Positions 1 through 64,000 of a stretch of 64,000 bases of DNA are shown one piece after another. The stretch is from Candidatus Saccharimonadota bacterium (GTDB lineage Bacteria > Patescibacteriota > Saccharimonadia > Saccharimonadales > Saccharimonadaceae): positions 124,001 through 188,000 of the forward strand of contig JAFWHN010000001.1 in assembly GCA_017515205.1 (NCBI GenBank), read 5' to 3'. A program made the translations under genes and the position numbers. Position 1 is the stretch's first letter, and the number at the start of each line of letters is the position of its first letter. The notes below the pieces were generated by a model, which worked only from the letters and a program-made list of their open reading frames with translations, did no database searches and was not told the DNA's origin.

Positions 1-238
1 CTCTAGCAGCGAAATAACTAGATACTAACGAGCCGAGTGCGGAAATTACCGTAAGGCCAATCATTTTGAGACCAGTCATCCAAATATAATTAGTATCGCC
101 GGTCACAATACCATTATTAATAATATCTGCCATTAGAGCTGGTAATCTTAAAGTAGTATAAACTTGCAAACCAGTTGCTAGAAGTAAAATAATCACCTGC
201 CACCAATATGGCTTCAAAAAACGGAATAGCTTAAACAT
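1..238 (-). CDS. ABC-type exporter, N-terminal part (runs off window)
   Basis: The minus strand reads open from an ATG at 238 to the window edge, giving 79 residues that start MFKLFRFLKPYWWQVIILLL. This is the usual start of a fused permease-ATPase exporter: a short basic amphipathic stretch, then a first membrane helix (about residues 12-30), then the LPALMADIINNGI segment typical of MsbA/LmrA-like exporters, then a second helix. The ATPase domain would lie beyond base 1 and is not seen, so the substrate is unknown. The promoter at 247-255 ends 8 nt before the start codon, so the mRNA is probably leaderless. The gene follows the peptidase fusion on the same strand. Confidence 0.8.
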   Translation of the reverse strand, partial: MFKLFRFLKPYWWQVIILLLATGLQVYTTLRLPALMADIINNGIVTGDTNYIWMTGLKMIGLTVISALGSLVSSYFAAR

Positions 239-246
239 ATATATTA

Positions 247-255
247 ATTATAACA
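247..255 (-). promoter_or_regulatory. Extended -10 for the ABC exporter
   Basis: TGTTATAAT on the minus strand ends 8 nt before the ATG at 238. It lies between the stop codon of the peptidase fusion and the exporter. Confidence 0.6.
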
Positions 256-2280
256 CTAACTACATTTTCCATTTTTTAAATCTGACACCATTCCACGAGC
301 TTTCAGATAATGTTCCAAAGAGTCATATTCACCATTATTATATTTGCCAGTTGCTATTTCTGTAGCCGGGACCACACCCACATATCGATAGTGCCAAGTT
401 TCATATAGTCCAGTCGTACCATTTGCGTCGACGTTCAAAGGCTCGCTCATTGAACCACCTGCCCACTCAGCTGGAAAACGATCAATAAAACCATATTTAT
501 ATGAGTTAGCATAAAGCCATTGCCAATCAATGTGCTGATTGTAAGTATCTGTATCAAGTTCAGTGCCATAAGCCGGATCTAGAAGATCGCAAGTTAGTCC
601 CGTATGATGATCGGAAGTGCCTGTAGCTGCGCACAGTCGACCACAAGTCGTGCCACGTGCACGATAACACGAACGCGTCTCGAAGGTATGCCCAGGATAA
701 TCCGATTCATATGCTTTAACCATTTGGTTTAAATGCTCAGCCGCTTCAACAGTTAACAAATTGTCGCCATTGTAAGCATTTCCTTCAACAATTCCATAGC
801 GTGATGACACACTTACGAGTTGTGATTTTTGTGCGTCGATATAACTAACCTCTACCGGAAAATTTGGGTTAATTAGCATTAGGTTGCCAAAACCCAGCGT
901 GCAATTCCCTGAATTATCAGGCTGGCTGTTGGCCGAAGTAGAATTCGTATCGGTGTTTTTTTCTGTTTCCTCCACTGGCTGAACATCTTCTTCAACTACA
1001 GACTCATTCTCCTCATTTTCCTTAGTTTCTGTATTCAACATTCCGCCATGATTCCATCCAAAACTATGCGCTAATCTTTCACCAAGAGTTGGTACCATTT
1101 CGTATTTTTCTGCAGTGACAGCTACATTATAATCATACTTTCCAACTCTTACTTTAAGCGAGCCATCCTCACCATCCATAACGAGATCAACCTGTTTATC
1201 CGCCTTTTTCCAACCGATGACTTTCAAATCATCATTTGCCGTGATTGCTACTGGACCAGTCCACCAACTATCATAATACCCAACGGTTTGGCCAGTAGTT
1301 ATTATGGTTTGTTCTTTTATGAGGTCTTGCATTGCAGTTGTAACAGCTAAACTATCGTCAAAGGATTGCAATCTAGTTGGTGCGCCAAGTAATGCGGTTG
1401 TTATGATATGCCCCCCCTCCAAATATCCAGATACTAAGCAGTATCCTGAAACATCGCCGATAAAACCTGTTTTGATACCAGAAATTCGATTCTGGCCGAG
1501 TATTTTATTAGTATTTTCAATCTTGCCGGCTATAGGTATTTCATATTCAGCCGTGCCAACTATTGTGCTAAGCACTGGATTTGAAAGTATTCTTTGTCCA
1601 ATCATAGCTAAATCAGCAGTTGTACTTGTGGTACTAGCATCAAATCCACTCGCATCTACTCCAATGGATGTGTCGGCAATTCCCCATTCTACAAGTTTAG
1701 CGCTAGCAAAGTCATGATACTGTTCCATTGAACCAAACGCCCATATTGCGAGCGAATCAGCCATATTATTTGAGGAAGCTAAAAACACTGCCATTAAAGC
1801 GTCATATTCGCTAATTTTTTCACCCACCGAAACTCTCGTATTTGATCCATCGTGAGCAACATACCATAAATATCGCTCGTACATTTCTTGTGTAATAGTA
1901 ATAGTCTCGCCATTCTCTCCAGCATTGAATGGTTTTTGTTCCATAACCATTAAGCCCAGAATCATTTTAGCAGTACTAGCAGTGGGTAAAACTTTTTTCT
2001 CATCGCTCATCTTGTGCGCTATATCATTATCAATTACTACGGTGTAATCACCATAATCAAGGTTAGGAAGCGTGTCTAAACTTTCAAATTCCGGTAGCTC
2101 ATAAATTGTATTTACAGTTAGTGTCGTATCGATAGAATTTACACTAATAAAAAGCCAAGTCAAAAAACCCAGTGTCAAAACACCAAAAAACACCCCGATA
2201 ATTCTTCTTGGCGTTCGTAAAACCTTATTTCTTCGCTGGGACCTTTTGCGTTTCAATTTTACGCTCTTTTCTTCTTTCAA
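256..2280 (-). CDS. Fusion of S11 D,D-carboxypeptidase and M15 VanY-like peptidase
   Basis: A membrane-anchored peptidoglycan peptidase with two unrelated catalytic domains. After a basic cytoplasmic tail there is one membrane helix (about residues 27-48). The first domain (about 75-390) is a serine D,D-carboxypeptidase of the DacA/PBP5 family: STAK (S102, K105), SNN (170-172) and KTG (270-272) are all present. A Ser/Thr/Glu-rich linker (about 420-460) leads to a zinc D-Ala-D-Ala carboxypeptidase domain of the VanY type, with SDHHTGLTCD (pattern SxHxxGxxxD) and ETWHYRY. Both domains look catalytically intact. The 5' end overlaps the flippase gene by 56 nt using a TTG start. A second in-frame TTG at 2256 is an alternative, and neither has a convincing ribosome site. 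Confidence 0.85.
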   Translation of the reverse strand: MKEEKSVKLKRKRSQRRNKVLRTPRRIIGVFFGVLTLGFLTWLFISVNSIDTTLTVNTIYELPEFESLDTLPNLDYGDYTVVIDNDIAHKMSDEKKVLPTASTAKMILGLMVMEQKPFNAGENGETITITQEMYERYLWYVAHDGSNTRVSVGEKISEYDALMAVFLASSNNMADSLAIWAFGSMEQYHDFASAKLVEWGIADTSIGVDASGFDASTTSTTADLAMIGQRILSNPVLSTIVGTAEYEIPIAGKIENTNKILGQNRISGIKTGFIGDVSGYCLVSGYLEGGHIITTALLGAPTRLQSFDDSLAVTTAMQDLIKEQTIITTGQTVGYYDSWWTGPVAITANDDLKVIGWKKADKQVDLVMDGEDGSLKVRVGKYDYNVAVTAEKYEMVPTLGERLAHSFGWNHGGMLNTETKENEENESVVEEDVQPVEETEKNTDTNSTSANSQPDNSGNCTLGFGNLMLINPNFPVEVSYIDAQKSQLVSVSSRYGIVEGNAYNGDNLLTVEAAEHLNQMVKAYESDYPGHTFETRSCYRARGTTCGRLCAATGTSDHHTGLTCDLLDPAYGTELDTDTYNQHIDWQWLYANSYKYGFIDRFPAEWAGGSMSEPLNVDANGTTGLYETWHYRYVGVVPATEIATGKYNNGEYDSLEHYLKARGMVSDLKNGKCS

Positions 2281-3358
2281 GGTTCATAATTCCATATGTT
2301 ACTAGTCCCATGATGATGTAGATATAGTACGAGAAGAAGCGCCACACCAGCATCGCCCAGAAAATATAACCAGAAGAAAGCGCTGAAAATACCACATAAA
2401 ATGTGCCTTCAGCTGCACCAGCGTTACCCGGCGTCGGAATAAAGTATACTGCTGAAGTCACAGCAACGGTCGTAACGAAACATGGCAAGAAGTCCACGTT
2501 ACCACCAAAAGCAGTCAACACAAAGAATGGAATCATCGAAACAAGAATATGAAAAGTAACCGATAATGCCACAGTCTTTATAAACAAACCACGAGTTTTC
2601 AAAATCAGACGTACGCATTTAGCATATTCATTAATTTCATACTCGACTTTCTTGGTAGTTTTCTTTTGATTTTTTACAATATGGATTTTGGCTAAAAACC
2701 TAACAATGATGTTGATCAATTCAGCTGTTGCTTGCGGTAAAAACGTCGCAATCATCACTGTCACTGGCCAAAAAGCATAAAACAAAAGCCCGAAGCAAGC
2801 CGTGCCAATCAATACTGCATTATTAATTGATGCACTGCCAAATAAGAAACAAATTATAGCAATGATGATAAAACCAATTTGCCCAGCAATCATGGTAAAA
2901 ACCGGAATCGCAGTCGACTCGCCATCCGGTAGTTGGCTATTTTTGCGCATATAATAAATCTGAAACGGTTGTCCGCCAATCGCCGCTGGCGTGATACTAT
3001 CATAATATCTACCCAAGAAATAAGTGCGACGCGCTACTTTATGCGCTCTTTTCACGTTAAAATCCTTTTTCGTCATCGAGCGCATTATTAGCACATATTT
3101 ACTAATTTCAGCGACCATCGCCAATGCGAAACAGATTATAGGCGGTAACAAAAACCACCAATTAATTTTTACTTCCGAAAGCTCTGCAGCATTCTGGGAA
3201 TTGCCAAATTCCGAAAACGCCGTAGCGGCAATCACGATAATATTAATCAATACAAAAACCACGATGAGAAGTGGTTTTTTCATCATTTTTTTAGGAATCA
3301 GTTTTTTGTCGTCAATATCTGGTTCTGGCTGTTTTGGTTCTGACTGTTTCTCCGCCAT
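2225..3358 (-). CDS. LPG-synthase-like transmembrane flippase (UPF0104)
   Basis: A multi-pass membrane protein of 377 residues. It matches the transmembrane half of MprF/lysylphosphatidylglycerol synthase: about 8 helices, the SITPAAIGGQPFQIYY motif and the TPGNAGAAEGTFYVVFSAL motif, which are the two conserved loops of the family. There is no soluble aminoacyl-transferase domain, so lipid translocation is more likely than lipid lysinylation; this is inference. The N terminus is a charged cytoplasmic tail. The ATG lies 2 nt after the stop of the upstream AI-2E permease gene, suggesting translational coupling in an operon that continues into the peptidase fusion. Confidence 0.8.
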   Translation of the reverse strand: MAEKQSEPKQPEPDIDDKKLIPKKMMKKPLLIVVFVLINIIVIAATAFSEFGNSQNAAELSEVKINWWFLLPPIICFALAMVAEISKYVLIMRSMTKKDFNVKRAHKVARRTYFLGRYYDSITPAAIGGQPFQIYYMRKNSQLPDGESTAIPVFTMIAGQIGFIIIAIICFLFGSASINNAVLIGTACFGLLFYAFWPVTVMIATFLPQATAELINIIVRFLAKIHIVKNQKKTTKKVEYEINEYAKCVRLILKTRGLFIKTVALSVTFHILVSMIPFFVLTAFGGNVDFLPCFVTTVAVTSAVYFIPTPGNAGAAEGTFYVVFSALSSGYIFWAMLVWRFFSYYIYIIMGLVTYGIMNLERRKERKIETQKVPAKK

Positions 3359-3360
3359 GA

Positions 3361-4464
3361 TTAGTCTCGAGCTGCTCTTATATTCGGTAATTCTTCAATT
3401 AAGACTCTAATACACCCCGCAATAGGTATAGCAATGATAGCGCCAAGCAAACCAAACATATACATGCCAATTATGATGGCGCACAATATAATCACAGGTT
3501 GTAATTTTAAAGCATTCCCCTGAATCTTTGGCGCAATAACGTTGTTCTCTATTTGAGAATAGACTATATAAATCACCATGAAAATCACTGCTGCAGCCCA
3601 ATTAGAAGCCAGCAAAATCAAAGTTACAATGGTACCGCCAATGAACTGCCCAAACATCGGTATTAAGTAGAATAGCATCGTAACCATCCCCATTGGGATA
3701 GCCAGATCTGAAGAAAAGCCCATAAATATTGAAAGCAAGAAAACAATAATCGCCGTAGCACAACCATCGAGTATCGCTACCATAATTTGCCTAGAAACGT
3801 AAGTCGATATTACATCTGCCATCTTCGTAATCAGATTCCTATATTCCTTAATCCCCTTGCGATTATCATCTGACTCAAATTTACTCCACAACATATCCAT
3901 TAAACCTGGTCCTTCTAACAAGAATAGCAGAGTCAAAACTAATATTAATGCAATCTTCATCATAATATCTGCTATGCCACTAACACTCGATATCAAACTA
4001 TTACCGAACACGCCAAGCAGATTATTTGAGAGCTCCATTAAAGCATGATCAATCTCACTATGCAAATCAGCAATACCAAAGTTCTGACCAAGTTTATTAA
4101 TGCCATCCCATCCGCCAAAGGCACTTTCAAAGGTATTTGGGAAATTCTGAATAAACTTTGTGGTTTCATTAACCACTACTGGGCCTACAATTGCTACAAT
4201 TGCAAGAATTACTAAAACCACAATAAAATATGCGAAGACCGCCGAAATGGTTTGATGTTTTTTATCTTTACCAAAAAACCGCGTGAAAATTCCATTTACC
4301 TTATAAACGAGTGGCCTTAAGGCCAATGCTAAGAAAATCGAGGCTCCAATTATGACTAATCCAGTTAAAGCCTTATAAATTACAAAAATTGATAAAGCTA
4401 TAAGTAGCGGTACCATCCAAAACTTTGCAAATGTTTTTAAATCCGTTTCAATTTGTTTAGACAT
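3361..4464 (-). CDS. AI-2E family transporter (PF01594-type permease)
   Basis: A 367-residue integral membrane protein with the layout of the AI-2E/PerM family: paired helices near the N terminus, a long soluble segment (about 95-150), then a C-terminal bundle containing the characteristic PMGMVTMLFYLIPMFGQFIG and NVIAPKIQGNALKLQP segments. Family members include AI-2 exporters and Na+/H+ antiporters, so the substrate cannot be read from sequence. I chose ATG 4464 over the adjacent TTG because GGAGGT lies just upstream at about 4468-4473. First gene of the operon with the flippase and the peptidase fusion. Confidence 0.85.
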   Translation of the reverse strand: MSKQIETDLKTFAKFWMVPLLIALSIFVIYKALTGLVIIGASIFLALALRPLVYKVNGIFTRFFGKDKKHQTISAVFAYFIVVLVILAIVAIVGPVVVNETTKFIQNFPNTFESAFGGWDGINKLGQNFGIADLHSEIDHALMELSNNLLGVFGNSLISSVSGIADIMMKIALILVLTLLFLLEGPGLMDMLWSKFESDDNRKGIKEYRNLITKMADVISTYVSRQIMVAILDGCATAIIVFLLSIFMGFSSDLAIPMGMVTMLFYLIPMFGQFIGGTIVTLILLASNWAAAVIFMVIYIVYSQIENNVIAPKIQGNALKLQPVIILCAIIIGMYMFGLLGAIIAIPIAGCIRVLIEELPNIRAARD

Positions 4465-4496
4465 CAAACCTCCTTATGGATTAATTGTACCATAAA

Positions 4497-4505
4497 TGAT
4501 ATAAT
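4497..4505 (+). promoter_or_regulatory. Extended -10 for queH
   Basis: TGATATAAT, 8 nt before the queH ATG. The expected transcription start falls on or next to the start codon, and there is no room for a ribosome-binding site. Confidence 0.65.
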
Positions 4506-4513
4506 TGTGACAA

Positions 4514-5074
4514 ATGAAATTATTGATGCATACGTGCTGTGCGCCGTGTAGTGTGTATTGCATAGAAAGATTAAGATCAGAAGATATTGAACCGACTTGT
4601 TTTTGGTACAATCCAAACATTCATCCGTATATTGAATACAAAATGCGTCGCGATTGTCTCAAAGAGTATACTAAAAAAGTTGGCGTGGAATTAATTCTAC
4701 ACGAAGAATATGGGCTTGATGATTTTTGTAAAAATGTTTCTTCCGACATCCAGAATCGTTGTGTAAACTACTGTTACCCCAAACGTTTAGGCGAGACCGT
4801 GCGTTTTGCCGTCGAAAATGGCTACGATGCTTTTACTACCACCCTTTTAGTTTCACCATATCAAAAACATGAAGAACTCAAAAAAGTTTGCGAAAAACTT
4901 GCAAAAGAGTCTGGTCTTGAATTCGTATATCGTGATTTTCGGGTGGGTTTTCGGGATGGTCAAGCCAAAGCACGTGAAGCAGGACTATATATGCAAAAAT
5001 ATTGCGGTTGTATTTTTTCTGAAGAGGAGCGCTATCAGAAGCAAATTGCGCGAGACCAGAAAAATATGTTATAA
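4514..5074 (+). CDS. queH: Epoxyqueuosine reductase QueH
   Basis: Catalyses the last step of queuosine synthesis, reducing epoxyqueuosine to queuosine on tRNA with an iron-sulfur cofactor. It is the non-cobalamin alternative to QueG. The 186-residue protein begins MKLLMHTCCAPCS, giving the CCxxC signature (C8, C9, C12), and carries the second cysteine pair in KYCGCIFSEEER near the C terminus; these ligate the metal centre in this family. The next genes are queA and tgt, which perform the two preceding steps, so the pathway assignment is mutually supported. The stop codon overlaps the queA -10 element. Confidence 0.92.
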   Translation: MKLLMHTCCAPCSVYCIERLRSEDIEPTCFWYNPNIHPYIEYKMRRDCLKEYTKKVGVELILHEEYGLDDFCKNVSSDIQNRCVNYCYPKRLGETVRFAVENGYDAFTTTLLVSPYQKHEELKKVCEKLAKESGLEFVYRDFRVGFRDGQAKAREAGLYMQKYCGCIFSEEERYQKQIARDQKNML

Positions 5075-5075
5075 T
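5067..5075 (+). promoter_or_regulatory. Extended -10 for queA, overlapping the queH stop codon
   Basis: TGTTATAAT ends 7 nt before the queA ATG. The TAA stop of queH (5072-5074) is inside the element, so queA-tgt can be transcribed independently. Confidence 0.55.
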
Positions 5076-5082
5076 ATGTTTT

Positions 5083-7196
<2,114 letters not shown>

Positions 7197-7205
7197 GGCG
7201 TTAAA

Positions 7206-8549
7206 TTATTTCAAATATTCCCATACTGTGCCATCAGCCGTATCGCGCACGGCAATTCCTTGACTAGCCAGTAAATCTCTGATCTCATCCGAGCGGGCAA
7301 AATCTTTTTTAGTACGCGCTGATTCTCTTTCATGAATTAAATCGTATTGTTCTTCAGAAATATTTGGCGTAGATTTAATTAAATCTAGCCCAAACAAATC
7401 GTCAATCTTTTGCCAATCTTCAAGTGACCAAGTGGCATTATCAATCATCGCAAAACCTTCCGGTGAATTGAGATTATTGCTCACTTTTTCAAGTACATCT
7501 GCAAAATCGCGGTCAGATTCTATGTCACACTGATGGCAATACGCAATCTTATTTCGCCAATTCAAAAGTCGCGACTTAGCTGCTTCCAAACTTTCAAAAG
7601 TAAAATTGCGCGTGCCTTGATAATGGCCTGAAAGAACCCACATTTTATAATCTAACGGTGAAAAACCACGTTCAGATAGTTCAGCTAGCGTGTAAGTATT
7701 GCCTAGTGATTTTGAAATCTTCTCGCCATCGATGGTAATAAAATTACAATGTAGCCAGTAACGCGATAATTCCTTGCCAGAAACAGCAAAGGCTTCAGCT
7801 ATTTCATTAGTATGATGAATTGGAATGTGATCAACCCCACCAGTATGTATATCGATTGGCTCGCCAAGCTCTTTATGAATAATTGTGGCACATTCTAAAT
7901 GCCAACCCGGATATCCTGGACGGCCTAAATAATCCCAACGCATCGCATGTTTTTCGCCCGGATGGATAAATTTCCAAACTGCAAAATCCGAAACGTTTCG
8001 TTTTTCGTCGGAGAATCCTACTCTAGCCCCAGCTTTTAGCCCAGCTAAATCCAATCTTGCAAAATCACCATATTTTTCAAATTTAGAGGTGTCATAATAA
8101 ATCCCATCAAAAGTCTCATAGGTAAAACCATTCTCCGTCATTTTGTCTACTGCCGCTAAATCATCCGCAATGTAATCCGTTGCTCTAGCCCAAAGCTCCG
8201 GTTCGGTCAAACACAAACTATAATAGTCTTTTTTGAAAGCTTCAATATAATAATCCGCAATCTCATAAACACTTTTGCCTTCACGCGCTGCACCTTTTTC
8301 GAGTTTGTCTTCTCCTTCGTCCGCGTCTGATGCTAAATGCCCCACATCCGTCAAATTTAGCACTCTCTTTACTTTAAGGCCATTCAATTTCAGGGCTCTA
8401 ACAAGCAGATCCCAGTAAATGTAAGCAGTCAAATTACCGATATGTGCATAATTATAAACTGTCGGACCGCAAGTATAAATCTTTACTACGTCTGAAATCG
8501 GCTTAAAGTTTTCAATTTTTCGAGTAGCGGTGTTATAAATTTTTAGCAT
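7206..8549 (-). CDS. cysS: Cysteinyl-tRNA synthetase
   Basis: Charges tRNA-Cys. It is a class I synthetase with YTCGPTVYNYAHIGN (zinc ligand C27; HIGN at 36-39), GWHLECA and HHTNEIAE (the other zinc ligands), and EKISKSLGN (KMSKS loop). 447 residues, near the usual 460. The C-terminal DALR-type and anticodon-binding regions are present but compact. The start overlaps the end of the upstream hydrolase gene by 17 nt, so it probably shares its transcript. Confidence 0.95.
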   Translation of the reverse strand: MLKIYNTATRKIENFKPISDVVKIYTCGPTVYNYAHIGNLTAYIYWDLLVRALKLNGLKVKRVLNLTDVGHLASDADEGEDKLEKGAAREGKSVYEIADYYIEAFKKDYYSLCLTEPELWARATDYIADDLAAVDKMTENGFTYETFDGIYYDTSKFEKYGDFARLDLAGLKAGARVGFSDEKRNVSDFAVWKFIHPGEKHAMRWDYLGRPGYPGWHLECATIIHKELGEPIDIHTGGVDHIPIHHTNEIAEAFAVSGKELSRYWLHCNFITIDGEKISKSLGNTYTLAELSERGFSPLDYKMWVLSGHYQGTRNFTFESLEAAKSRLLNWRNKIAYCHQCDIESDRDFADVLEKVSNNLNSPEGFAMIDNATWSLEDWQKIDDLFGLDLIKSTPNISEEQYDLIHERESARTKKDFARSDEIRDLLASQGIAVRDTADGTVWEYLK

Positions 8550-9276
8550 CCTGCATTTCCTCCAAAATTTTTACTAGTTTTGTATACTTATCACGTGTGA
8601 CACCATGCCGACCATCGGTTCTAATGGCAGACAAATACTCAGGATTAGTTTTTAAAAGTTTAGGTAAATTATAGTGAGCAATAAATCGATCAAGGCTACC
8701 ATATATCAAAATGGTAGGCGTTTTTAGTTTCGACAAAACCACATAGTTTTTTCGGTCCAGTACAATATTTTCCATTGATGCGCTAAAAGACTTTTCTTGT
8801 AGTATCTCACGGTCTTTCAAACTAACAGCGTCTTTGAATAGCTGAATTCCTTTTTCAAAAGCTGGGTTTTCTAAATCGTCCTCAGTATAAACCGGTGGCG
8901 AAATCAAAACCAGTTTTTTGACAGTATTTTTGTAGGTATCTGCATATCTTGTTACGATGAAAGTGCCAAGTGAGTGTCCGACCAGCACTAAAGGTGTTTG
9001 TCCTAAATTTAGTTTTTCGATGGAATTATACAAAGCTTCTAATTGGTCTTTGTAATCATAGTTGAGTTCATCGCTTTTTAAAGATTGGCCAGAACCAAGC
9101 AAATCAAACGTCACAAAACGTATGTTTTTCAAGCTATCAACGTTTTCTAAAAACTTCAATGCATGGTTAAAAGAGCTTGAGTCGGATGCGATACCATGAA
9201 TCATCACCACAACTAATTTTGGATGAGTTACTTGACGGTCGTGTGTTTTTTGGAGTGACAATTCTCTGCTAGGCAT
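8533..9276 (-). CDS. Alpha/beta-hydrolase fold enzyme
   Basis: A 247-residue soluble hydrolase with the oxyanion-loop HG (27-28), the nucleophile elbow GHSLG with Ser102, a late strand-loop LIYGSLDRFI carrying the likely acid Asp, and the C-terminal GRHGVTRDKY with the likely catalytic His. The substrate is not predictable; the family includes esterases, lipases and C-C hydrolases. No signal peptide, so cytoplasmic. A ribosome-site-like GGAG/GAAGAG precedes the ATG, and the start overlaps the DHH gene end by 8 nt. Confidence 0.8.
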   Translation of the reverse strand: MPSRELSLQKTHDRQVTHPKLVVVMIHGIASDSSSFNHALKFLENVDSLKNIRFVTFDLLGSGQSLKSDELNYDYKDQLEALYNSIEKLNLGQTPLVLVGHSLGTFIVTRYADTYKNTVKKLVLISPPVYTEDDLENPAFEKGIQLFKDAVSLKDREILQEKSFSASMENIVLDRKNYVVLSKLKTPTILIYGSLDRFIAHYNLPKLLKTNPEYLSAIRTDGRHGVTRDKYTKLVKILEEMQDAKNL

Positions 9277-10249
9277 TCTCTTCCAGCTCCGGAATTATTT
9301 TAATTAAATCTTGCATTACTTCATCATAAGTAGCATCGTAAGTGCGAAAGCCGGCAGCCAAAGGATGTCCGCCACCACCGAAATACCCAGCAATTTTTTC
9401 TGCAACTGGGGCTTCCGAAGCACAGCGGATTTTACCGGTTACCTTACCATCCGGATACGTTTTAATCGCCACCGCAACTTTTACACCCTCAATTAAACGC
9501 ATTTCCTCTAGAATTAATACATTTGGGTTATACTCTTCTGAATACTCCCGAATATCGTCCCAAGTGATATGTACAGTCGCTAACTCACCGTCAAGCGAGT
9601 ATTCTATCCTCTTTATTAAGTCAGCTTTATAGTCTAAAATACGTGGCGATTTTTTCATAAATTCTCGACGTTCATCTTCGAGTATAGAAACATCTGCGCC
9701 TAGTCTAGTTAAACCAGCCGCAACATCAAAAGTATCGGCTGTAACTGAGGCACTAGTTAATCCTAGCGTATCAGACAAAAGTCCCTGAAAAATTGCTTCC
9801 GCTGCTTCCTTTGAAATCGTGTAGTTTTGATCTTTAGCAATTTTATATATTAAGTCAGTACAGGATGGCAACGCTTCTATAATGCTTTCGTGTGGGAAAC
9901 TAATATCGTCTTCTGTTTCGTGATGATCTAGAACTAGCACTGGCGCATTAAAAAGACAGTTCTTAATTGCGGTGTCTTCTAACAATTTCGACAAAAGAAT
10001 CTCTGCTGCCGTGTCTACAATTATGTAACCATCAGATTTAAAGTCAAATTCATTGGTTACACGTGACCAATCGGCAAAGTAATGTAAGTATTTAGGTATA
10101 TCAATCGGACAGTATAAAGACAACTCTTTATCCTTTAACAAATAGTCCAAGGCAATTGCACTACCCAGCGAATCGCCATCTGGATTTTCTGCCTGAATTA
10201 CACACAACCGTTTTTTATCCTTCAAAAACTCATCAAATTTATTATACAT
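9269..10249 (-). CDS. nrnA: DHH/DHHA1 phosphoesterase (NrnA-like oligoribonuclease)
   Basis: A 326-residue protein with the DHH-family metal motifs NPDGDSLGS, VDTAAE and LDHHETED and the C-terminal DHHA1 motif GGGGHPLAAGF. In this family such proteins degrade nano-RNAs or pAp, or hydrolyse cyclic dinucleotide products. The length, lack of membrane segments and lack of extra domains favour an NrnA-like oligoribonuclease over GdpP or RecJ, but the exact substrate is inference. The promoter is leaderless (gap 6 nt) and back to back with that of the YqeG gene. First gene of the nrnA-hydrolase-cysS operon. Confidence 0.8.
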   Translation of the reverse strand: MYNKFDEFLKDKKRLCVIQAENPDGDSLGSAIALDYLLKDKELSLYCPIDIPKYLHYFADWSRVTNEFDFKSDGYIIVDTAAEILLSKLLEDTAIKNCLFNAPVLVLDHHETEDDISFPHESIIEALPSCTDLIYKIAKDQNYTISKEAAEAIFQGLLSDTLGLTSASVTADTFDVAAGLTRLGADVSILEDERREFMKKSPRILDYKADLIKRIEYSLDGELATVHITWDDIREYSEEYNPNVLILEEMRLIEGVKVAVAIKTYPDGKVTGKIRCASEAPVAEKIAGYFGGGGHPLAAGFRTYDATYDEVMQDLIKIIPELEENA

Positions 10250-10255
10250 ATTAGT

Positions 10256-10264
10256 ATTATATCA
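10256..10264 (-). promoter_or_regulatory. Extended -10 for nrnA
   Basis: TGATATAAT on the minus strand ends 6 nt before the ATG at 10249. It directly abuts the divergent element at 10265-10273. Confidence 0.65.
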
Positions 10265-10273
10265 TGGTAAAAT
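10265..10273 (+). promoter_or_regulatory. Extended -10 for the YqeG-type gene
   Basis: TGGTAAAAT ends 6 nt before ATG 10280. It shares its boundary with the divergent nrnA element with no bases between, so both promoters cannot be occupied at once. Confidence 0.6.
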
Positions 10274-10279
10274 AGACAT

Positions 10280-10711
10280 ATGAATATTTTTCGTGCCGAT
10301 AAGAAGTTTGAGCGTTTCGAAGACGTTACTCCCGCGATTCTGAAAAAAGAAGGCGTCAAGCTGCTTCTTTGCGATCTTGATAACACTTTGCGTCTCCATT
10401 CTGAAAAAGAGCCGGCGAGTGAACTACAAGATTGGGTAGAAAATTGTAAAAAAGCTGGCGTCAAAATTATTATTATTTCCAATAATGGCCGCAAAAAGAT
10501 GATGCAGAAATTCTGCGAGCCGATTGGCGTAGATTGTGTATGGTGGGCGCGAAAACCTATGAGCACTAAACTTACTGAAGCCATGGCAGACTACAAGTTC
10601 AAGCCTTCAGAAACCGTCATGCTAGGCGATAAACTTTCGACCGATGTTCTAGCAGCACGTTTTGCCAAAATTCGGGCCTGGAAAGTTGAGCACAGAAGGG
10701 ATATTATCTAA
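10280..10711 (+). CDS. YqeG-family HAD phosphatase, probable phosphatidylglycerophosphatase
   Basis: A 143-residue HAD superfamily IIIA enzyme. Motif I is CDLDNTL, motif II ISNNG, and motif III/IV the K...GDKLSTDV stretch, so the active site looks complete. The yeast Gep4 and bacterial YqeG family includes phosphatidylglycerophosphate phosphatases. Here the gene overlaps pgsA by one base (TAATG), and PgsA makes exactly that substrate. The context therefore favours dephosphorylation of PGP to phosphatidylglycerol; the family link is known, the specificity here is inference. Confidence 0.82.
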   Translation: MNIFRADKKFERFEDVTPAILKKEGVKLLLCDLDNTLRLHSEKEPASELQDWVENCKKAGVKIIIISNNGRKKMMQKFCEPIGVDCVWWARKPMSTKLTEAMADYKFKPSETVMLGDKLSTDVLAARFAKIRAWKVEHRRDII

Positions 10712-11247
10712 TGACTGGCCCTACCTACCTTACTATTTCAAGAATGGTTTTTTCAACTCTTTTTCTAACGTTTATCCTCATACCAGAAACCTGGTCCAAA
10801 ATCACTGCACTAGTTTTATTTATTATTGCCGCCATTACCGATAAAATTGACGGTATTTGGGCTCGCAAGAAAAAGCTTGTCACCGATCTCGGGGCTTTTT
10901 TGGATCCCCTGGCCGACAAAATGTTAATTAATCTTGCATTCCTTGCATTAACCTACTATGGTGTAGTGCCAGTAGCAGTTTTTGCAATTATTTTAGTGCG
11001 TGATTTTGCAGTTGACGGTATGCGTATGATGGCCGCCAGAAAAGGTGTTACTATTTCGGCCTCATTTTATGGCAAATTAAAAACTGCCACTCAAATGACA
11101 GCGCTAATTATCCTATTATTTAACTTTATAGTAAATATCGAACTCATTACTATCCTTGGTAACATCGCTCTCTACTTAGCGCTTGCGCTTACCATTATTT
11201 CAGGTATGGATTATTTATATAAAGGCTACCGTAAATTTATTAAATAA
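10711..11247 (+). CDS. pgsA: CDP-diacylglycerol-glycerol-3-phosphate phosphatidyltransferase
   Basis: An integral membrane enzyme that condenses CDP-diacylglycerol with glycerol-3-phosphate. 178 residues with 5-6 helices. The CDP-alcohol phosphotransferase signature D-x2-DG-x2-AR-x8-G-x3-D-x3-D is perfect, running from DKIDGIWAR to GAFLDPLAD. It starts within the stop codon of the PGP phosphatase gene. Its 3' end overlaps the convergent cdsA by 8 nt. With cdsA and gpsA (56341-57111) it forms most of a phosphatidylglycerol branch. Confidence 0.93.
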   Translation: MTGPTYLTISRMVFSTLFLTFILIPETWSKITALVLFIIAAITDKIDGIWARKKKLVTDLGAFLDPLADKMLINLAFLALTYYGVVPVAVFAIILVRDFAVDGMRMMAARKGVTISASFYGKLKTATQMTALIILLFNFIVNIELITILGNIALYLALALTIISGMDYLYKGYRKFIK

Positions 11248-11926
11248 AAGTCGAAATCACTAATAGTACCGCTGCAGCAAAAGCGGTAGAATCAATACGA
11301 TCAAGATAGCCACCATGCCCTTCTGAACCCCCTACGAGTACTTCTAATTTCTCAAAAGCTTTGTTTTTAATTAAGATTTCATTGGAATCCTTAACGTTGA
11401 ATTTGCGTTTAAGGAAGCTTTCGAATAGATCGCCCATTAAAGCTAAAGGACCGCATAATAAGTACATCCAATCCGTGCTAAAGGCGCCACGTATAGCCAT
11501 TAAAAGCGTGACTATACCTATAGCCATTGACAGCCCAAATAAAGTGCCTTCCCACGTCTTATTTTTCGAAATTTTAGGGAACGGACGAGATTTACCAAAG
11601 AGTTTACCGCCAAACATTTTGCCAAACAAATATGCAAAGACATCATATCCTGGCACACCTAGAATAATATACCAAAAATGTGAAACATCTATCTGGTTAA
11701 CAAACAATGTACCATAAAACAAAAAACCTAGCTCAACAATGGCAAGAATAGTATTGTCAAAGGAGCTTTTTCGCTTGAAAAAACTTAGCAACTCAACTGC
11801 AGCGACCGCAGCAAATAATGCAAACATGATTTTAAATGGTTTACCATCAAAAGTGTAAAGCCCTAAAATCGCTACCACAAACAGTGCAAGTCCCACGATT
11901 ATTCGCACACGAAAGTTTTTATCCAT
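11240..11926 (-). CDS. cdsA: Phosphatidate cytidylyltransferase
   Basis: Makes CDP-diacylglycerol from phosphatidate and CTP, the substrate of the neighbouring PgsA. It is a membrane protein with at least 6 helices. The CDS signature is visible as ESFLKRKFNVKDSNE followed by GSEGHGGYLDRIDS (family S-x8-K-R-x4-KD...GHGG-x2-DR-D). At 228 residues it is shorter than typical (about 270). I moved the start to ATG 11926: a TGCTATAAT element ends 6 nt upstream of it, and the longer reading would place the promoter inside the coding region. Confidence 0.88.
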   Translation of the reverse strand: MDKNFRVRIIVGLALFVVAILGLYTFDGKPFKIMFALFAAVAAVELLSFFKRKSSFDNTILAIVELGFLFYGTLFVNQIDVSHFWYIILGVPGYDVFAYLFGKMFGGKLFGKSRPFPKISKNKTWEGTLFGLSMAIGIVTLLMAIRGAFSTDWMYLLCGPLALMGDLFESFLKRKFNVKDSNEILIKNKAFEKLEVLVGGSEGHGGYLDRIDSTAFAAAVLLVISTFI

Positions 11927-11932
11927 ATCTCG

Positions 11933-11941
11933 ATTATAGCA
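11933..11941 (-). promoter_or_regulatory. Extended -10 for cdsA (sets its start)
   Basis: TGCTATAAT, 6 nt before ATG 11926. Confidence 0.65.
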
Positions 11942-11957
11942 TATTATCATCCGAATA

Positions 11958-11966
11958 TGGTAAAAT
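11958..11966 (+). promoter_or_regulatory. Extended -10 for the AMP-ligase gene
   Basis: TGGTAAAAT, 6 nt before ATG 11973; divergent from the cdsA promoter. Confidence 0.6.
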
Positions 11967-11972
11967 ATAACT

Positions 11973-13706
11973 ATGCCTTTAGAATATCTTTATAAAAAAA
12001 TTAAGAACACTTTGCGTAAGATCGACATGAAGATTGAGCGCGCTAAATATAGCTATATTGATAAGTTGCCTCACGATATCGAATATTTTGATGGTGGCCT
12101 CTATGATGCGATTTACGAGTCATCTTGTAAATGGCCTCATAATACCGCTCTGGAGTATTTTGATACACAGGTTACCTATAAAGAATTAATCAAAAAAACC
12201 AATAAAGTAGCCGCAGCTCTTAAAGCCATCGGTGCCGAAAAAGGTGAGCGGATTACAGTTTGTATGCCCAATACCCCAGAAGCCATTTATATGTTCTATG
12301 CGATTAACGAAATTGGCGCGGTTGCTAATATGATCCATCCACTTTCTTCTGAAAAAGAGATTGAGGATTATTTGAACCAGGCTCACTCTAAAATTATGCT
12401 TTGTATCGACGTTAGCTATCCGCGAGTCGAAAACATTATCAAAGACACTGAAGTTGAACAACTCGTAGTGGTTTCTCCTACTCGTTCGATGGACCTTTTA
12501 GTGCGAGTAATTTATAAACTAACCAAAGGTCGTAAAAACCACATCAAAAAATCCCAGCGCGTCATCACGTGGGATCAATTCTTGATGCGAGCTAATAAAT
12601 TCGTCGGCAATCCTCACGCACGAGTAAATGCTAAAGACGATGCCGTGATTCTCTATTCTGGTGGTACCACTGGTAAACCTAAAGGCATCATTCTTTCGAA
12701 TTTGAACTTTAACGCTCAAGCACTTGGTGCTAAGTATTTAGTCCCAGAGCTCTTTAGGCCTGAGTATTCTTTTATGGCCTTTTTGCCAAATTTTCACGCC
12801 TTTGGCTTGGGCTGCTGCATCCATATGCCATTATACTTTGGTGCTCGGACCTTTCTAATTCCTCAGTTTAATCCTAAAAAGTTCAAGAGTTACATTACAA
12901 AGTATAAAGTTAATATTCTAGTTGGTGTGCCATCTGTTTTCGAGTATCTTACTAAGATTAAATTCAAAAAAGATGACCTTAAGAAGGTAAAATTTGTAGT
13001 ATCTGGTGGTGACATGATCAGCATGTCGAGCAAAGAGGCAGTTAACGAGTTTTTGCATGCTCACGGCTCTAGGGCCTTAATTGAAAACGGCTATGGGCTA
13101 ACTGAAGCCTCAGGTGGTTTCATCTTCTCACCACCTAGTGTAGCCGAGGAAGCAGATGCAATTGGCTATCCGCTACCTGATAATGAGGTTATTATCCTCG
13201 GTCTCAAATCACAAAAACCAGTCAAAAATGGCGAAGATGGTGAGATTTTGGTCCATGGTTTGGCTGTTATGAAGGGTTACCTTGATAATCCAAAAGAAAA
13301 CGCCGCTGCCTTTATTACAATTAATGGCAAAAAATATTTACGAACTGGCGATATTGGCTATATGGATGATAGCGGTCTAGTGCACTTTCGCTCTCGTCTC
13401 AAGCGCATGATTATCAGTAATGGCTATAATATATATCCTTCAAGCATCGAAGACGTTACTTTGAAATGCAAATTGATATCTAGTTGTGCTGCTATTGGTA
13501 AACCTGATAAGCTAAGAGGTGAGAAAATCGTGGTTTATGCAGTTTTACAAAAAGATGCTTCAGAACACGCTGCCAAAAAAGAGTTGAATAATATTTACAA
13601 AAAATATTTAGCTAAATATGAAATCCCACGCGAGATTCGTTTTATTGACGAAATGCCAAAAACTAAACTCGCTAAAACTGATTTTAAAGCGCTAGAACAA
13701 CTTTAA
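11973..13706 (+). CDS. AMP-dependent acyl-CoA ligase-like enzyme (FadD type)
   Basis: A 577-residue adenylate-forming enzyme. The P-loop-like YSGGTTGKPKG, the A5 motif YGLTEASGG, the A7 motif TGDIGYMDDSG, the A8 region RSRLKRMIISNGYNIYPS and the C-terminal lysine region KTKLAKTDF are all intact, in the right order. The family activates carboxylates as acyl-AMP. The chain length and the final acceptor (CoA or a carrier) cannot be told. Beside pgsA and cdsA, activation of scavenged fatty acids for phospholipid synthesis is a reasonable inference. It is convergent with recR, 1 nt apart. Confidence 0.85.
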   Translation: MPLEYLYKKIKNTLRKIDMKIERAKYSYIDKLPHDIEYFDGGLYDAIYESSCKWPHNTALEYFDTQVTYKELIKKTNKVAAALKAIGAEKGERITVCMPNTPEAIYMFYAINEIGAVANMIHPLSSEKEIEDYLNQAHSKIMLCIDVSYPRVENIIKDTEVEQLVVVSPTRSMDLLVRVIYKLTKGRKNHIKKSQRVITWDQFLMRANKFVGNPHARVNAKDDAVILYSGGTTGKPKGIILSNLNFNAQALGAKYLVPELFRPEYSFMAFLPNFHAFGLGCCIHMPLYFGARTFLIPQFNPKKFKSYITKYKVNILVGVPSVFEYLTKIKFKKDDLKKVKFVVSGGDMISMSSKEAVNEFLHAHGSRALIENGYGLTEASGGFIFSPPSVAEEADAIGYPLPDNEVIILGLKSQKPVKNGEDGEILVHGLAVMKGYLDNPKENAAAFITINGKKYLRTGDIGYMDDSGLVHFRSRLKRMIISNGYNIYPSSIEDVTLKCKLISSCAAIGKPDKLRGEKIVVYAVLQKDASEHAAKKELNNIYKKYLAKYEIPREIRFIDEMPKTKLAKTDFKALEQL

Positions 13707-13707
13707 A

Positions 13708-14313
13708 TTATAATTTAGTTCTATTCTCAAGTGCCGCACCAAGAGTGATTTGATCTGCGTAGGATAAATCTACTCCGAGTGGCAAACCACGTGCTAGCCT
13801 AGTTAACTTCAGATTAGGATTTTGCTCGTGTAGCATTTTTTCCAACAGCAGTGCCGTAGATTCGCCTTCCACTGATGGGTTAGTTGCAATAATCACTTCT
13901 TTTACATCATCATCATTAACACGTTTAATTAATTCCCCAATATGTAATTGTTCAGGCGTAATGCCATCGATTGGCGAAACAGCCCCCCCTAGAACATGAT
14001 AGGTGCCCTTGTAGGCATTTGTTTGCTCTATGGCATAGATATCCAGTGGCTCCTCGACGACTAAGACTGTAGTTTTATCACGGGATTCATCCGTGTAGAA
14101 AGGAGAGTACTCTTCATCAGCATCAATTAAAGCAAAAGTAACAGGACAAGTTTTGACCTGTGTATGCAATTCCTTAAGTGATTCAGCTAAATTTTCAGAT
14201 ATTTTTGCATCAGATTTAAACAAATAATAAGCATAGCGCTCTGCCGTGCGTGGTCCCACGCCAGGAAGACGCCCCAAGGCTTCAATCAAATTTGTCAGCG
14301 CCTTTGGCAGCAT
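13708..14313 (-). CDS. recR: Recombination mediator RecR, zinc finger degenerate
   Basis: Acts with RecF/RecO in RecA loading at gaps. 201 residues, normal length. The N-terminal helix-hairpin-helix LPGVGPRTAERYAYYL, the Toprim core VLVVEEPLDIYAIEQT and the C-terminal LARGLPLGVDLSYADQITLG (the usual G-R-x-ATG-x-PxG-x-LEYAD/LSYAD-like end) are clear. The central C4 zinc finger is not: of four cysteines only the first (KTCPVTFALIDADEEYS) remains. The gene starts in the stop of ybaB (TAATG), the classical ybaB-recR pair. Confidence 0.93.
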   Translation of the reverse strand: MLPKALTNLIEALGRLPGVGPRTAERYAYYLFKSDAKISENLAESLKELHTQVKTCPVTFALIDADEEYSPFYTDESRDKTTVLVVEEPLDIYAIEQTNAYKGTYHVLGGAVSPIDGITPEQLHIGELIKRVNDDDVKEVIIATNPSVEGESTALLLEKMLHEQNPNLKLTRLARGLPLGVDLSYADQITLGAALENRTKL

Positions 14314-14618
14314 TACATCCCGCCAATGCCAAGATTACCAAGGCCGCCCATTAGAGGCTTCATTTTGTCAGTTGCAATTTCCTGTGCTTTTGCAAAACCG
14401 TCACGCATGCAGTTTTCAATCCAACGTTCAAGTTCGTGGATGTCATCAAAATCAATCTTCTCTGGATCAAGTTTAACTTTTTTCACTTTTAGTTCACCAT
14501 TGATTTGTACAACCACAGCCCCATCACCAGCTTCAACCTCAACAATCTCGTTTTTTAGCTCTTTTTGAGCCTTACGTAGTTGATTTAATAATTTCATTTG
14601 GTCCATTGTTTGACCCAT
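14313..14618 (-). CDS. ybaB: YbaB/EbfC nucleoid-associated protein
   Basis: A small DNA-binding dimer commonly encoded with recR and dnaX. 101 residues, with an N-terminal MDQMKLLNQLRKAQKELKNE helix, the GAVVVQINGELKVKKVKLDP strand block and a glycine- and methionine-rich tail. A good ribosome site (GGAG, about 14625) precedes the ATG. It lies 1 nt after the glycosyltransferase gene and overlaps recR, so the three are cotranscribed. Confidence 0.92.
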   Translation of the reverse strand: MGQTMDQMKLLNQLRKAQKELKNEIVEVEAGDGAVVVQINGELKVKKVKLDPEKIDFDDIHELERWIENCMRDGFAKAQEIATDKMKPLMGGLGNLGIGGM

Positions 14619-14619
14619 A

Positions 14620-16062
14620 TTACTCTCCTTCTTTCTCTGAATAAGTGTATAGATATATTATATCAGAATTATCGCGTTTTGGCGATGTAATAATACGCGA
14701 AAGCTCATAGTCTTTTTCCGAATCATCTAATTGCCCCATCACGGCAATCTTCTCATCTTTTTCGACTTTATCAACTATTTTTAAATCAGTTGATTTTTCC
14801 AGAATTTTATAGAATTCAAAATGTTCTTTCACTAGCAATTTCTCGTCAGTTAAGCTTTTCTTAATAATGGCTAAATCATCGGAAAACTCATTTGCCACGC
14901 TCGGATTATAACGGTAGCCGTTAATATACTGCAAAAGCGCAGGGATAATCATAATACCAAATAAAATAGTTAATGGCAGTAAAGCTGAGATTCGAGCATA
15001 AGGATTCTCTGGAAATAAACCATACCACTTTTCAAGTAAGTATTTAAGACCATGAGCAATAAGAATTGAAAATGGCAAAATAAAGAACACCACCGCATCA
15101 GAGTTAAATCCTGTGATGAAGAGACCAAAAACAATTAAAATCGAGGCAATTGAATTGCGAGAAGCAAAAAAACCTTTGGTCGTAGAAAATAGACCAATCA
15201 GCGCTAAAGCAAAAGTCGGCAAACTAATAAGTGGCGATAAGAACACACTCTCCACGCTTGAATGCCATGACAAAAGTGGCGCTAAGCCAGTTAAGATATT
15301 ATTGAAGAAATTACCAACTTGGAAGTCTTTTGCGAACAACAATTCAAGAATCGTGCTTGGGTGATGGAAGATACTTATTCCAATTACGCCAAAACCAGCA
15401 AGAATAATTAAAATTACTAAGCTAAACGGAATTTTTGGTAAGTTTTTGACAATGAAACGTAGATGCGGTTGTGCCAAAACAAATATTACACAGAACAATG
15501 CAAAATAAATCATATAAGGCGTAAAGAGCGAAAATAGCATTGCAATAGAAAACATGAAACTGTATAACGGTTTAGGCCGTTTTTCACCTTGAATCTTTGA
15601 GCCAAGCCACAAGAGTAGCGTTGGCCAGAAAACTAGCATGATTAAAGGTGTACCAGAACCAGCTAAGAACAAAAACGGAGTGGAAAGCACGATCAAACAT
15701 GAAGCAAGCAACGAGACGTTACTCTTAAACCACCGCGAAAGGAGTAACATCAGTAATAGGCCCAATAAAAGACCAACGATAACACTTGGTAACTTAATCG
15801 CATAAGGCGACAGCCCTAAAAAGGTAATTGAGTATTTTTGCAAAATTCTATAAGGTAGATCAACTAAATCACCATTTAAGACGCCGTCCTTGCTTAAATA
15901 ATAAGAACTGGTGGCAGATTCGATTTCTGCTTCAGATAAACCTTTTTGTGCGATAGTTGGGAGCAAAATAAGAAGAAATATGAAAGCCAAGCCTAAAACA
16001 ATATAACCGATGACAAATCGATACCGATACAAAAAAAGTTTAGAAATGATAATTTTCTTCAC
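14620..16062 (-). CDS. GT-C glycosyltransferase, ArnT/PMT-like membrane protein
   Basis: A 480-residue polytopic protein with about 11-12 helices. It has the GT39/ArnT layout: the first extracytoplasmic loop carries GLSEAEIES (the position of the catalytic acidic residue) and is followed by LGLSPYAIKLPSVIVGLLLG, the usual second-helix motif. A soluble C-terminal part of about 90 residues follows the last helix. The family transfers sugars from polyprenyl-phosphate donors; neither donor nor acceptor is predictable. GTG start, with TGATATAAT ending 6 nt upstream. First gene of the operon with ybaB-recR. Confidence 0.72.
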   Translation of the reverse strand: MKKIIISKLFLYRYRFVIGYIVLGLAFIFLLILLPTIAQKGLSEAEIESATSSYYLSKDGVLNGDLVDLPYRILQKYSITFLGLSPYAIKLPSVIVGLLLGLLLMLLLSRWFKSNVSLLASCLIVLSTPFLFLAGSGTPLIMLVFWPTLLLWLGSKIQGEKRPKPLYSFMFSIAMLFSLFTPYMIYFALFCVIFVLAQPHLRFIVKNLPKIPFSLVILIILAGFGVIGISIFHHPSTILELLFAKDFQVGNFFNNILTGLAPLLSWHSSVESVFLSPLISLPTFALALIGLFSTTKGFFASRNSIASILIVFGLFITGFNSDAVVFFILPFSILIAHGLKYLLEKWYGLFPENPYARISALLPLTILFGIMIIPALLQYINGYRYNPSVANEFSDDLAIIKKSLTDEKLLVKEHFEFYKILEKSTDLKIVDKVEKDEKIAVMGQLDDSEKDYELSRIITSPKRDNSDIIYLYTYSEKEGE

Positions 16063-16068
16063 CTTATC

Positions 16069-16077
16069 ATTATATCA
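16069..16077 (-). promoter_or_regulatory. Extended -10 for the GT-C gene (supports a GTG start)
   Basis: TGATATAAT, 6 nt before GTG 16062. The spacing equals that seen before ATG starts, which supports a leaderless GTG start. Confidence 0.6.
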
Positions 16078-16156
16078 TAAACAAAATCAAAATGGCAATT
16101 AGAGAGTCGAGCATTACTTGTGTGGAAAAAGGACTCCTAACATGATACGAAAAAAT

Positions 16157-17521
16157 CTAATGTTCTTTGTCGAGTGACATGAAACGTAGTAATTCCGGAT
16201 GGAAGTAGAGTTCAATTTTACCAACTGCGCCATGGCGATGCTTTGCAATCAAAAGCTCCGTAATGTGGGTTTCCACATAATCGTCATCGTTTTGTTTATA
16301 ATAATCTGGACGGTGCAAAAATAATACCAGATCAGCATCTTGCTCAATTGAACCAGATTCACGTAAATCTGATAGTACCGGTCTAGGATCTTCGCGACCA
16401 GTCACATTACGTGATAGCTGCGCTAAAGCCACCACAGGTATTTCTAGTTCACGTGCTAGTATCTTTAGGCCTCGTGAAATTTCCGTCACCTCCTGTACGC
16501 GTTGGCCTTTATATCTATCAGAACCAGCGATTAATTGCAAATAATCCACTATTATAATGCCAATGTCGTTATGATCATGCATCGCCCTTCTTGCTTTGTT
16601 CCTGAGTTCCATCACGGTCATAGAGCTAGTATCATCAATGTAAATCGGGATTTCATCCATTTCACCCAAAGCATCACCAATTTTTTGGAACTCCTCATCG
16701 GACAAATTGCCAGTTCGCATTTTCCAGTTGTTCACACCAGAAACGTCAGATATCATCCGATCGATAATCTCGCTCGCGGCCATCTCCATCGAAAAGAACA
16801 ACACGCCCTTTTTATTAATACTGGCGATATTATAAGCTAGATTCTGCGCCAAAGTAGTTTTGCCCATTGCTGGACGTGCGCCGATTACAATAAAATCGCC
16901 TTTTTGGAAGCCAGCTGTTTTACTATCTAAGTCTCTAAAACCAGTTTTTAGGCCACGCAGTGCTCCTTTGTTTTTGTGTAGTTCTTCAATTCGATCAAAA
17001 GCCTCAGCCAAAAGATCATTCATCGCTACATAATCACTTCGGATGACTTTATCAGAGACTTCAAACAAATCTTTTTCGGCTGCATCGATTAAATCATCAA
17101 CTGGCGCATCATCAACGTAGGCTTTGTTAGCGATTTCGGTACCAGCTTTAATCAATTTCCTTCTCATTGAGGCTTTTTCCACTATTTCAGCATAAGCTTT
17201 AGCGTGAGCGGCAGCTGGTACGAAATTAGAAAGTTCAGTTAAATATGGTGCACCACCAACATCTTTTAGCTTTTTCTCAGACTTTAGCTCTGACGTAAGA
17301 GTCAAAAGGTCAATCGGCTTATGTTGATCGTAGATATTCATCATGGCCTGAAAAATAATCTGATGTCTTTGATCATAAAAATCATTGGGCTTCAAAATAG
17401 TCAAAATCTCCGGCAAAGTACCATCGGAAATCATAATCGCACCAAGCAAAGATTTTTCTGCTGTGATGTCTTGTGGCGGTACTCGACCGTCAGCTTTAGA
17501 ATGGGTTACCTCCTCCATCAT
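16157..17521 (-). CDS. dnaB: Replicative DNA helicase DnaB
   Basis: Hexameric helicase that opens the fork and contacts primase and the clamp loader. 454 residues, standard length. The N-terminal domain begins PPQDITAEKSLLGAIMI; the RecA-like domain has Walker A GARPAMGKTT, the SMEM motif, Walker B IIIVDYLQLI and the LSDLRESGSIEQDADLV arginine-finger region. No intein. It overlaps the end of dnaX by 26 nt and has its own -10 inside dnaX (17539-17547), with GAGGT before the first of two adjacent ATGs. Confidence 0.95.
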   Translation of the reverse strand: MMEEVTHSKADGRVPPQDITAEKSLLGAIMISDGTLPEILTILKPNDFYDQRHQIIFQAMMNIYDQHKPIDLLTLTSELKSEKKLKDVGGAPYLTELSNFVPAAAHAKAYAEIVEKASMRRKLIKAGTEIANKAYVDDAPVDDLIDAAEKDLFEVSDKVIRSDYVAMNDLLAEAFDRIEELHKNKGALRGLKTGFRDLDSKTAGFQKGDFIVIGARPAMGKTTLAQNLAYNIASINKKGVLFFSMEMAASEIIDRMISDVSGVNNWKMRTGNLSDEEFQKIGDALGEMDEIPIYIDDTSSMTVMELRNKARRAMHDHNDIGIIIVDYLQLIAGSDRYKGQRVQEVTEISRGLKILARELEIPVVALAQLSRNVTGREDPRPVLSDLRESGSIEQDADLVLFLHRPDYYKQNDDDYVETHITELLIAKHRHGAVGKIELYFHPELLRFMSLDKEH

Positions 17522-18926
17522 TTTCTACCTCACCACCCATTATATCAGAAATTCGATTTAAAGTCTCGTCTTTTTGCGCTGAACTTGGTTTATCACTTTC
17601 ATCGTGAATACAAATTTTAATTTTACCAGCAGCTTCCACTAAAATTTTCATATTATTATCACGAGATAAAATACTTTTGATAATTTTTTTCATTGGGAAA
17701 ATATGTAAAGTTTGGCCATCAAATTCAAATTCAGTTTTTGCTAATTGCGAATAAACGGCATCACTCAAAGCACGCACCTTTTCCAAGTATGCCTTCCAGT
17801 CAAAAGACACAGAAGGCTGCTCTTCTTCAGGTGCTGGCAAGCTAACACTCTTTTTCGAGGACAATTGTAGATTTTCTCGCTCTGAGACGTGTATTCCTGA
17901 CGCGACCGAGGAAGCTGTCCTCAGGGCAGATTTACCCGGCTCGCCAGTGTATGACGTAGAAGGCGAGAAAGTCCGTCCTGAAAAAGAGTGCTCGCTTGGA
18001 CTATGCGACTGAGCTAACGCAACCAATAGTTTGGCTTCCGCAAAAGGAGCTTTGACATCGGTTAGTTTTGCTAGAAGTGGTAAAAGTTCAGGCACTGGTT
18101 TTTCGATAATAGAACTAATCAATTCCTCGGCTAAGGTTTCGGATTTCACACCAGAAGATAACAAATCTTTTAATACTGTGGGTATTTTTGAAGTATCATC
18201 GTCGATATAGGCAGTTAATAGCTGATCTATCATTTCGTCTTGTGGTAAGCCCATCGCTTTGATAACCATTTCTTTTGAAATATCTTTAGTAGTTAACGTT
18301 GAAATTTGATCGAGAAGGCTTAGGGAGTCACGGAAAGAGCCTCCGCCATGCTTTACCACCAGCTTTAAAGCCTCATCACTGATTTTAATTGCTTCCTGAT
18401 CGGCAATTTTTCTCAAATGGTCAAACATTACTTTGTTATCTGCTAACTTAAAAGTGTAAGTTTGTGCTCGTGAAGTAATCGTCACAGGTACTTTATAGGC
18501 ATCAGTAGTCGCCATGATAAAAACAGCGTGTTCTGGTGGCTCTTCCAGAGTCTTTAGAAGCGCATTGAAGGCTTCTTTGGTGAGCATATGTACCTCATCA
18601 ATGATATAGACCTTGTATTTGCCCGTCGTCGGCGCAATCAATACTTTCTCGCGCAAATCTCGTATATTGTCAATGCCACGATTCGAAGCTCCGTCTATCT
18701 CGATAATATCAACATAATCATCCTCGAGTTTGTAATCGAAATGGTTAATTTCGTGGGCCAGAATTCTTGCAACTGAAGTCTTACCACAGCCTCTAGGGCC
18801 AATCAAAAGATAGGCGTGACTAATTTTTCCAGCCCTCAATGCTCCAATTAAAGGGGTAGTCACTTGTGGCTGACCCACTACATCCTCTAGTTTTAGCGGT
18901 CGATACTTCCGGTACAAACTCTTCAT
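17496..18926 (-). CDS. dnaX: DNA polymerase III subunit gamma/tau, zinc module absent
   Basis: Clamp-loader ATPase. 476 residues: Walker A GPRGCGKTS, Walker B IIDEVHML, the sensor-1 MATTDAYKVPVTITSR segment and a C-terminal tau-like region. The four-cysteine zinc module that normally sits between Walker A and IEIDGASN is missing: only about 20 residues without cysteines separate them. I use ATG 18926 because TGCTATAAT ends 7 nt upstream; the ATG at 18935 touches the -10. No run of six A's suitable for the E. coli type frameshift was found. Confidence 0.93.
   Translation of the reverse strand: MKSLYRKYRPLKLEDVVGQPQVTTPLIGALRAGKISHAYLLIGPRGCGKTSVARILAHEINHFDYKLEDDYVDIIEIDGASNRGIDNIRDLREKVLIAPTTGKYKVYIIDEVHMLTKEAFNALLKTLEEPPEHAVFIMATTDAYKVPVTITSRAQTYTFKLADNKVMFDHLRKIADQEAIKISDEALKLVVKHGGGSFRDSLSLLDQISTLTTKDISKEMVIKAMGLPQDEMIDQLLTAYIDDDTSKIPTVLKDLLSSGVKSETLAEELISSIIEKPVPELLPLLAKLTDVKAPFAEAKLLVALAQSHSPSEHSFSGRTFSPSTSYTGEPGKSALRTASSVASGIHVSERENLQLSSKKSVSLPAPEEEQPSVSFDWKAYLEKVRALSDAVYSQLAKTEFEFDGQTLHIFPMKKIIKSILSRDNNMKILVEAAGKIKICIHDESDKPSSAQKDETLNRISDIMGGEVENDGGGNPF
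17539..17547 (-). promoter_or_regulatory. Internal promoter for dnaB within dnaX
   Basis: TGATATAAT inside the dnaX coding end. The expected transcript begins about 11 nt before the dnaB ATG and includes a GAGGT ribosome site. Confidence 0.5.
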
Positions 18927-18933
18927 ATAATAC

Positions 18934-18942
18934 ATTATAGCA
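18934..18942 (-). promoter_or_regulatory. Extended -10 for dnaX (decides its start)
   Basis: TGCTATAAT, 7 nt before ATG 18926 and touching the alternative ATG at 18935. Confidence 0.6.
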
Positions 18943-18988
18943 CGTCATAAACGACTATAGATATAACAGATAATAATTTAAAATCAAA

Positions 18989-19507
18989 CTATAGTGCAGC
19001 TTCCACTGCGGCCCAAGTGGCGTCCTCGTTCTTTACTGGAATGGTTACGGAAACTTGCGAACCTTCTTTCAAATGGAAATAAGTAACTGAAGCATACAGA
19101 ATTTGATATTCTTTACCACCGACTTCCACAAAATACTTATCACCATGGTGAGTCAAAGTACCAATTACGGTCTTACGTTCTACAGGGCCAATCTGCTTGT
19201 AGAGGAATTTCCCATCTTCAGTAATGGTCAGCTTCATAATATCACCCTCAACCAACTTCGACTTGGAAGCATAATTAGCTGGTACTGGATAATTCTTGCC
19301 ATCTGGACCGATCATAATCTGGCCATCAAAAATTCCTTCAATAATCTTACCTTCTGGGGCAGAAACCACTGTGTCTCTAGGTGCAGTAATCACTTCTCCA
19401 TCACCAAGAATCGAAACCAAAAGCTCCTTTGCAGCAGACAAATTAGTCTCAGCTTCACTCAGTAAGCTACGCAACCTTTTTATTTGTTTTTCTGGTATTT
19501 CAGACAT
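18989..19507 (-). CDS. Conserved hypothetical protein, coiled-coil plus beta-rich domain
   Basis: About 172 residues and not assigned to a named family. The first 35 residues, beginning MSEIPEKQIKRLRSLLSEAE, form a predicted amphipathic helix. The rest is beta-rich with glycine turns, e.g. IIEGIFDGQIMIGPDGKNYP, VEGDIMKLTITEDGKFLYKQ and VIGTLTHHGDKYFVEVGGKE, which resembles small OB/SH3-like barrels. No signal peptide and no cysteine. The start at 19507 follows GAGGT; an in-frame ATG at 19516 is possible. It could bind nucleic acid or ribosomes, but nothing in the sequence proves it. Confidence 0.6.
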   Translation of the reverse strand: MSEIPEKQIKRLRSLLSEAETNLSAAKELLVSILGDGEVITAPRDTVVSAPEGKIIEGIFDGQIMIGPDGKNYPVPANYASKSKLVEGDIMKLTITEDGKFLYKQIGPVERKTVIGTLTHHGDKYFVEVGGKEYQILYASVTYFHLKEGSQVSVTIPVKNEDATWAAVEAAL

Positions 19508-19626
19508 ACCTCGCATCCTGTCTAAATATAATATCATTATTATAATATATCCAATTGGGTGCAAAGTCAATAGTCTTTTTCCAAAGTTTTCCACTATGAT
19601 AACAGATATTTAATCAAAAACGTTGT

Positions 19627-19665
19627 AAAAAAAACATAAAGCTCTAGCTATCTTGTTTCCAGAGC
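19627..19665 (-). terminator. Intrinsic terminator after the thioredoxin-fold gene
   Basis: A GCTCT...AGAGC stem overlaps the stop codon of the gene ending at 19644 and is followed by a run of eight T's on the minus strand. Confidence 0.55.
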
Positions 19666-20699
19666 CCAGTATGCTTTTCGCCGTGATAAATTGTGGTCGG
19701 AATACCTTTCACATTTAATTCTTTTTCTACAATCTCACGGTTTTCTGCCATTTTTGTAGTAATCTCTGGATAGTCAGAAATTTTACGAATCTCTTTTACT
19801 TCACTATCTTTCAAACCAGCTGCCTTGAGCCATCCTTCTATAACTTTTACAGCTTGTTCCGTAGAATAATCGTCATTGAATTTATCTTGATAAGAAATAC
19901 CATCGTCATCTTTTCCAAAAAAGATTTTGTCAATAATCTCTATTGACAGGCCAGACTTAACTTGTTCGGTCGCAAACATATATTTCACAATCAACTCAGA
20001 ATTTTTAAATTTATAATTCCCTTCCGCATCCTGAATTGCAAACGGCACCAATCGTACATTATATTCATCAAAGAAACCGGCTTCTTTCTGATTCCGATAC
20101 GAAGACATACAAACCACGCAACCTGGATCAAAAATATCAACGGCTGTTTCTTTATCTTCAGATTCAGAACCGCCAATATCAATATAGTTAAAATGGTAAT
20201 CGTCAGGGTTATAGGTTTTGAACTTATCCGGTATAGCTTCAAATATTTCCCCCCATTCTGTAAACCAGCGACCAGTTGCCTCAAGTGGATTAGTCGGCTC
20301 CGATTCATCAATTGAACAAACTTCCGCTCCTAGTGAGCAAGAAGAAGGCTTCGTCACATTGCAGGAGCCAAAAACCCATAGCGCCAACAAAGATTTGATA
20401 GCGGTTAAAATTGCCCAAACAGTCACCAAAACAATTATTACCGCGACAACCTCAATTAAAATTGAAAGAGGCTTTGTCCACTTGGGGTGTTTTACAATTA
20501 CACGACTGAGGATACTATTTTTAATATCCTCTTTGAAACCAATTTCACATTTTTGCAATCTGACTTTTTTCCAAAGACAACTCCAAGCTTTTTTCATAGC
20601 TTTGGTATAAGATTTCCATAGCTTAGGTTTAAAAATCGAAATAATGGCTACAAAAAGACCGATTAGAGCCAAAATAATAAAAGCAGCTATACACACCAT
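19644..20699 (-). CDS. Membrane-anchored thioredoxin-fold protein
   Basis: 351 residues. Two N-terminal hydrophobic segments (about 3-22 and 80-108) flank a basic cytoplasmic loop; the remainder is extracytoplasmic. The C-terminal domain looks like a thioredoxin/DsbA-type fold: the beta strand and active site DIFDPGCVVCMSSYR contain a CxxC (CVVC), and a late KGIPTTIYHG gives the cis-proline loop. Further cysteines (CNVTKPSSC, C in EVCSIDE) precede the domain. A role in extracellular disulfide formation or isomerisation is a reasonable inference. No partner DsbB/VKOR is visible nearby. The -10 at 20709-20717 is weak (TGATAGAAT). Confidence 0.6.
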   Translation of the reverse strand: MVCIAAFIILALIGLFVAIISIFKPKLWKSYTKAMKKAWSCLWKKVRLQKCEIGFKEDIKNSILSRVIVKHPKWTKPLSILIEVVAVIIVLVTVWAILTAIKSLLALWVFGSCNVTKPSSCSLGAEVCSIDESEPTNPLEATGRWFTEWGEIFEAIPDKFKTYNPDDYHFNYIDIGGSESEDKETAVDIFDPGCVVCMSSYRNQKEAGFFDEYNVRLVPFAIQDAEGNYKFKNSELIVKYMFATEQVKSGLSIEIIDKIFFGKDDDGISYQDKFNDDYSTEQAVKVIEGWLKAAGLKDSEVKEIRKISDYPEITTKMAENREIVEKELNVKGIPTTIYHGEKHTGLWKQDS

Positions 20700-20717
20700 A
20701 ACATTATTATTCTATCA

Positions 20718-21881
20718 TTAGAAAATAATTTTTTCCATAACTTTTTTGATTTTTTCGGTATCTTCAGGTGAATTATGAAAACCAAAAGAAAAACGTACTA
20801 GTGGCGGTAAATGTAGCACGTGATCTAGATAATAATGCACACAGAAATAACCCGTCCGCGCCATAATGTTTTCGTGCGATAAAGCATTACCTAATAAATG
20901 CGAATCCAGACTATCCACATAAAATGACATTGTTGGATTTGGCCGTTTATTTACTAAATGTACCTTATCTGAGCTAGACAAAAAGTCAAAAATCGCCGTG
21001 TAATTCTCTTCTAATCTTTGCCAATCTTTTTTGGATCGACTATTCAACCAATCAAGCGCAGCACTAAGTCCAATAATTTCGCCCCACGCTTGCAAACCAG
21101 ATTCAAATCTGGTATATCGGTGTTCTTTATTGTTAGCAGAAAGTACATAGGAATCCTTCATTACATCGTCTACCATGCCACCACCCAAAAACCTAGGCAA
21201 CATTTTAGCATCTAATTCATCACGCCAAACTATTACACCCAGCGAAGGCGCATACATTTTATGGGCCGAAAAACATATCACGTCAGCCTCCACTCCACGT
21301 ACAATATCGACAGAATGTGCCATAGTCTGCGCTGCATCAATTATTACAATACCACCTGCTTTATGCACAGTTTTAATCAATTCTTTAATATTTAATAATT
21401 TGCGTCCATCAAAATTACTCGCACAGTTAACCACCACCACGGCTTTTTTAAAGTCGTAATCGTCTAGATTAATCGAACCGTCTATATTTCTTTTCATTAC
21501 TTCACGCGGTAAACCAGTACGATCCGAAAAAGCAATTGAAGCCAAAAATGGCGAATTATGCTCGATTTCGGAAGTCATAATTTTTGAAAAATATTTTGCA
21601 TCTAATTGCGATAGAACCAAGTTGATGCCATAAGTCGTATTAAGCGTAAACGAAGCAGTATATTTTCTAACGGGTAGTTTTAAAAATTTCAGGACTTTTT
21701 CTCTCGTCTCTTCTACTTTTTCGTCAGTAATAACGCCCCATTTATACTTTACACGTTCACCACAAGAATTATGCTTGGTATAATAGTCATCCACCGCGTT
21801 AATAACTGGACGTGGCCTTAGACTTTGGCAAGCCGCGTCTAAATAGACCTCTCCTTCATGTAAATAGTCAAAATCTTCCAT
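20718..21881 (-). CDS. Cysteine desulfurase-like class V aminotransferase
   Basis: PLP enzyme with the SufS/Csd architecture, 387 residues. VVNCASNFDGR, the cofactor Asp in IIDAAQTMAHSVDI and the Schiff-base lysine in SAHKMYAPS are clear, and a C-terminal ARTGYFCVHYYL carries the candidate catalytic cysteine. It probably supplies sulfur for tRNA thiolation or Fe-S clusters (QueH needs one); no scaffold gene is adjacent. I use ATG 21881, since a TATGAT -10 ends 6 nt upstream (21888-21893), rather than a longer reading starting at 21920 that would swallow the promoter. Confidence 0.78.
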   Translation of the reverse strand: MEDFDYLHEGEVYLDAACQSLRPRPVINAVDDYYTKHNSCGERVKYKWGVITDEKVEETREKVLKFLKLPVRKYTASFTLNTTYGINLVLSQLDAKYFSKIMTSEIEHNSPFLASIAFSDRTGLPREVMKRNIDGSINLDDYDFKKAVVVVNCASNFDGRKLLNIKELIKTVHKAGGIVIIDAAQTMAHSVDIVRGVEADVICFSAHKMYAPSLGVIVWRDELDAKMLPRFLGGGMVDDVMKDSYVLSANNKEHRYTRFESGLQAWGEIIGLSAALDWLNSRSKKDWQRLEENYTAIFDFLSSSDKVHLVNKRPNPTMSFYVDSLDSHLLGNALSHENIMARTGYFCVHYYLDHVLHLPPLVRFSFGFHNSPEDTEKIKKVMEKIIF

Positions 21882-21920
21882 GATTCCATCATATCGTAAT
21901 TCTTGGTTTTTCGCAAACAA

Positions 21921-21946
21921 AAAATGACACCACTAGGTGTCATTTT
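21921..21946 (-). terminator. Intrinsic terminator of rplJ-rplL
   Basis: An 11-bp perfect stem (AAAATGACACC with GGTGTCATTTT, 4-nt loop), followed by T's on the minus strand, 25 nt after the rplL stop codon. Confidence 0.85.
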
Positions 21947-21970
21947 CTGCAAATCGGCTAACCCATTTTA

Positions 21971-22357
21971 TTATGCTAATTCGACAGTAGCACCAGCTTC
22001 TTCAAGTGATTTCTTCATCGCCTCAGCGTCAGCTTTAGCAACTTTTTCTTTCACAGTAGCAGGGGCGCCATCAACGATAGCTTTAGCTTCACCAAGACCA
22101 AGACCAGTAGCTTCCTTAACAGCCTTGATCACAGCGATTTTTTGAGCACCGGCGTCCTTCAAAACGACGTCGTATTCAGATTTGCCTTCATCGGCAGCAG
22201 CGGCACCAGCATCACCTGCTGGACCAGCGGCAACTGCCACAGCAGCAGCGGCTGGCTCAATGCCATATTCGTCTTTAAGGGTATTTTTAAGTTCATTTAC
22301 TTCGAGAACGGTTAATTTAACCAATTCTTCGGCTAATTTTTTAATATCAGTAGCCAT
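21971..22357 (-). CDS. rplL: Ribosomal protein bL12 (L7/L12)
   Basis: Stalk protein that recruits translation factors. 128 residues: an N-terminal dimerisation helix region ([20 protein letters not shown]), an alanine/glycine-rich hinge (about 34-55) and the conserved C-terminal domain with [33 protein letters not shown] and [14 protein letters not shown] precedes the ATG. It is followed by a strong terminator, not by rpoB as in many bacteria. Confidence 0.97.
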
Positions 22358-22386
22358 AATTAATCCTTTCTAATTAAAATTGATTG

Positions 22387-22908
22387 CTAATTTGCATGTG
22401 CTTCCAAGCCAGAAACGATGCCAGAAAGTCCGCCCGAAAGAGCTGAAATGCTGTCGGTAGCAGGCGACAAAAGTTGTGCCACCACTTGAGCAATGAGCTC
22501 GTTCTTTGTCGGCATAGCCGCTAAGACTTTTACTTCGTCCTCGGTCAAAGCTTTACCAAGGTCAGAAAAACCGCCCATTAAGTTTAATGCATCATGTTTT
22601 TTAGCAAATTCTGCTAAAACTTTTGCAGGTGCAACTTCGTCATCTTGAGATACGGCATAAAGTAACTGACCGGTTAAGCCAGTTGTATCAGTATTTTTAT
22701 AAACGGCGATTTGCCCCATTGCTACACGCACTAAGCGATTCTTCACGACCTTGATTTTGACGCCAGCTTCACGCGCGTTTTTACGCAATTCCTGAAGCTC
22801 TGCTACGGTTAAACCTTGATATTTAGCATAAACCGTAGCTTTAGCGCTTGTCAAAAGCTCGGTCAAATCAGCAACCAATGTATTCTTTTTATCCTTTGAA
22901 ATTGCCAT
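22387..22908 (-). CDS. rplJ: Ribosomal protein uL10
   Basis: Anchors the L12 dimers to the ribosome. 173 residues, beginning MAISKDKKNTLVADLTELL, with the family segment TVYAKYQGLTVAELQELRKN and the C-terminal L12-binding helix. AAAGGAA lies about 6 nt before the ATG. The leader upstream carries the expected L10 autoregulatory RNA. Cotranscribed with rplL. Confidence 0.96.
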   Translation of the reverse strand: MAISKDKKNTLVADLTELLTSAKATVYAKYQGLTVAELQELRKNAREAGVKIKVVKNRLVRVAMGQIAVYKNTDTTGLTGQLLYAVSQDDEVAPAKVLAEFAKKHDALNLMGGFSDLGKALTEDEVKVLAAMPTKNELIAQVVAQLLSPATDSISALSGGLSGIVSGLEAHAN

Positions 22909-22924
22909 AAAAAGTTCCTTTGGT

Positions 22925-23035
22925 TAATTTAATATTTGGTTAGCCAACTTGTTAAATAGCGTCACCAAACTAATATGTAAGAAATATCCTCGGCGACATA
23001 ATTAAGGAATACTCCCGTCGCTGTCTTTGGTAACT
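22925..23035 (-). promoter_or_regulatory. L10 leader RNA (autoregulatory, kink-turn type)
   Basis: The 5' leader between the promoter at 23042-23050 and rplJ contains AAAGACAGCGACGG...GTCGCCGAGG. This is the AGACAGC / GCCGAGG pairing typical of the bacterial L10 leader, where the L10-(L12)4 complex binds and represses translation. The rest of the leader has further inverted segments (TTGGTGACG / ACCAAA type). Confidence 0.75.
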
Positions 23036-23041
23036 AATATC

Positions 23042-23050
23042 ATTATAACA
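23042..23050 (-). promoter_or_regulatory. Extended -10 of the rplJ-rplL operon
   Basis: TGTTATAAT on the minus strand. It predicts a leader of about 125 nt, unlike the leaderless genes around it. Confidence 0.65.
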
Positions 23051-23070
23051 CACCTAAACACTAAAATCAA

Positions 23071-23634
23071 CTAATTTAAATGCTTAGTACTGGTAAACTG
23101 GAAGATGCCACCAATGGCTGCAATACCGATTAGAATTGGCCAATAAAAAGTGTCGAAATCGATTTGTGGGAAAAAGGCAAAAATTGCTAAAGTTAAGCCA
23201 TAACTACCAGCAAGAGCGCTAGCTACAATAATAGCTGGTTTGAGCAACATTACCGCTATTCCACCTGCGGCTACGCCAATTACCCCACCAATAATCAAAG
23301 TAGTTATGTCAGTGCCAAAATACTGAACAGTAATTAACATAGTTATAGCAAAAGCAATCAAAGATACACAGACTTTTTCAATCGAAAAACCAAGCAGACC
23401 GAGCAAAAGAGCACCCGCAATCGGCAACAAATTCTGATAAAGCTCACTGCTTGCGACTTCTTGCACATTTTCGTTAATAATTGGCATCAAATAATTCATC
23501 AAATTGAGCCCAATCAAAAACCAAATAATGAAAAAAGCTATTCTTTTAATACGATAGCCAAAAAACAATACAGCTAAACCTAGAGCGATAAAAATCAGGC
23601 GCTCATATAATTCCATATTTTGAATTTCTTCCAT
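23071..23634 (-). CDS. Seven-helix membrane protein, DUF4203/TMEM198-like
   Basis: 187 residues with about 7 hydrophobic helices and short loops, including IAGALLLGLLGFSIEKVCVS and IIGGVIGVAAGGIAVMLLKP, a glycine-rich helix pattern like the DUF4203 (TMEM198) family. No catalytic residue stands out and the function is unknown. The start is ATG 23634: TGTTATAAT (23641-23649) ends 6 nt before it. A longer reading back to 23757 would run through the structured element and is rejected. Confidence 0.65.
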   Translation of the reverse strand: MEEIQNMELYERLIFIALGLAVLFFGYRIKRIAFFIIWFLIGLNLMNYLMPIINENVQEVASSELYQNLLPIAGALLLGLLGFSIEKVCVSLIAFAITMLITVQYFGTDITTLIIGGVIGVAAGGIAVMLLKPAIIVASALAGSYGLTLAIFAFFPQIDFDTFYWPILIGIAAIGGIFQFTSTKHLN

Positions 23635-23640
23635 AAGCTT

Positions 23641-23649
23641 ATTATAACA
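23641..23649 (-). promoter_or_regulatory. Extended -10 for the DUF4203-like gene (sets its start)
   Basis: TGTTATAAT, 6 nt before ATG 23634; just downstream of the T-run of the structured element. Confidence 0.6.
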
Positions 23650-23659
23650 TACGAAAAAC

Positions 23660-23765
23660 AAAAAAGTGTCTTTGGGGACGGGGTCGCTCCGGCCCGTCGT
23701 CACGGGCGGAGCGCCCCTCGAACCTCGGTCGTAACCTCCGGATCGCCCCAAAGACACGATTTTTG
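23660..23765 (-). terminator. GC-rich three-way-junction RNA ending in a terminator
   Basis: A perfect 12-bp outer stem (23666-23677 with 23746-23757, GTGTCTTTGGGG pairing with CCCCAAAGACAC) encloses two inner hairpins. One is long (GGGG-CGCTCC-GCCCG at 23680-23696 with CGGGC-GGAGCG-CCCC at 23703-23717, 6-nt loop). One is short (CGATCC...GGTTCG, about 23718-23745). On the minus strand the outer stem is followed by TTTTTTG, so it terminates rplA. Its G+C content is far above the surrounding DNA. It may be a plain terminator with an insertion, or a small structured RNA. Confidence 0.7.
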
Positions 23766-23780
23766 TTTTCTATAATATAG

Positions 23781-24860
23781 TTAGTTGTACAGATTCTCAA
23801 TTTGGATCGAAGGACCCATAGTTGTCGTCATATAGACAGATTTGACATAGGTGCCTTTAAGAGAAGCTGGTTTTTGAGCTTTCAAAGAGTTAAAGAACGC
23901 ATTGGCGTTTTCAACTAGTTTGTCAACTCCAAACGATACTTTACCAATCCCAATATGCACAATTGCTTGCTTATCAACGCGATATTCAACTTTACCAGCT
24001 TTAGCTTCTTTTACAGCTTTAGCAACATCCATCGTGACAGTACCAGCCTTCGGATTAGGCATCAAGCCTTTAGGCCCTAATAGTCTAGCATATTTACCAA
24101 GCTTTGGCATGTACTGCGGAGTAGAAATCAAAACATCAAAGTCAATCGTGCCCTTTTCGAGACGCTTCAAAAACTCTTCGTCTTCGGCGATATCAGCACC
24201 AGCAGCTTTCGCGGCTTTGCAAATGTCGAGTGGTGCAAACACTGCTACCTTTACAGATTTACCGTTACCATTAGGAAGAACCAAAGTGGTGCGAATATTT
24301 TGGTCGGCTTGTCTCGGGTCTACACCAAGACGTACGTGAATTTCTACGCTTGCATCAAACTTAACTGGGTTAGACTTAATAGCTAAGTCAGTAGCATCTT
24401 TGAGAGAATATACTTCACCTTTTTTGATTAATTTAGCAACCTCTTGATATTTTTTGCCTCGGCGCTCGATCTTAGGGCGTGTAACAGGAGCAGCACCCTT
24501 CGGTTTAACAGTAGCTTCCTCAGCAGCACGTTCTTTTTTGCGCTCTTGGCGTTCCTCTTCAGCTTTAACTTCTTCAATATGTTTTTTGGATTTTTTACCA
24601 GACTTTGCAAAAGTTTCTTTAGTCTCATCGATATGCTCTTTAGCTTCTTCAATACGTTCTTTGGCGTCTTCTTTCACAGCTTCTTTGACACCCTCTGCAA
24701 TGCTATGGGCTTCCTCTAAGTTGTCTTTTACCTCTTTCGCGGCTTTTTCAACTTTTTCCTTCACTTCGGCCACTTTTTTAGAGACTTCAGCTTTAATTTC
24801 TTCCTTAGTTTCTTTGACCGCTTCAGCAGCCTCCACCTTAGTTTCTTTGGCTTTTGCCAT
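23781..24860 (-). CDS. rplA: Ribosomal protein uL1 with a long N-terminal extension
   Basis: L1 stalk protein that moves deacylated tRNA out of the E site. 359 residues; bacterial L1 is about 230. The canonical part starts near residue 133 ([20 protein letters not shown]) and contains the signatures [20 protein letters not shown] and [15 protein letters not shown]. The preceding 130 residues are almost only A, E, K, V, D and I in heptad-like order, a charged amphipathic helix like LEA or apolipoprotein repeats, with no hydrophobic signal. The start at 24860 follows AAAGGA. The -10 at 24919-24927 gives a leader of about 50 nt, possibly the autoregulatory site. Confidence 0.93.
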
Positions 24861-24918
24861 CGTATCCTTTCCGTGGTGATAACGAGCAGATGCTCTCCCA
24901 ACCTTAATTATTTGCCAT

Positions 24919-24927
24919 ATTATAACA
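24919..24927 (-). promoter_or_regulatory. Extended -10 of rplA
   Basis: TGTTATAAT. The leader to ATG 24860 includes a GAGCATCTGCTC hairpin and an AAAGGA ribosome site. Confidence 0.6.
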
Positions 24928-24947
24928 AATTTACGTTTAAAAAGCAA

Positions 24948-24970
24948 GAAAAAAGGGAGCATCCGCTCCC
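24948..24970 (-). terminator. Intrinsic terminator after the hypothetical gene
   Basis: GGGAGC-GGAT-GCTCCC stem followed by TTTTTT on the minus strand. It separates the hypothetical gene from rplA. Confidence 0.8.
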
Positions 24971-24980
24971 ATTAGATAGG

Positions 24981-25403
24981 CTACTCATTGCGCTTGCGTC
25001 TGTCCTGGCGCAGATAATAACATTTTTCTGCACTCATGACATAACATCTGTTTTTTCCAAGCGTAAGCCTATCATCATAGTCAGAGATAGTTGTATATAT
25101 TTTTCTTAAGAAGAATTCGACATAATCATCGAATGCTTCTACTATCTCTAGTAACTCTTTTTCGGATAGTTTACAAAGATATCTTCTAGCATCTCCATAA
25201 CTATCCATCATCAAAAACTTCATATTTGGGCATTCATTGAACATTATTCTAAACAGATAATGTCCAGTTTTCAATTTAGCTTCTTTCATCTCCTGCCATT
25301 TCTGGTCATAAACTTCTGAAAGAAGCCTAAATTCTTCATGATGCTCTTCCCATCCTTTTAGAAGTCTCTGTTTTAACTGTAAATTTGTTTGTGAATCTTG
25401 CAT
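24981..25403 (-). CDS. Hypothetical protein between rplK and rplA
   Basis: 140 residues, helical and highly charged, not recognised. It begins MQDSQTNLQLKQRLLKGWEE and ends in a basic YLRQDRRKRNE tail. Several aromatic and Cys/Met residues lie in the middle (GHYLFRIMFNECPNMKFLMM). No signal peptide or membrane helix. It has its own -10 (25450-25458), a leader of about 40 nt with a G-rich ribosome site (GGGGGGT), and its own terminator. It is therefore an independent unit set into the usually contiguous rplK-rplA pair. Confidence 0.6.
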   Translation of the reverse strand: MQDSQTNLQLKQRLLKGWEEHHEEFRLLSEVYDQKWQEMKEAKLKTGHYLFRIMFNECPNMKFLMMDSYGDARRYLCKLSEKELLEIVEAFDDYVEFFLRKIYTTISDYDDRLTLGKNRCYVMSAEKCYYLRQDRRKRNE

Positions 25404-25449
25404 ATTACTACCCCCCAGTTCTCATACCAAACTAGCAATACATCCCTCC

Positions 25450-25458
25450 ATTATATCA
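25450..25458 (-). promoter_or_regulatory. Extended -10 for the hypothetical gene at 24981
   Basis: TGATATAAT; the leader carries a GGGGGGT ribosome site before ATG 25403. Confidence 0.55.
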
Positions 25459-25495
25459 TACTTATGCCAATCTGTCAATATGAGATAAATCTAAC

Positions 25496-25520
25496 AAAAA
25501 AACGGGCCTTTGAGACCCGT
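25496..25520 (-). terminator. Intrinsic terminator of secE-nusG-rplK
   Basis: ACGGG...CCCGT hairpin followed by seven T's on the minus strand, just after the rplK stop. Confidence 0.8.
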
Positions 25521-25533
25521 CTTTTTAAAAAAC

Positions 25534-25962
25534 TTATTCTTCGACTGTCACGCCCATTGAACGTGCAGTACCAGCCACAATCTTAATTGCGCCATCGATA
25601 TCAACTGCGTTCAACTGATCCATTTTCTTTTCGGCAATTTCTTTGAGTTGAGCTTTGGTAATTTTGCCAACCTTATCTACATTTGGCTTGCCAGAACCTT
25701 TGTCAATCTTGATTGCCTCACGAATCAAATCATCAACTGGTTGACCAAGTGATTTCCAGTCAAAAGAACGGTCTTCGAATACGCGAATATGTACAATCAC
25801 GTTTTTACCCATCATGTCCTTGGTGGCTTCATTAAATGGGTTGATAAAATCCATCATGTTCAAGCCCCATTGACCAAGTGTTGAACCAACTGGAGGTCCA
25901 GCGGTTGCTCTACCGGCTGGAATACGTAATTTTAGATTACCAATAACCTTTTTTTCTGCCAT
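25534..25962 (-). CDS. rplK: Ribosomal protein uL11
   Basis: Forms the GTPase-associated centre with 23S rRNA. 142 residues, normal length. Signatures: LRIPAGRATAGPPVGSTLGQ, NPFNEATKDMMGKNVIVHIR and the C-terminal KMDQLNAVDIDGAIKIVAGT...MGVTVE. AAAGGGA lies before the ATG. Third gene of the secE-nusG-rplK unit. Confidence 0.97.
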   Translation of the reverse strand: MAEKKVIGNLKLRIPAGRATAGPPVGSTLGQWGLNMMDFINPFNEATKDMMGKNVIVHIRVFEDRSFDWKSLGQPVDDLIREAIKIDKGSGKPNVDKVGKITKAQLKEIAEKKMDQLNAVDIDGAIKIVAGTARSMGVTVEE

Positions 25963-25997
25963 AAATTCCCTTTCTAGTGCGTAACTACCTTATTATA

Positions 25998-26543
25998 TCA
26001 TAATTGTTTGACTTGTAAAGCATCTAGCTCAACTGGTGTTTCGCGACCAAACATCGAAACCATCACCTTGAGCTTACCCTTAGCTGCATCAATTTCCGAA
26101 ATTGAACCGTCAAAGCCTTTAAACGGACCGTCAGTAATCGAAACTACTTCGCCCACTTCATACTTTACGGAGAATTTCGGGTCTTCTACGCCCATTCGCT
26201 TCTTGATTTTGGTGATTTCTTTTTCGGAAACTGGAGTTGGCTGAGTGCCAGTACCGATAAAGCCAGTTACTCCTGGAGTATTACGGATGATATACCAGGT
26301 TTCATCAGAAAGTTTCATATCTACTAGCACATATCCTTGCAAAATTTTACGGTCGACAATTTTACGCTTACCGTTTTTAATTTCGATTTGCTTTTCTTTT
26401 GGTACAATTGCCTCAAAAATTTTGTCTGCCATTTCAACCGTATTCACACGTTGGTTAATTGAATCGGCGACCTTGTCTTCATAGCCAGAATACGTCGAAA
26501 TCGCGTACCACGCTCTTGTATCATTATATCTATTTACTGCCAT
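25998..26543 (-). CDS. nusG: Transcription elongation factor NusG
   Basis: Binds the RNA polymerase clamp and couples transcription to translation or Rho. 181 residues. The NGN domain is clear from RAWYAISTYSGYEDKVADSI and RKILQGYVLVDM, followed by VTGFIGTGTQPTPVSEKE; the KOW domain starts at YEVGEVVSITDGPFKGFDGS. AAGGAG lies before the ATG, and the gene starts 9 nt after secE. Confidence 0.97.
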   Translation of the reverse strand: MAVNRYNDTRAWYAISTYSGYEDKVADSINQRVNTVEMADKIFEAIVPKEKQIEIKNGKRKIVDRKILQGYVLVDMKLSDETWYIIRNTPGVTGFIGTGTQPTPVSEKEITKIKKRMGVEDPKFSVKYEVGEVVSITDGPFKGFDGSISEIDAAKGKLKVMVSMFGRETPVELDALQVKQL

Positions 26544-26552
26544 TTTATCTCC

Positions 26553-26930
26553 TTATCCTAAAATTAAATTAAATAACCATGAGAAGAACAAATCAAGTAA
26601 TGAAATAACCGCAATTAAAATTGCCGTATAAACAAAAACTGCCAGAACCATCTTCCAAGTGGCTTTTTGATTAGGCCAACGAACTTGCCGAATTTCACGC
26701 CATGAATCTCTAAGATAGGTGAAAAACGCGACAAAAGGACGAATCAAAATAAACGGTTTTTTCTTAGTATTGCCATCAGCTAGTTTTTTCTCAGCTTTTT
26801 TTAGCTCTTGGCGTTTTACTTTTTCAGTTTTTTTGTCTTTTACAACTACTTTTTTACGAGTAATGGTCGGCTCCTCATCCGTATCTTTACGGGGAGAATC
26901 GCTTGCCTTAATTCTGGTAATTTTTGCCAT
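26553..26930 (-). CDS. secE: Preprotein translocase subunit SecE
   Basis: Single-helix SecE type: FTYLRDSWREIRQVRWPNQK, the amphipathic family motif, then one membrane segment (about 95-122). At 125 residues it has an N-terminal charged extension of about 65 residues (Lys, Asp and Thr rich) absent from typical 60-residue SecE. GAGGAG lies before the ATG. The promoter is uncertain: a TAAAAT element near 26978-26983 would place the upstream terminator hairpin in the leader. Confidence 0.93.
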   Translation of the reverse strand: MAKITRIKASDSPRKDTDEEPTITRKKVVVKDKKTEKVKRQELKKAEKKLADGNTKKKPFILIRPFVAFFTYLRDSWREIRQVRWPNQKATWKMVLAVFVYTAILIAVISLLDLFFSWLFNLILG

Positions 26931-26946
26931 TTAACTCCTCTTTATT

Positions 26947-26969
26947 AAAAAAAGTCTGATACCAGACTT
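26947..26969 (-). terminator. Intrinsic terminator of glgP, upstream of secE
   Basis: AAGTCTG-GTAT-CAGACTT perfect 7-bp stem followed by T's on the minus strand, 13 nt after the phosphorylase stop codon. Confidence 0.75.
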
Positions 26970-26981
26970 GTCAAGATTTTA

Positions 26982-28736
26982 CTACGACGGGAACAAAAAG
27001 TCAAGATAGTCCTGCATCATTCTCGCACCAGAAGCCACTGGTAAATATGCATCTAATTGTCGTTTAATAGTAAATTCCAAATCAAAGTCGTTTTGATAGA
27101 TTTCCGTTGCCTCTTCCATCCTTTGATAAAGCATATCGAGTTCTTCATCTTCCGAAGCGCCAGAAACATTCAAATAAGAATTAATTGAAGCATCGGCTAC
27201 GCCACCATCATGCGTAGAAATCAAAAGATTTAGATTAGCGATATCTTTCATCCAAGACGTACCACAAGCCTCTAATCCCACGATCGGAATGTTAATCGCA
27301 GCGTTAGCCCCACAAGACAGCCCGTAAGCTAACTTTTCGTCATAATCCGGAAAATAGAATACGTGAGTTCTCAAATAGTCATCTTCTGAAATAGTTTTTA
27401 AAATCTGTTTTAATTTTTCATACATAACGGAATCACCAGTATGCACGCGACCAGCTAGCACATAGTAAGCCCCAGAATTTTCGAGAATCGTCCTTAAACG
27501 CATCGGCTCCCTAAATGGCATTTCCGGTCTTTTATAATCAACAAAACGACGCCTAAAATCAAAGATGAAGGCATTCTCATCAAATGAAACAATATCACCA
27601 TTTTGATTTGGGTATTTTTTCAACACTTCATTTAAGATTTTACGCCCATTCTTTTTGAAATCACGGATTAAAGACGCAGTCAGTCGATCGACTTGGTTTT
27701 GAAAATTAGGCATTGGCATGGTGTGCTGATCGAGAATTTCTGTTTTTTGATAATAATCCATAATCTCCGGCATTACCCAAGTTTTTAGATCAACACCGTT
27801 AGTAATAGGCTTAAATTTAACTTTGTTGCCGGCAATATCACGATAATTCGCTACTCTTGTGTGTAGTTTCGAAACTCCACTCCTTAATTCAGCTATCTCG
27901 ATCGTCACAGAAGAGAGTTTAATATGGCCGTTGGTGAATTTATCAGCCAACCATTTTTTTACAGCCAGAGACTTTACATTTGGAAAAACGAATCGTTCAA
28001 ATTGATCTATTGAGAATTCAGCCTCAGCGGCTTGCACAAGTGTGTGATTAGTATATAAAGTATGCTTTCTGGTGTAAACCACCGCCTCATAAAAATCCAT
28101 GCCATTTTTGACTAGTTCATCCAGTCTGGCAAGCGCAGCAAAAAAAGTAGCCACCTCATTTAGTTGCATAATTGCAGGCTTCAGACCGAGTAATTTCAGC
28201 GCTGCGTAACCACCGAAGCCCAAGCTGACTTCTTGATACAGCCTATGATCTGAGCCACTCAGACCAGAGTAAAGCTCACCAAAATTTGGCTCAGTAATAG
28301 CGATAATGCGTGCGCTCTTAAACCGTTTTTCAATCACATCCAAATGACAAAGCGTGTCACAACATTTTACATTAACTTGATCAATTAGCTTAAAACCGTA
28401 GTCATGATAATTCATCTTACGATGTTCATCAAATAATTTGCCGTCTTTCATATATTGGTGTGTTTCAGAAGGGTAAAAAGGAGTGATTAAAGCAAAAGGA
28501 ATATTATTATCATCTGCCACTCTAAGTGCATCCGCCGCTAGCATGCCTAAGCCACCACCACCACGAATCCCATCCTTTTGATCGTATAATTCTATCGTCC
28601 AATAAGTATAAGGTCGATCAGGCTGCAAAGAGCGAGTCAACTTTTTGCGTTCCAATGCCTCATTAAAAATCTCCACATCCTCAATATTTTCTAGCGGATG
28701 GTAAAAATATGGACTATCATCACTGTATTCGTTCAT
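26982..28736 (-). CDS. glgP: Alpha-glucan (glycogen/maltodextrin) phosphorylase, GT35
   Basis: Releases glucose-1-phosphate from alpha-1,4-glucans with a PLP cofactor. 584 residues, the short form of the family. The glycine-rich GIRGGGGLGMLAAD start region, MQLNEVATFFAALARLDE, YTNHTLVQAAEAEF, PITNGVDLKTW, LAGRVHTGD and LEACGTSWMKDIANLNLLIS (the usual EASGTSxMK phosphate/PLP region) are in order. The PLP lysine is expected in that last block. The -10 at 28747-28755 lies 10 nt before the ATG. Confidence 0.85.
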   Translation of the reverse strand: MNEYSDDSPYFYHPLENIEDVEIFNEALERKKLTRSLQPDRPYTYWTIELYDQKDGIRGGGGLGMLAADALRVADDNNIPFALITPFYPSETHQYMKDGKLFDEHRKMNYHDYGFKLIDQVNVKCCDTLCHLDVIEKRFKSARIIAITEPNFGELYSGLSGSDHRLYQEVSLGFGGYAALKLLGLKPAIMQLNEVATFFAALARLDELVKNGMDFYEAVVYTRKHTLYTNHTLVQAAEAEFSIDQFERFVFPNVKSLAVKKWLADKFTNGHIKLSSVTIEIAELRSGVSKLHTRVANYRDIAGNKVKFKPITNGVDLKTWVMPEIMDYYQKTEILDQHTMPMPNFQNQVDRLTASLIRDFKKNGRKILNEVLKKYPNQNGDIVSFDENAFIFDFRRRFVDYKRPEMPFREPMRLRTILENSGAYYVLAGRVHTGDSVMYEKLKQILKTISEDDYLRTHVFYFPDYDEKLAYGLSCGANAAINIPIVGLEACGTSWMKDIANLNLLISTHDGGVADASINSYLNVSGASEDEELDMLYQRMEEATEIYQNDFDLEFTIKRQLDAYLPVASGARMMQDYLDFLFPS

Positions 28737-28746
28737 GCTTATACTT

Positions 28747-28755
28747 ATTTTAGCA
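28747..28755 (-). promoter_or_regulatory. Extended -10 for glgP
   Basis: TGCTAAAAT, 10 nt before ATG 28736; a leader of 3-4 nt at most. Confidence 0.55.
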
Positions 28756-28789
28756 TAAAAAAAAATTTAAAGCAGAACTTCTAATGGTT

Positions 28790-29752
28790 TTAATACCAAA
28801 ATTCGTGTGGTAATTGATCGGCAATACGTTGATGGAATTCAAGGTCAAATCCATCTAAGCGAGAAACATGTTTTTTAGTAAAGTATTTCTTACGAATATA
28901 ATCAGCCGTCATCAGCTTACCAGGAACCAAACGATATTTTTTGCAAAAATTAAGTCCACGACTATAATTTTTGGGTGGGATTACTGCCATCGGCAGAAAA
29001 TCACATTTCATCTCAGGATCGTCATATAGTTTTACGGCAAGCATAGACATAGTAGGAATGATATCCTCTTTACCATTAAACTCGTCTTCATTCTTAAAGA
29101 CAGTAGCTTGTCTAGTTGCAGAAGGTGCCACAAAAACTACACCGCCATTTTTCAATGCATCATGTGATAATCTGGTGTAAATATCTCTGAAATCACGCTT
29201 CAGACGTTTTGCAGACTCGTACATCTTGGTTCCCTTTTTTAGACCCATTTTTGTCCAAGTTGAGGGAGTAATTGTTGGTGTAATGATTATTCCTAGTCGC
29301 TTAATTCGATCATAGTTTGGTGCTAAAGATTCATACCACGGTAGATTAACCGGAAAATACATTGGTTTATCTCCCATGATGTCTATTTTCATCACTAGAA
29401 TTCGAGCAATTTCGCCAAGGCTGGGATGATTAAAACCTATTACTAAGCCATTTTTTTGATCGTGCGGCATCCCAGTGTAAGACCCGGGTGTAATTTTAGA
29501 AAGAATTCTGACTAATTTTTTTCTAGCTGCTTGATTATGCTTTTCTGGCTTAGATTTAGGACCAGTAGTGCCAAAGAAATAATTAATCGCAGTATTACAA
29601 GCTTTACCTACTGGGACCATTTCCTTCCGCAAATTCTCTGCACCTAACGAAGTCAGCAGAGAGTAGTTTTCATGTTGGATTTTATCGATTACCTCTTCGG
29701 CTGTAAGATTCTCAAGTTGCTTTGTCGTAAAAGTCTTTTTTTTCTTTGACAT
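28790..29752 (-). CDS. Acyltransferase-like protein (PlsC-type fold, divergent)
   Basis: 320 residues without membrane helices. The segment GLVIGFNHPSLGEIARILVM resembles the acyltransferase block I (NHxSxxD), with Glu in place of Asp, and VVFVAPSATRQATVF sits where the PEGTRS block III would be. The remainder is basic and not recognised. A glycerolipid acyltransferase role is a moderate inference; the unusual NHPSLGE box makes substrate and activity uncertain. The start ATG 29752 has TGTTATAAT 6 nt upstream; a longer reading back to 29785 would include the promoter. Confidence 0.55.
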   Translation of the reverse strand: MSKKKKTFTTKQLENLTAEEVIDKIQHENYSLLTSLGAENLRKEMVPVGKACNTAINYFFGTTGPKSKPEKHNQAARKKLVRILSKITPGSYTGMPHDQKNGLVIGFNHPSLGEIARILVMKIDIMGDKPMYFPVNLPWYESLAPNYDRIKRLGIIITPTITPSTWTKMGLKKGTKMYESAKRLKRDFRDIYTRLSHDALKNGGVVFVAPSATRQATVFKNEDEFNGKEDIIPTMSMLAVKLYDDPEMKCDFLPMAVIPPKNYSRGLNFCKKYRLVPGKLMTADYIRKKYFTKKHVSRLDGFDLEFHQRIADQLPHEFWY

Positions 29753-29758
29753 GAAATC

Positions 29759-29767
29759 ATTATAACA
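29759..29767 (-). promoter_or_regulatory. Extended -10 for the acyltransferase-like gene
   Basis: TGTTATAAT, 6 nt before ATG 29752. Confidence 0.65.
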
Positions 29768-29786
29768 TAAAACCTGACGTTCCAAG

Positions 29787-29813
29787 AACTGTTTGATAAT
29801 TGAGAAAACAGTT
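29787..29813. promoter_or_regulatory. Inverted repeat between divergent promoters
   Basis: AACTGTTT and AAACAGTT, 8 bp each with an 11-nt spacer, lie between the acyltransferase promoter and the HdeD promoter. Possible operator; no partner regulator is identifiable. Confidence 0.35.
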
Positions 29814-29853
29814 AAACATAAATATAATTAATTTCACAAAAAAAGACGATATA

Positions 29854-29862
29854 TGATAAAAT
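29854..29862 (+). promoter_or_regulatory. Extended -10 for the HdeD-like gene
   Basis: TGATAAAAT, followed by a strong GGAGGAG ribosome site (29868-29874). This is a leadered gene, in contrast to its neighbours. Confidence 0.6.
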
Positions 29863-29882
29863 GACTCGGAGGAGAATAATAT

Positions 29883-30458
29883 ATGAAAGAACTTTTCAAA
29901 AGAACAACCACATCAATTTTAATATCATCAGTTGTTGCCTTTATATTAGGATTGCTGATGACGGTTATACCAAATATTTCATTACAAGTGATTGGAATAG
30001 TATTTGGTATTTACATAATTGCCCATGGTATAGTATTAATTGTACTTGATTTCATGGCTCACAATATTTATGTTCCGTTTCAAGGCATAATGTCGGGCAT
30101 TTTGTCTATTATCGTGGGGATCATTTTGGTCGCAATGCCAAACATCTTATCAACAATTTTTGCTATTGCACTTGGGATTTGGATTATCTTATCGAGCGTT
30201 AACACTATCAGTATTGCCATTTCAACTCGCAAGGCTGTTTCAAACTGGTACCTATGGCTAATGCTCGGAATCATTGATTTGATTTGTGGAGTAATCATTT
30301 TATTCAATCCATTTGCATCATCTATTTCAATTGTGATGCTTGGTGGAATTATCATGATGATTCACTCTGTAATCACTTTTGTCGATACTATTATGATTAG
30401 AAAAGATGCTAAAGAAGTAGCAAAGGCACTTGAAGAAAGCATCAAAGAAGCGAAATAG
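29883..30458 (+). CDS. HdeD/DUF308 family membrane protein
   Basis: 191 residues with six hydrophobic helices arranged as three similar pairs, the DUF308 pattern (HdeD acid-resistance protein family). The glycine- and proline-marked pairs, e.g. LGLLMTVIPNISLQVIGIVF, SIIVGIILVAMPNILSTIFA and LICGVIILFNPFASSISIVM, show the internal repeat. It ends in a charged helix. The role in the family is poorly known beyond stress association. Good ribosome site and terminator, so a single-gene unit. Confidence 0.8.
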   Translation: MKELFKRTTTSILISSVVAFILGLLMTVIPNISLQVIGIVFGIYIIAHGIVLIVLDFMAHNIYVPFQGIMSGILSIIVGIILVAMPNILSTIFAIALGIWIILSSVNTISIAISTRKAVSNWYLWLMLGIIDLICGVIILFNPFASSISIVMLGGIIMMIHSVITFVDTIMIRKDAKEVAKALEESIKEAK

Positions 30459-30474
30459 TATTCAAGATTAAACC

Positions 30475-30510
30475 AAAAAATGGACCTTTTATAAAGAAGT
30501 CCATTTTTTT
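30475..30510 (+). terminator. Intrinsic terminator of the HdeD-like gene
   Basis: AAAAAATGGAC / GTCCATTTTTT stem with a 13-nt loop and T-run. Confidence 0.75.
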
Positions 30511-30520
30511 ATTATGGTTG

Positions 30521-30529
30521 TGCTATAAT
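30521..30529 (+). promoter_or_regulatory. Extended -10 for the FISUMP surface protein
   Basis: TGCTATAAT. The expected transcription start is near 30537, at the ATG of a 9-codon mini-ORF. Confidence 0.6.
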
Positions 30530-30537
30530 ATAAGCAT

Positions 30538-30567
30538 ATGCGAGAGTGTTGGAGCTGGCCCCGATGA
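30538..30567 (+). CDS. Possible 9-codon leader peptide
   Basis: ATG CGA GAG TGT TGG AGC TGG CCC CGA TGA, encoding MRECWSWPR. It begins 8 nt after the -10, as leaderless genes here do. Its TGA stop overlaps the tandem ATG starts of the surface protein (ATGATG at 30564-30569). It may couple translation, or may just be leader sequence containing the GGAG ribosome site. Confidence 0.3.
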   Translation: MRECWSWPR

Positions 30568-33455
30568 TGCGGGCCGATAAGAAGATTTTATTATTCGTCG
30601 CTCTTGTATATTCTAGCCTAATTTTAACGAATCAGGCAGTTTTTGGTGCAACATTATCAGTATCTATTACGCCAGACTCCGCTAGCATGACAATGTTACC
30701 TGGGCAATTTAATACCACAACCCAGACTATTTCTATCACCACTTCTAATTCAGCTGGATACAGAGCCAAAATTGCCACTATCGGTACATCGTCGGCACTT
30801 ATCAATCAAGTAGATGATTCAAAAACAATCCCTACTTTTACCTTGCCTAGTGGTTCTAGTAGCATACCAGTTGAGTCACTCGGTGAGGGTTATGGTTATA
30901 GTATAGATGATGGAGCAAATTTTTACCCAGTTCCAGAACCTTCTTCTTCGCCAGTTGAATTGTTCCATACCACTTCCGCTGGAACTTATAATCATGCATT
31001 GCTTTTCGGCGCAAAAATTCCTCTAAATACCACCGCTGGTACATATAGTAATACCTTTAATATCATGGTAGTTGCTAATTTGGAGCCATGCCCAGCCGAT
31101 AATATTTGTTATTATGGCAATGAGGATGATGGGACTGGCACTATGGAAAATCAACCGGCCAGTTCTAACTCAGACATCACCTTAATCGCTTCTAATTATT
31201 CTCGTTCTGGCTACGGTTTTGCTGGTTGGAACACTGCAATCGACGGTAGTGGCACTAATTATGGCCCAAATGAGGCAATTACGACTGGAGATCTTTCACT
31301 TGAGGGCTTACAATTATATGCTGTATGGGTTCAATCGTCTGATAATTTACAAGAATGGAATGGATGCGATGATCTAAACCAAGGAGAAGTTGTCGCCTTG
31401 ACGGATACTCGCGATGGTAACACATACGCTGTGACCAAATATGCGGATGGACAGTGTTGGATGATGGAGAACTTGCGCCTAGATTTATCTGCCACCGACT
31501 TAATAATTAGCAATCAAAACACTAACAACCCGACCGCTGATTTTATTAATACCATTAATAACACTCATCCTGCTTCAACCAACAGCTTTTGCGCTAATAA
31601 TAATGCTACATGCGTAAATGGAATACTGCATAACACCAATAATATCAATCGAAATTTAACAGCTTCTTATGACGCCAATAATACTTCTAGTTCATGGTAC
31701 TCGTACGGCAATTATTATAATTGGCATACTGTGACTGCCGGTAATGGCGATTATGAAGACTCCACTGCTGGTGCCGCGGTAAATGGTGATATCTGCCCAT
31801 CACACTGGAGACTCCCAACTGGGCATGGAATTGCTGACGATCTTGCAAAACTAGACATAGCCTATGGAGGCAGTGGCGTCAACCAAAAACCGGAAACTCC
31901 AGCGGTAGGACTCGCTGGCTCAATACGTTGGCGTAAATATCCATTAAATTTCATATATAGTGGCGAGCAAAAAGGCGGTACTGCTTCAAACCGAGCTTAT
32001 TCGTCTAGTTATGCTACACAAAGCATTGCTAATGTAGAGCGCACTAACAATCTCTGGCTTAAACCTGATTCTGTTTTTATGAATTCCAATATTACCTATA
32101 AATATCGTGGACAAACTGCTCGCTGTCTTTTCAAAGGAAATCCTAATGTAATTGGCAATATCCATTACGATTCTAACGGCGGAACGGGCACTATGGCGGA
32201 CGAAACTAATGTTAATTTCAGCGCTGCAGTGGCCGCAAATAATGAGTTCACAAGGGAGCATAAGACTTTCGTTGGTTGGAACACTCAGGCAAATGGTAAT
32301 GGAATAACTGTAGCAGAAGGTGGCATGGTTGCTAATGCCGCTGAAAGTCTGTCACTTTCAACCGGTGACACATTGACACTTTATGCAATGTGGGAGTCGG
32401 TTTATAGCTTGGTTTACGATGGGAATAATGCTGATGCTGGTTCCATGACTTCGGTGACCGTAAACCCGCTCGAAATCGGCAAACATCGTCTAATTGCCTC
32501 CAACTTCTCCCGTTCTGGCTATGGTTTTGCCGGTTGGAGTCTTGATAGTAATGCTGGTAGTAAGCTTCTGAATGGTCAATCCGTTTCAGTTTATGGCCCC
32601 GATGAGACTATTACTGTAAACAGTGCTTTCCTTAACAATGCTGATCCAACAACAAACCAAATTACTCTATATGCTGTATGGTTACCCGAAGATTCCACCT
32701 ACACTATGCAGTCATTTGATGCCACTGAATGTAATGCTATGGGCGTTGGTGAGGTCATTGCACTGAGAGATACACGTGACAATGATACTTACGCTGTAGC
32801 TAAACTAGAAGATAGCCATTGTTGGATGATTGAGAATCTTCGTCTTGATCCTTCCACTGTTTCATTTGATAACAGCAACACCAATTTACCTACTGCGGAT
32901 TTTGTTGACGATGCTCCAGACTCCGCTACGGCCAATATCCTATGTAACACTAATGATAGTGGTTGTATAGATTCGATTCGCTTTAATTCAAATAATATCA
33001 ATCGTAGCTTACCACCGGCACATAATACCAACACAAATAATCGTTCTTGGTATAGTTATGGAGTAATGTACAACTGGTACACCGCATCTGCTGGCAATGG
33101 CACCTATGCCATGAATAGTGGCAACGTGGCTGGAGATATTTGTCCAGCTGGGTGGCGCTTGCCAACCGGCGGGACAAATAGTGAATTTACTGAACTTAAC
33201 AGATTGGCTAATGGCAATGCTACAAACACCACGGCGGGGCTAGTTAAATTCCCTGACAACCTTATCTTTTCGGGAGATTTTAATTACAATGCCCCAGGAG
33301 GGCGCAGCGGTTACGGGCGTTACTGGAGCGCTACTCCAGACGGTACCAATAACGCCTTCCGACTCGGAATTGCTACTAGCGCGGGAACATTGGTTACTCC
33401 AACTGGTTCGTGGAATAAATGGGATGCATTTGCTATTAGATGTATAGTTAAATAA
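30564..33455 (+). CDS. Secreted modular surface protein with two FISUMP domains and InlB-type repeats
   Basis: About 963 residues from ATG 30564. A signal peptide (KKILLFVALVYSSLILTNQA, cleavage near VFGA) is followed by a Thr/Ser-rich beta domain (about 30-170). Then come Listeria-Bacteroides/InlB-type repeats ending in YAVW or YAMW (FAGWNTAIDG, FVGWNTQANG, FAGWSLDSNA) and two copies of the FISUMP domain (marked by CWMMENLRLD near 296 and CWMIENLRLD near 751, each with a GDICPxxWRLPTG block). Asn/Thr-rich composition suits an exposed adhesin-like protein. There is no C-terminal anchor or membrane helix; it ends AIRCIVK. The sorting signal is unknown. Confidence 0.8.
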   Translation: MMRADKKILLFVALVYSSLILTNQAVFGATLSVSITPDSASMTMLPGQFNTTTQTISITTSNSAGYRAKIATIGTSSALINQVDDSKTIPTFTLPSGSSSIPVESLGEGYGYSIDDGANFYPVPEPSSSPVELFHTTSAGTYNHALLFGAKIPLNTTAGTYSNTFNIMVVANLEPCPADNICYYGNEDDGTGTMENQPASSNSDITLIASNYSRSGYGFAGWNTAIDGSGTNYGPNEAITTGDLSLEGLQLYAVWVQSSDNLQEWNGCDDLNQGEVVALTDTRDGNTYAVTKYADGQCWMMENLRLDLSATDLIISNQNTNNPTADFINTINNTHPASTNSFCANNNATCVNGILHNTNNINRNLTASYDANNTSSSWYSYGNYYNWHTVTAGNGDYEDSTAGAAVNGDICPSHWRLPTGHGIADDLAKLDIAYGGSGVNQKPETPAVGLAGSIRWRKYPLNFIYSGEQKGGTASNRAYSSSYATQSIANVERTNNLWLKPDSVFMNSNITYKYRGQTARCLFKGNPNVIGNIHYDSNGGTGTMADETNVNFSAAVAANNEFTREHKTFVGWNTQANGNGITVAEGGMVANAAESLSLSTGDTLTLYAMWESVYSLVYDGNNADAGSMTSVTVNPLEIGKHRLIASNFSRSGYGFAGWSLDSNAGSKLLNGQSVSVYGPDETITVNSAFLNNADPTTNQITLYAVWLPEDSTYTMQSFDATECNAMGVGEVIALRDTRDNDTYAVAKLEDSHCWMIENLRLDPSTVSFDNSNTNLPTADFVDDAPDSATANILCNTNDSGCIDSIRFNSNNINRSLPPAHNTNTNNRSWYSYGVMYNWYTASAGNGTYAMNSGNVAGDICPAGWRLPTGGTNSEFTELNRLANGNATNTTAGLVKFPDNLIFSGDFNYNAPGGRSGYGRYWSATPDGTNNAFRLGIATSAGTLVTPTGSWNKWDAFAIRCIVK

Positions 33456-33646
33456 ATAATAGTAGCAAATAAATTCGCATTGAAAATGAAATTTCATTTT
33501 ACCATCTCAAAAAAAATGGCTGGGGCAAATTAAGCAGGCATTAACAATCTACAAGGAAGATATCCGCAATAAACTAGATAACTTCAATCCAGAAGGTTAA
33601 TCCACCACCCTCTTTAGATTAATTATATCATAGATCTGTTGTTTTA
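33456..33646. other. Intergenic stretch with an open remnant and an orphan promoter
   Basis: On the plus strand 33490-33600 reads open without a start and ends SQKKWLGQIKQALTIYKEDI...NFNPEG-stop, which looks like a C-terminal coding remnant. On the minus strand TGATATAAT lies near 33623-33631 with no gene behind it. A small AAAATGAAATTTCATTTT palindrome (33483-33500) follows the surface protein gene. Confidence 0.35.
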
Positions 33647-34207
33647 CTATTTTGTTGTGAGAAACATTTCTTCAATGCGTTGTTTCAAATACTGTTCAAT
33701 CTCATCAAGGCTAAGTGAAATTTCATTTCTAAAATATTTCAAAATCATGTAAGTCGCACCGTCCGTAAAGAATGCAATATCAAGATCGAGCATTGGCTTA
33801 TTAATCGAATGTTCACGCAAGATTTCTTTAATAGTTTTTTCGATTTGGTGATTAAGGTGAGCGATAAAGACCATTGGCGCATCACTTAAAAATAATTGGC
33901 GATAAAGTTCCTCATGCTCGGCCAAAAATTCAAAAATCTGATGAAGATAAATCGGATAGTCCTCAACCGATGTTATCTTTTCTGCAGATGAATCAAGAAT
34001 AGAAATAAAGTCGTTTTCGAGCTCCTCGGCAACTTCGAAGATATTGTCATAATGCGCATAGAATGTTCCACGTGTCACTTCTGCGCGAGCGGCAAGATCC
34101 GCAACGGTGATCCGATTGAGTGCTTTCTTTTCTGCAAGAAGTTCGGCAAAAGCCGCTTTAATTTTCTCGTGCGTACGCTTTTTTGAACTATATTTAAACT
34201 TTTTCAT
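33647..34207 (-). CDS. TetR-family transcriptional regulator
   Basis: 186 residues. The N-terminal helix-turn-helix is typical: RTHEKIKAAFAELLAEK, then ITVADLAARAEVTRGTFYAH with YDN. The C-terminal ligand domain is helical, with the order of AcrR/DhaS-like regulators. Divergent from the MMPL exporter gene, which it very probably represses. The shared 112-nt gap holds two inverted repeats. Its own -10 (34214-34222) is leaderless and overlaps the first repeat by one base, so autoregulation is likely. Confidence 0.88.
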   Translation of the reverse strand: MKKFKYSSKKRTHEKIKAAFAELLAEKKALNRITVADLAARAEVTRGTFYAHYDNIFEVAEELENDFISILDSSAEKITSVEDYPIYLHQIFEFLAEHEELYRQLFLSDAPMVFIAHLNHQIEKTIKEILREHSINKPMLDLDIAFFTDGATYMILKYFRNEISLSLDEIEQYLKQRIEEMFLTTK

Positions 34208-34213
34208 ATGAAC

Positions 34214-34222
34214 ATTATATCA
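34214..34222 (-). promoter_or_regulatory. Extended -10 for tetR
   Basis: TGATATAAT, 6 nt before ATG 34207. Confidence 0.65.
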
Positions 34223-34261
34223 TACATCTGTATAAAATTAGACATTTGTATAAAAAATGTC
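34222..34261. promoter_or_regulatory. Putative TetR operators between tetR and the MMPL gene
   Basis: Two inverted repeats: ATACA-TC-TGTAT (34222-34233) and GACATT-N9-AATGTC (34241-34261). They also share the direct repeat ACAT(C/T)TGTATAAAA. They lie between the two divergent promoters. Confidence 0.55.
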
Positions 34262-34294
34262 CTTCGAAAAGTTTAGGAACAGATATAAAATCAT

Positions 34295-34303
34295 TGGTAT
34301 AAA
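34295..34303 (+). promoter_or_regulatory. Extended -10 for the MMPL exporter
   Basis: TGGTATAAA, followed by AAAGGT before ATG 34320. Confidence 0.5.
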
Positions 34304-34319
34304 TTAAAAAGGTCATAAA

Positions 34320-37300
34320 ATGAAAAAGAAAATAACAGATTTTATTGTGAATCACTGCTATGTAGTGCTTGCTGTTATGGTCGGTATCGCCGGGCTCTCT
34401 GCCATTGTTTCACAAAACGTCAAAATTAATCACGATATTATGAAATATATGCCAGAGTCTTCTGAAACTACTCAGGGAAAAAAGATTATGGACGAAGAAT
34501 TTGGTGATGTTGCAACTTCGAATTATACAATTATGTTTGAAAATCTTGATGATTCTGAAAAAGACTCGATGAAAGATTATTTTGAAAGCGTTTCTGGCGT
34601 CAATAAAGTAAACTATGATGATACTAAAGATTACAACCTTGAAAAAGATGGCATAAAATATACGCTTTATTCAATCGAGGTCGAAGGTGAAGCTGACGCC
34701 GACAATGCAAAAAACGTTTATAACGAAATTCATGACCATCTCAAAAACCAGAAAGAGGGAGCAAAAAATCGCTATACATTCTACGAAAAAGGTGATGTTG
34801 CGACTTCAAATGGCTCCGTTCTCAATATTGCAATTATTTTGATTGCTGTCGGCGTAGCAATGCTCATTATCACTTTAATGTCTGAGAGTTTCATTGAACC
34901 ATGGCTCTATCTTACTTCAATTTTAATTGCTGTCCTCATCAATAAAGGCACAAATATTATTTTCCCAAGTGTTTCGCACATTACTAATTCTATCGCCGCG
35001 ATTCTTCAACTTGCATTATCGATGGATTATTCGATTATGCTTGCTGAGCGTTACCGTCAGGAGCGTGAAAAGGATAGTAACAAGAAAGAGGCGATGCGTG
35101 CTGCGCTTTCACATGCTTTCGGTTCAATTTCCGCAAGTTCTGTTACAACTATTGTCGGTCTTATTGTACTCATCTTCATGAGTTTCACAATTGGTCGCGA
35201 CATGGGCCTCGTCCTTTCTAAAGGCGTCCTTCTTTCACTTATTTCAATTTTCGCAACTCTCCCAGCCTTCCTTCTCTTCTTTGATAAATGGATAATGAAT
35301 TCAAAGAAAAAAGCGCCGCGTTTTGATATGACTTTCCTAGGTCGCTTTGCAAACTTTACTCGTCATATTGCTGGGCCAGTTTTCCTTTTGATTCTCTTTG
35401 GCTCAATGATACTTAAAGGCAATGTTGGCATCGAATATACTGGCGCAAACAATAATAAAATTGGTGAAATTTTCGATGAAACAAATCAAATCGCAATTAT
35501 TTACGACAATTCCGATGAAGCTCGCATTGCAAAAATCTGTAAAGACTATGACAATGTTGATAAAGTCAAAGAAGCGCTCTGCTTCGGTAACACAATTGGC
35601 GAGCCAGAAAAATATGATGAATTAAAAGCAAAAGCCGACGATCTCGGTGCAGACATGAATGTTGATGATTATCTCATCAAAACTCTCTATTACCACTACT
35701 ATGATCCAAACGAAACTAATAAAATGACGCTTGAAGAATTCGTGAATTTCATTCAGCAAAATATTATGAATGATGAAAATTTCAAGGATGACGTTGATTC
35801 AAATATGAAATCTAAAATTGAAAGACTTTCAAATTTTGTTGTGTTTTCGAAAATGAACCAGGAAAAATCACTTGGAGAACTTGCCGAAATTTTTGAAATG
35901 AATGAAGGCTCACTTAGAAAGGTGATGGTGCTTTATGGCAATAACGAGAGAAATTCTGATCTTGGAAAAGCTGTAACAAATTCAAGAGTGACACTTTCTG
36001 AATTTGTGAATTTTATGAATAACAAAGTTTTGAAAGATCCTGAATATTCAGAAGAAGTTTCTTCAGCTGCAAAAACAAAGTTGAACCAACTTCAACCATT
36101 TTTGAATAAAAACAGTATTAATGCTAAGACCGATGCTGCTGGACTTGCAGAGATTTTTGGCGTAGAAAAATCTAGCGTAGAAAAAATCTTCCAATACGAA
36201 GCGTATCTGAATCATATAGATGAAATCACGGAAATGCAGAATACTGCAAAAGCAAAAATTGAAACCGCAGTAAGAGAAAAAATTGCTTCACTTGTTGAAG
36301 ACAAAATTACTGAACTTGTGACTGAAAAAGTTACAAATACTTACATTGAGACTGGCCACATGATGACCGACGAAGAAAAGCTTGCATACATAAATACAAT
36401 CAAGGAAACTGTAACCGAGCAAGTGACTACCGCATCAAAAGATACTGTTGTGTCTGCGGTCACTGCTGCCGCGCAACCACAAATCGAAGCTGCGACGAAT
36501 GCTATTATGGCTCAGATTACAACCGAAGCCGCTTCAATTAAAAATTCGCCTGTAGGATTTGTCGATTTTATTCTTGCGCACCAAAACGACGAGAAAGTTG
36601 CTCCAAATTTAAATACTGAAATTAAGACTAAGTTAAATCTTGCAAAAACCGTGATGAGTGCTGTAAATTCTGATAAGAAATTTACAAGCTCAGAACTCGC
36701 GGGAACCTTTGGTCTCGACCAAAATCAGCTTCGCTTACTTTACGCACTCAACTATTTTGAAAATATAAATAGAAATCCAAAAATGAGCATTAAGACCCTT
36801 GTTGCTTTCTTAAATGAATCGGTTGTAAATGACGCAAAATATGGCAAAGAACTTTCGGGCGATCAGCGTCAAACTCTTTCAACTGTTACCGACCTTATGC
36901 ATCGCTCAATCGAGAACGAATCATACGACTCAAAAGCGATGTTCAACCTCCTTAGCTCCCTTTCTGGGAATCTTAAAAAGAATCTTGTCGACCTTCTTTA
37001 TATGTATCATGGCTCGCTTTATCATTACGACAATAATTGGACAATGAGTATTGAGCAATTCGTAAATTATCTCCACGGCACAATTCTGAAAGATAATCGT
37101 TTCAGCGATAAAATTGATGTTAATAAACGTGCAGATATCGAAAAAGCCAATGATAAAATTGCTGATGCGAAAAAACTTCTTGTTGGCAAAAACCACTCGC
37201 GTGCAATCCTAAACACCACACTTGCTGAAGAGGGCGAAGAAACATTCGCTTTCATCGAAAAGTTAAAATCAGACATTGATAGCGAGAATGCCCACGTTTT

Positions 37301-37859
37301 CGTAATTGGTAACTCGCCAATGGCATATGAAATGAGCAAAACCTTTAATGATGAAATGAACTTCATTACTATTCTCACAATGATTTCAATTTTCGTTGTT
37401 GTTGCCTTCACATTTAGGTCACTTCTTATTCCATCAATCCTTATTCTCATCATCCAGTCTGCAGTTTGGATTACAATGTCGATTCTCTCAATTACTGGTA
37501 GCTCCGTCTATTTTATCGCTATTATTATCGTCCAAGCGATCTTGATGGGCGCAACGATCGATTATGCAATCTTATATACAAATTACTATCTCGAACATCG
37601 TAAAAAGAAACTTGATATCAAAAAAGCTCTTATTGAGTCTTATAACAAATCCGTTCCGACAATCATTACTAGCGCATCAGTGCTTGTGATTGTGACCTAT
37701 ATTGTTGGTTCGTTCGATAAACAAGGTTCAGCAATTGCCGCAAAGATCTGTGTCACCGTCTCTGAGGGTACGCTTTGTGCTGCAATTATTATTCTCCTAA
37801 TTTTGCCTGCACTTCTTGCAACTTGTGACAAAATAATCTTGAGAAGAAAGTCTGAATAA
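34320..37859 (+). CDS. MMPL/RND-family exporter with five helical repeats in its external loop
   Basis: 1,179 residues. Helix 1 (about 12-31), a small external domain, then helices around 165-320, a long external region (about 370-1010) and a second helix block (about 1015-1170). The proton-relay motifs LSMDYSIML (D236) and GATIDYAILYTNYYL are intact. The long loop holds five copies of a 60-78 residue helical module (about 468-545, 556-628, 744-812, 822-897, 909-970) marked by a FVNF/FVDF-type start and an xELAxxFxx centre. A coiled segment (640-740) separates copies two and three. Codon use (CTT and CTC, GAA, GCA) looks different from neighbours. Substrate unknown; regulated by the divergent TetR. 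Confidence 0.85.
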   Translation: MKKKITDFIVNHCYVVLAVMVGIAGLSAIVSQNVKINHDIMKYMPESSETTQGKKIMDEEFGDVATSNYTIMFENLDDSEKDSMKDYFESVSGVNKVNYDDTKDYNLEKDGIKYTLYSIEVEGEADADNAKNVYNEIHDHLKNQKEGAKNRYTFYEKGDVATSNGSVLNIAIILIAVGVAMLIITLMSESFIEPWLYLTSILIAVLINKGTNIIFPSVSHITNSIAAILQLALSMDYSIMLAERYRQEREKDSNKKEAMRAALSHAFGSISASSVTTIVGLIVLIFMSFTIGRDMGLVLSKGVLLSLISIFATLPAFLLFFDKWIMNSKKKAPRFDMTFLGRFANFTRHIAGPVFLLILFGSMILKGNVGIEYTGANNNKIGEIFDETNQIAIIYDNSDEARIAKICKDYDNVDKVKEALCFGNTIGEPEKYDELKAKADDLGADMNVDDYLIKTLYYHYYDPNETNKMTLEEFVNFIQQNIMNDENFKDDVDSNMKSKIERLSNFVVFSKMNQEKSLGELAEIFEMNEGSLRKVMVLYGNNERNSDLGKAVTNSRVTLSEFVNFMNNKVLKDPEYSEEVSSAAKTKLNQLQPFLNKNSINAKTDAAGLAEIFGVEKSSVEKIFQYEAYLNHIDEITEMQNTAKAKIETAVREKIASLVEDKITELVTEKVTNTYIETGHMMTDEEKLAYINTIKETVTEQVTTASKDTVVSAVTAAAQPQIEAATNAIMAQITTEAASIKNSPVGFVDFILAHQNDEKVAPNLNTEIKTKLNLAKTVMSAVNSDKKFTSSELAGTFGLDQNQLRLLYALNYFENINRNPKMSIKTLVAFLNESVVNDAKYGKELSGDQRQTLSTVTDLMHRSIENESYDSKAMFNLLSSLSGNLKKNLVDLLYMYHGSLYHYDNNWTMSIEQFVNYLHGTILKDNRFSDKIDVNKRADIEKANDKIADAKKLLVGKNHSRAILNTTLAEEGEETFAFIEKLKSDIDSENAHVFVIGNSPMAYEMSKTFNDEMNFITILTMISIFVVVAFTFRSLLIPSILILIIQSAVWITMSILSITGSSVYFIAIIIVQAILMGATIDYAILYTNYYLEHRKKKLDIKKALIESYNKSVPTIITSASVLVIVTYIVGSFDKQGSAIAAKICVTVSEGTLCAAIIILLILPALLATCDKIILRRKSE

Positions 37860-37862
37860 GTT

Positions 37863-37928
37863 TTAGCTGAGCTAGGACAAAGAACCGTACGATTCCTCAT
37901 CTTAGCTCAGCTAAGGCTGGACTTTTTG
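37863..37928 (+). terminator. Inverted repeat after the MMPL gene, possible terminator
   Basis: A 12-bp perfect repeat, TTAGCTGAGCTA (37863-37874) and TAGCTCAGCTAA (37903-37914), with a 28-nt loop. The TTTTT run begins about 8 nt beyond the stem, a poor spacing for a classical terminator. Confidence 0.45.
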
Positions 37929-37998
37929 TTTCGTTTGAGGACACCATAATTTCGCAGCATAAAAAATAGAAGCGCAAACGCCTCTTTTCTATTAGTTT

Positions 37999-38073
37999 TG
38001 GCTAGGGTGGAGGGATTCGAACCCCCGAATGGTGGGACCAGAACCCACTGCCTTACCACTTGGCGACACCCTA
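37999..38073 (-). tRNA. tRNA-Gln (CTG anticodon)
   Basis: Cloverleaf on the minus strand. The acceptor TAGGGTG pairs with CACCCTA, the D-arm is GCCAAGTGGTAAGGC, the anticodon stem GTGGG/CCCAC encloses TTCTGGT (anticodon CTG), and the T-arm is GGGGGTTCGAATCCCTC. CCA is encoded. TGATAATAT (38084-38092) 10 nt upstream is the likely promoter. Confidence 0.93.
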
Positions 38074-38102
38074 GTGCTATTTCATATTATCATATTTAAG
38101 GC

Positions 38103-38139
38103 AAAAAATAAAGCCCGAGACTAAAATCCCAAGCTTTAT
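38103..38139 (-). terminator. Intrinsic terminator of the single-pass protein gene
   Basis: ATAAAGCTTGGGA / TCTCGGGCTTTAT stem with G-U pairs, followed by TTTTTT on the minus strand. Confidence 0.7.
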
Positions 38140-38148
38140 CATGATTGG

Positions 38149-38655
38149 CTAAAAGTCCTCATCGTCGAATTCAAAATGACCATCTGAATCAGTCCCAGAG
38201 ACAGAAGAATGCGACACAGGGGTCGGTGAATCAATCGATTCTGGCGCTTCCTTTTTAATAACGAGGCGTTCGATATCAATTGCCTCGTCAGGAATTTGCC
38301 AAGAAACTGTCGGACGAATTTCACATATAGATTGTATCGCATGAATTAGATTCGTCATATTCATTTCATTGACCAATTCCCTGTACTCATCATATTCCAT
38401 CTGATCACTTCGAGGTTCGTTGCCTTCTCGAGAGCTACGTTCTCCGTCTTGAAAACTATGAGAATCGGTAGATTCTCTTTCAGAACTAGTCACGATATTC
38501 CTGCCTGAATATCTGTAAGCTATCAAATTCTGGTTCTTAGCCTGAAAAGCATAAGAAGTTTTGTAGGAAACAATCTCAAAGATAAAAAGAAACAGAATAG
38601 AAACAACGATGAAACAAGCCACCACTACATAAGTAGCATAATTTTTCTTGTCCAT
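38149..38655 (-). CDS. Hypothetical single-pass membrane protein with acidic tail
   Basis: 168 residues. A short cytoplasmic start and one helix (about 8-30, YVVVACFIVVSILFLFIFEI), then a polar, Ser/Glu/Asp-rich external part (about 55-168) with low complexity and a very acidic end (DSDGHFEFDDEDF). No recognised domain. A GGGGAGG ribosome site precedes the ATG. The leader of about 60 nt contains an ATAAGCT / AGCTTAT repeat (38694-38714). It may be an envelope accessory protein, but nothing identifies its role. Confidence 0.6.
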   Translation of the reverse strand: MDKKNYATYVVVACFIVVSILFLFIFEIVSYKTSYAFQAKNQNLIAYRYSGRNIVTSSERESTDSHSFQDGERSSREGNEPRSDQMEYDEYRELVNEMNMTNLIHAIQSICEIRPTVSWQIPDEAIDIERLVIKKEAPESIDSPTPVSHSSVSGTDSDGHFEFDDEDF

Positions 38656-38693
38656 ATTATACCTCCCCTATAATATAGCTATTTAAATATGCT

Positions 38694-38729
38694 ATAAGCT
38701 AAAATCAAGCTTATGCTTATATTATATCA
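38694..38729 (-). promoter_or_regulatory. Promoter and leader hairpin of the single-pass protein gene
   Basis: TGATATAAT at 38721-38729, then a perfect 7-bp inverted repeat ATAAGCT/AGCTTAT with a 7-nt loop near the 5' end of the leader. Confidence 0.5.
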
Positions 38730-38766
38730 CACTTATGCTAAAAAGTCAATAATAATACCATAAAAG

Positions 38767-41700
38767 CTATTCACTTCGTAAAGCTTCTACCGGATCCTTT
38801 TTCGAGGCAGAACGCGAAGGAATAACGCCAGCAATTAAGGTCAGAATCACAGATAGAATAATCAGAGAAACAGCTGTCGTCGGACTCAGAGTTGCAGATA
38901 GAGGGATATCACCCGTAAAATGATGCAGAATTAAATTAATAATCGGAATTAATAGATACGAAATCACGATCCCGAATATTCCAGACAAAAGCCCGATGAT
39001 AAACGTTTCCGCATTAAAGATCGAAGAAATATTATGCTTTGATGCCCCAATTGCCCGTAAGATACCAATCTCTTTAGTTCTCTCATATACCGAAATATAA
39101 GTAATTACCCCAATCATAATAGAGGAAACAATCAAAGAAATCGATACAAATGCAATTAATACATATGAAACAGCATCTACAATCGTTTTGACAGATGACA
39201 TCAAAACGCCCGTCGTGTCAGTATAATCAATCACTTTATCATCCTCGCCAAGAGATTTCATAGTTTCATTATAATTATCCAAAAAATCTAGAAAATGCGT
39301 TTTACCATCAAAACTCCAAAAATAAAAAGATAATCTAGTAGGGTCATCTAAATCCTGATAACCCAGTGCTGATAGATTGGTGGCCAGGGTAGACTTTTTC
39401 TTAGTGAACATTGCCGTAACTACACGTGAGAGTTCATCTTCGGAAAAATTCAATTTAAACGCCCCAATAATCGCATCTTGGTCAACTTTAAAGGCCTGAG
39501 AAAACGAGTTAGAAAGATAAGATGTTAAATCGCCGACTTTAGAAAGAATGGCCTTTTTCATCTGAATTTCAGTTATCGGAATAGCAATCGCCTCAAACGC
39601 AGCTTCTACTTCTACATTGCCTAAGTACATGTTTAATACTTGATTATAAATATCCTCTCGCATCATCATGGGATCAGTCTCAGGGTTAAATGGCATTCCC
39701 GCCATTTGCATCGCTACGGCATAGCCATTCGCATAAGCGTTCAATAACCCATTTAATAACCCCTGGTAAAGCTCAGCGAATTTATCAGACGGAATTAAAT
39801 ATTTCTTTTCTAAATCTTTGAAATCTTTACTAGCGATAAATTCTTTAACCTTTTTCTCAATCTCAGACTTTTTAAAAGTACCTTTACCATCTAAACCAGC
39901 AACTTTTACTCGCAAATCATTAGCTAGAGTTTTAAATTTTTTGGTTAAGTCATCTTTAACAGGCGAAATATCAGCTGTAATGTCATTTGATATTTGATTG
40001 ATATACTCACGTGTCTTAGCCGAAATGGCATTTTGATCTATAGTCACCCCAAAAGCCTGTTTCAGTTTAGCTTCGTCTACCGAAACTAAATCCGAAAATT
40101 CAAAATTATAGTCATTCCCTTCCTCGCCGAATTTAGTATTTGAAAAAATATCTAGTTCTGGATTGTCCAATTGTTTTTTAACAATTTCGGTTTTGGCAGA
40201 TTTATCAATAATATGCGTCACTAGCGACGGCAAATATGCCACACCACTGCCAGCGCTCAGCATTTCTGAATTCATCACCGAAATTCCTACAATTTTTAAT
40301 CTCTCAGAGTTATCATACACTTTTTTCATATATGCTTCGTCGCTACTCATATCTTCATAAACATCGTATTTGCTATTAAATTTGTAAGTATCAGTTGCCG
40401 CGACCAAACGCAAGTCGACATTCAATATATCGTCATAGCTAAGTTCCAAAGGTTCGTTTTTGATTTCGACATTTTCACCACTCATAATTTTTGAGACGAT
40501 TTTGTTTAGTTCATTAGTATCATGAAAACCGAGTGAATAAGTCAAAAGATCCGAAATTTCGCCTTCATTCGAAAGTACCACCATCAATTCGTCGTACTTT
40601 TCCGGGTAACGACCAGCTAATAATTTAGTATCATTTTCGAGATTTTGTTTTTCGTATTGTTGATACACTGAAGTCATAGATGAATAATTCCTAAGTAGAG
40701 ATGATTCGCCAACCAGCGAAGTAAAAAGCGTACTTGGATTCATTTTGGCAACTCTATTGGTTGCATCAATCGTATAGACCATTGGATCTACGTTATATTC
40801 ATATTCCATCAAACGAATATCACCATCGAGCTCGTTTTTGTGGGCCTCTAAATAATCTTTAAAACTAGATAAGTCATTATTTGAAACTGTACCAAGAGTC
40901 GAAGTTAGGATTTGATTTTCTTTTAACCTCCCTTCTACCGCCTTGATATCAGAGTCACCAGTTAAACTGAGCAAAATTCCAGTCATATCAGCTGATTCTT
41001 TCATCAAAGCAAGCGGATAAGAAGTTAGAGTGTCCTCCTCGATTTTATCAATGTAATTCTGAAAACCAGTCGAAACCGCCGAAATCAAAGCAATACCAAT
41101 AATACCAATCGAGCCAGCCATTGCCACCAGAATAGTTCGTGCCTTTTTTGTCATCAAATTTTTTAAAGACAAACTCGCGGCAGTCAAAAAAGTCATTTTG
41201 GTCTTTTTGGATTTTTTCTCTGCTTCAACTAAGCTCAAGTCGGTTTTGATTTTACCATCGTAAGGATTAGAGTCAGAAGTAATTTTTCCATCCTTCAAAG
41301 TAATAATACGTGTAGCATATTCATCAGCAAGGTCTGGGTTGTGAGTTACATTTACCACAAGCTTAGAAGCCGAAATCTTTTTTAACAAATTCATGATTTG
41401 AATAGAAGTTTCTGAATCAAGAGCTCCAGTCGGTTCATCAGCTAGTAAAATATCTGGGTCATTGATGAGAGCACGAGCAATTGCTACACGTTGCATTTGC
41501 CCACCCGAAAGTTGTGCCGGCAGTTTATAAATATGTTCCTCTAGGCCTACATCTTTCAAAACTTTCTTAGCGCGACGAATTGATTCGCGTTTTTTGATAC
41601 CACTTAATGTAAGGGCTAAACGCACATTTTGCAAAACGTTTTGATGCGGGATCAAATTATAGCTTTGGAAAACAAAACCCACTCGGTGATTACGGTAAGC

Positions 41701-41934
41701 ATCCCAATCTTTATCTCGAAATTTCTTAGTAGATTTTTCATTAATCACCAAATCACCACTTGTATATTGGTCTAACCCACCCAGAATATTCAAAAGAGTA
41801 GTTTTACCAGAACCAGATGGGCCTAGGATTGCCGCAAATTCGCTCTCACGAAAATTAATCGTCACCTTATTCAGAGCCAGACGTTTAATACCGCCAGTCT
41901 GATAGACTTTCGTCACACTCCTAATCTCCAGCAT
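38767..41934 (-). CDS. MacB-like ABC transporter, ATPase fused to FtsX permease
   Basis: 1,055 residues. An N-terminal LolD/MacB-type ATPase (1-225) has Walker [10 protein letters not shown], the signature [15 protein letters not shown] and Walker [14 protein letters not shown]. It is followed by the first membrane helix (about 268-290), a very large external domain (about 295-900) and three C-terminal helices with the FtsX motif [20 protein letters not shown]. This is the mechanotransmission (type VII) arrangement. The external domain (about 600 residues) is much longer than in MacB (about 220), with Glu/Lys-rich helical parts. Substrate unknown. -10 at 41943-41951, 8 nt before the ATG. Confidence 0.88.
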
Positions 41935-41942
41935 ATGATAAA

Positions 41943-41951
41943 ATTATATCA
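41943..41951 (-). promoter_or_regulatory. Extended -10 for the MacB-like transporter
   Basis: TGATATAAT, 8 nt before ATG 41934. Confidence 0.6.
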
Positions 41952-41997
41952 TAAATTAAAATTGTGGATAAAATAAACATAATTATTAATAAAAAAG

Positions 41998-42006
41998 TGG
42001 TATAAT
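41998..42006 (+). promoter_or_regulatory. Extended -10 for the 7TM-CAP operon
   Basis: TGGTATAAT, followed by AAAGGAGGT (42012-42020) just before ATG 42023; very short leader with a strong ribosome site. Confidence 0.6.
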
Positions 42007-42022
42007 GAAGGAAAGGAGGTAA

Positions 42023-42958
42023 ATGCAACTAATTGTAATGCTACTAGGCACAGTATCGATATTAACTTTATTGTCCGGAGCAATTATGTTTTTTGGAGCT
42101 TCAAAAGGCAACAAGATTCGTTCGCTCTGGTTTTTTGTCGCCGCAATATTTGCCACACTGTGGATGAGTTCAATTATGTTTTTCATGGCTGCAAAGCCCG
42201 AAAAAATCGACACCATAGGTTGGCACGTTAATTGGACATTCATCAGTGCAATTTTTCTCGATGCGGCTTTCCTTGGCTATGGTGCTTGGCCTAGAAAATA
42301 TGGTAAACCAATTACGCTAGCCTTCCTTTTAATTAGTACTATCATTAGTGCAGCAATTTTAATCAGTCCAAGCTCTTTGTATTCTGAGGTAACTCTCACC
42401 AACGTAGGTAATAGTGTCACTATGAATATGGGCTTATTATATTTTAGTTATATTGGCTACTTTGGTGCAATCGTACCAGTAATTATTACAGCCTTCCTCA
42501 ATCAATTCTTAAGGACAAGTTCAAAAAGAAAGCGGGGTGGTGATCTAATTACTATGGCTAGCTTTGGTACCTCGAGCGCATTGGTCTTGATTTTTAACCT
42601 CATTTTGCCACTATTTAATAATTGGAGTCTAATTTGGATTGGGCCGCTCGCTCTAGCAGTTACAATTATCGGCGTATATTATACGGTTCTACGTTATCGC
42701 ATGATTAATCTTTCTTCAATTTGGTTGCGTCTATTCTCGTATGTGGTAGTAGTTGCCACAATAGCTATTATATATATGATTATTTTCTCAGTTATATTTG
42801 CCGCATTATTCCGCGGTTCGGCCCCGTCAGCAGAAGTAATCATGCTGAACTTTATTATGATTATCATCTTCGTCGCTTTAATCCCAGCTATGGGTAGTCT
42901 CATGGAATATATTAGAGCATTAATTTCCGGTCCAGAACCAGAAAAAGGTAAAGAATAG
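42023..42958 (+). CDS. Multi-helix membrane protein resembling a kinase sensor domain
   Basis: 311 residues with 8-9 helices and no soluble catalytic domain. The order of helices and the PLALAVTIIGVYYTVLRYRM segment resemble the N-terminal 7TM sensor region of some histidine kinases, but HisKA and HATPase domains are absent and the gene ends cleanly. The charged loop SSKRKRGGD sits on the cytoplasmic side. Cotranscribed with the CAP-domain gene, whose ATG directly follows the stop codon (TAG-ATG). Possibly a membrane partner for it; this is inference. Confidence 0.55.
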   Translation: MQLIVMLLGTVSILTLLSGAIMFFGASKGNKIRSLWFFVAAIFATLWMSSIMFFMAAKPEKIDTIGWHVNWTFISAIFLDAAFLGYGAWPRKYGKPITLAFLLISTIISAAILISPSSLYSEVTLTNVGNSVTMNMGLLYFSYIGYFGAIVPVIITAFLNQFLRTSSKRKRGGDLITMASFGTSSALVLIFNLILPLFNNWSLIWIGPLALAVTIIGVYYTVLRYRMINLSSIWLRLFSYVVVVATIAIIYMIIFSVIFAALFRGSAPSAEVIMLNFIMIIIFVALIPAMGSLMEYIRALISGPEPEKGKE

Positions 42959-43918
42959 ATGGAGCAGGGCCAACACCACTCCAAAAAAATGACCATCCTT
43001 CTGTCGATCAACGCGGCAGCGGTTCTAATAGCGGGTGTTCTAATCGCCAGTGCAATTTGGCTAAATGGTGGTCTAACCTTCCGCGCCGTCGATGAAAGAT
43101 CGGATACCGTAGATGATGCAATCGGCGAATTGGAACTGCTAGAATCTGTTAGCGACTCCAAAGCAAATATTAAAGATACCAAAACTCTAGGCAACGATGA
43201 TTATATCTCAACGGCTAGTCACGAGTTCGATAACACACCAGTACCAGCCGGCGAATTATGGAACGAAAGTGCCATTACTATTTATGCAACGCCAGACATT
43301 GACCTATGTGTAGGTGGTGATTTGTCTGATCTTGGCGAGATGTACTGGCAGACTTCAGACACGAGCGTGATCTCTGGTTTTTATAACTCTGCACGTACTT
43401 GGCTTGGGTTTAATGATGAAACTTGCCGTTATCCTAGAATTAGCGGTATTGGTACGACTACTATTACAGCTGGCACGTATGATGGCCTAAGAAAGGATTC
43501 AATTACGGTTACGGTTATTATGCCACCAGCTGATCAATGGAAACACGAAGTCCTCACTTTAGTTAACAAAATTAGAACCAAGAATGAACTTGAACAGCTT
43601 AGCTGGGGGTATACCTGCGAGGAAGCTGCCGAAATACGAGCCAAAGAAACTATGGTATTATACGCTCATAATCGCCCAGACGGTTCTAAATGGTCCACGG
43701 TTTGTCCAGTGCCTAGCTCTGGCGGAGTAAGCGGCGAAAACCTTGCAATTGGCAATGCTGCCGTATCACCAGCTACAGTTGTAGCACTCTGGATGGGCTC
43801 CGAAACGCACCGTGCCAACATTTTAAATCCAGATTTCACCAAACTAGCAGTTGGTTTTAACTTCGAATTAGATTCTGATTACAAAACCTATTGGTCACAA
43901 TTCTTTAGTACTTATTGA
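42959..43918 (+). CDS. Membrane-anchored CAP-domain (SCP/PR1-like) protein
   Basis: 319 residues. N-terminal helix (about 12-32), an Ig-like or linker region (about 80-190) with QTSDTSVISGF, and a C-terminal CAP domain (about 195-319). The CAP core is seen as VLTLVNKIRTKNELEQLSWG, the Cys-paired YAHNRPDGSKWSTVC with the cavity His, SGENLAIGN, and WMGSETHRANILNPDFTKLA, which holds the second conserved His. CAP proteins are extracellular and mostly of unknown biochemistry (lipid binding or protease-like). The 3' end overlaps the convergent hydrolase gene by 7 nt. Confidence 0.85.
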   Translation: MEQGQHHSKKMTILLSINAAAVLIAGVLIASAIWLNGGLTFRAVDERSDTVDDAIGELELLESVSDSKANIKDTKTLGNDDYISTASHEFDNTPVPAGELWNESAITIYATPDIDLCVGGDLSDLGEMYWQTSDTSVISGFYNSARTWLGFNDETCRYPRISGIGTTTITAGTYDGLRKDSITVTVIMPPADQWKHEVLTLVNKIRTKNELEQLSWGYTCEEAAEIRAKETMVLYAHNRPDGSKWSTVCPVPSSGGVSGENLAIGNAAVSPATVVALWMGSETHRANILNPDFTKLAVGFNFELDSDYKTYWSQFFSTY

Positions 43919-44868
43919 TAATTTTTCAAAAAATGATTCTCTATTTCTGTGCCAAATTGGCGAATCTTTTGAAATGGCACGCGGTTCGACATCACCACAA
44001 CAATAAAGTGACGCTCCTGTTTTGGAAATTCAACAATTGCGGCATCATGATAAATATTCCAGTTTTTAATTTTTGGATTATAATCCCAACCGACCTTATT
44101 ATAAACTTTTGCCTTAGAAAAACCGCTTGGCAAACCTTGTCGCCAATCATAAGTTGTTTCAGGCTGATTTAAAAAGGAATCTTTCATTCTAGCCAACAAA
44201 GTCTCATCAGTAATATCTTTATGATAATAAAATAATTTCATCATCGCTAGAATATCCTTCGGATTAGAAATCAAACGCAAAATGTCTGAATTTGAGATTT
44301 TAAAATTATCCTTAATGATCGTATCAAGCTCATCCCGACCAATTTTGTCCCACAAAGCCTCTGCACAAGGAGAGTATGATTCACGAATTGCCAAATCTAG
44401 GCATTCAATCGTAGAATATCCAGTAGAGGCAACTCTATCGCTAGCCTGCCATTCACCAGATTCTAATCTGCGGTAGCCTTCATAGACAACAAATAATTTA
44501 TAAAGTGAAGCCGTGCCATAACTTTCGTCCGGATTATACTCACCTACCATTTCGTCTCTTTCTAAGTCATAAATTAATACACTTTTATTCCCACCAGCTC
44601 TAGAAGTAAAAGTATCAATTACAGGCTGGAAATCAATCTTTTGATATTCTTTCACTGGTTCTTCGACTGTAGGGTTATCTTCTTTTTGTTCGCTAAAAGT
44701 CATTAAATTACCAGTATAAAACTGATTTCCAATCAAAAAGCAAAGAATAAAGGTAAACAAGGTCACCGAAATACCAAGAAATAGAAGCGAAATCACTAGT
44801 TTGACACGAAAAGCTAAAGAATTTTTTTTCTTTAGGGTCTTACTTTGATCAGTCTTTCGAGAAACCAT
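43912..44868 (-). CDS. Membrane-anchored serine hydrolase, class A beta-lactamase-like
   Basis: 318 residues with a basic N-terminal tail, one helix (about 25-47) and an extracellular domain. The SxxK box is SLYK in GTASLYKLF. Where class A enzymes have SDN there is YSPCAEALW, and the KTG box reads KVG in VYNKVGWDYN. The active serine and lysine are therefore kept and the second box is altered. A D,D-peptidase or other cell-wall role is more likely than antibiotic resistance; this is inference. It overlaps the upstream CapA gene by 37 nt on the same strand, so they share a transcript. Confidence 0.65.
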   Translation of the reverse strand: MVSRKTDQSKTLKKKNSLAFRVKLVISLLFLGISVTLFTFILCFLIGNQFYTGNLMTFSEQKEDNPTVEEPVKEYQKIDFQPVIDTFTSRAGGNKSVLIYDLERDEMVGEYNPDESYGTASLYKLFVVYEGYRRLESGEWQASDRVASTGYSTIECLDLAIRESYSPCAEALWDKIGRDELDTIIKDNFKISNSDILRLISNPKDILAMMKLFYYHKDITDETLLARMKDSFLNQPETTYDWRQGLPSGFSKAKVYNKVGWDYNPKIKNWNIYHDAAIVEFPKQERHFIVVVMSNRVPFQKIRQFGTEIENHFLKNYQ

Positions 44869-46283
44869 TTGGAAGTTTCCTCATCTAATAGTTTTGTTTG
44901 CATACTAGCATCGTAAATCGTTGGTACGATTTTGGTCTGGAGTAACTTACCATTATATAAATAATGCGCTAAAACTAAACTTCGCGTAGTACCCGGCCAC
45001 CAGATTTGATCAAAAAACAAATTACCCAAGCCATAATAAATGACGCCATTACCATAAAGCTCAAAAGTCTGTGGTTGATGCGCACTAGTTCCCACCACCA
45101 TATCAGCGCCTAGATCAATTAAATGACGGAAAAAACCTACCTGATCGCCTGCCGCTGAGTTTGCTCGATCGCAAGTCGGATCCTCATATTCTGAAGCATA
45201 AGCGCTACATTCATAATATTGAATGTCTACAACTACAAAATTACCTCGTTCCTTCGCAGCTGTGATTTCTTTAGTGGCATTTTCTTCATAATACTGATTA
45301 GCTCCAGGAGTAGCATCATAGGTTGCTCCACCAGTCGACAAGTTATAAGCAAGAAATGTGATATTGGAACCTTTTTCATTAATTAAAAGTGGAATCGCCG
45401 CTTCTTCATCAGTTTTACCACCACCGACTATTTTTATGTTGTTCTGATTGTAAATATCGATACTATTTCTGGCAGCCTCATCACCACAGTCTTCGTTGTG
45501 ATTACCAGTTAGTTCAACAATATCTAGTCCAATACTAGTTAGAGTATCAATGAATCGATTATCAGAACAAATATTGTCACCATTTGCCGCGTCAGTGAAC
45601 GAAGATTCATTTGAAGTATGAGTCAGGTCGAAACTAGACAAAAAACCAGCAATTTTTTCGCTAAAATACTTTCCATCTCCTACTTGTCGCATTTTGGTAT
45701 TCATACCACGACTTAAAGCGGTCACGCCAGTTTGAGCAAAAGTTAAAACCGAATCCTTTGTGGGGAATGTTTTCGAAAATTCTTCCGTCAATAATGGCTT
45801 AATTTCCTCATCAAATTTTTCCGAATCGAATTTAATTACGCGGAAGCTTGCTCCACTGTCAATTTCATCCAAATAATATTTATCATTCATGCTAAGAAGT
45901 TTTTTATCATAAGAAAGCTCAGAAATTGGAATCATCTGCACAGCTTCTTCCGGAAACTCTTTCACATCAGTACCGACTGCATAAAAATCCGTTACTGGCA
46001 CCAAAATATCATAAAGTATCTCACCCTTGCTCAGCTCAGGTTTAACATCATTATTATATGCTGAAATATGTACGTCCTTATCTAGCTCTATTTCTTCCGT
46101 AAAAATAGATTTCAAAGTATCAAGCTCAGCCTCGTTCAGACTATCATCATAATATACTATGCCAGGAACTTTGAATATTCCAGTTTTAGTAAAGAATTGG
46201 AAACCGAAAAAAGCACCGGTTAACACAACAACGAATAACACCACCGCGAAAAACGGTTTAAACCTCTTTTTTCGTATTTTCAT
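44832..46283 (-). CDS. CapA/PgsA-type metallophosphatase-fold protein
   Basis: 483 residues. Basic start, one helix (about 10-30), then an extracellular domain of the PGA_cap family: IVELTGNHNEDCG, VVGTSAHQPQTFELYGNGVI and YYGLGNLFFDQIWW are family motifs with the metal-binding Asn/His. The domain resembles calcineurin-type phosphoesterases. CapA proteins act in poly-gamma-glutamate or capsule export; no CapB/CapC is near, so the role here may be different. I use ATG 46283, as TGCTATAAT ends 8 nt upstream and only 2 nt from the alternative GTG at 46289. Confidence 0.78.
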   Translation of the reverse strand: MKIRKKRFKPFFAVVLFVVVLTGAFFGFQFFTKTGIFKVPGIVYYDDSLNEAELDTLKSIFTEEIELDKDVHISAYNNDVKPELSKGEILYDILVPVTDFYAVGTDVKEFPEEAVQMIPISELSYDKKLLSMNDKYYLDEIDSGASFRVIKFDSEKFDEEIKPLLTEEFSKTFPTKDSVLTFAQTGVTALSRGMNTKMRQVGDGKYFSEKIAGFLSSFDLTHTSNESSFTDAANGDNICSDNRFIDTLTSIGLDIVELTGNHNEDCGDEAARNSIDIYNQNNIKIVGGGKTDEEAAIPLLINEKGSNITFLAYNLSTGGATYDATPGANQYYEENATKEITAAKERGNFVVVDIQYYECSAYASEYEDPTCDRANSAAGDQVGFFRHLIDLGADMVVGTSAHQPQTFELYGNGVIYYGLGNLFFDQIWWPGTTRSLVLAHYLYNGKLLQTKIVPTIYDASMQTKLLDEETSKWFLERLIKVRP

Positions 46284-46291
46284 ACGCACTT

Positions 46292-46300
46292 ATTATAGCA
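46292..46300 (-). promoter_or_regulatory. Extended -10 for the capA gene (decides its start)
   Basis: TGCTATAAT, 8 nt before ATG 46283. Confidence 0.6.
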
Positions 46301-46320
46301 TAAATTAGATTAAATAGATG

Positions 46321-46329
46321 TGATATAAT
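46321..46329 (+). promoter_or_regulatory. Extended -10 for the GH97 gene
   Basis: TGATATAAT, 6 nt before ATG 46336. Confidence 0.65.
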
Positions 46330-46335
46330 ATTCTT

Positions 46336-48291
46336 ATGCTTAATTGGTTTGGTAAAAACGAGGTCGAAAAGGACATTCTTTCTCCCAATGGGCAAATTTG
46401 TTGTCGTTTTATTCTGAAATCTGGTGAAATTTCCTATGAAGTTTTTAAAAATGGTAAACCAGTCATTAATAAATCCAAACTTGGGTTCTTAATCTCTGGC
46501 GAAACGCCTTTTGACCATAATCTAAAATTAATACGTGAGCAAAAGAAAAAGCATACCGAAACTATTGAAATGCTATGGGGAGAAGATCGTTATATCCCGA
46601 ATGACTATATAGAAAGCTCTTTTTATCTCGCCGAGAACAAGGAACCAAAACGTATATTTACCATGCGATTTAGAGTGTTTGACAATGGCGTAGCTTTTAG
46701 ATATGAAATTCCAGCCCAACCTAAATTTAGTCAAATCTCAATTGAGGATGAACTAACTGAGTTTAATTTCGATCTTAATTCCCTGGTCTGGGAAATTCCA
46801 GCTTATCAGCCGGATCGTTATGAATATAATTACGAAAAAACCTTCGCCTATACTTTAAAAAACTCTGTACATACACCTATGACATTGAAAACGCCAAAAG
46901 GCTGCTATGCCGCTTTACATGAAGCGGCCCTTTATGATTATGGTTCTATGACGATTAGATTAAATGACAACGGGAAACTACAGTCAGACATTACTCCGCT
47001 TTCTGATGGCACAAAAGCACACGTGCTCTTGCCATTTCAAACTCCATGGCGAGTAATTATGCTAGCAGATTCCGCAATTGAACTTACAACTAATCGCATG
47101 ATATATGTCTTAAATGATCCGCCAGCTGGGGATTTTAGTTGGGTAAAAACACTGAAATTTATTGGTATTTGGTGGGCGATGTATGTAGGTGAATGGACTT
47201 GGGCTCCAGGAGAACGTCATGGTGCTACGACCACGCATACCAAAGAATATATTGATGCAGCAGTCAGATTAGGCATTTCTGGCTTATTGATTGAGGGTTG
47301 GAACGACGGTTGGGAAGGAGACTGGTTAGAAAATGGTGTTCATAATAAATTTACAGTTGCAACCGAAGATTTCGACCTAGAAGAAGTCACCAACTATGCT
47401 CGCTCTAAAGAAATCGAGATAGTTGGGCACCACGAAACAGTAGGCTTTATAGATAATTATGAATCGCAATTGGAAGAGGCATATGATTACTACGCCAAGA
47501 ACAATATTCATTATATTAAAACTGGCTATGCAGGCAGCATGATGACTATAAACGGTCACCGTGAATATCACCATTCACAATTAGGCGTAAGACATTACCA
47601 AAAAACCGTAGAGTTAGCAGCAAAAAAACATATATGCCTTGATATCCACGAACCAATTAAAGGAACTGGCATTGAAAGAACTTGGCCTAATTTATTGTCA
47701 CGCGAAGGTGCTCGTGGACAAGAATATGAAGGTGGCGCACTTAGTCCCTCACACGCTTGCTATCTACCATACACTAGATTATTGGCTGGCGGAATGGATT
47801 ATACGAGTGGAATTTTTGACTTAGAGAACAGTGTCAAACGTATTTCCACGACACTAGCCAGACAGTTAGCTTATTTTGTAACAATTTACTCAGGAATGCA
47901 GATGGCGGCCGATCGTCCATTTATTTATGAAGAAAGATTCCATGACGAATTTGATTTTATTAAAATGGTCCCAACTAATTTTGAACGTACTATACCGATA
48001 GCGGGTGAAATTGGTGAATATTATGTAGTAGCTAGAAAAGACTATAATACAAACGACTGGTATATCGGTGGAGTTACAGATGAAAATGCTCGTAATGTTT
48101 ATATCAAACTTGATTTTTTGGATAATAAAAGCTACAAAGCGTCTATTTTCGCCGATTCAGAAGATGCTCACTATCGCGATAATCAATTTGGCGTTATTAA
48201 ACAAGAAAAAACCGTTGGCAAAAACGACAATCTCGATATTTATATGGCACCAGGGGGTGGATTTGCTATAAAACTAGAGTGTTTAGATTGA
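46336..48291 (+). CDS. Glycoside hydrolase family 97 (SusB-like alpha-glucosidase)
   Basis: 651 residues, full length. N-terminal beta-sandwich (about 1-270), TIM barrel (about 275-540) and a C-terminal beta domain. In the barrel, EWTWAPGERHGATTTHT, LIEGWNDGWEGDW, IHYIKTGYAGSM, CLDIHEPIKGTGIERTWPN and REGARGQEYEGG match GH97. The nucleophile Asp of retaining members is replaced (KTGYAG), while Glu residues in HEP and GQEYEGG are kept, which fits the inverting SusB type. No signal peptide, so an intracellular role is suggested. GH97 is mainly known from Bacteroidota. The 3' end overlaps the convergent sortase gene. Confidence 0.85.
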   Translation: MLNWFGKNEVEKDILSPNGQICCRFILKSGEISYEVFKNGKPVINKSKLGFLISGETPFDHNLKLIREQKKKHTETIEMLWGEDRYIPNDYIESSFYLAENKEPKRIFTMRFRVFDNGVAFRYEIPAQPKFSQISIEDELTEFNFDLNSLVWEIPAYQPDRYEYNYEKTFAYTLKNSVHTPMTLKTPKGCYAALHEAALYDYGSMTIRLNDNGKLQSDITPLSDGTKAHVLLPFQTPWRVIMLADSAIELTTNRMIYVLNDPPAGDFSWVKTLKFIGIWWAMYVGEWTWAPGERHGATTTHTKEYIDAAVRLGISGLLIEGWNDGWEGDWLENGVHNKFTVATEDFDLEEVTNYARSKEIEIVGHHETVGFIDNYESQLEEAYDYYAKNNIHYIKTGYAGSMMTINGHREYHHSQLGVRHYQKTVELAAKKHICLDIHEPIKGTGIERTWPNLLSREGARGQEYEGGALSPSHACYLPYTRLLAGGMDYTSGIFDLENSVKRISTTLARQLAYFVTIYSGMQMAADRPFIYEERFHDEFDFIKMVPTNFERTIPIAGEIGEYYVVARKDYNTNDWYIGGVTDENARNVYIKLDFLDNKSYKASIFADSEDAHYRDNQFGVIKQEKTVGKNDNLDIYMAPGGGFAIKLECLD

Positions 48292-48777
48292 TTTAACTGC
48301 TTCTACAATTAAACGATGCGTTGCGTCACCACCTTCTAATAATTCACCCGCACAAGTCATCAAAACTAGTGTATCGTCATTCGATTCAGAAAGAATTTCT
48401 GACATATTAATGTTTTGTTTTTCTAAAGTGTTAACTTTGATGACTTTGTACATATTATTACTATAATAAACTGCGTCATTCAATTGTATTGCATTAAGGT
48501 TTGAAAAGGCTGTAGTAGAGTGAGCAATTAAAAGAGTTTTATTTTGATGATTGGAAAAACTGCCAACAATCGAATTTGGGGTTTCTAATTCATGGTTGTT
48601 TAATTGTAGTTCAACTACTGGAGTATCTAAACTAATACTTGGAATCGAAAGGGTTGCATCATATTCATCCTGGACGGCTTCAGCAGGTTGTAAACCAAAA
48701 ACAATATACGACAAAAATGCCAGAGCATAAACTACCACAAAAACAACATTGAAATTTAGGCGTCTTTTTAATTCCAC
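48283..48777 (-). CDS. Sortase family transpeptidase
   Basis: 164 residues. N-terminal helix (about 9-28) and an external sortase barrel. The catalytic triad is visible: H86 in LLIAHSTT, C142 in LVLMTCAG (family TLxTC) and R155 in THRLIVEA. Short loops resemble class D/E-like enzymes, but class assignment by eye is unsafe. No LPxTG protein is seen in the window. The large surface protein at 58318-64000 ends with a hydrophobic helix and a basic tail but no such motif. GTG start after GGAGGAG. -10 at 48796-48804. Confidence 0.82.
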   Translation of the reverse strand: MELKRRLNFNVVFVVVYALAFLSYIVFGLQPAEAVQDEYDATLSIPSISLDTPVVELQLNNHELETPNSIVGSFSNHQNKTLLIAHSTTAFSNLNAIQLNDAVYYSNNMYKVIKVNTLEKQNINMSEILSESNDDTLVLMTCAGELLEGGDATHRLIVEAVKSI

Positions 48778-48795
48778 ACTCTCCTCCTTAAACTA

Positions 48796-48804
48796 ATTAT
48801 AGCA
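48796..48804 (-). promoter_or_regulatory. Extended -10 for the sortase gene
   Basis: TGCTATAAT, followed by GGAGGAG before GTG 48777. Confidence 0.55.
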
Positions 48805-48828
48805 TAAGCAACAAAAATGCAACAGTAT

Positions 48829-49374
48829 TTATAAACCCGGGTTAAACATTTTCAGCTTTTTTTCATGCATTTTATAATTATGGTCATGTTCACCTACTTC
48901 CTGCCAAAAAGCTTTAGAATGATCCATGTGATGTAGATGCGCTAATTCGTGCAATATCACATAATCACGCAAAATTTCAGGGACTTTCATTAAGCCAATG
49001 TTTAAAGAAATAGTTTGGTTGGAAGAACAACTTCCCCACCTGGTGCCAGCATGAGACAAACGACATTTACTGTATTTGTAGCCATATAATTTAGCAAAGT
49101 ATTCCAAGCGATATGGCAAATAGGCTTTTGCCTGCTTCATTAACAACTTTTTTTGATAGTCACGTGATTTTTGTTCACGAGGATCTTTAACAGGTAATTT
49201 TTCACGTATTACTTTTCGATTAGAATTTAAAAATCTTTTTGCCAAAAAAAGAGAAGTGTATTTAGGCACTGACATAGCCAACCTGCCAGAAGTCGAAACA
49301 CTAAATCTCACGCCATGCGCTAGTGGACTTTTTCGTACAATAACTTCACCAAATTCATCGTCTTTTAAAATCAT
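48829..49374 (-). CDS. YgjP/DUF45-type zinc metallopeptidase
   Basis: 181 residues, cytoplasmic. The metal site is HELAHLHHMDH (H142, E143, H146, with H152 as the third ligand), preceded by the family motif TRWGSCSSNQTISLN and a beta-rich N-terminal half. YgjP-like proteins are WLM/SprT-related peptidases, often beside restriction or repair genes. The substrate is unknown. The ATG overlaps the stop of the P-loop kinase gene (ATGA), so the two are translationally coupled. Confidence 0.85.
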   Translation of the reverse strand: MILKDDEFGEVIVRKSPLAHGVRFSVSTSGRLAMSVPKYTSLFLAKRFLNSNRKVIREKLPVKDPREQKSRDYQKKLLMKQAKAYLPYRLEYFAKLYGYKYSKCRLSHAGTRWGSCSSNQTISLNIGLMKVPEILRDYVILHELAHLHHMDHSKAFWQEVGEHDHNYKMHEKKLKMFNPGL

Positions 49375-49880
49375 TTTTTCGTTTCGGCTAAATCAGCAAG
49401 ACCAGCTAAAATATGACGAGTCTGTGTTTCAAAAGTATGTTTGCCAGAAAGAATAATCGGTCGCTCGGTCTCAGTAGGCGCTTCGATAACAGAAACTGCT
49501 TCCTCATAAGCTGATTTCGCTTTAGAGACAGAATGGAAGCGGATTTTCATCCGATTACGAATAGTAGCGACATCAGTCTGTACCCAAATTAATGATGGCT
49601 CATAGCCATGCTCACGTAAAGCATTCCTGATTTCAATGCGGTCTTTTTCAGTTTCTAATTCACCTTCTAGCAAAATAGTCTGTCCAGTCCGGCCAATCAA
49701 TTCGAGAATTGAGAGGATATTTTCACGCGAAAAACCGTTATCTTCGCGAATCTTAGTTAAATCATAGAATGCTAGACCAAATTTTGCTGCAAATTTTTCT
49801 GCAAAAGTAGTTTTACCGCTGCAAGGCGCACCAAATACTAATAAAGCACGCGGTATATTTCTTCTATTACCTTCCATCAT
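49371..49880 (-). CDS. P-loop nucleotide/adenylate kinase-like protein
   Basis: 169 residues. Walker A is GAPCSGKTT near the N terminus, FYDLTKIREDNGF follows as the likely acceptor region, and VQTDVATIRNRMKIRFH holds basic lid-type residues. The fold resembles small AAA/zeta-toxin-like kinases of the AAA_33 group. Acceptor unknown. ATG 49880 is chosen because TGTTACAAT (49887-49895) ends 6 nt upstream; a longer reading back to 49994 would cross the divergent tRNA-Trp. Confidence 0.7.
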   Translation of the reverse strand: MMEGNRRNIPRALLVFGAPCSGKTTFAEKFAAKFGLAFYDLTKIREDNGFSRENILSILELIGRTGQTILLEGELETEKDRIEIRNALREHGYEPSLIWVQTDVATIRNRMKIRFHSVSKAKSAYEEAVSVIEAPTETERPIILSGKHTFETQTRHILAGLADLAETKK

Positions 49881-49886
49881 GATTCC

Positions 49887-49895
49887 ATTGTAACA
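49887..49895 (-). promoter_or_regulatory. Extended -10 for the P-loop kinase gene
   Basis: TGTTACAAT, 6 nt before ATG 49880. Confidence 0.55.
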
Positions 49896-49911
49896 CACTT
49901 TTAGAGTTTTG

Positions 49912-49920
49912 TGGTAAAAT
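49912..49920 (+). promoter_or_regulatory. Extended -10 for tRNA-Trp
   Basis: TGGTAAAAT, 16 nt before the mature 5' end. Confidence 0.55.
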
Positions 49921-49936
49921 AATAAATGTGCACCGA

Positions 49937-50012
49937 AGGGGTGTAGCTCAGTTGGTAGAGCAATGGTCTCCAAAACCATGTGTCGCGAGTTCAAGTCTTG
50001 CCACCCCTGCCA
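49937..50012 (+). tRNA. tRNA-Trp (CCA anticodon)
   Basis: Acceptor AGGGGTG pairs with CACCCCT, D-arm TAGCTCAGTTGGTAGAGCA, anticodon stem ATGGT/ACCAT around CTCCAAA (anticodon CCA), T-arm GCGAGTTCAAGTCTTGC. GCCA is encoded at the 3' end. Confidence 0.95.
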
Positions 50013-50049
50013 TCAATTCACTAATTGTGGCGTGTCATTCACAAGAATC

Positions 50050-50076
50050 TAAAACCCCACATAAGGGATTTTTTAT
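50050..50076 (+). terminator. Probable terminator of tRNA-Trp
   Basis: AAAACCC...GGGATTTTTT hairpin with one A-A mismatch and a T-run, about 40 nt after the tRNA. Confidence 0.5.
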
Positions 50077-50152
50077 TATTAAAGTTTTACACAACTAATT
50101 TTATTAAATTACATGTTGCTAGGAGCCAGAACTTTTTAATTTAAGCTTTTTA

Positions 50153-50161
50153 TGCTAAAAT
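50153..50161 (+). promoter_or_regulatory. Extended -10 for the GT4 gene (decides its start)
   Basis: TGCTAAAAT ends 5 nt before ATG 50167 and 8 nt before ATG 50170. The in-frame ATG at 50152 overlaps the element and is rejected. Confidence 0.55.
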
Positions 50162-50166
50162 TAAAA

Positions 50167-51393
50167 ATGATGAAAATACTTATGCTCGGATGGGAACTTC
50201 CGCCACATAATAGTGGTGGCCTTGGCGTAGCCTGTTTAAACATGGCTAGAGCGCTTGCCAACCGAGGTGCAAATATTGATTTCATCTTGCCGTACTCTGC
50301 CAAGCATCCTCACACCGAATTTATGCACGTTTATGCAGCTACAAAATTAGATCCGTTGTATCGCTACGGTGGCGGAGCATATGAATCCTTAAAAATTACA
50401 GAAGAACTAGTCCCTACGCTCGACCAAAAAGCCGTTTTATCAATCCGCGAAATCCAAAAAGAATACTGTGACTTTGTCGAAAAATACCTCATGACTCATC
50501 AACCCGATATCGTCCACGCCCACGATTGGCTTACTTATGAAGCCGGAGTGATAGCCAAGAAGGAATATGGCATACCGTTAATTGCCCACGTACACGCCAC
50601 GGAATTTGATCGTGCCGGCATGAGAAATGGTAATCCTCTAATTCACGAAATTGAATACGAAGGATTGATGATGGCAGATCGCATTATTGCCGTTTCTGAA
50701 ACTACCAAACGAGTTATTCACGAAAAATATCACATCCCGCTACAAAAAATCGATGTAGTTTATAATTCCCTTGATCAAGAATATGATAAAAACACTTATC
50801 ATTTCGAGGAATCAACTTATCGATATGTCAAATCAATGCAAGAAAAGGGTTATACTGTCGTCGCCACAGTAGGTAGGTTCACTATTCAAAAAGGACTTTC
50901 TAATCTAATGCGCGCAGCTGCCCTTGCCGTTTCAAAAAATCCGAAACTACTCTTCATTTTTGCGGGCGACGGCGAAGAAAGAAATAAGCTTATTAAGCTA
51001 TCTGCCGATCTAGGCATTGCTGAAAACGTCATCTTCACTGGTTTTATTCGTGGAAAAAACTTAAGAGATATTTATTCCCTTGCCGATGTCTTTGTGATGA
51101 GCTCAGTATCAGAACCATTTGGGCTTACCGCACTCGAAGCCGCACATCATAACGACGCCTTGATTCTTACTAAACAATCCGGTGTTTCAGAAATTATATG
51201 GTCAGCTCTTAAATATGATTTTTGGGATACCGAAAAACTCGCAAACGAAATTCTTGCTATTGCTGGTGACGAACCACTCAAAACAGAATTAAAAGAAAAT
51301 ATCAAAAACGAATATCGTAAAATTTCATGGGATCAAATTGCGAAAAAATGCTTAAGGATATATAATAAAGTAAAACAAAAGGAGGTTATTTAA
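50167..51393 (+). CDS. GT4 glycosyltransferase (glycogen-synthase-like)
   Basis: About 408 residues with a GT-B fold. The N-terminal MLGWELPPHNSGGLGVACLN glycine loop, VHAHDWLTYEAG and HVHATEFDR, and the C-terminal donor site GRFTIQKG, FAGDGEE and EPFGLTALE (E-x7-E) are clear. The N-terminal part resembles ADP/UDP-glucose alpha-glucan synthases. The next gene encodes a GH57 amylase, joined by a ribosome site 6 nt after this gene, which supports alpha-glucan synthesis. Not proved; other GT4 sugars remain possible. Confidence 0.8.
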   Translation: MMKILMLGWELPPHNSGGLGVACLNMARALANRGANIDFILPYSAKHPHTEFMHVYAATKLDPLYRYGGGAYESLKITEELVPTLDQKAVLSIREIQKEYCDFVEKYLMTHQPDIVHAHDWLTYEAGVIAKKEYGIPLIAHVHATEFDRAGMRNGNPLIHEIEYEGLMMADRIIAVSETTKRVIHEKYHIPLQKIDVVYNSLDQEYDKNTYHFEESTYRYVKSMQEKGYTVVATVGRFTIQKGLSNLMRAAALAVSKNPKLLFIFAGDGEERNKLIKLSADLGIAENVIFTGFIRGKNLRDIYSLADVFVMSSVSEPFGLTALEAAHHNDALILTKQSGVSEIIWSALKYDFWDTEKLANEILAIAGDEPLKTELKENIKNEYRKISWDQIAKKCLRIYNKVKQKEVI

Positions 51394-52596
51394 GTGCGTG
51401 CGATTTGTCTGTATTTGCATATCCACCAGCCTATCCGCTACAAGGAATACTCCTTTTTTGATATTTCCAATAGCTCAGACTATTACAATGGCGAGTACAA
51501 CGATCGAGAATCCAACGAAAGAATTTTCAGAAAAGTTACAGAAAAAAGCTATCGACCGATGCTAGCTCTACTTGAAAAAAATATCAATAAACATACAGAT
51601 TTCAAGGTCTCCTTTTCAATCACCGGCACTTGGCTAGAACAAGCCGCTAAATGGGAACCAGATCTCATCGAAACCATTCAGAGAATGGTAAAAACTGGGA
51701 AAGTCGAAATTATCGATGAAACGTATTACCATTCCCTTGCATATTTTTATAATTTAGAAGAATTCGAATCTCAAGTTAAAAAGCATCATGAAGTAATCGA
51801 AAAAATCTTTGATATCTCACCCAAAATTTTCCGAAATACTGAGTTAGCCTACAATGATAGTCTAGCCAAATGGGCAGAAGAAAACGGTTATAAAGGTATC
51901 CTAGCCGAAGGTTGGGACAAAGTCCTCGGTTGGCGCAGCCCGAATTATGTTTATCGTCCGTTTAATTGTTCCAAAATCAGATTACTACTCAAAAACTATC
52001 GTTTATCCGATGATATTGCATTTCGATTTTCAAATAGAGGCTGGAAAGAATGGCCTCTGACCGTAGAAAAATACCAAAACTGGATTAATTTGGACTGTAT
52101 CCACGGCAATCTAGTTAATTTATTTATGGATTTCGAAACTTTTGGCGAGCACCAATGGAAAGACACTGGGATATTCGATTTTATGGATCAATTCATTAGT
52201 AGTTGGTTAGGAGAATATGAAAACAAATTCGTCACTGCCTCCGAGGCTTGTGAACTCATGGAGCCGGTCGATGAAGCCTCGATGCCAGAAACCATTACAT
52301 GGGCTGACACCGAAAGAGATTTATCTGCATGGTTATCTAATTCTATGCAGATTGCAGCCATGGAAGAATTATACGCACTAAGAGAACAAGTTTTGTCCAC
52401 GCAGGACAAAAAGATTATTTCTGACTGGGAACATTTAACTACTTCTGATCATCCTTACTCTATGTGCACAAAATACTGGCACGATGGTGATGTTCACGCC
52501 TATTTCTCAGCCTACGCTTCACCGTACGAATCATTTATGTATTTCATGAATGTTATAAGAGATATAAAATATAGAATTGCAGAATCAGAAAAATAA
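51394..52596 (+). CDS. GH57 alpha-amylase/glucanotransferase
   Basis: 400 residues. The GH57 motifs appear in order: LHIHQP (motif 1), the GTWLEQA region, FRNTELAYND, which holds the nucleophile Glu, and MDFETFGEH, which holds the acid/base Asp. The C-terminal helical region is present. GTG start after AAAGGAGG. Cotranscribed with the GT4 gene. Family members hydrolyse or branch alpha-glucans; the presence of a synthase partner suggests processing of an intracellular storage polymer. No signal peptide. Confidence 0.87.
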   Translation: MRAICLYLHIHQPIRYKEYSFFDISNSSDYYNGEYNDRESNERIFRKVTEKSYRPMLALLEKNINKHTDFKVSFSITGTWLEQAAKWEPDLIETIQRMVKTGKVEIIDETYYHSLAYFYNLEEFESQVKKHHEVIEKIFDISPKIFRNTELAYNDSLAKWAEENGYKGILAEGWDKVLGWRSPNYVYRPFNCSKIRLLLKNYRLSDDIAFRFSNRGWKEWPLTVEKYQNWINLDCIHGNLVNLFMDFETFGEHQWKDTGIFDFMDQFISSWLGEYENKFVTASEACELMEPVDEASMPETITWADTERDLSAWLSNSMQIAAMEELYALREQVLSTQDKKIISDWEHLTTSDHPYSMCTKYWHDGDVHAYFSAYASPYESFMYFMNVIRDIKYRIAESEK

Positions 52597-52597
52597 A

Positions 52598-52645
52598 AAA
52601 AGAAGCATCAAAGATTAAATTAAGAAAATCTTTAACGCTTCTTTT
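52598..52645. terminator. Bidirectional terminator between GH57 and rpmG
   Basis: Two-tier stem: AAAAGAAGC/GCTTCTTTT outside and AAAGATT/AATCTTT inside. The 3' arm lies within the last codons of rpmG. Confidence 0.7.
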
Positions 52646-52841
52646 CCTTAACTTCGTTTCGACCTAAGTTTTTCTTAGTTTCAGTAAATACAACATGCTT
52701 TCTGAGCACAGGATCATACTTACGTAACGAGAGTTTGTCAGGAGTGTTCATGGTATTCTTCTTTGTATAATAAATACGAACACCCGATTCCTCGGAAACA
52801 AGACCAACCAGTTTTCGTTTAGTATTATTCTTTTTTGCCAT
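52632..52841 (-). CDS. rpmG: Ribosomal protein bL33, zinc-free type
   Basis: 69 residues, slightly longer than usual (50-55) because of a basic C-terminal tail. The core has [18 protein letters not shown] and [20 protein letters not shown]. The paired cysteines of zinc-binding L33 are absent (the protein has no cysteine). -10 TGGTACAAT at 52852-52860, 10 nt before the ATG. Convergent with GH57. Confidence 0.93.
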
Positions 52842-52870
52842 AACTTAAAATATTGTACCACAGAATAAAG

Positions 52871-52894
52871 AAAAAGGCAAGACTAGGTCTTGCC
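52871..52894 (-). terminator. Intrinsic terminator of the small zinc-finger gene
   Basis: GGCAAGAC-CTA-GTCTTGCC stem followed by TTTTT on the minus strand. Confidence 0.85.
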
Positions 52895-52920
52895 AGATAA
52901 AAGTTTATGTAGCATAAGGT

Positions 52921-53061
52921 TTAGATAGCGCCGCAAGTAAGCACGTGGATGGCAAGCTCAGTTTGAGTTAAAAACGGCCTTCCACAACGCGGACAACTAT
53001 AAGTAATGCCACGTACCCGTTCCGACAAAATATTTTTTACAAAAATATTTCGTACCAGCAT
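52921..53061 (-). CDS. 46-residue C2HC zinc-finger protein
   Basis: A small ORF with a good ribosome site (GGGGGTGAG, 5 nt spacing), a plausible -10 (TATAAC, about 53104-53109) and its own terminator. The protein begins MLVRNIFVKNILSERVRGIT and then has CPRCGRPFLTQTELAIHVLT-C: C23-x2-C26-x12-H39-x3-C43, a canonical C2H2-like finger with Cys as the last ligand. A tiny DNA- or RNA-binding or adaptor protein is possible; its function is unknown. It follows the helicase-nuclease gene on the same strand by 54 nt. Confidence 0.72.
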   Translation of the reverse strand: MLVRNIFVKNILSERVRGITYSCPRCGRPFLTQTELAIHVLTCGAI

Positions 53062-53115
53062 CTTCTCACCCCCTTTCAAAAGTGCAAAGCTACAATAAAC
53101 ATCGTTATAGTACTA

Positions 53116-56100
53116 TTATTTATTGTTTTTTGCAAGCAAAAGCAAAACAAAATTCTTAATATCTTTAATCCCGAGATTTTGGTTAGGCATCAAGAAAATA
53201 TCCTTATCTTTCATAAAATCAAGCGAAACCACCAATTTATATACTGCATTAATTAAACCTAAAAGCTCCTTTTCGTCTTCAGAATTATATTCATAGACTT
53301 TATCGTAAACCTCGCCATCTTTATCTGGTGTAACAAATAAAATATGACCTTTGGTAATTTTGTACTTAGCATATGTCGGCGAATTGTTTAAAAGAAGTTT
53401 GTAAAATTCTAGTTGCAACATATATCTATACAGAGTCATATGGCTTCGCCAGTTCTCTTTATGATAATTTCCAGTCTTGTAATCATAAATCTCAATCGTT
53501 TTTGCATGATCATCTATTATAATATGGTCAATTTTACCAGTAATAGGCACGTCATTAAGTGAAATTTTTTCGGAAGCTAAATCTACTTCAGCCTTGCCAT
53601 TATAAATAATATCTTTAAAACCATTTAGAGCCGTCAAAAGATCTTCTGGACGTTTTTCACGTATATCCTTCAAAACGTCCGTTGGCAAATCTTTCTTTTC
53701 CAATTCGTCCAAGAAATATTGCAAAGCCTTCTCACAATCCAAATTCTCTTTAGTACACTTTTCAAATACTTTATGTAGTAAATCACCATAGGCAAGCGCT
53801 TCATTCTCTGGCGGTTGCGGAGCTCTCAAAATAAATCTTTCAAAAAATCTGACTGGGCCAGCATAGGCAATATCGATAAAATCAGTCAAAGCAGATGCCG
53901 ACATCCGCCATTTTTGAGACCTTTCAAGATAAAGAGTTTGCATATCTGGAGTAAGTTTAATATACGGATCCAACCAATTCTTTAGATTTTTTTCGATAGC
54001 AGGAAGAGAATCAATTTCGTAATGCAGATTTACTTTCCCAATCATTGGCGAAATTACATCGTCACCATCTGCATATTCTTCCAAATACTCTAAACGATCA
54101 GGACTTTTACCATTAAAATCATGTAGGGCATTTGTAATATAAATTGAATCTTTTGCCCTGGTAAGAGCAACATATAAAACACGCAGTCGTTCGCCATCAG
54201 TCATGCCAGTATGACGAATAAAAGTTAAGTTTTTCGGCAGAGACAAAAGATTATTATTCCCCTTTCCTTTACCCCAAGCCATGTGATCAGCTGAAATAAT
54301 AAAGACATGTTCAAATTCTAGACCTTTCGCCTTATGTGCCGACAAAATCGAAACAGCATTGTCGGCATCACGATAAGGCGAAGTCGTATTTAATGGCATA
54401 TCAGCTGCCTCATAATCGTCAAGTAAACTTATTAAATCTATTAGTTTCAGACTTTTTTCGCCAAAATGGCGTTTCATTAGACCCCTAAGAGAAGCAATAT
54501 TTTCGTATAAAGAAAATGCTTCAAAATCATTCTTCGTATAATAAGAAAGAAATGTTGAACGGTAATTATTTAGCTCCAAAGCCCCAATCACATAATCCAG
54601 GAAAACCTCAAAAGGTTCATTGAACGATTTAGCTACTAGCCCAGTTAAAAATTCTGCCACTTGCTTTATTTTTAAGTCATCTGTCTCCATCATTAAGTCA
54701 AAAACAGCTTTTTTATCCTCACGAGCTTTCTGTACTAATTTCACTACCTCAAGCATCGGCAAATCAAAGAATGGATAAGAAAGAATTTCTAGAATTGAAA
54801 CTGTCGAACGTTGATTGTTAGCAAGTTCATAAACAAAACGTGAAATAGTTAAAATTTCGTGAATCTTTTCATCTTCAAGCAGATTGTCTTTTTTTTCATA
54901 AGCAATCTTTATTTCAGGATAAGCTTTTAAATATGGTAGAAGTGGCATAAAGTATTTAGTCTTGTATGAAATTACCGCAATCTGGTCCTGAGAGACGCCT
55001 TTTTTAATTAGTTCAGCGATTTTCTTTGCCACAAAACCATATTCCATATCAGAAGATAAAAATTCATGTCGATAAATCTGAGTCTTTTCAGGAGATTTCT
55101 TGTGAGAAATCAATTCCTTATCCGCAAAACGATCAGGAGCTTCATTAATAATCTTACGTGATAAGTCCAAAATTTCCTGCGTACTACGATAATTGTCAAC
55201 TAAAGATATAACATTTGCCTCATAATGTTTCTGGAAATCAGATAAATTAGTTGAAAGCGCACCTTGAAATTCATAAATCGCTTGGTCATCATCGCCTACC
55301 GCCATAATTAGGGGCTTCTCGTAATCCGTAAGTTCCTTAATAATTGCAAATTGACTCGGATTTGTATCTTGAAACTCATCAAGCATGATAAATTGATAAC
55401 GCTCCGATAAAGTAGCTTTAAAACCAGCATCAGCTTGTAAAACCTTTAAAGCCTCCTGAATCATATCATCAAAATCAAACCAGCCGTTTTTATGTAAAGC
55501 ATCATCATACTTAGACATTACATTGGCAATCGAAAGAAGTTTTTTATTAGCAACTCGGTCTTTTAATAAATAGTTTCCTCGTGGACCTTTCTCAAAGTAA
55601 TTATCCTTCCACTCAGAAAGAGGCTTAATCTTTTGTTCAGACTCGGCCTGACAAATTGCCGTCTTTAGATCTTTTGCTAGTAAATTAATATTTCTTTCTA
55701 CTTTTTTCAAAATCGGTTTAGTATCTTCGTAGTTTTTCAATAGCTCATAAATAGGCAAATAAGCATTCTCATAGGAAAATTTATAATTTCGTGGCACTAT
55801 TTCGTTTAATAAAGGCGAAATCGCATCTGACAAAACTTGAGAATCTTCTATATTTTGATTAGCAATTTTTGATAAATCATTTGAGCTAAGACCAGCCGAT
55901 TTAGCTGCTGAAATTACCGAAACAATATCCTTTACGGCATCGCCCTTCAAAATATCACGACCATTTAAGTCATTCTGAATACCTTTTACAACCTTATAAC
56001 GAGTCACTTCATCAATCGCGCTATCAAGGTTACGGTCATAAACATCCGAATAGTTTTTATATTGAAATAAAATATCCGAACCAAAAGCATGATAAGTGTT

Positions 56101-56340
56101 GATATTAACCTTCATAGCGTCATTGCCAATCGTAATCTTTAAGCGTTCCCGCATATTATTTGCGCCAGTTTCAGTAAAAGTCAAACACAAAATGTTATCT
56201 GGATTAGTGTCAGTGTTTTGCAAAATATAAGCTACTTTTTCTGATAATAACTGCGTTTTGCCAGTTCCTGGACCTGCCAATACTAAAAGAGGACCGTCTA
56301 AGTACTCTACAGCTTGTCTTTGTCTCTCGTTTAGTCGCAT
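53116..56340 (-). CDS. UvrD/AddA-like helicase fused to a PD-(D/E)XK nuclease
   Basis: 1,074 residues. SF1A helicase: Walker A GPGTGKTQ, Ia FTETGANNMRERL, II LDEFQDTN, III GDDDQAIYEFQGA, IV DNYRST, V AHKAKGLEFEHVF and VI RVLYVALTRAK. The C-terminal part (about 830-1074) carries LLHKVFEKC and GKIDHIII...IYDYKTGN, the RecB-family nuclease motifs. It is a single-protein end-processing helicase-nuclease, resembling AddA without a visible AddB. It starts right after the gpsA stop. Probably involved in recombination together with RmuC, two genes upstream. Confidence 0.9.
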   Translation of the reverse strand: MRLNERQRQAVEYLDGPLLVLAGPGTGKTQLLSEKVAYILQNTDTNPDNILCLTFTETGANNMRERLKITIGNDAMKVNINTYHAFGSDILFQYKNYSDVYDRNLDSAIDEVTRYKVVKGIQNDLNGRDILKGDAVKDIVSVISAAKSAGLSSNDLSKIANQNIEDSQVLSDAISPLLNEIVPRNYKFSYENAYLPIYELLKNYEDTKPILKKVERNINLLAKDLKTAICQAESEQKIKPLSEWKDNYFEKGPRGNYLLKDRVANKKLLSIANVMSKYDDALHKNGWFDFDDMIQEALKVLQADAGFKATLSERYQFIMLDEFQDTNPSQFAIIKELTDYEKPLIMAVGDDDQAIYEFQGALSTNLSDFQKHYEANVISLVDNYRSTQEILDLSRKIINEAPDRFADKELISHKKSPEKTQIYRHEFLSSDMEYGFVAKKIAELIKKGVSQDQIAVISYKTKYFMPLLPYLKAYPEIKIAYEKKDNLLEDEKIHEILTISRFVYELANNQRSTVSILEILSYPFFDLPMLEVVKLVQKAREDKKAVFDLMMETDDLKIKQVAEFLTGLVAKSFNEPFEVFLDYVIGALELNNYRSTFLSYYTKNDFEAFSLYENIASLRGLMKRHFGEKSLKLIDLISLLDDYEAADMPLNTTSPYRDADNAVSILSAHKAKGLEFEHVFIISADHMAWGKGKGNNNLLSLPKNLTFIRHTGMTDGERLRVLYVALTRAKDSIYITNALHDFNGKSPDRLEYLEEYADGDDVISPMIGKVNLHYEIDSLPAIEKNLKNWLDPYIKLTPDMQTLYLERSQKWRMSASALTDFIDIAYAGPVRFFERFILRAPQPPENEALAYGDLLHKVFEKCTKENLDCEKALQYFLDELEKKDLPTDVLKDIREKRPEDLLTALNGFKDIIYNGKAEVDLASEKISLNDVPITGKIDHIIIDDHAKTIEIYDYKTGNYHKENWRSHMTLYRYMLQLEFYKLLLNNSPTYAKYKITKGHILFVTPDKDGEVYDKVYEYNSEDEKELLGLINAVYKLVVSLDFMKDKDIFLMPNQNLGIKDIKNFVLLLLAKNNK

Positions 56341-57111
56341 TTAGAATTCCTCCAATAATTCTTGCAAAAGCAAAGCTGAATCAGGTACCACTAATTCACC
56401 GCGTTTGATGCGCTTTAATGTAGTTAGACTCTCGACTGTGCCGCTTAATCCAGTATTAATATTCTTAAATGTATTCAAACCATAAGTATAGTTTCTAGAA
56501 CCAGGGCTACAAGTTAGAATTAAGTCCTTCAGACCGCAAGAAAGACGCATCGTAGTCAAATTAGCGCCATTTTGCTCTAAAATCATTCCCATTTCATTCG
56601 CTGCATTAAATATGTAGTCAGACATTTTTTTAGTATTAGGTTTTAAACCTCGAATGCCGGCTAGTAAAGCATAGACATTTTTTAAAGCTCCACATAAAAG
56701 TACACCCTTCTTGTCATCAGAATAATCAAAAGAAAGTTGTGGCGCAGCAAATAAAGTTGAGATTTTATCGTCAGTCGCCGTTAAGCTAATATTTTTACCA
56801 GACTTAAAATCTTTAGCGAAACCAGCTCCAGAAAGAACCCCCCAATTTTTAAAAACAGTAAACGGCCGTTCCGACAAAAAACCTTTAGTCGCCACGATCA
56901 GAAACTTATCTTTGGGCAGATGTGGCAATAATCTCACTGCAGTCTCAGACGGTACCACAAGCACCATCGCTTTCGCACCAGTAACAGCATCTTTTAAGAC
57001 TTCTTTTTCTTTCAAGGGATCATAATAATCAACGTCAAAACCATTTCCTGCTAAAATACCACCAAGAGCGGTCCCGTACTCACCTGCACCTAATACCACA
57101 ATTTTTGGCAT
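56341..57111 (-). CDS. gpsA: Glycerol-3-phosphate dehydrogenase [NAD(P)+], short form
   Basis: Reduces dihydroxyacetone phosphate to sn-glycerol-3-phosphate, the backbone for the PgsA/CdsA pathway. 256 residues, about 70 shorter than typical. The Rossmann GAGEYGTALGGILA, VLVVPSE, ATKGF, GALKNVYALLAGI (catalytic Lys) and SGTVESLTTLKRI are present, so it is compact but with an intact active site. AGGAG lies before ATG 57111, which overlaps the rmuC stop (TGATG). Confidence 0.88.
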   Translation of the reverse strand: MPKIVVLGAGEYGTALGGILAGNGFDVDYYDPLKEKEVLKDAVTGAKAMVLVVPSETAVRLLPHLPKDKFLIVATKGFLSERPFTVFKNWGVLSGAGFAKDFKSGKNISLTATDDKISTLFAAPQLSFDYSDDKKGVLLCGALKNVYALLAGIRGLKPNTKKMSDYIFNAANEMGMILEQNGANLTTMRLSCGLKDLILTCSPGSRNYTYGLNTFKNINTGLSGTVESLTTLKRIKRGELVVPDSALLLQELLEEF

Positions 57112-58271
57112 CAAATTTCTCCTATCATTTTTACCGATTCTTTTTCAGGTAATTCTTCAACACCTTTGAGCTTTCGCTCAATTGAACGAGAGGTAGTTTT
57201 AGCAGATTCAATTTTATTAGCTGATTCTTGTAGTTTCTTTTGAACGCCTTCTAGAAGCTCCGAAAACTTACCGAATTGGGTTTTTACTGCACCCAAAGTC
57301 TGCCAAACTTCAGCTGAACGCTTTTCAATTGCAACCGTACGAAACCCCATCAAAAGACCAGAAAGCATCACAGGAAGCGTCGAAGGAGACGCAATTGTAA
57401 TACTATATTTTTGCCTTACTTCGTCCGAGAGACCAGGTATACGAATAATTTCGGCATACAAAGACTCAGTTGGTACAAACATAATACCAAAATCGGTAGT
57501 GGCTGGTGGATCAATATATTTAGTTGAAATCTTTTTAGCTTGTTCTTTCACATCATTACTTAGGGCCTTTTGAAAAGTCAAAATCTCATTTTTATCCCCA
57601 TTATCATAAGCCGCAATCAATCTCGAATAATTCTCCACCGGAAATTTTGAATCAATTGGTAAAAATACATCAGTTTCTTTCCCTGGCATTTTCACGGCAA
57701 ATTCTACACGATCGTTCGAGCCATGCTTAGTAATAATATTCTCTTCGTATTGAGTTTTATTCAAAGTATCCTCAATAATTGCACCAAGTTGCACTTCACC
57801 GTAAATTCCACGCGTTTTCACACCCTCCATTACTTTCTTTAAATCACCCACACCAGTAGCTAGATTCTTCATCTCGCCCAAACCTTGATACACTTGTGTT
57901 AGCTGAGTGGAAATTGATTTAAAACTTTCATTGAATCGTTTTTCAACTGATGCTTTTAGCTTTTCATCAACGGTTTCTCGCATTTCTTCTAATTTTTTCT
58001 CATTACCGTCTCTTAGCTGTTCAATACTTTTAGCATTATTAGTTTGCATGCGATCCAAGTTTTCAGAAATTTCTTTACGGTTTTCGCGAAAATTTCGGTC
58101 AATCACAGGATTTATCTTTGAAATTTCACCTTCCATGCGAATCAAGCGCTCTTCCATCGCTTTGTAATTAGCTAAATCTTTTGATTGAGTTTTTTGAGCC
58201 AGCAAAAGCACGATCACTACTATCAAAAGTAAAATTATAATTACCCCTAACGCACCTAAAAACATATCCAT
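57111..58271 (-). CDS. rmuC: DNA recombination protein RmuC
   Basis: 386 residues. N-terminal membrane helix (about 6-26), a long coiled coil (about 35-130) and the RmuC nuclease-like core with GVKTRGIYGEVQLGAIIEDT, VEFAVKMPGKETDVFLPIDS, KFPVENYSRL and FGIMFVPTESLYAEI. It limits inversions at short repeats in E. coli. TGGTAAACT (58278-58286) ends 6 nt before ATG. First of rmuC-gpsA-helicase. Confidence 0.93.
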   Translation of the reverse strand: MDMFLGALGVIIILLLIVVIVLLLAQKTQSKDLANYKAMEERLIRMEGEISKINPVIDRNFRENRKEISENLDRMQTNNAKSIEQLRDGNEKKLEEMRETVDEKLKASVEKRFNESFKSISTQLTQVYQGLGEMKNLATGVGDLKKVMEGVKTRGIYGEVQLGAIIEDTLNKTQYEENIITKHGSNDRVEFAVKMPGKETDVFLPIDSKFPVENYSRLIAAYDNGDKNEILTFQKALSNDVKEQAKKISTKYIDPPATTDFGIMFVPTESLYAEIIRIPGLSDEVRQKYSITIASPSTLPVMLSGLLMGFRTVAIEKRSAEVWQTLGAVKTQFGKFSELLEGVQKKLQESANKIESAKTTSRSIERKLKGVEELPEKESVKMIGEI

Positions 58272-58277
58272 AAACCT

Positions 58278-58286
58278 AGTTTACCA
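58278..58286 (-). promoter_or_regulatory. Extended -10 for rmuC
   Basis: TGGTAAACT, 6 nt before ATG 58271. Confidence 0.5.
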
Positions 58287-58317
58287 TAAACTAATCAATC
58301 CGTAAATCTAGATAAAA

Positions 58318-61300
58318 CTAATTAGACTCGTTGTCTTTATGCTGTTTAACGGCCGCAGCAGTAATAGCAGTGCCAGCAACACCCACAGCAGCCGTAGCTA
58401 CAATCAAATCAACTGCCGCCGGCGATTCATTACTACCCGCAGATTCTAAATGAGATTCAATCACACCAAGTGGCTCAATATGACCAGATTCTGAATCGTC
58501 TTCAGGCTCCTCCGTGCTATTACTATTATTATTTATTACATTCCCACCGTTATTATTTACACTGAGCGGGCTTGATTGTACCGCAGGAGCTAGATTATTC
58601 CCACCATTTCCACCATTACCGCCATTTCCGCCGCTTATAGAAGTGGTCATCGCAGCCTTAAAGTTCGCAATCAAACTCGCACTCGCATTTGGATTCTGAT
58701 TATACCATTGCAAGATTTGGGCATTAGTTTTTACATAACTCATCATATAGACAAACTTATTAGCATTATTGGAAGCTTTTAGCTTGTAATACCTAGTCCT
58801 ATCGAATAATCCCGAAAGGTGCGTGAGCGAGTACTCTTGATACCTCTCCTCATCTGGCACGCCGAGAAGACCTTCGAGAAGATATGCTACCGTGCCAGTA
58901 CGGTCAGCACCCACACGACAATGGAAGTAAATATTTTGAGGATTATTAGAACTAGTAACATCCGTCATAATTCTCGTCACCGCGTTCCAAGCCTTCATAT
59001 AATTTGAGTTTGAGTTATTTTCATCGCCAGAATTATATTCAAATTCATAATGAATCACACTTAATAAATCATAATTAGACAGATGAGTATCGGTAGAATA
59101 TTCATCCCCAACATTAATTTCTTCAGTAATGCCGAGATTGGTTAGTGTCGAAGCTGATTCACTACCTAGCTTTTCGCCACGGAACAATTTGCCATAATTG
59201 ACATATGCATCCACTGTGCCATCGCCATCAGTATCAGCTGGTAAACCACCAAGATCGCGCACATTTCCAATTGTACCCGCATCTATCCAACGAGTGCCAT
59301 GATCTGAGCCGTTAGACTTTACGGTTACATATCCATAAACTGAGCTATCACCATCCTTTACCCATTTATAAGTGTTACCAGGAATCAGATTATGAATCAC
59401 ACCAGTTGAGGCATCAGCATAAGTCACCTGCGCACCCAAAGTCTGGTTATTGTATAGATACACATTGACAGGAGCATTGACTGTAGTATCATACGCATCT
59501 GGCTTTCCACAATTCGTTGAACCATTCGCCCAAGCCGTCGGATTTGGTGTAGTAGTTACCGATTCAGTATAACTGGTCACCTTACAATCATTAGTCTCAA
59601 AGTTGTTCTTTAAAGTAGACCAATATTGTACTTCAGACAATTCACTCGTATCACCCCAAGTCGAACTATTAATTGGAGAAGCCTGATTAAAGGTTGTAAT
59701 ACCTACCGGACTTTGAACCCACTGGTTAACAATAGCCTTATATCCACGCGTTGCATCATTCGACACATCAAACACCACAGGGGTATCAGGATCAGACACA
59801 ACTTCGACTTCAATTGTTTTAGTCAAACCAGAAGTCGTACCAGTCATAATGATATCTACAGTACCCACACTCACGCCAGATACTACGCCAGTCGAAGAAT
59901 TAACAGTGGCAATTGATGCATCATCAGAACTGAATGTATATGGCTCCAATGAAGCAGAATTACTAACTTGAATTGTCAATTGATGACCTACCTGAACAGT
60001 TAAATCATTATTCGCAATCACTGCATTTGTCACATCAGAAGCAGCAGGCGTATATTTCTCAATCAATTTATATGGCACTACAATGGCTGGGCGCACCATA
60101 CTGCTACCAGAAGAACTTGTACTAATATGGCGGTTAGTGCTACCAGAATGGATACGATATTGAGTGGTATCTTCTTTCATTAGCCATAATGCAGATCTAC
60201 CACCACCATCATAGGCAGAATGCTCCATGAAGTAATCACAGACCAAAAGGGAATCAGTTGCGTTCATTTGGCTGAGAGTCTTGCCACAAGCCGAGGCAAT
60301 CTCTTCACGCGCCGTAAATCTAGCAGCTTTTCCAGTCTCTTGCTCAACCAAACCAGGATTATCCCACGCACCACTGGTGTTCGCTGGAAGTTCCGAAAGG
60401 GCAGCTGTATAAGAGAAAATTGAATCGTTAGATGTACCAGCAGCCCATGCGCCATTGTAATAGCTATTCCAGGCCACCAAGACTGCATTATTACTTGCAT
60501 CTTGACTTACATAGTAGAATCGCTCATTTACAGCACTATAGGTATCATCATAATCTACATCACAGTTATAAGCATCGCCACCTTGTGGAATCGAACTATT
60601 AGCAAGTTGGCCATATTTCACATTCGTATCATGAACATGAAGATTCGAATCTGAAGTCTCTAGTTTACAAACAATCTTCTTAAACTGAGCATGATAAGTT
60701 TCATTATTCGCAGTCGGTACAGTTGAACCATTTACAGCAGTACCACCATTTGCCTCCGTAAACCAACCCATAAAAATTTGATCTGGATCAGAATTGGTTG
60801 GATCTGGCGGAATATTATTATTGCCAATCTCACTCCCAGCGGTTACCGTAACGCTAGAGCTAGAAGATCCATTATGAGGTTCGAAGTAAACCGTATAAGT
60901 TGTAGGCGCAACCGCGGTTACAGTTACGGGGATATCAACATAAGTTTGCGAGCTTGTGCCGGTCATTCGAATCGAAGTATTACCAGCATTTACACCAGTT
61001 ACTACGCCAGTCGTTGCGTTCACTGTAGCAACAGTAGAATCAAGTGACGCAAAACTATAGCCTTCAATCTGCGCCGAATTAGTGACCGTAATAGTTGCAG
61101 TATTTCCCTCTTGCACTGTTATACTATTGCTATCAAAGGTCGCTAACGCTACTGCACCCAGCCACTGAGCATGATAAGTTGTACTACCACCCGGTTCGGT
61201 ACTACTAGTTACAAGCGTGCCATCATGATCAGCTGTATACCAACCTTGGAAAACATAATCAGTGTAAGTCGGATCATTAGCAGGATAAACATCCGTTAGA

Positions 61301-64000
61301 TCGTCGCCAGCATCAATTGTCTCATCCCAAGAAGCAGTCCCGTTATGCGGATTAAAGGTAATTGTATAATGAACTACGGGTTGAGTTACTGTCACAGTCA
61401 CAATTTGGTTCGAAGTATTAGACGAAGCCCCTGTAATCGAAATATTTGTAGTACCGGTTGCCACAGGAGTAACCACACCAGTTGAAGGATTAATTGTCGC
61501 AACACTTGTATCGCTTGAAGAGAAAGTAAATCCTTCAAGCTCCGCCGAATTAGTCACCGTTATGGTTGCAGTGTCATTAGCTGGCACCGAAATGCTATTA
61601 TTTGCGACTGTCGCAAGCGCAACGGTACCTAGCCATTGAGCATGATAAGTCGTAGAGCCACTCGGTTCAGTACTGCTAGTTACAAGCGTTCCACCACTCT
61701 CAGCTGTATACCAACCTTGGAAAATATGATTATTGTAGGTCGGATCAGTGGAAGGATAAACAGCACTTAAATCATCTCCAGCAGTAACTGTTTCATCCCA
61801 AGAAGAGGTTCCGTTGTGCGGATTAAAAGTAATTGTGTAGTCTGGTGAGGACCAGATTTCAAGCATATTCATCGGTATCTCAATAACTGGGCGAGGAGCA
61901 TTATTACTACCGCCAGTATTCGGATTCACATTGCCAAGCGACAAACCAGTAGTATGAATTCTTCTACCACCACTAGTAGTACTGTTAATTTTTTCAAGCC
62001 AAATACCATCTATCATATTTGTATTGGCGAAGTTAGATTTCTCCATCAGATAATCACATTGCTTAGTCTTTAAGCCATTCGCACTTCCGCCACACGCAGT
62101 TTTTACTTCCGATTCCTTCATGTACCTAGTTACCTTATCATTAGCTTGTGCTATTAAGTTAGTATTCCGCCAGGTGTTAGAGTCTGGAAGCAAAGCGTAA
62201 GCCGCATCGTAGTTTATACTGACATCAGATATATTCTTATACCAAACTAACACAGCATTGCCACTATTCGTACCTAGATAGTAGAATCTTTCTGACTGTT
62301 CGTCGTATTCATTATTTGCATTAATATCGCAAGTATATGCAATACCAGGGACAAGCGTAGAATCTTGTGGAACTTTGCCATAAGTAATTGTTGCACCATT
62401 TGCATAATTATTACTAGTTCGACACCCTGAACTAGTTCTGGCACAAGTTTCTGTGTGGAGTGCCGTAGGATCAGCAAGCCTACAAACATTTGTCGTTACT
62501 ATCCAATTTGCAATAAATTCCATATTATCATCAATCGTGAGTGAAGTAGTGAGTTTAGTCCCAGTTCCATTTGCTCCAGTATACCAACCTTCCAAAGTAT
62601 AACCACTTCTGATTGAAATAGGCAGTTCACTAATAGTTTCTCCAATCTCCACGTCTATCGGATCTACGCTCGAACCCTGCCCAGCATCAAATGTAACTCT
62701 AGCCATGCTGTCACTTACAGTTACACTAATAGTTTTGGTAGTATGAGACTTCGTGCCCGTCATTGTAATCGTCGTCGTCCCCACGTCAACAGCAGTTACT
62801 AGACCAGTAGTAGAATTAACCGTAGCTACTGAATCATCGCTCGAAGAAAATGTATATTCCTCAAGTTCAGCCGAATTCGTCACATTAATTGTCTCAGTTC
62901 CATCCACTGGAAGAGTAATAGAAGAATTGCTAATCTGTGCTTGAGATACTTCTTTTAACCAAAAGGCATAGTAAGTTGCATCACCATGTGGTTGTGTCTC
63001 AGGAGTAGCAATACTACTACCACCTGATGTCGTGTACCAGTACATTAAGACATAATTAGTTCGCGTCGCAGTTGGTAATGTCCCCAAAGTGTCTCCATCA
63101 ATAACCGCATAGGTGGTTGTTGTAGGAGTACCGCCATTGCCATTAAATGTAACATGATGTATAGTTTCGCCAAAATCACCCAGCCTAATATACATATTAC
63201 TAAGTGTGGCTTCGATATATCTAATTGCATTCGTACAGACGCCATCTGTAGTGTTGCCAGTACAATCATCACCCGGGTAGGCCCCAAACCAAGTATTTAA
63301 ACCAAATTGTTGATCAAAACTAGAGATGTCTTGAATCTGTTGTAGCGAACCGTGGTTAATACTAGCATAAATTACACCATCAAGTCGATAAATGCTAATA
63401 TCAGCAGTATTTGATGGCACAATTATTTCAGAGCCACTGCTACCAGAATGGCCAGAAGTACTTCTAATTTGAATATCATTTCCGCTTCGTCTGACAATCA
63501 TACCTGGAGCTTTCCCATCATAAGGTGAGGCTGAAACACTAGACGACAATTTATCGCTCACAAAAGTCTGTTGCTGATCAGCTAAACCATCATTCTCACT
63601 CGGAACGTAATGATCGATTGTAAAATGAACCTCATAATCTTTTTGATAGTTTGCGGTACTATATAATGCAATTTCAGTATCAATAAATTTGTCATTAGCA
63701 TATTGCTGACATTCTGTACCGGTAATGTTACCATTGGTTGCAGCATGGAACTCACATGCACCCATTTGTGACCAAACCATCGGGAAAGAATCATTTAACC
63801 AAATTGCATATAAAGTAATATTCGTCGCACTTGATGTCTGATCAATCGGATAATCGCCTCCAGCATCATAAGTATTACCAGAGCATAAATAATCACCCGT
63901 CGAAGAATCAACCGTTGTAGCAACGTCACACCACCCACCAAAAGACATATCAGCACTAGTTATAGTTGGAATCGCACTACTAAGTTTGGCGTAACTCTGA
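58318..64000 (-). CDS. Giant surface protein with Ig-like repeats and C-terminal tyrosine phosphatase domain (5' end outside window)
   Basis: Reads open to the window edge, so the start is not seen (at least 1,893 residues). Order: InlB-type repeat, a jelly-roll-like domain (about nt 63800-63180), BIG2 Ig-like domains ending in VTV (ISNSSITLPVDGTETINV and four more), InlB-type repeats (GYTLEGWYTG) and two copies of a domain of about 200 residues ending RPVIEIP or RPAIVVP. Next is a Y_phosphatase3-type domain: NVRDLGG, a DTDGDGTVDA calcium-loop-like insert, LFRGEKL, and the P-loop HCRVGADRTG (C about nt 58922). Then a GGN-rich linker, an acidic stretch, one C-terminal helix (VDLIVATAAVGVAGTAITAA) and a KQHK basic end. 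No LPxTG. The catalytic Cys and Arg are intact. Confidence 0.85.
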   Translation of the reverse strand, partial: QSYAKLSSAIPTITSADMSFGGWCDVATTVDSSTGDYLCSGNTYDAGGDYPIDQTSSATNITLYAIWLNDSFPMVWSQMGACEFHAATNGNITGTECQQYANDKFIDTEIALYSTANYQKDYEVHFTIDHYVPSENDGLADQQQTFVSDKLSSSVSASPYDGKAPGMIVRRSGNDIQIRSTSGHSGSSGSEIIVPSNTADISIYRLDGVIYASINHGSLQQIQDISSFDQQFGLNTWFGAYPGDDCTGNTTDGVCTNAIRYIEATLSNMYIRLGDFGETIHHVTFNGNGGTPTTTTYAVIDGDTLGTLPTATRTNYVLMYWYTTSGGSSIATPETQPHGDATYYAFWLKEVSQAQISNSSITLPVDGTETINVTNSAELEEYTFSSSDDSVATVNSTTGLVTAVDVGTTTITMTGTKSHTTKTISVTVSDSMARVTFDAGQGSSVDPIDVEIGETISELPISIRSGYTLEGWYTGANGTGTKLTTSLTIDDNMEFIANWIVTTNVCRLADPTALHTETCARTSSGCRTSNNYANGATITYGKVPQDSTLVPGIAYTCDINANNEYDEQSERFYYLGTNSGNAVLVWYKNISDVSINYDAAYALLPDSNTWRNTNLIAQANDKVTRYMKESEVKTACGGSANGLKTKQCDYLMEKSNFANTNMIDGIWLEKINSTTSGGRRIHTTGLSLGNVNPNTGGSNNAPRPVIEIPMNMLEIWSSPDYTITFNPHNGTSSWDETVTAGDDLSAVYPSTDPTYNNHIFQGWYTAESGGTLVTSSTEPSGSTTYHAQWLGTVALATVANNSISVPANDTATITVTNSAELEGFTFSSSDTSVATINPSTGVVTPVATGTTNISITGASSNTSNQIVTVTVTQPVVHYTITFNPHNGTASWDETIDAGDDLTDVYPANDPTYTDYVFQGWYTADHDGTLVTSSTEPGGSTTYHAQWLGAVALATFDSNSITVQEGNTATITVTNSAQIEGYSFASLDSTVATVNATTGVVTGVNAGNTSIRMTGTSSQTYVDIPVTVTAVAPTTYTVYFEPHNGSSSSSVTVTAGSEIGNNNIPPDPTNSDPDQIFMGWFTEANGGTAVNGSTVPTANNETYHAQFKKIVCKLETSDSNLHVHDTNVKYGQLANSSIPQGGDAYNCDVDYDDTYSAVNERFYYVSQDASNNAVLVAWNSYYNGAWAAGTSNDSIFSYTAALSELPANTSGAWDNPGLVEQETGKAARFTAREEIASACGKTLSQMNATDSLLVCDYFMEHSAYDGGGRSALWLMKEDTTQYRIHSGSTNRHISTSSSGSSMVRPAIVVPYKLIEKYTPAASDVTNAVIANNDLTVQVGHQLTIQVSNSASLEPYTFSSDDASIATVNSSTGVVSGVSVGTVDIIMTGTTSGLTKTIEVEVVSDPDTPVVFDVSNDATRGYKAIVNQWVQSPVGITTFNQASPINSSTWGDTSELSEVQYWSTLKNNFETNDCKVTSYTESVTTTPNPTAWANGSTNCGKPDAYDTTVNAPVNVYLYNNQTLGAQVTYADASTGVIHNLIPGNTYKWVKDGDSSVYGYVTVKSNGSDHGTRWIDAGTIGNVRDLGGLPADTDGDGTVDAYVNYGKLFRGEKLGSESASTLTNLGITEEINVGDEYSTDTHLSNYDLLSVIHYEFEYNSGDENNSNSNYMKAWNAVTRIMTDVTSSNNPQNIYFHCRVGADRTGTVAYLLEGLLGVPDEERYQEYSLTHLSGLFDRTRYYKLKASNNANKFVYMMSYVKTNAQILQWYNQNPNASASLIANFKAAMTTSISGGNGGNGGNGGNNLAPAVQSSPLSVNNNGGNVINNNSNSTEEPEDDSESGHIEPLGVIESHLESAGSNESPAAVDLIVATAAVGVAGTAITAAAVKQHKDNESN
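61141..61842 (-). repeat. Tandem 471-bp repeat (BIG2 + InlB-type unit) in the giant gene
   Basis: The sequence around 61141-61373 recurs at about 61612-61842 with a shift of 471 nt (157 codons). The CAACCTTGGA-containing block is at 61241 and again at 61712. The two encode near-identical YHAQWLGAVALAT / YHAQWLGTVALAT units. A third, more diverged unit lies at about 60670-60900. Confidence 0.75.

Follow-up and report, generated by a model that had tools for sequence, protein, structure and literature searches.

The 3' end of rplA (ribosomal protein L1) lies in a window of 64,000 nt, the whole stretch of DNA that was analysed, from the Saccharibacteria genome G000. After rplA come a folded element, the gene of a small membrane protein and the leader of ribosomal protein L10 (RF00557). 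The rplA ORF as listed comprises 23781–24962 on the minus strand, including an N-terminal extension, and its 3' end is located about 10 nt before the element. The downstream small membrane-protein ORF is listed at 23071–23757 on the minus strand with a GTG start inside the element. This start is an artefact; judging from the sequence the true start is likely an ATG near 23636, located behind a TATAAT-like box. The L10 leader before rplJ (22899–23048, minus strand) is an ordinary one.

The whole element, consisting of an arm, a three-way-junction core and a second arm, extends over 23653–23770, as delimited by a covariance model, the fold and the arm length in 159 copies. Its core strand is the minus strand, the same as for rplA. 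The covariance model (R1, see below) matches the window copy at 23671–23753 on the minus strand with 91.4 bits (E = 1.9e-22). Read along the core strand, the 5' arm of the outer stem (23746–23770), which is rich in A on the minus strand in its outer part, is followed by hairpin 1 (23719–23745; CGGAG-GTTACGACC-GAG with a UACG loop and a GGA/GA internal loop), hairpin 2 (23680–23717; 16 pairs with a conserved CCCGTGACGACGGG tip and a single bulged C) and the 3' arm (23653–23677) with a T-tract at its end. Both hairpins were assigned from fold and alignment, the 3' arm from sequence and fold. On the plus strand a T-tract located 3' of the outer stem (23758–23770) is a candidate reverse terminator by its sequence.

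A preliminary description of this DNA had pointed to a perfect 12-bp outer stem closing two hairpins, to a G+C content strikingly above that of the surroundings, and to T's on both sides of the stem. All of these features were found again. The 12-bp stem pairs 23666–23677 with 23746–23757 and the larger hairpin has 16 pairs. The G+C content is 64% in the 100-nt interval holding the element and about 70% in the stretch itself, as compared to roughly 30–45% around the interval and to about 40% in the DNA around the stretch, and the T-runs at the 3' side read T6GT5 on the minus strand (in the direction of rplA) and T5GT4 on the plus strand. Only the size of 92 nt had to be corrected: the A/T tracts are also paired, so that the unit in the window comprises about 118 nt. 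The predicted minimum free energy is −67.5 kcal/mol for the plus and −72.9 kcal/mol for the minus strand with z-scores of −7.5 and −8.1, respectively, and none of 200 shuffled sequences was equally stable.

Like intrinsic (Rho-independent) terminators the element has, at the end of rplA, a GC-rich hairpin with a T-tract immediately behind it; it differs from them by its three-way junction and by a core that is common to insertions in coding genes. Because a stable hairpin is followed by T6GT5, the window copy very likely ends rplA transcripts as an intrinsic terminator. Among 29 relatives the rplA gene ends in a plain terminator of the AAAATAGCCC..GGGGCTATTTTT type in several and in a copy of the element in five, the remaining relatives having other hairpins or none at this position. 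In genome G361 the inner arms at the rplA site are the same as in the window copy and the core is inverted, this counterpart thus lying the opposite way relative to rplA. Two other species (loci L170 and L171) carry a different palindrome at the same rplA site (AATAAAAATTACAACAG...CTGTTGTAATTTTTA, inner GCGAG/GACGAGC), which possibly represents a second family of palindromic elements.

Distribution and anatomy of the element family

A search for further copies, as proposed in the preliminary description, was productive. BLAST located the element at five places in the window's genome (the window copy and four more) and in 27 of 60 relatives, all belonging to the same genus. With the covariance model R1, which was built from an alignment of 33 copies, the number of matches rose to about 1,400, distributed over 110 of the 118 genomes of the genus, with 1 to 39 matches per positive genome and 17 copies in the window's genome. 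Two genomes that are each at least 90% complete (G115 and G121) gave no R1 match under strict filters. Outside the genus, matches across the order were found only in the sister genera g32 and g42 of the same family; the other families sampled in the order had no R1 match. The matches listed in a pattern scan of GTDB were all from Candidatus Saccharibacteria, many of them from the gut of goat, sheep, cattle, yak and deer. Scanning GTDB with an exact pattern that included the 12-bp outer stem of the window copy gave no match, because the arms are not common to the copies. No copy was detected in IMG/VR or in the phages and plasmids searched. A comparison with Rfam, likewise proposed beforehand, yielded no matching family (no match above the gathering score), and in the open-access literature we found no relevant account of such repeats in Saccharibacteria or Patescibacteria. 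The element apparently belongs to a family of short, folded DNA elements that had not been described before.

In g32 we noticed inverted pairs of copies with a distance of 60–200 nt between them (L092 1501-1725, L094 1221-1582, L098 1501-1739), the arms being near-identical in two genomes; these pairs may represent an older form or the source. Genome G016 (L031) has two almost identical copies with the same arms at a distance of about 670 nt in the tsaD region, suggestive of a local duplication or an assembly artefact. In one case (G124:C1, L231 18020) a contig end falls inside a copy. Palindromes of the element may break assemblies, so that copies may be undercounted.

Including the arms the elements have a median length of 119 nt. 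In 159 distinct copies the outer stem comprises about 26 bp, 85% of them Watson-Crick; this fraction amounts to about 70–93% at positions 6–25 from the junction and to about 57–72% beyond position 28. For the core we evaluated an ungapped alignment of 50 copies, in which 88% of the cells of the 36 three-way-junction pairs are paired, compared to 73% after shuffling. Covariation, by which the preliminary description had proposed to judge the fold, speaks for it: the score in 50 copies was 0.393, whereas shuffled alignments reached 0.141 and slid structures no more than 0.135. Watson-Crick pairs alternate with tandem G.A pairs in the outer stem (columns 12-13/86-87) and in hairpin 2 (columns 50-51/71-72).

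The two arms of each copy pair with each other despite their locus-specific sequence. For copies that have 100% identical cores but lie at different loci, some of them in different species, the identity of the outer arms was only about 53% with a baseline of 41–47%, which rules out that the arms travel unchanged with the core. Copying of the arms from nearby DNA was also rejected, the mean best match being 16.2 in the surrounding 2–3 kb and 15.9 in other loci.

Location in genes, folding strand and orientation

By automatic count 113 of the 159 copies are located inside read-through ORFs of at least 150 aa (61 sense, 52 antisense), at least two of which, the window copy and L128, are counted only since a start codon falls in the arm. 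The other 46 copies split no gene, and several of these start directly where the gene upstream has its stop codon. About 70% of the copies are in frame within conserved genes on either strand; not one of the 159 was seen to interrupt a gene. The host genes, named from a reading of the translated sequences, include lepA, polA, uvrB, gatA, argS, priA, mnmA, truB, der, ileS, tsaD and gyrA. The lepA site is permissive, since LepA proteins without the insert have a short variable linker at this position and since in the two genomes checked, G103 (L413) and G129 (L414), stops split lepA at the linker site. Together with further lepA matches in which the protein is interrupted or split at this linker, this suggests a two-piece LepA in some species. 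Splicing or bypassing of the insert was considered, but the reading frames of the coding copies run through the element without a stop, which favours its translation. We infer that insertions survive only in gaps between genes or where the frame stays open.

Mismatches in the stems are distributed unequally between the strands. On the core strand G.T outnumbers A.C (118 vs 42) and G.A outnumbers C.T (175 vs 10), counts that take related copies as independent, and copies antisense to the host gene keep the bias (43 vs 12). Moreover, the predicted stability is higher for the core strand than for its complement in 149 of 155 copies with RNA parameters and in 150 of 155 with DNA parameters. It is the core strand that folds, also when it is antisense to the host gene. 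Since mismatch bias and stability hold with antisense copies included, the folding strand is characteristic of the element rather than of the host mRNA.

The orientation of copies is shared within a contig: 96 of 108 belong to the majority orientation, with 76 ± 2.9 expected. In three related genomes the core strand coincided with the strand of negative GC skew in 20 of 20 stretches, coding-rich or coding-poor alike, these stretches being partly orthologous and not fully independent. In an independent test with 20 further 20-kb stretches from eight genomes, including the sister genus g42, 33 of 37 copies obeyed the same rule (p = 1e-6). The core is mostly located on the C-rich strand of the replichore. 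In bacteria the G-rich strand is generally the leading strand. We assumed the same arrangement here, in agreement with the location of the ribosomal genes of the window on the G-rich minus strand, and the core strand is presumed to be mostly the lagging strand. The window copy breaks the rule, its core being on the G-rich strand. The family as such, its in-frame insertions, the locus-specific arms and the orientation rule go beyond the single-sequence view of the preliminary description.

Change at fixed sites and possible explanations

In nine orthologous pairs from three genomes, which are about 94% identical around rplA, the element diverged by 2.1% and the flanks by 7.9% (p = 6e-13); for the arms alone the value was 2.9% (p = 2e-5). 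Between close relatives the element thus changes about four times slower than its flanks. Such conservation in place is higher than expected for a dead selfish copy, and host function or templated repair may therefore contribute.

Four candidate pairs of filled and empty sites were considered, three of which were excluded because the second genome had other palindromes or terminators. In the clean case G127 has a whole element of about 121 nt between two divergent genes (G127:C8:24853) and G080 has none. At this single clean empty site no target-site duplication was visible, and the arms did not match the empty site, so that a derivation of the arms from the target finds no support there. At the lepA site the genomes G000, G119, G361, G387 and G003 have recognisably related arms, and core type and even orientation differ. 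Together with the flip at rplA this pattern indicates that old sites inherit their arms with the locus and exchange or flip their cores; gene conversion could be an alternative for the movement of cores. Around the element we observed an apparent recombination import between G124 and G080/G127. At L227/L229 and L232/L235 the place of the element is taken in close relatives by palindromes or terminators unrelated to it, which gives the impression that hairpins are replaced over time at fixed sites.

Neither of the two enzymes looked for is supported as a driver. Y1_Tnp was present in only 5 of the 118 genomes of the genus and absent from the window's genome. RVT_1 was present in 70 of 118, but absent from G000 with its 17 copies and from G119 with 39 copies. 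Template switching can create, maintain and repair hairpin stems (PMC8794818), and host replication with template switching is a candidate for making the arms; template switching alone would not produce the pattern of G.T and G.A.

We consider it somewhat probable that the window copy is one of a set of dispersed, non-autonomous, mobile palindromic elements of about 120 nt, occurring in one Saccharibacteria genus and two sister genera as sampled. The core strand would act as a folded single strand, presumably as ssDNA at the replication fork and less likely as RNA, and would spread and be exchanged in a manner coupled to replication. Template switching at the fork might re-make or perfect the arms, and selection on the fold might keep them. 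At rplA the window copy may have replaced a plain terminator and would now end the transcript. The earlier suggestion of a foreign repeat captured as terminator fits with the dispersed copies, with relatives having either a plain terminator or a copy at the site, and with the T-runs on both sides. More tentatively, the elements may constitute a new class, a replication-coupled mobile hairpin: the folded core would move or be exchanged at the fork in single-stranded form, for the most part on one and the same strand, would be given or would keep locus-specific arms and would be tolerated in frame in essential genes, driven by some enzyme or by host replication alone.

It is rather unlikely, in our estimate, that the hairpins are instead resident at fixed permissive sites, with arms kept complementary by template switching and cores homogenised and flipped by gene conversion, which may also follow the uptake of DNA from other species. 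Such residence would account for the vertical inheritance of lepA arms while cores swap and flip, for the inverted core at rplA and for the apparent import around the element between G124 and G080/G127, and stems can be made and maintained by template switching (PMC8794818). However, the clean gain of a whole element in G127 relative to G080 argues against it, as does a copy number varying from 0 to 39, and templated repair cannot yield tandem G.A pairs or an excess of G.T over A.C. The same range of copy numbers weighs on the idea of a host-functional ssDNA site with strand polarity, used in replication, fork pausing, chromosome organisation or DNA uptake. We regard this as improbable: although orientation tracks GC skew in most genomes, purifying selection acts in place and almost every genome of the genus has the element, sister families are without it, G115 and G121 (each at least 90% complete) had no match under strict filters, and a location in essential genes is costly for a host site.

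The preliminary description had further proposed a structured RNA released from the rplA transcript or a regulatory junction. A trans-acting RNA or riboregulator of this kind would agree with the RNA-like covariation and the tolerance of G.U, but it becomes very unlikely given that copies are located in many unrelated genes, often antisense, that almost half of the coding copies have their folding strand antisense to the host gene, that there is no tie to one operon and that Rfam has no match. Least of all do we expect the element to be no more than an intrinsic terminator of rplA that is unusually large and works in both directions. The hairpin with T-runs on either side, the plain terminators that several relatives have at this position and the higher frequency of T-runs in intergenic (33%) than in coding copies (6%) all point to termination, yet the same core occurs in coding genes and in more than 100 genomes. 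The copies in coding genes refute termination as the full explanation; it is likely a local role.

Rickettsia palindromic elements (RPE; Ogata et al. 2000, 2002) and Wolbachia palindromic elements comprise about 105–150 bp, are palindromic with a long stem-loop and are located in intergenic regions as well as in frame in conserved protein genes (PMC2229807, PMC10969869). The Saccharibacteria element resembles them in its median length, which is inside the RPE range, and in its location both intergenic and in frame in conserved protein genes. For RPEs, terminal inverted repeats of 12 bp have been reported, whereas here the arms are locus-specific and only the central core is common; the replication-linked orientation, the exchanged and flipping core and the host phylum also differ. 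The element is best read as a protein-coding palindromic element of an RPE-like kind that is not an RPE, the comparison being one by description.

MITEs, ERIC, YPAL and RUP are likewise short, non-autonomous, stem-forming repeats, and the present element differs from them in having no common terminal inverted repeats, no target-site duplication at the single clean empty site and no parent transposase (among Y1_Tnp and RVT_1, which were looked for). With REP/RAYT and IS200/IS605 it shares strand-specific hairpins and a replication-linked orientation, IS608 targeting the lagging-strand template (PMC6006769). In contrast to these systems, Y1_Tnp is absent from the window's genome and from 113 of 118 genomes, and the core sequence is on the C-rich strand. 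Inverted repeats kept inside coding genes, as in the Saccharibacteria element, are described for mitochondria of Nematomorpha (PMC6649704); the abstract of that study describes no common mobile core, and both arms there encode conserved protein.

Palindromic elements in frame have so far been a rarity of Rickettsia, Wolbachia and few others. With about 1,400 copies in more than 100 genomes, together with a filled and an empty site, flips and core swaps, their spread and the persistence of their stems become testable, and the orientation rule points to replication. The family also suggests that essential proteins of bacteria with very small genomes carry long foreign insertions.
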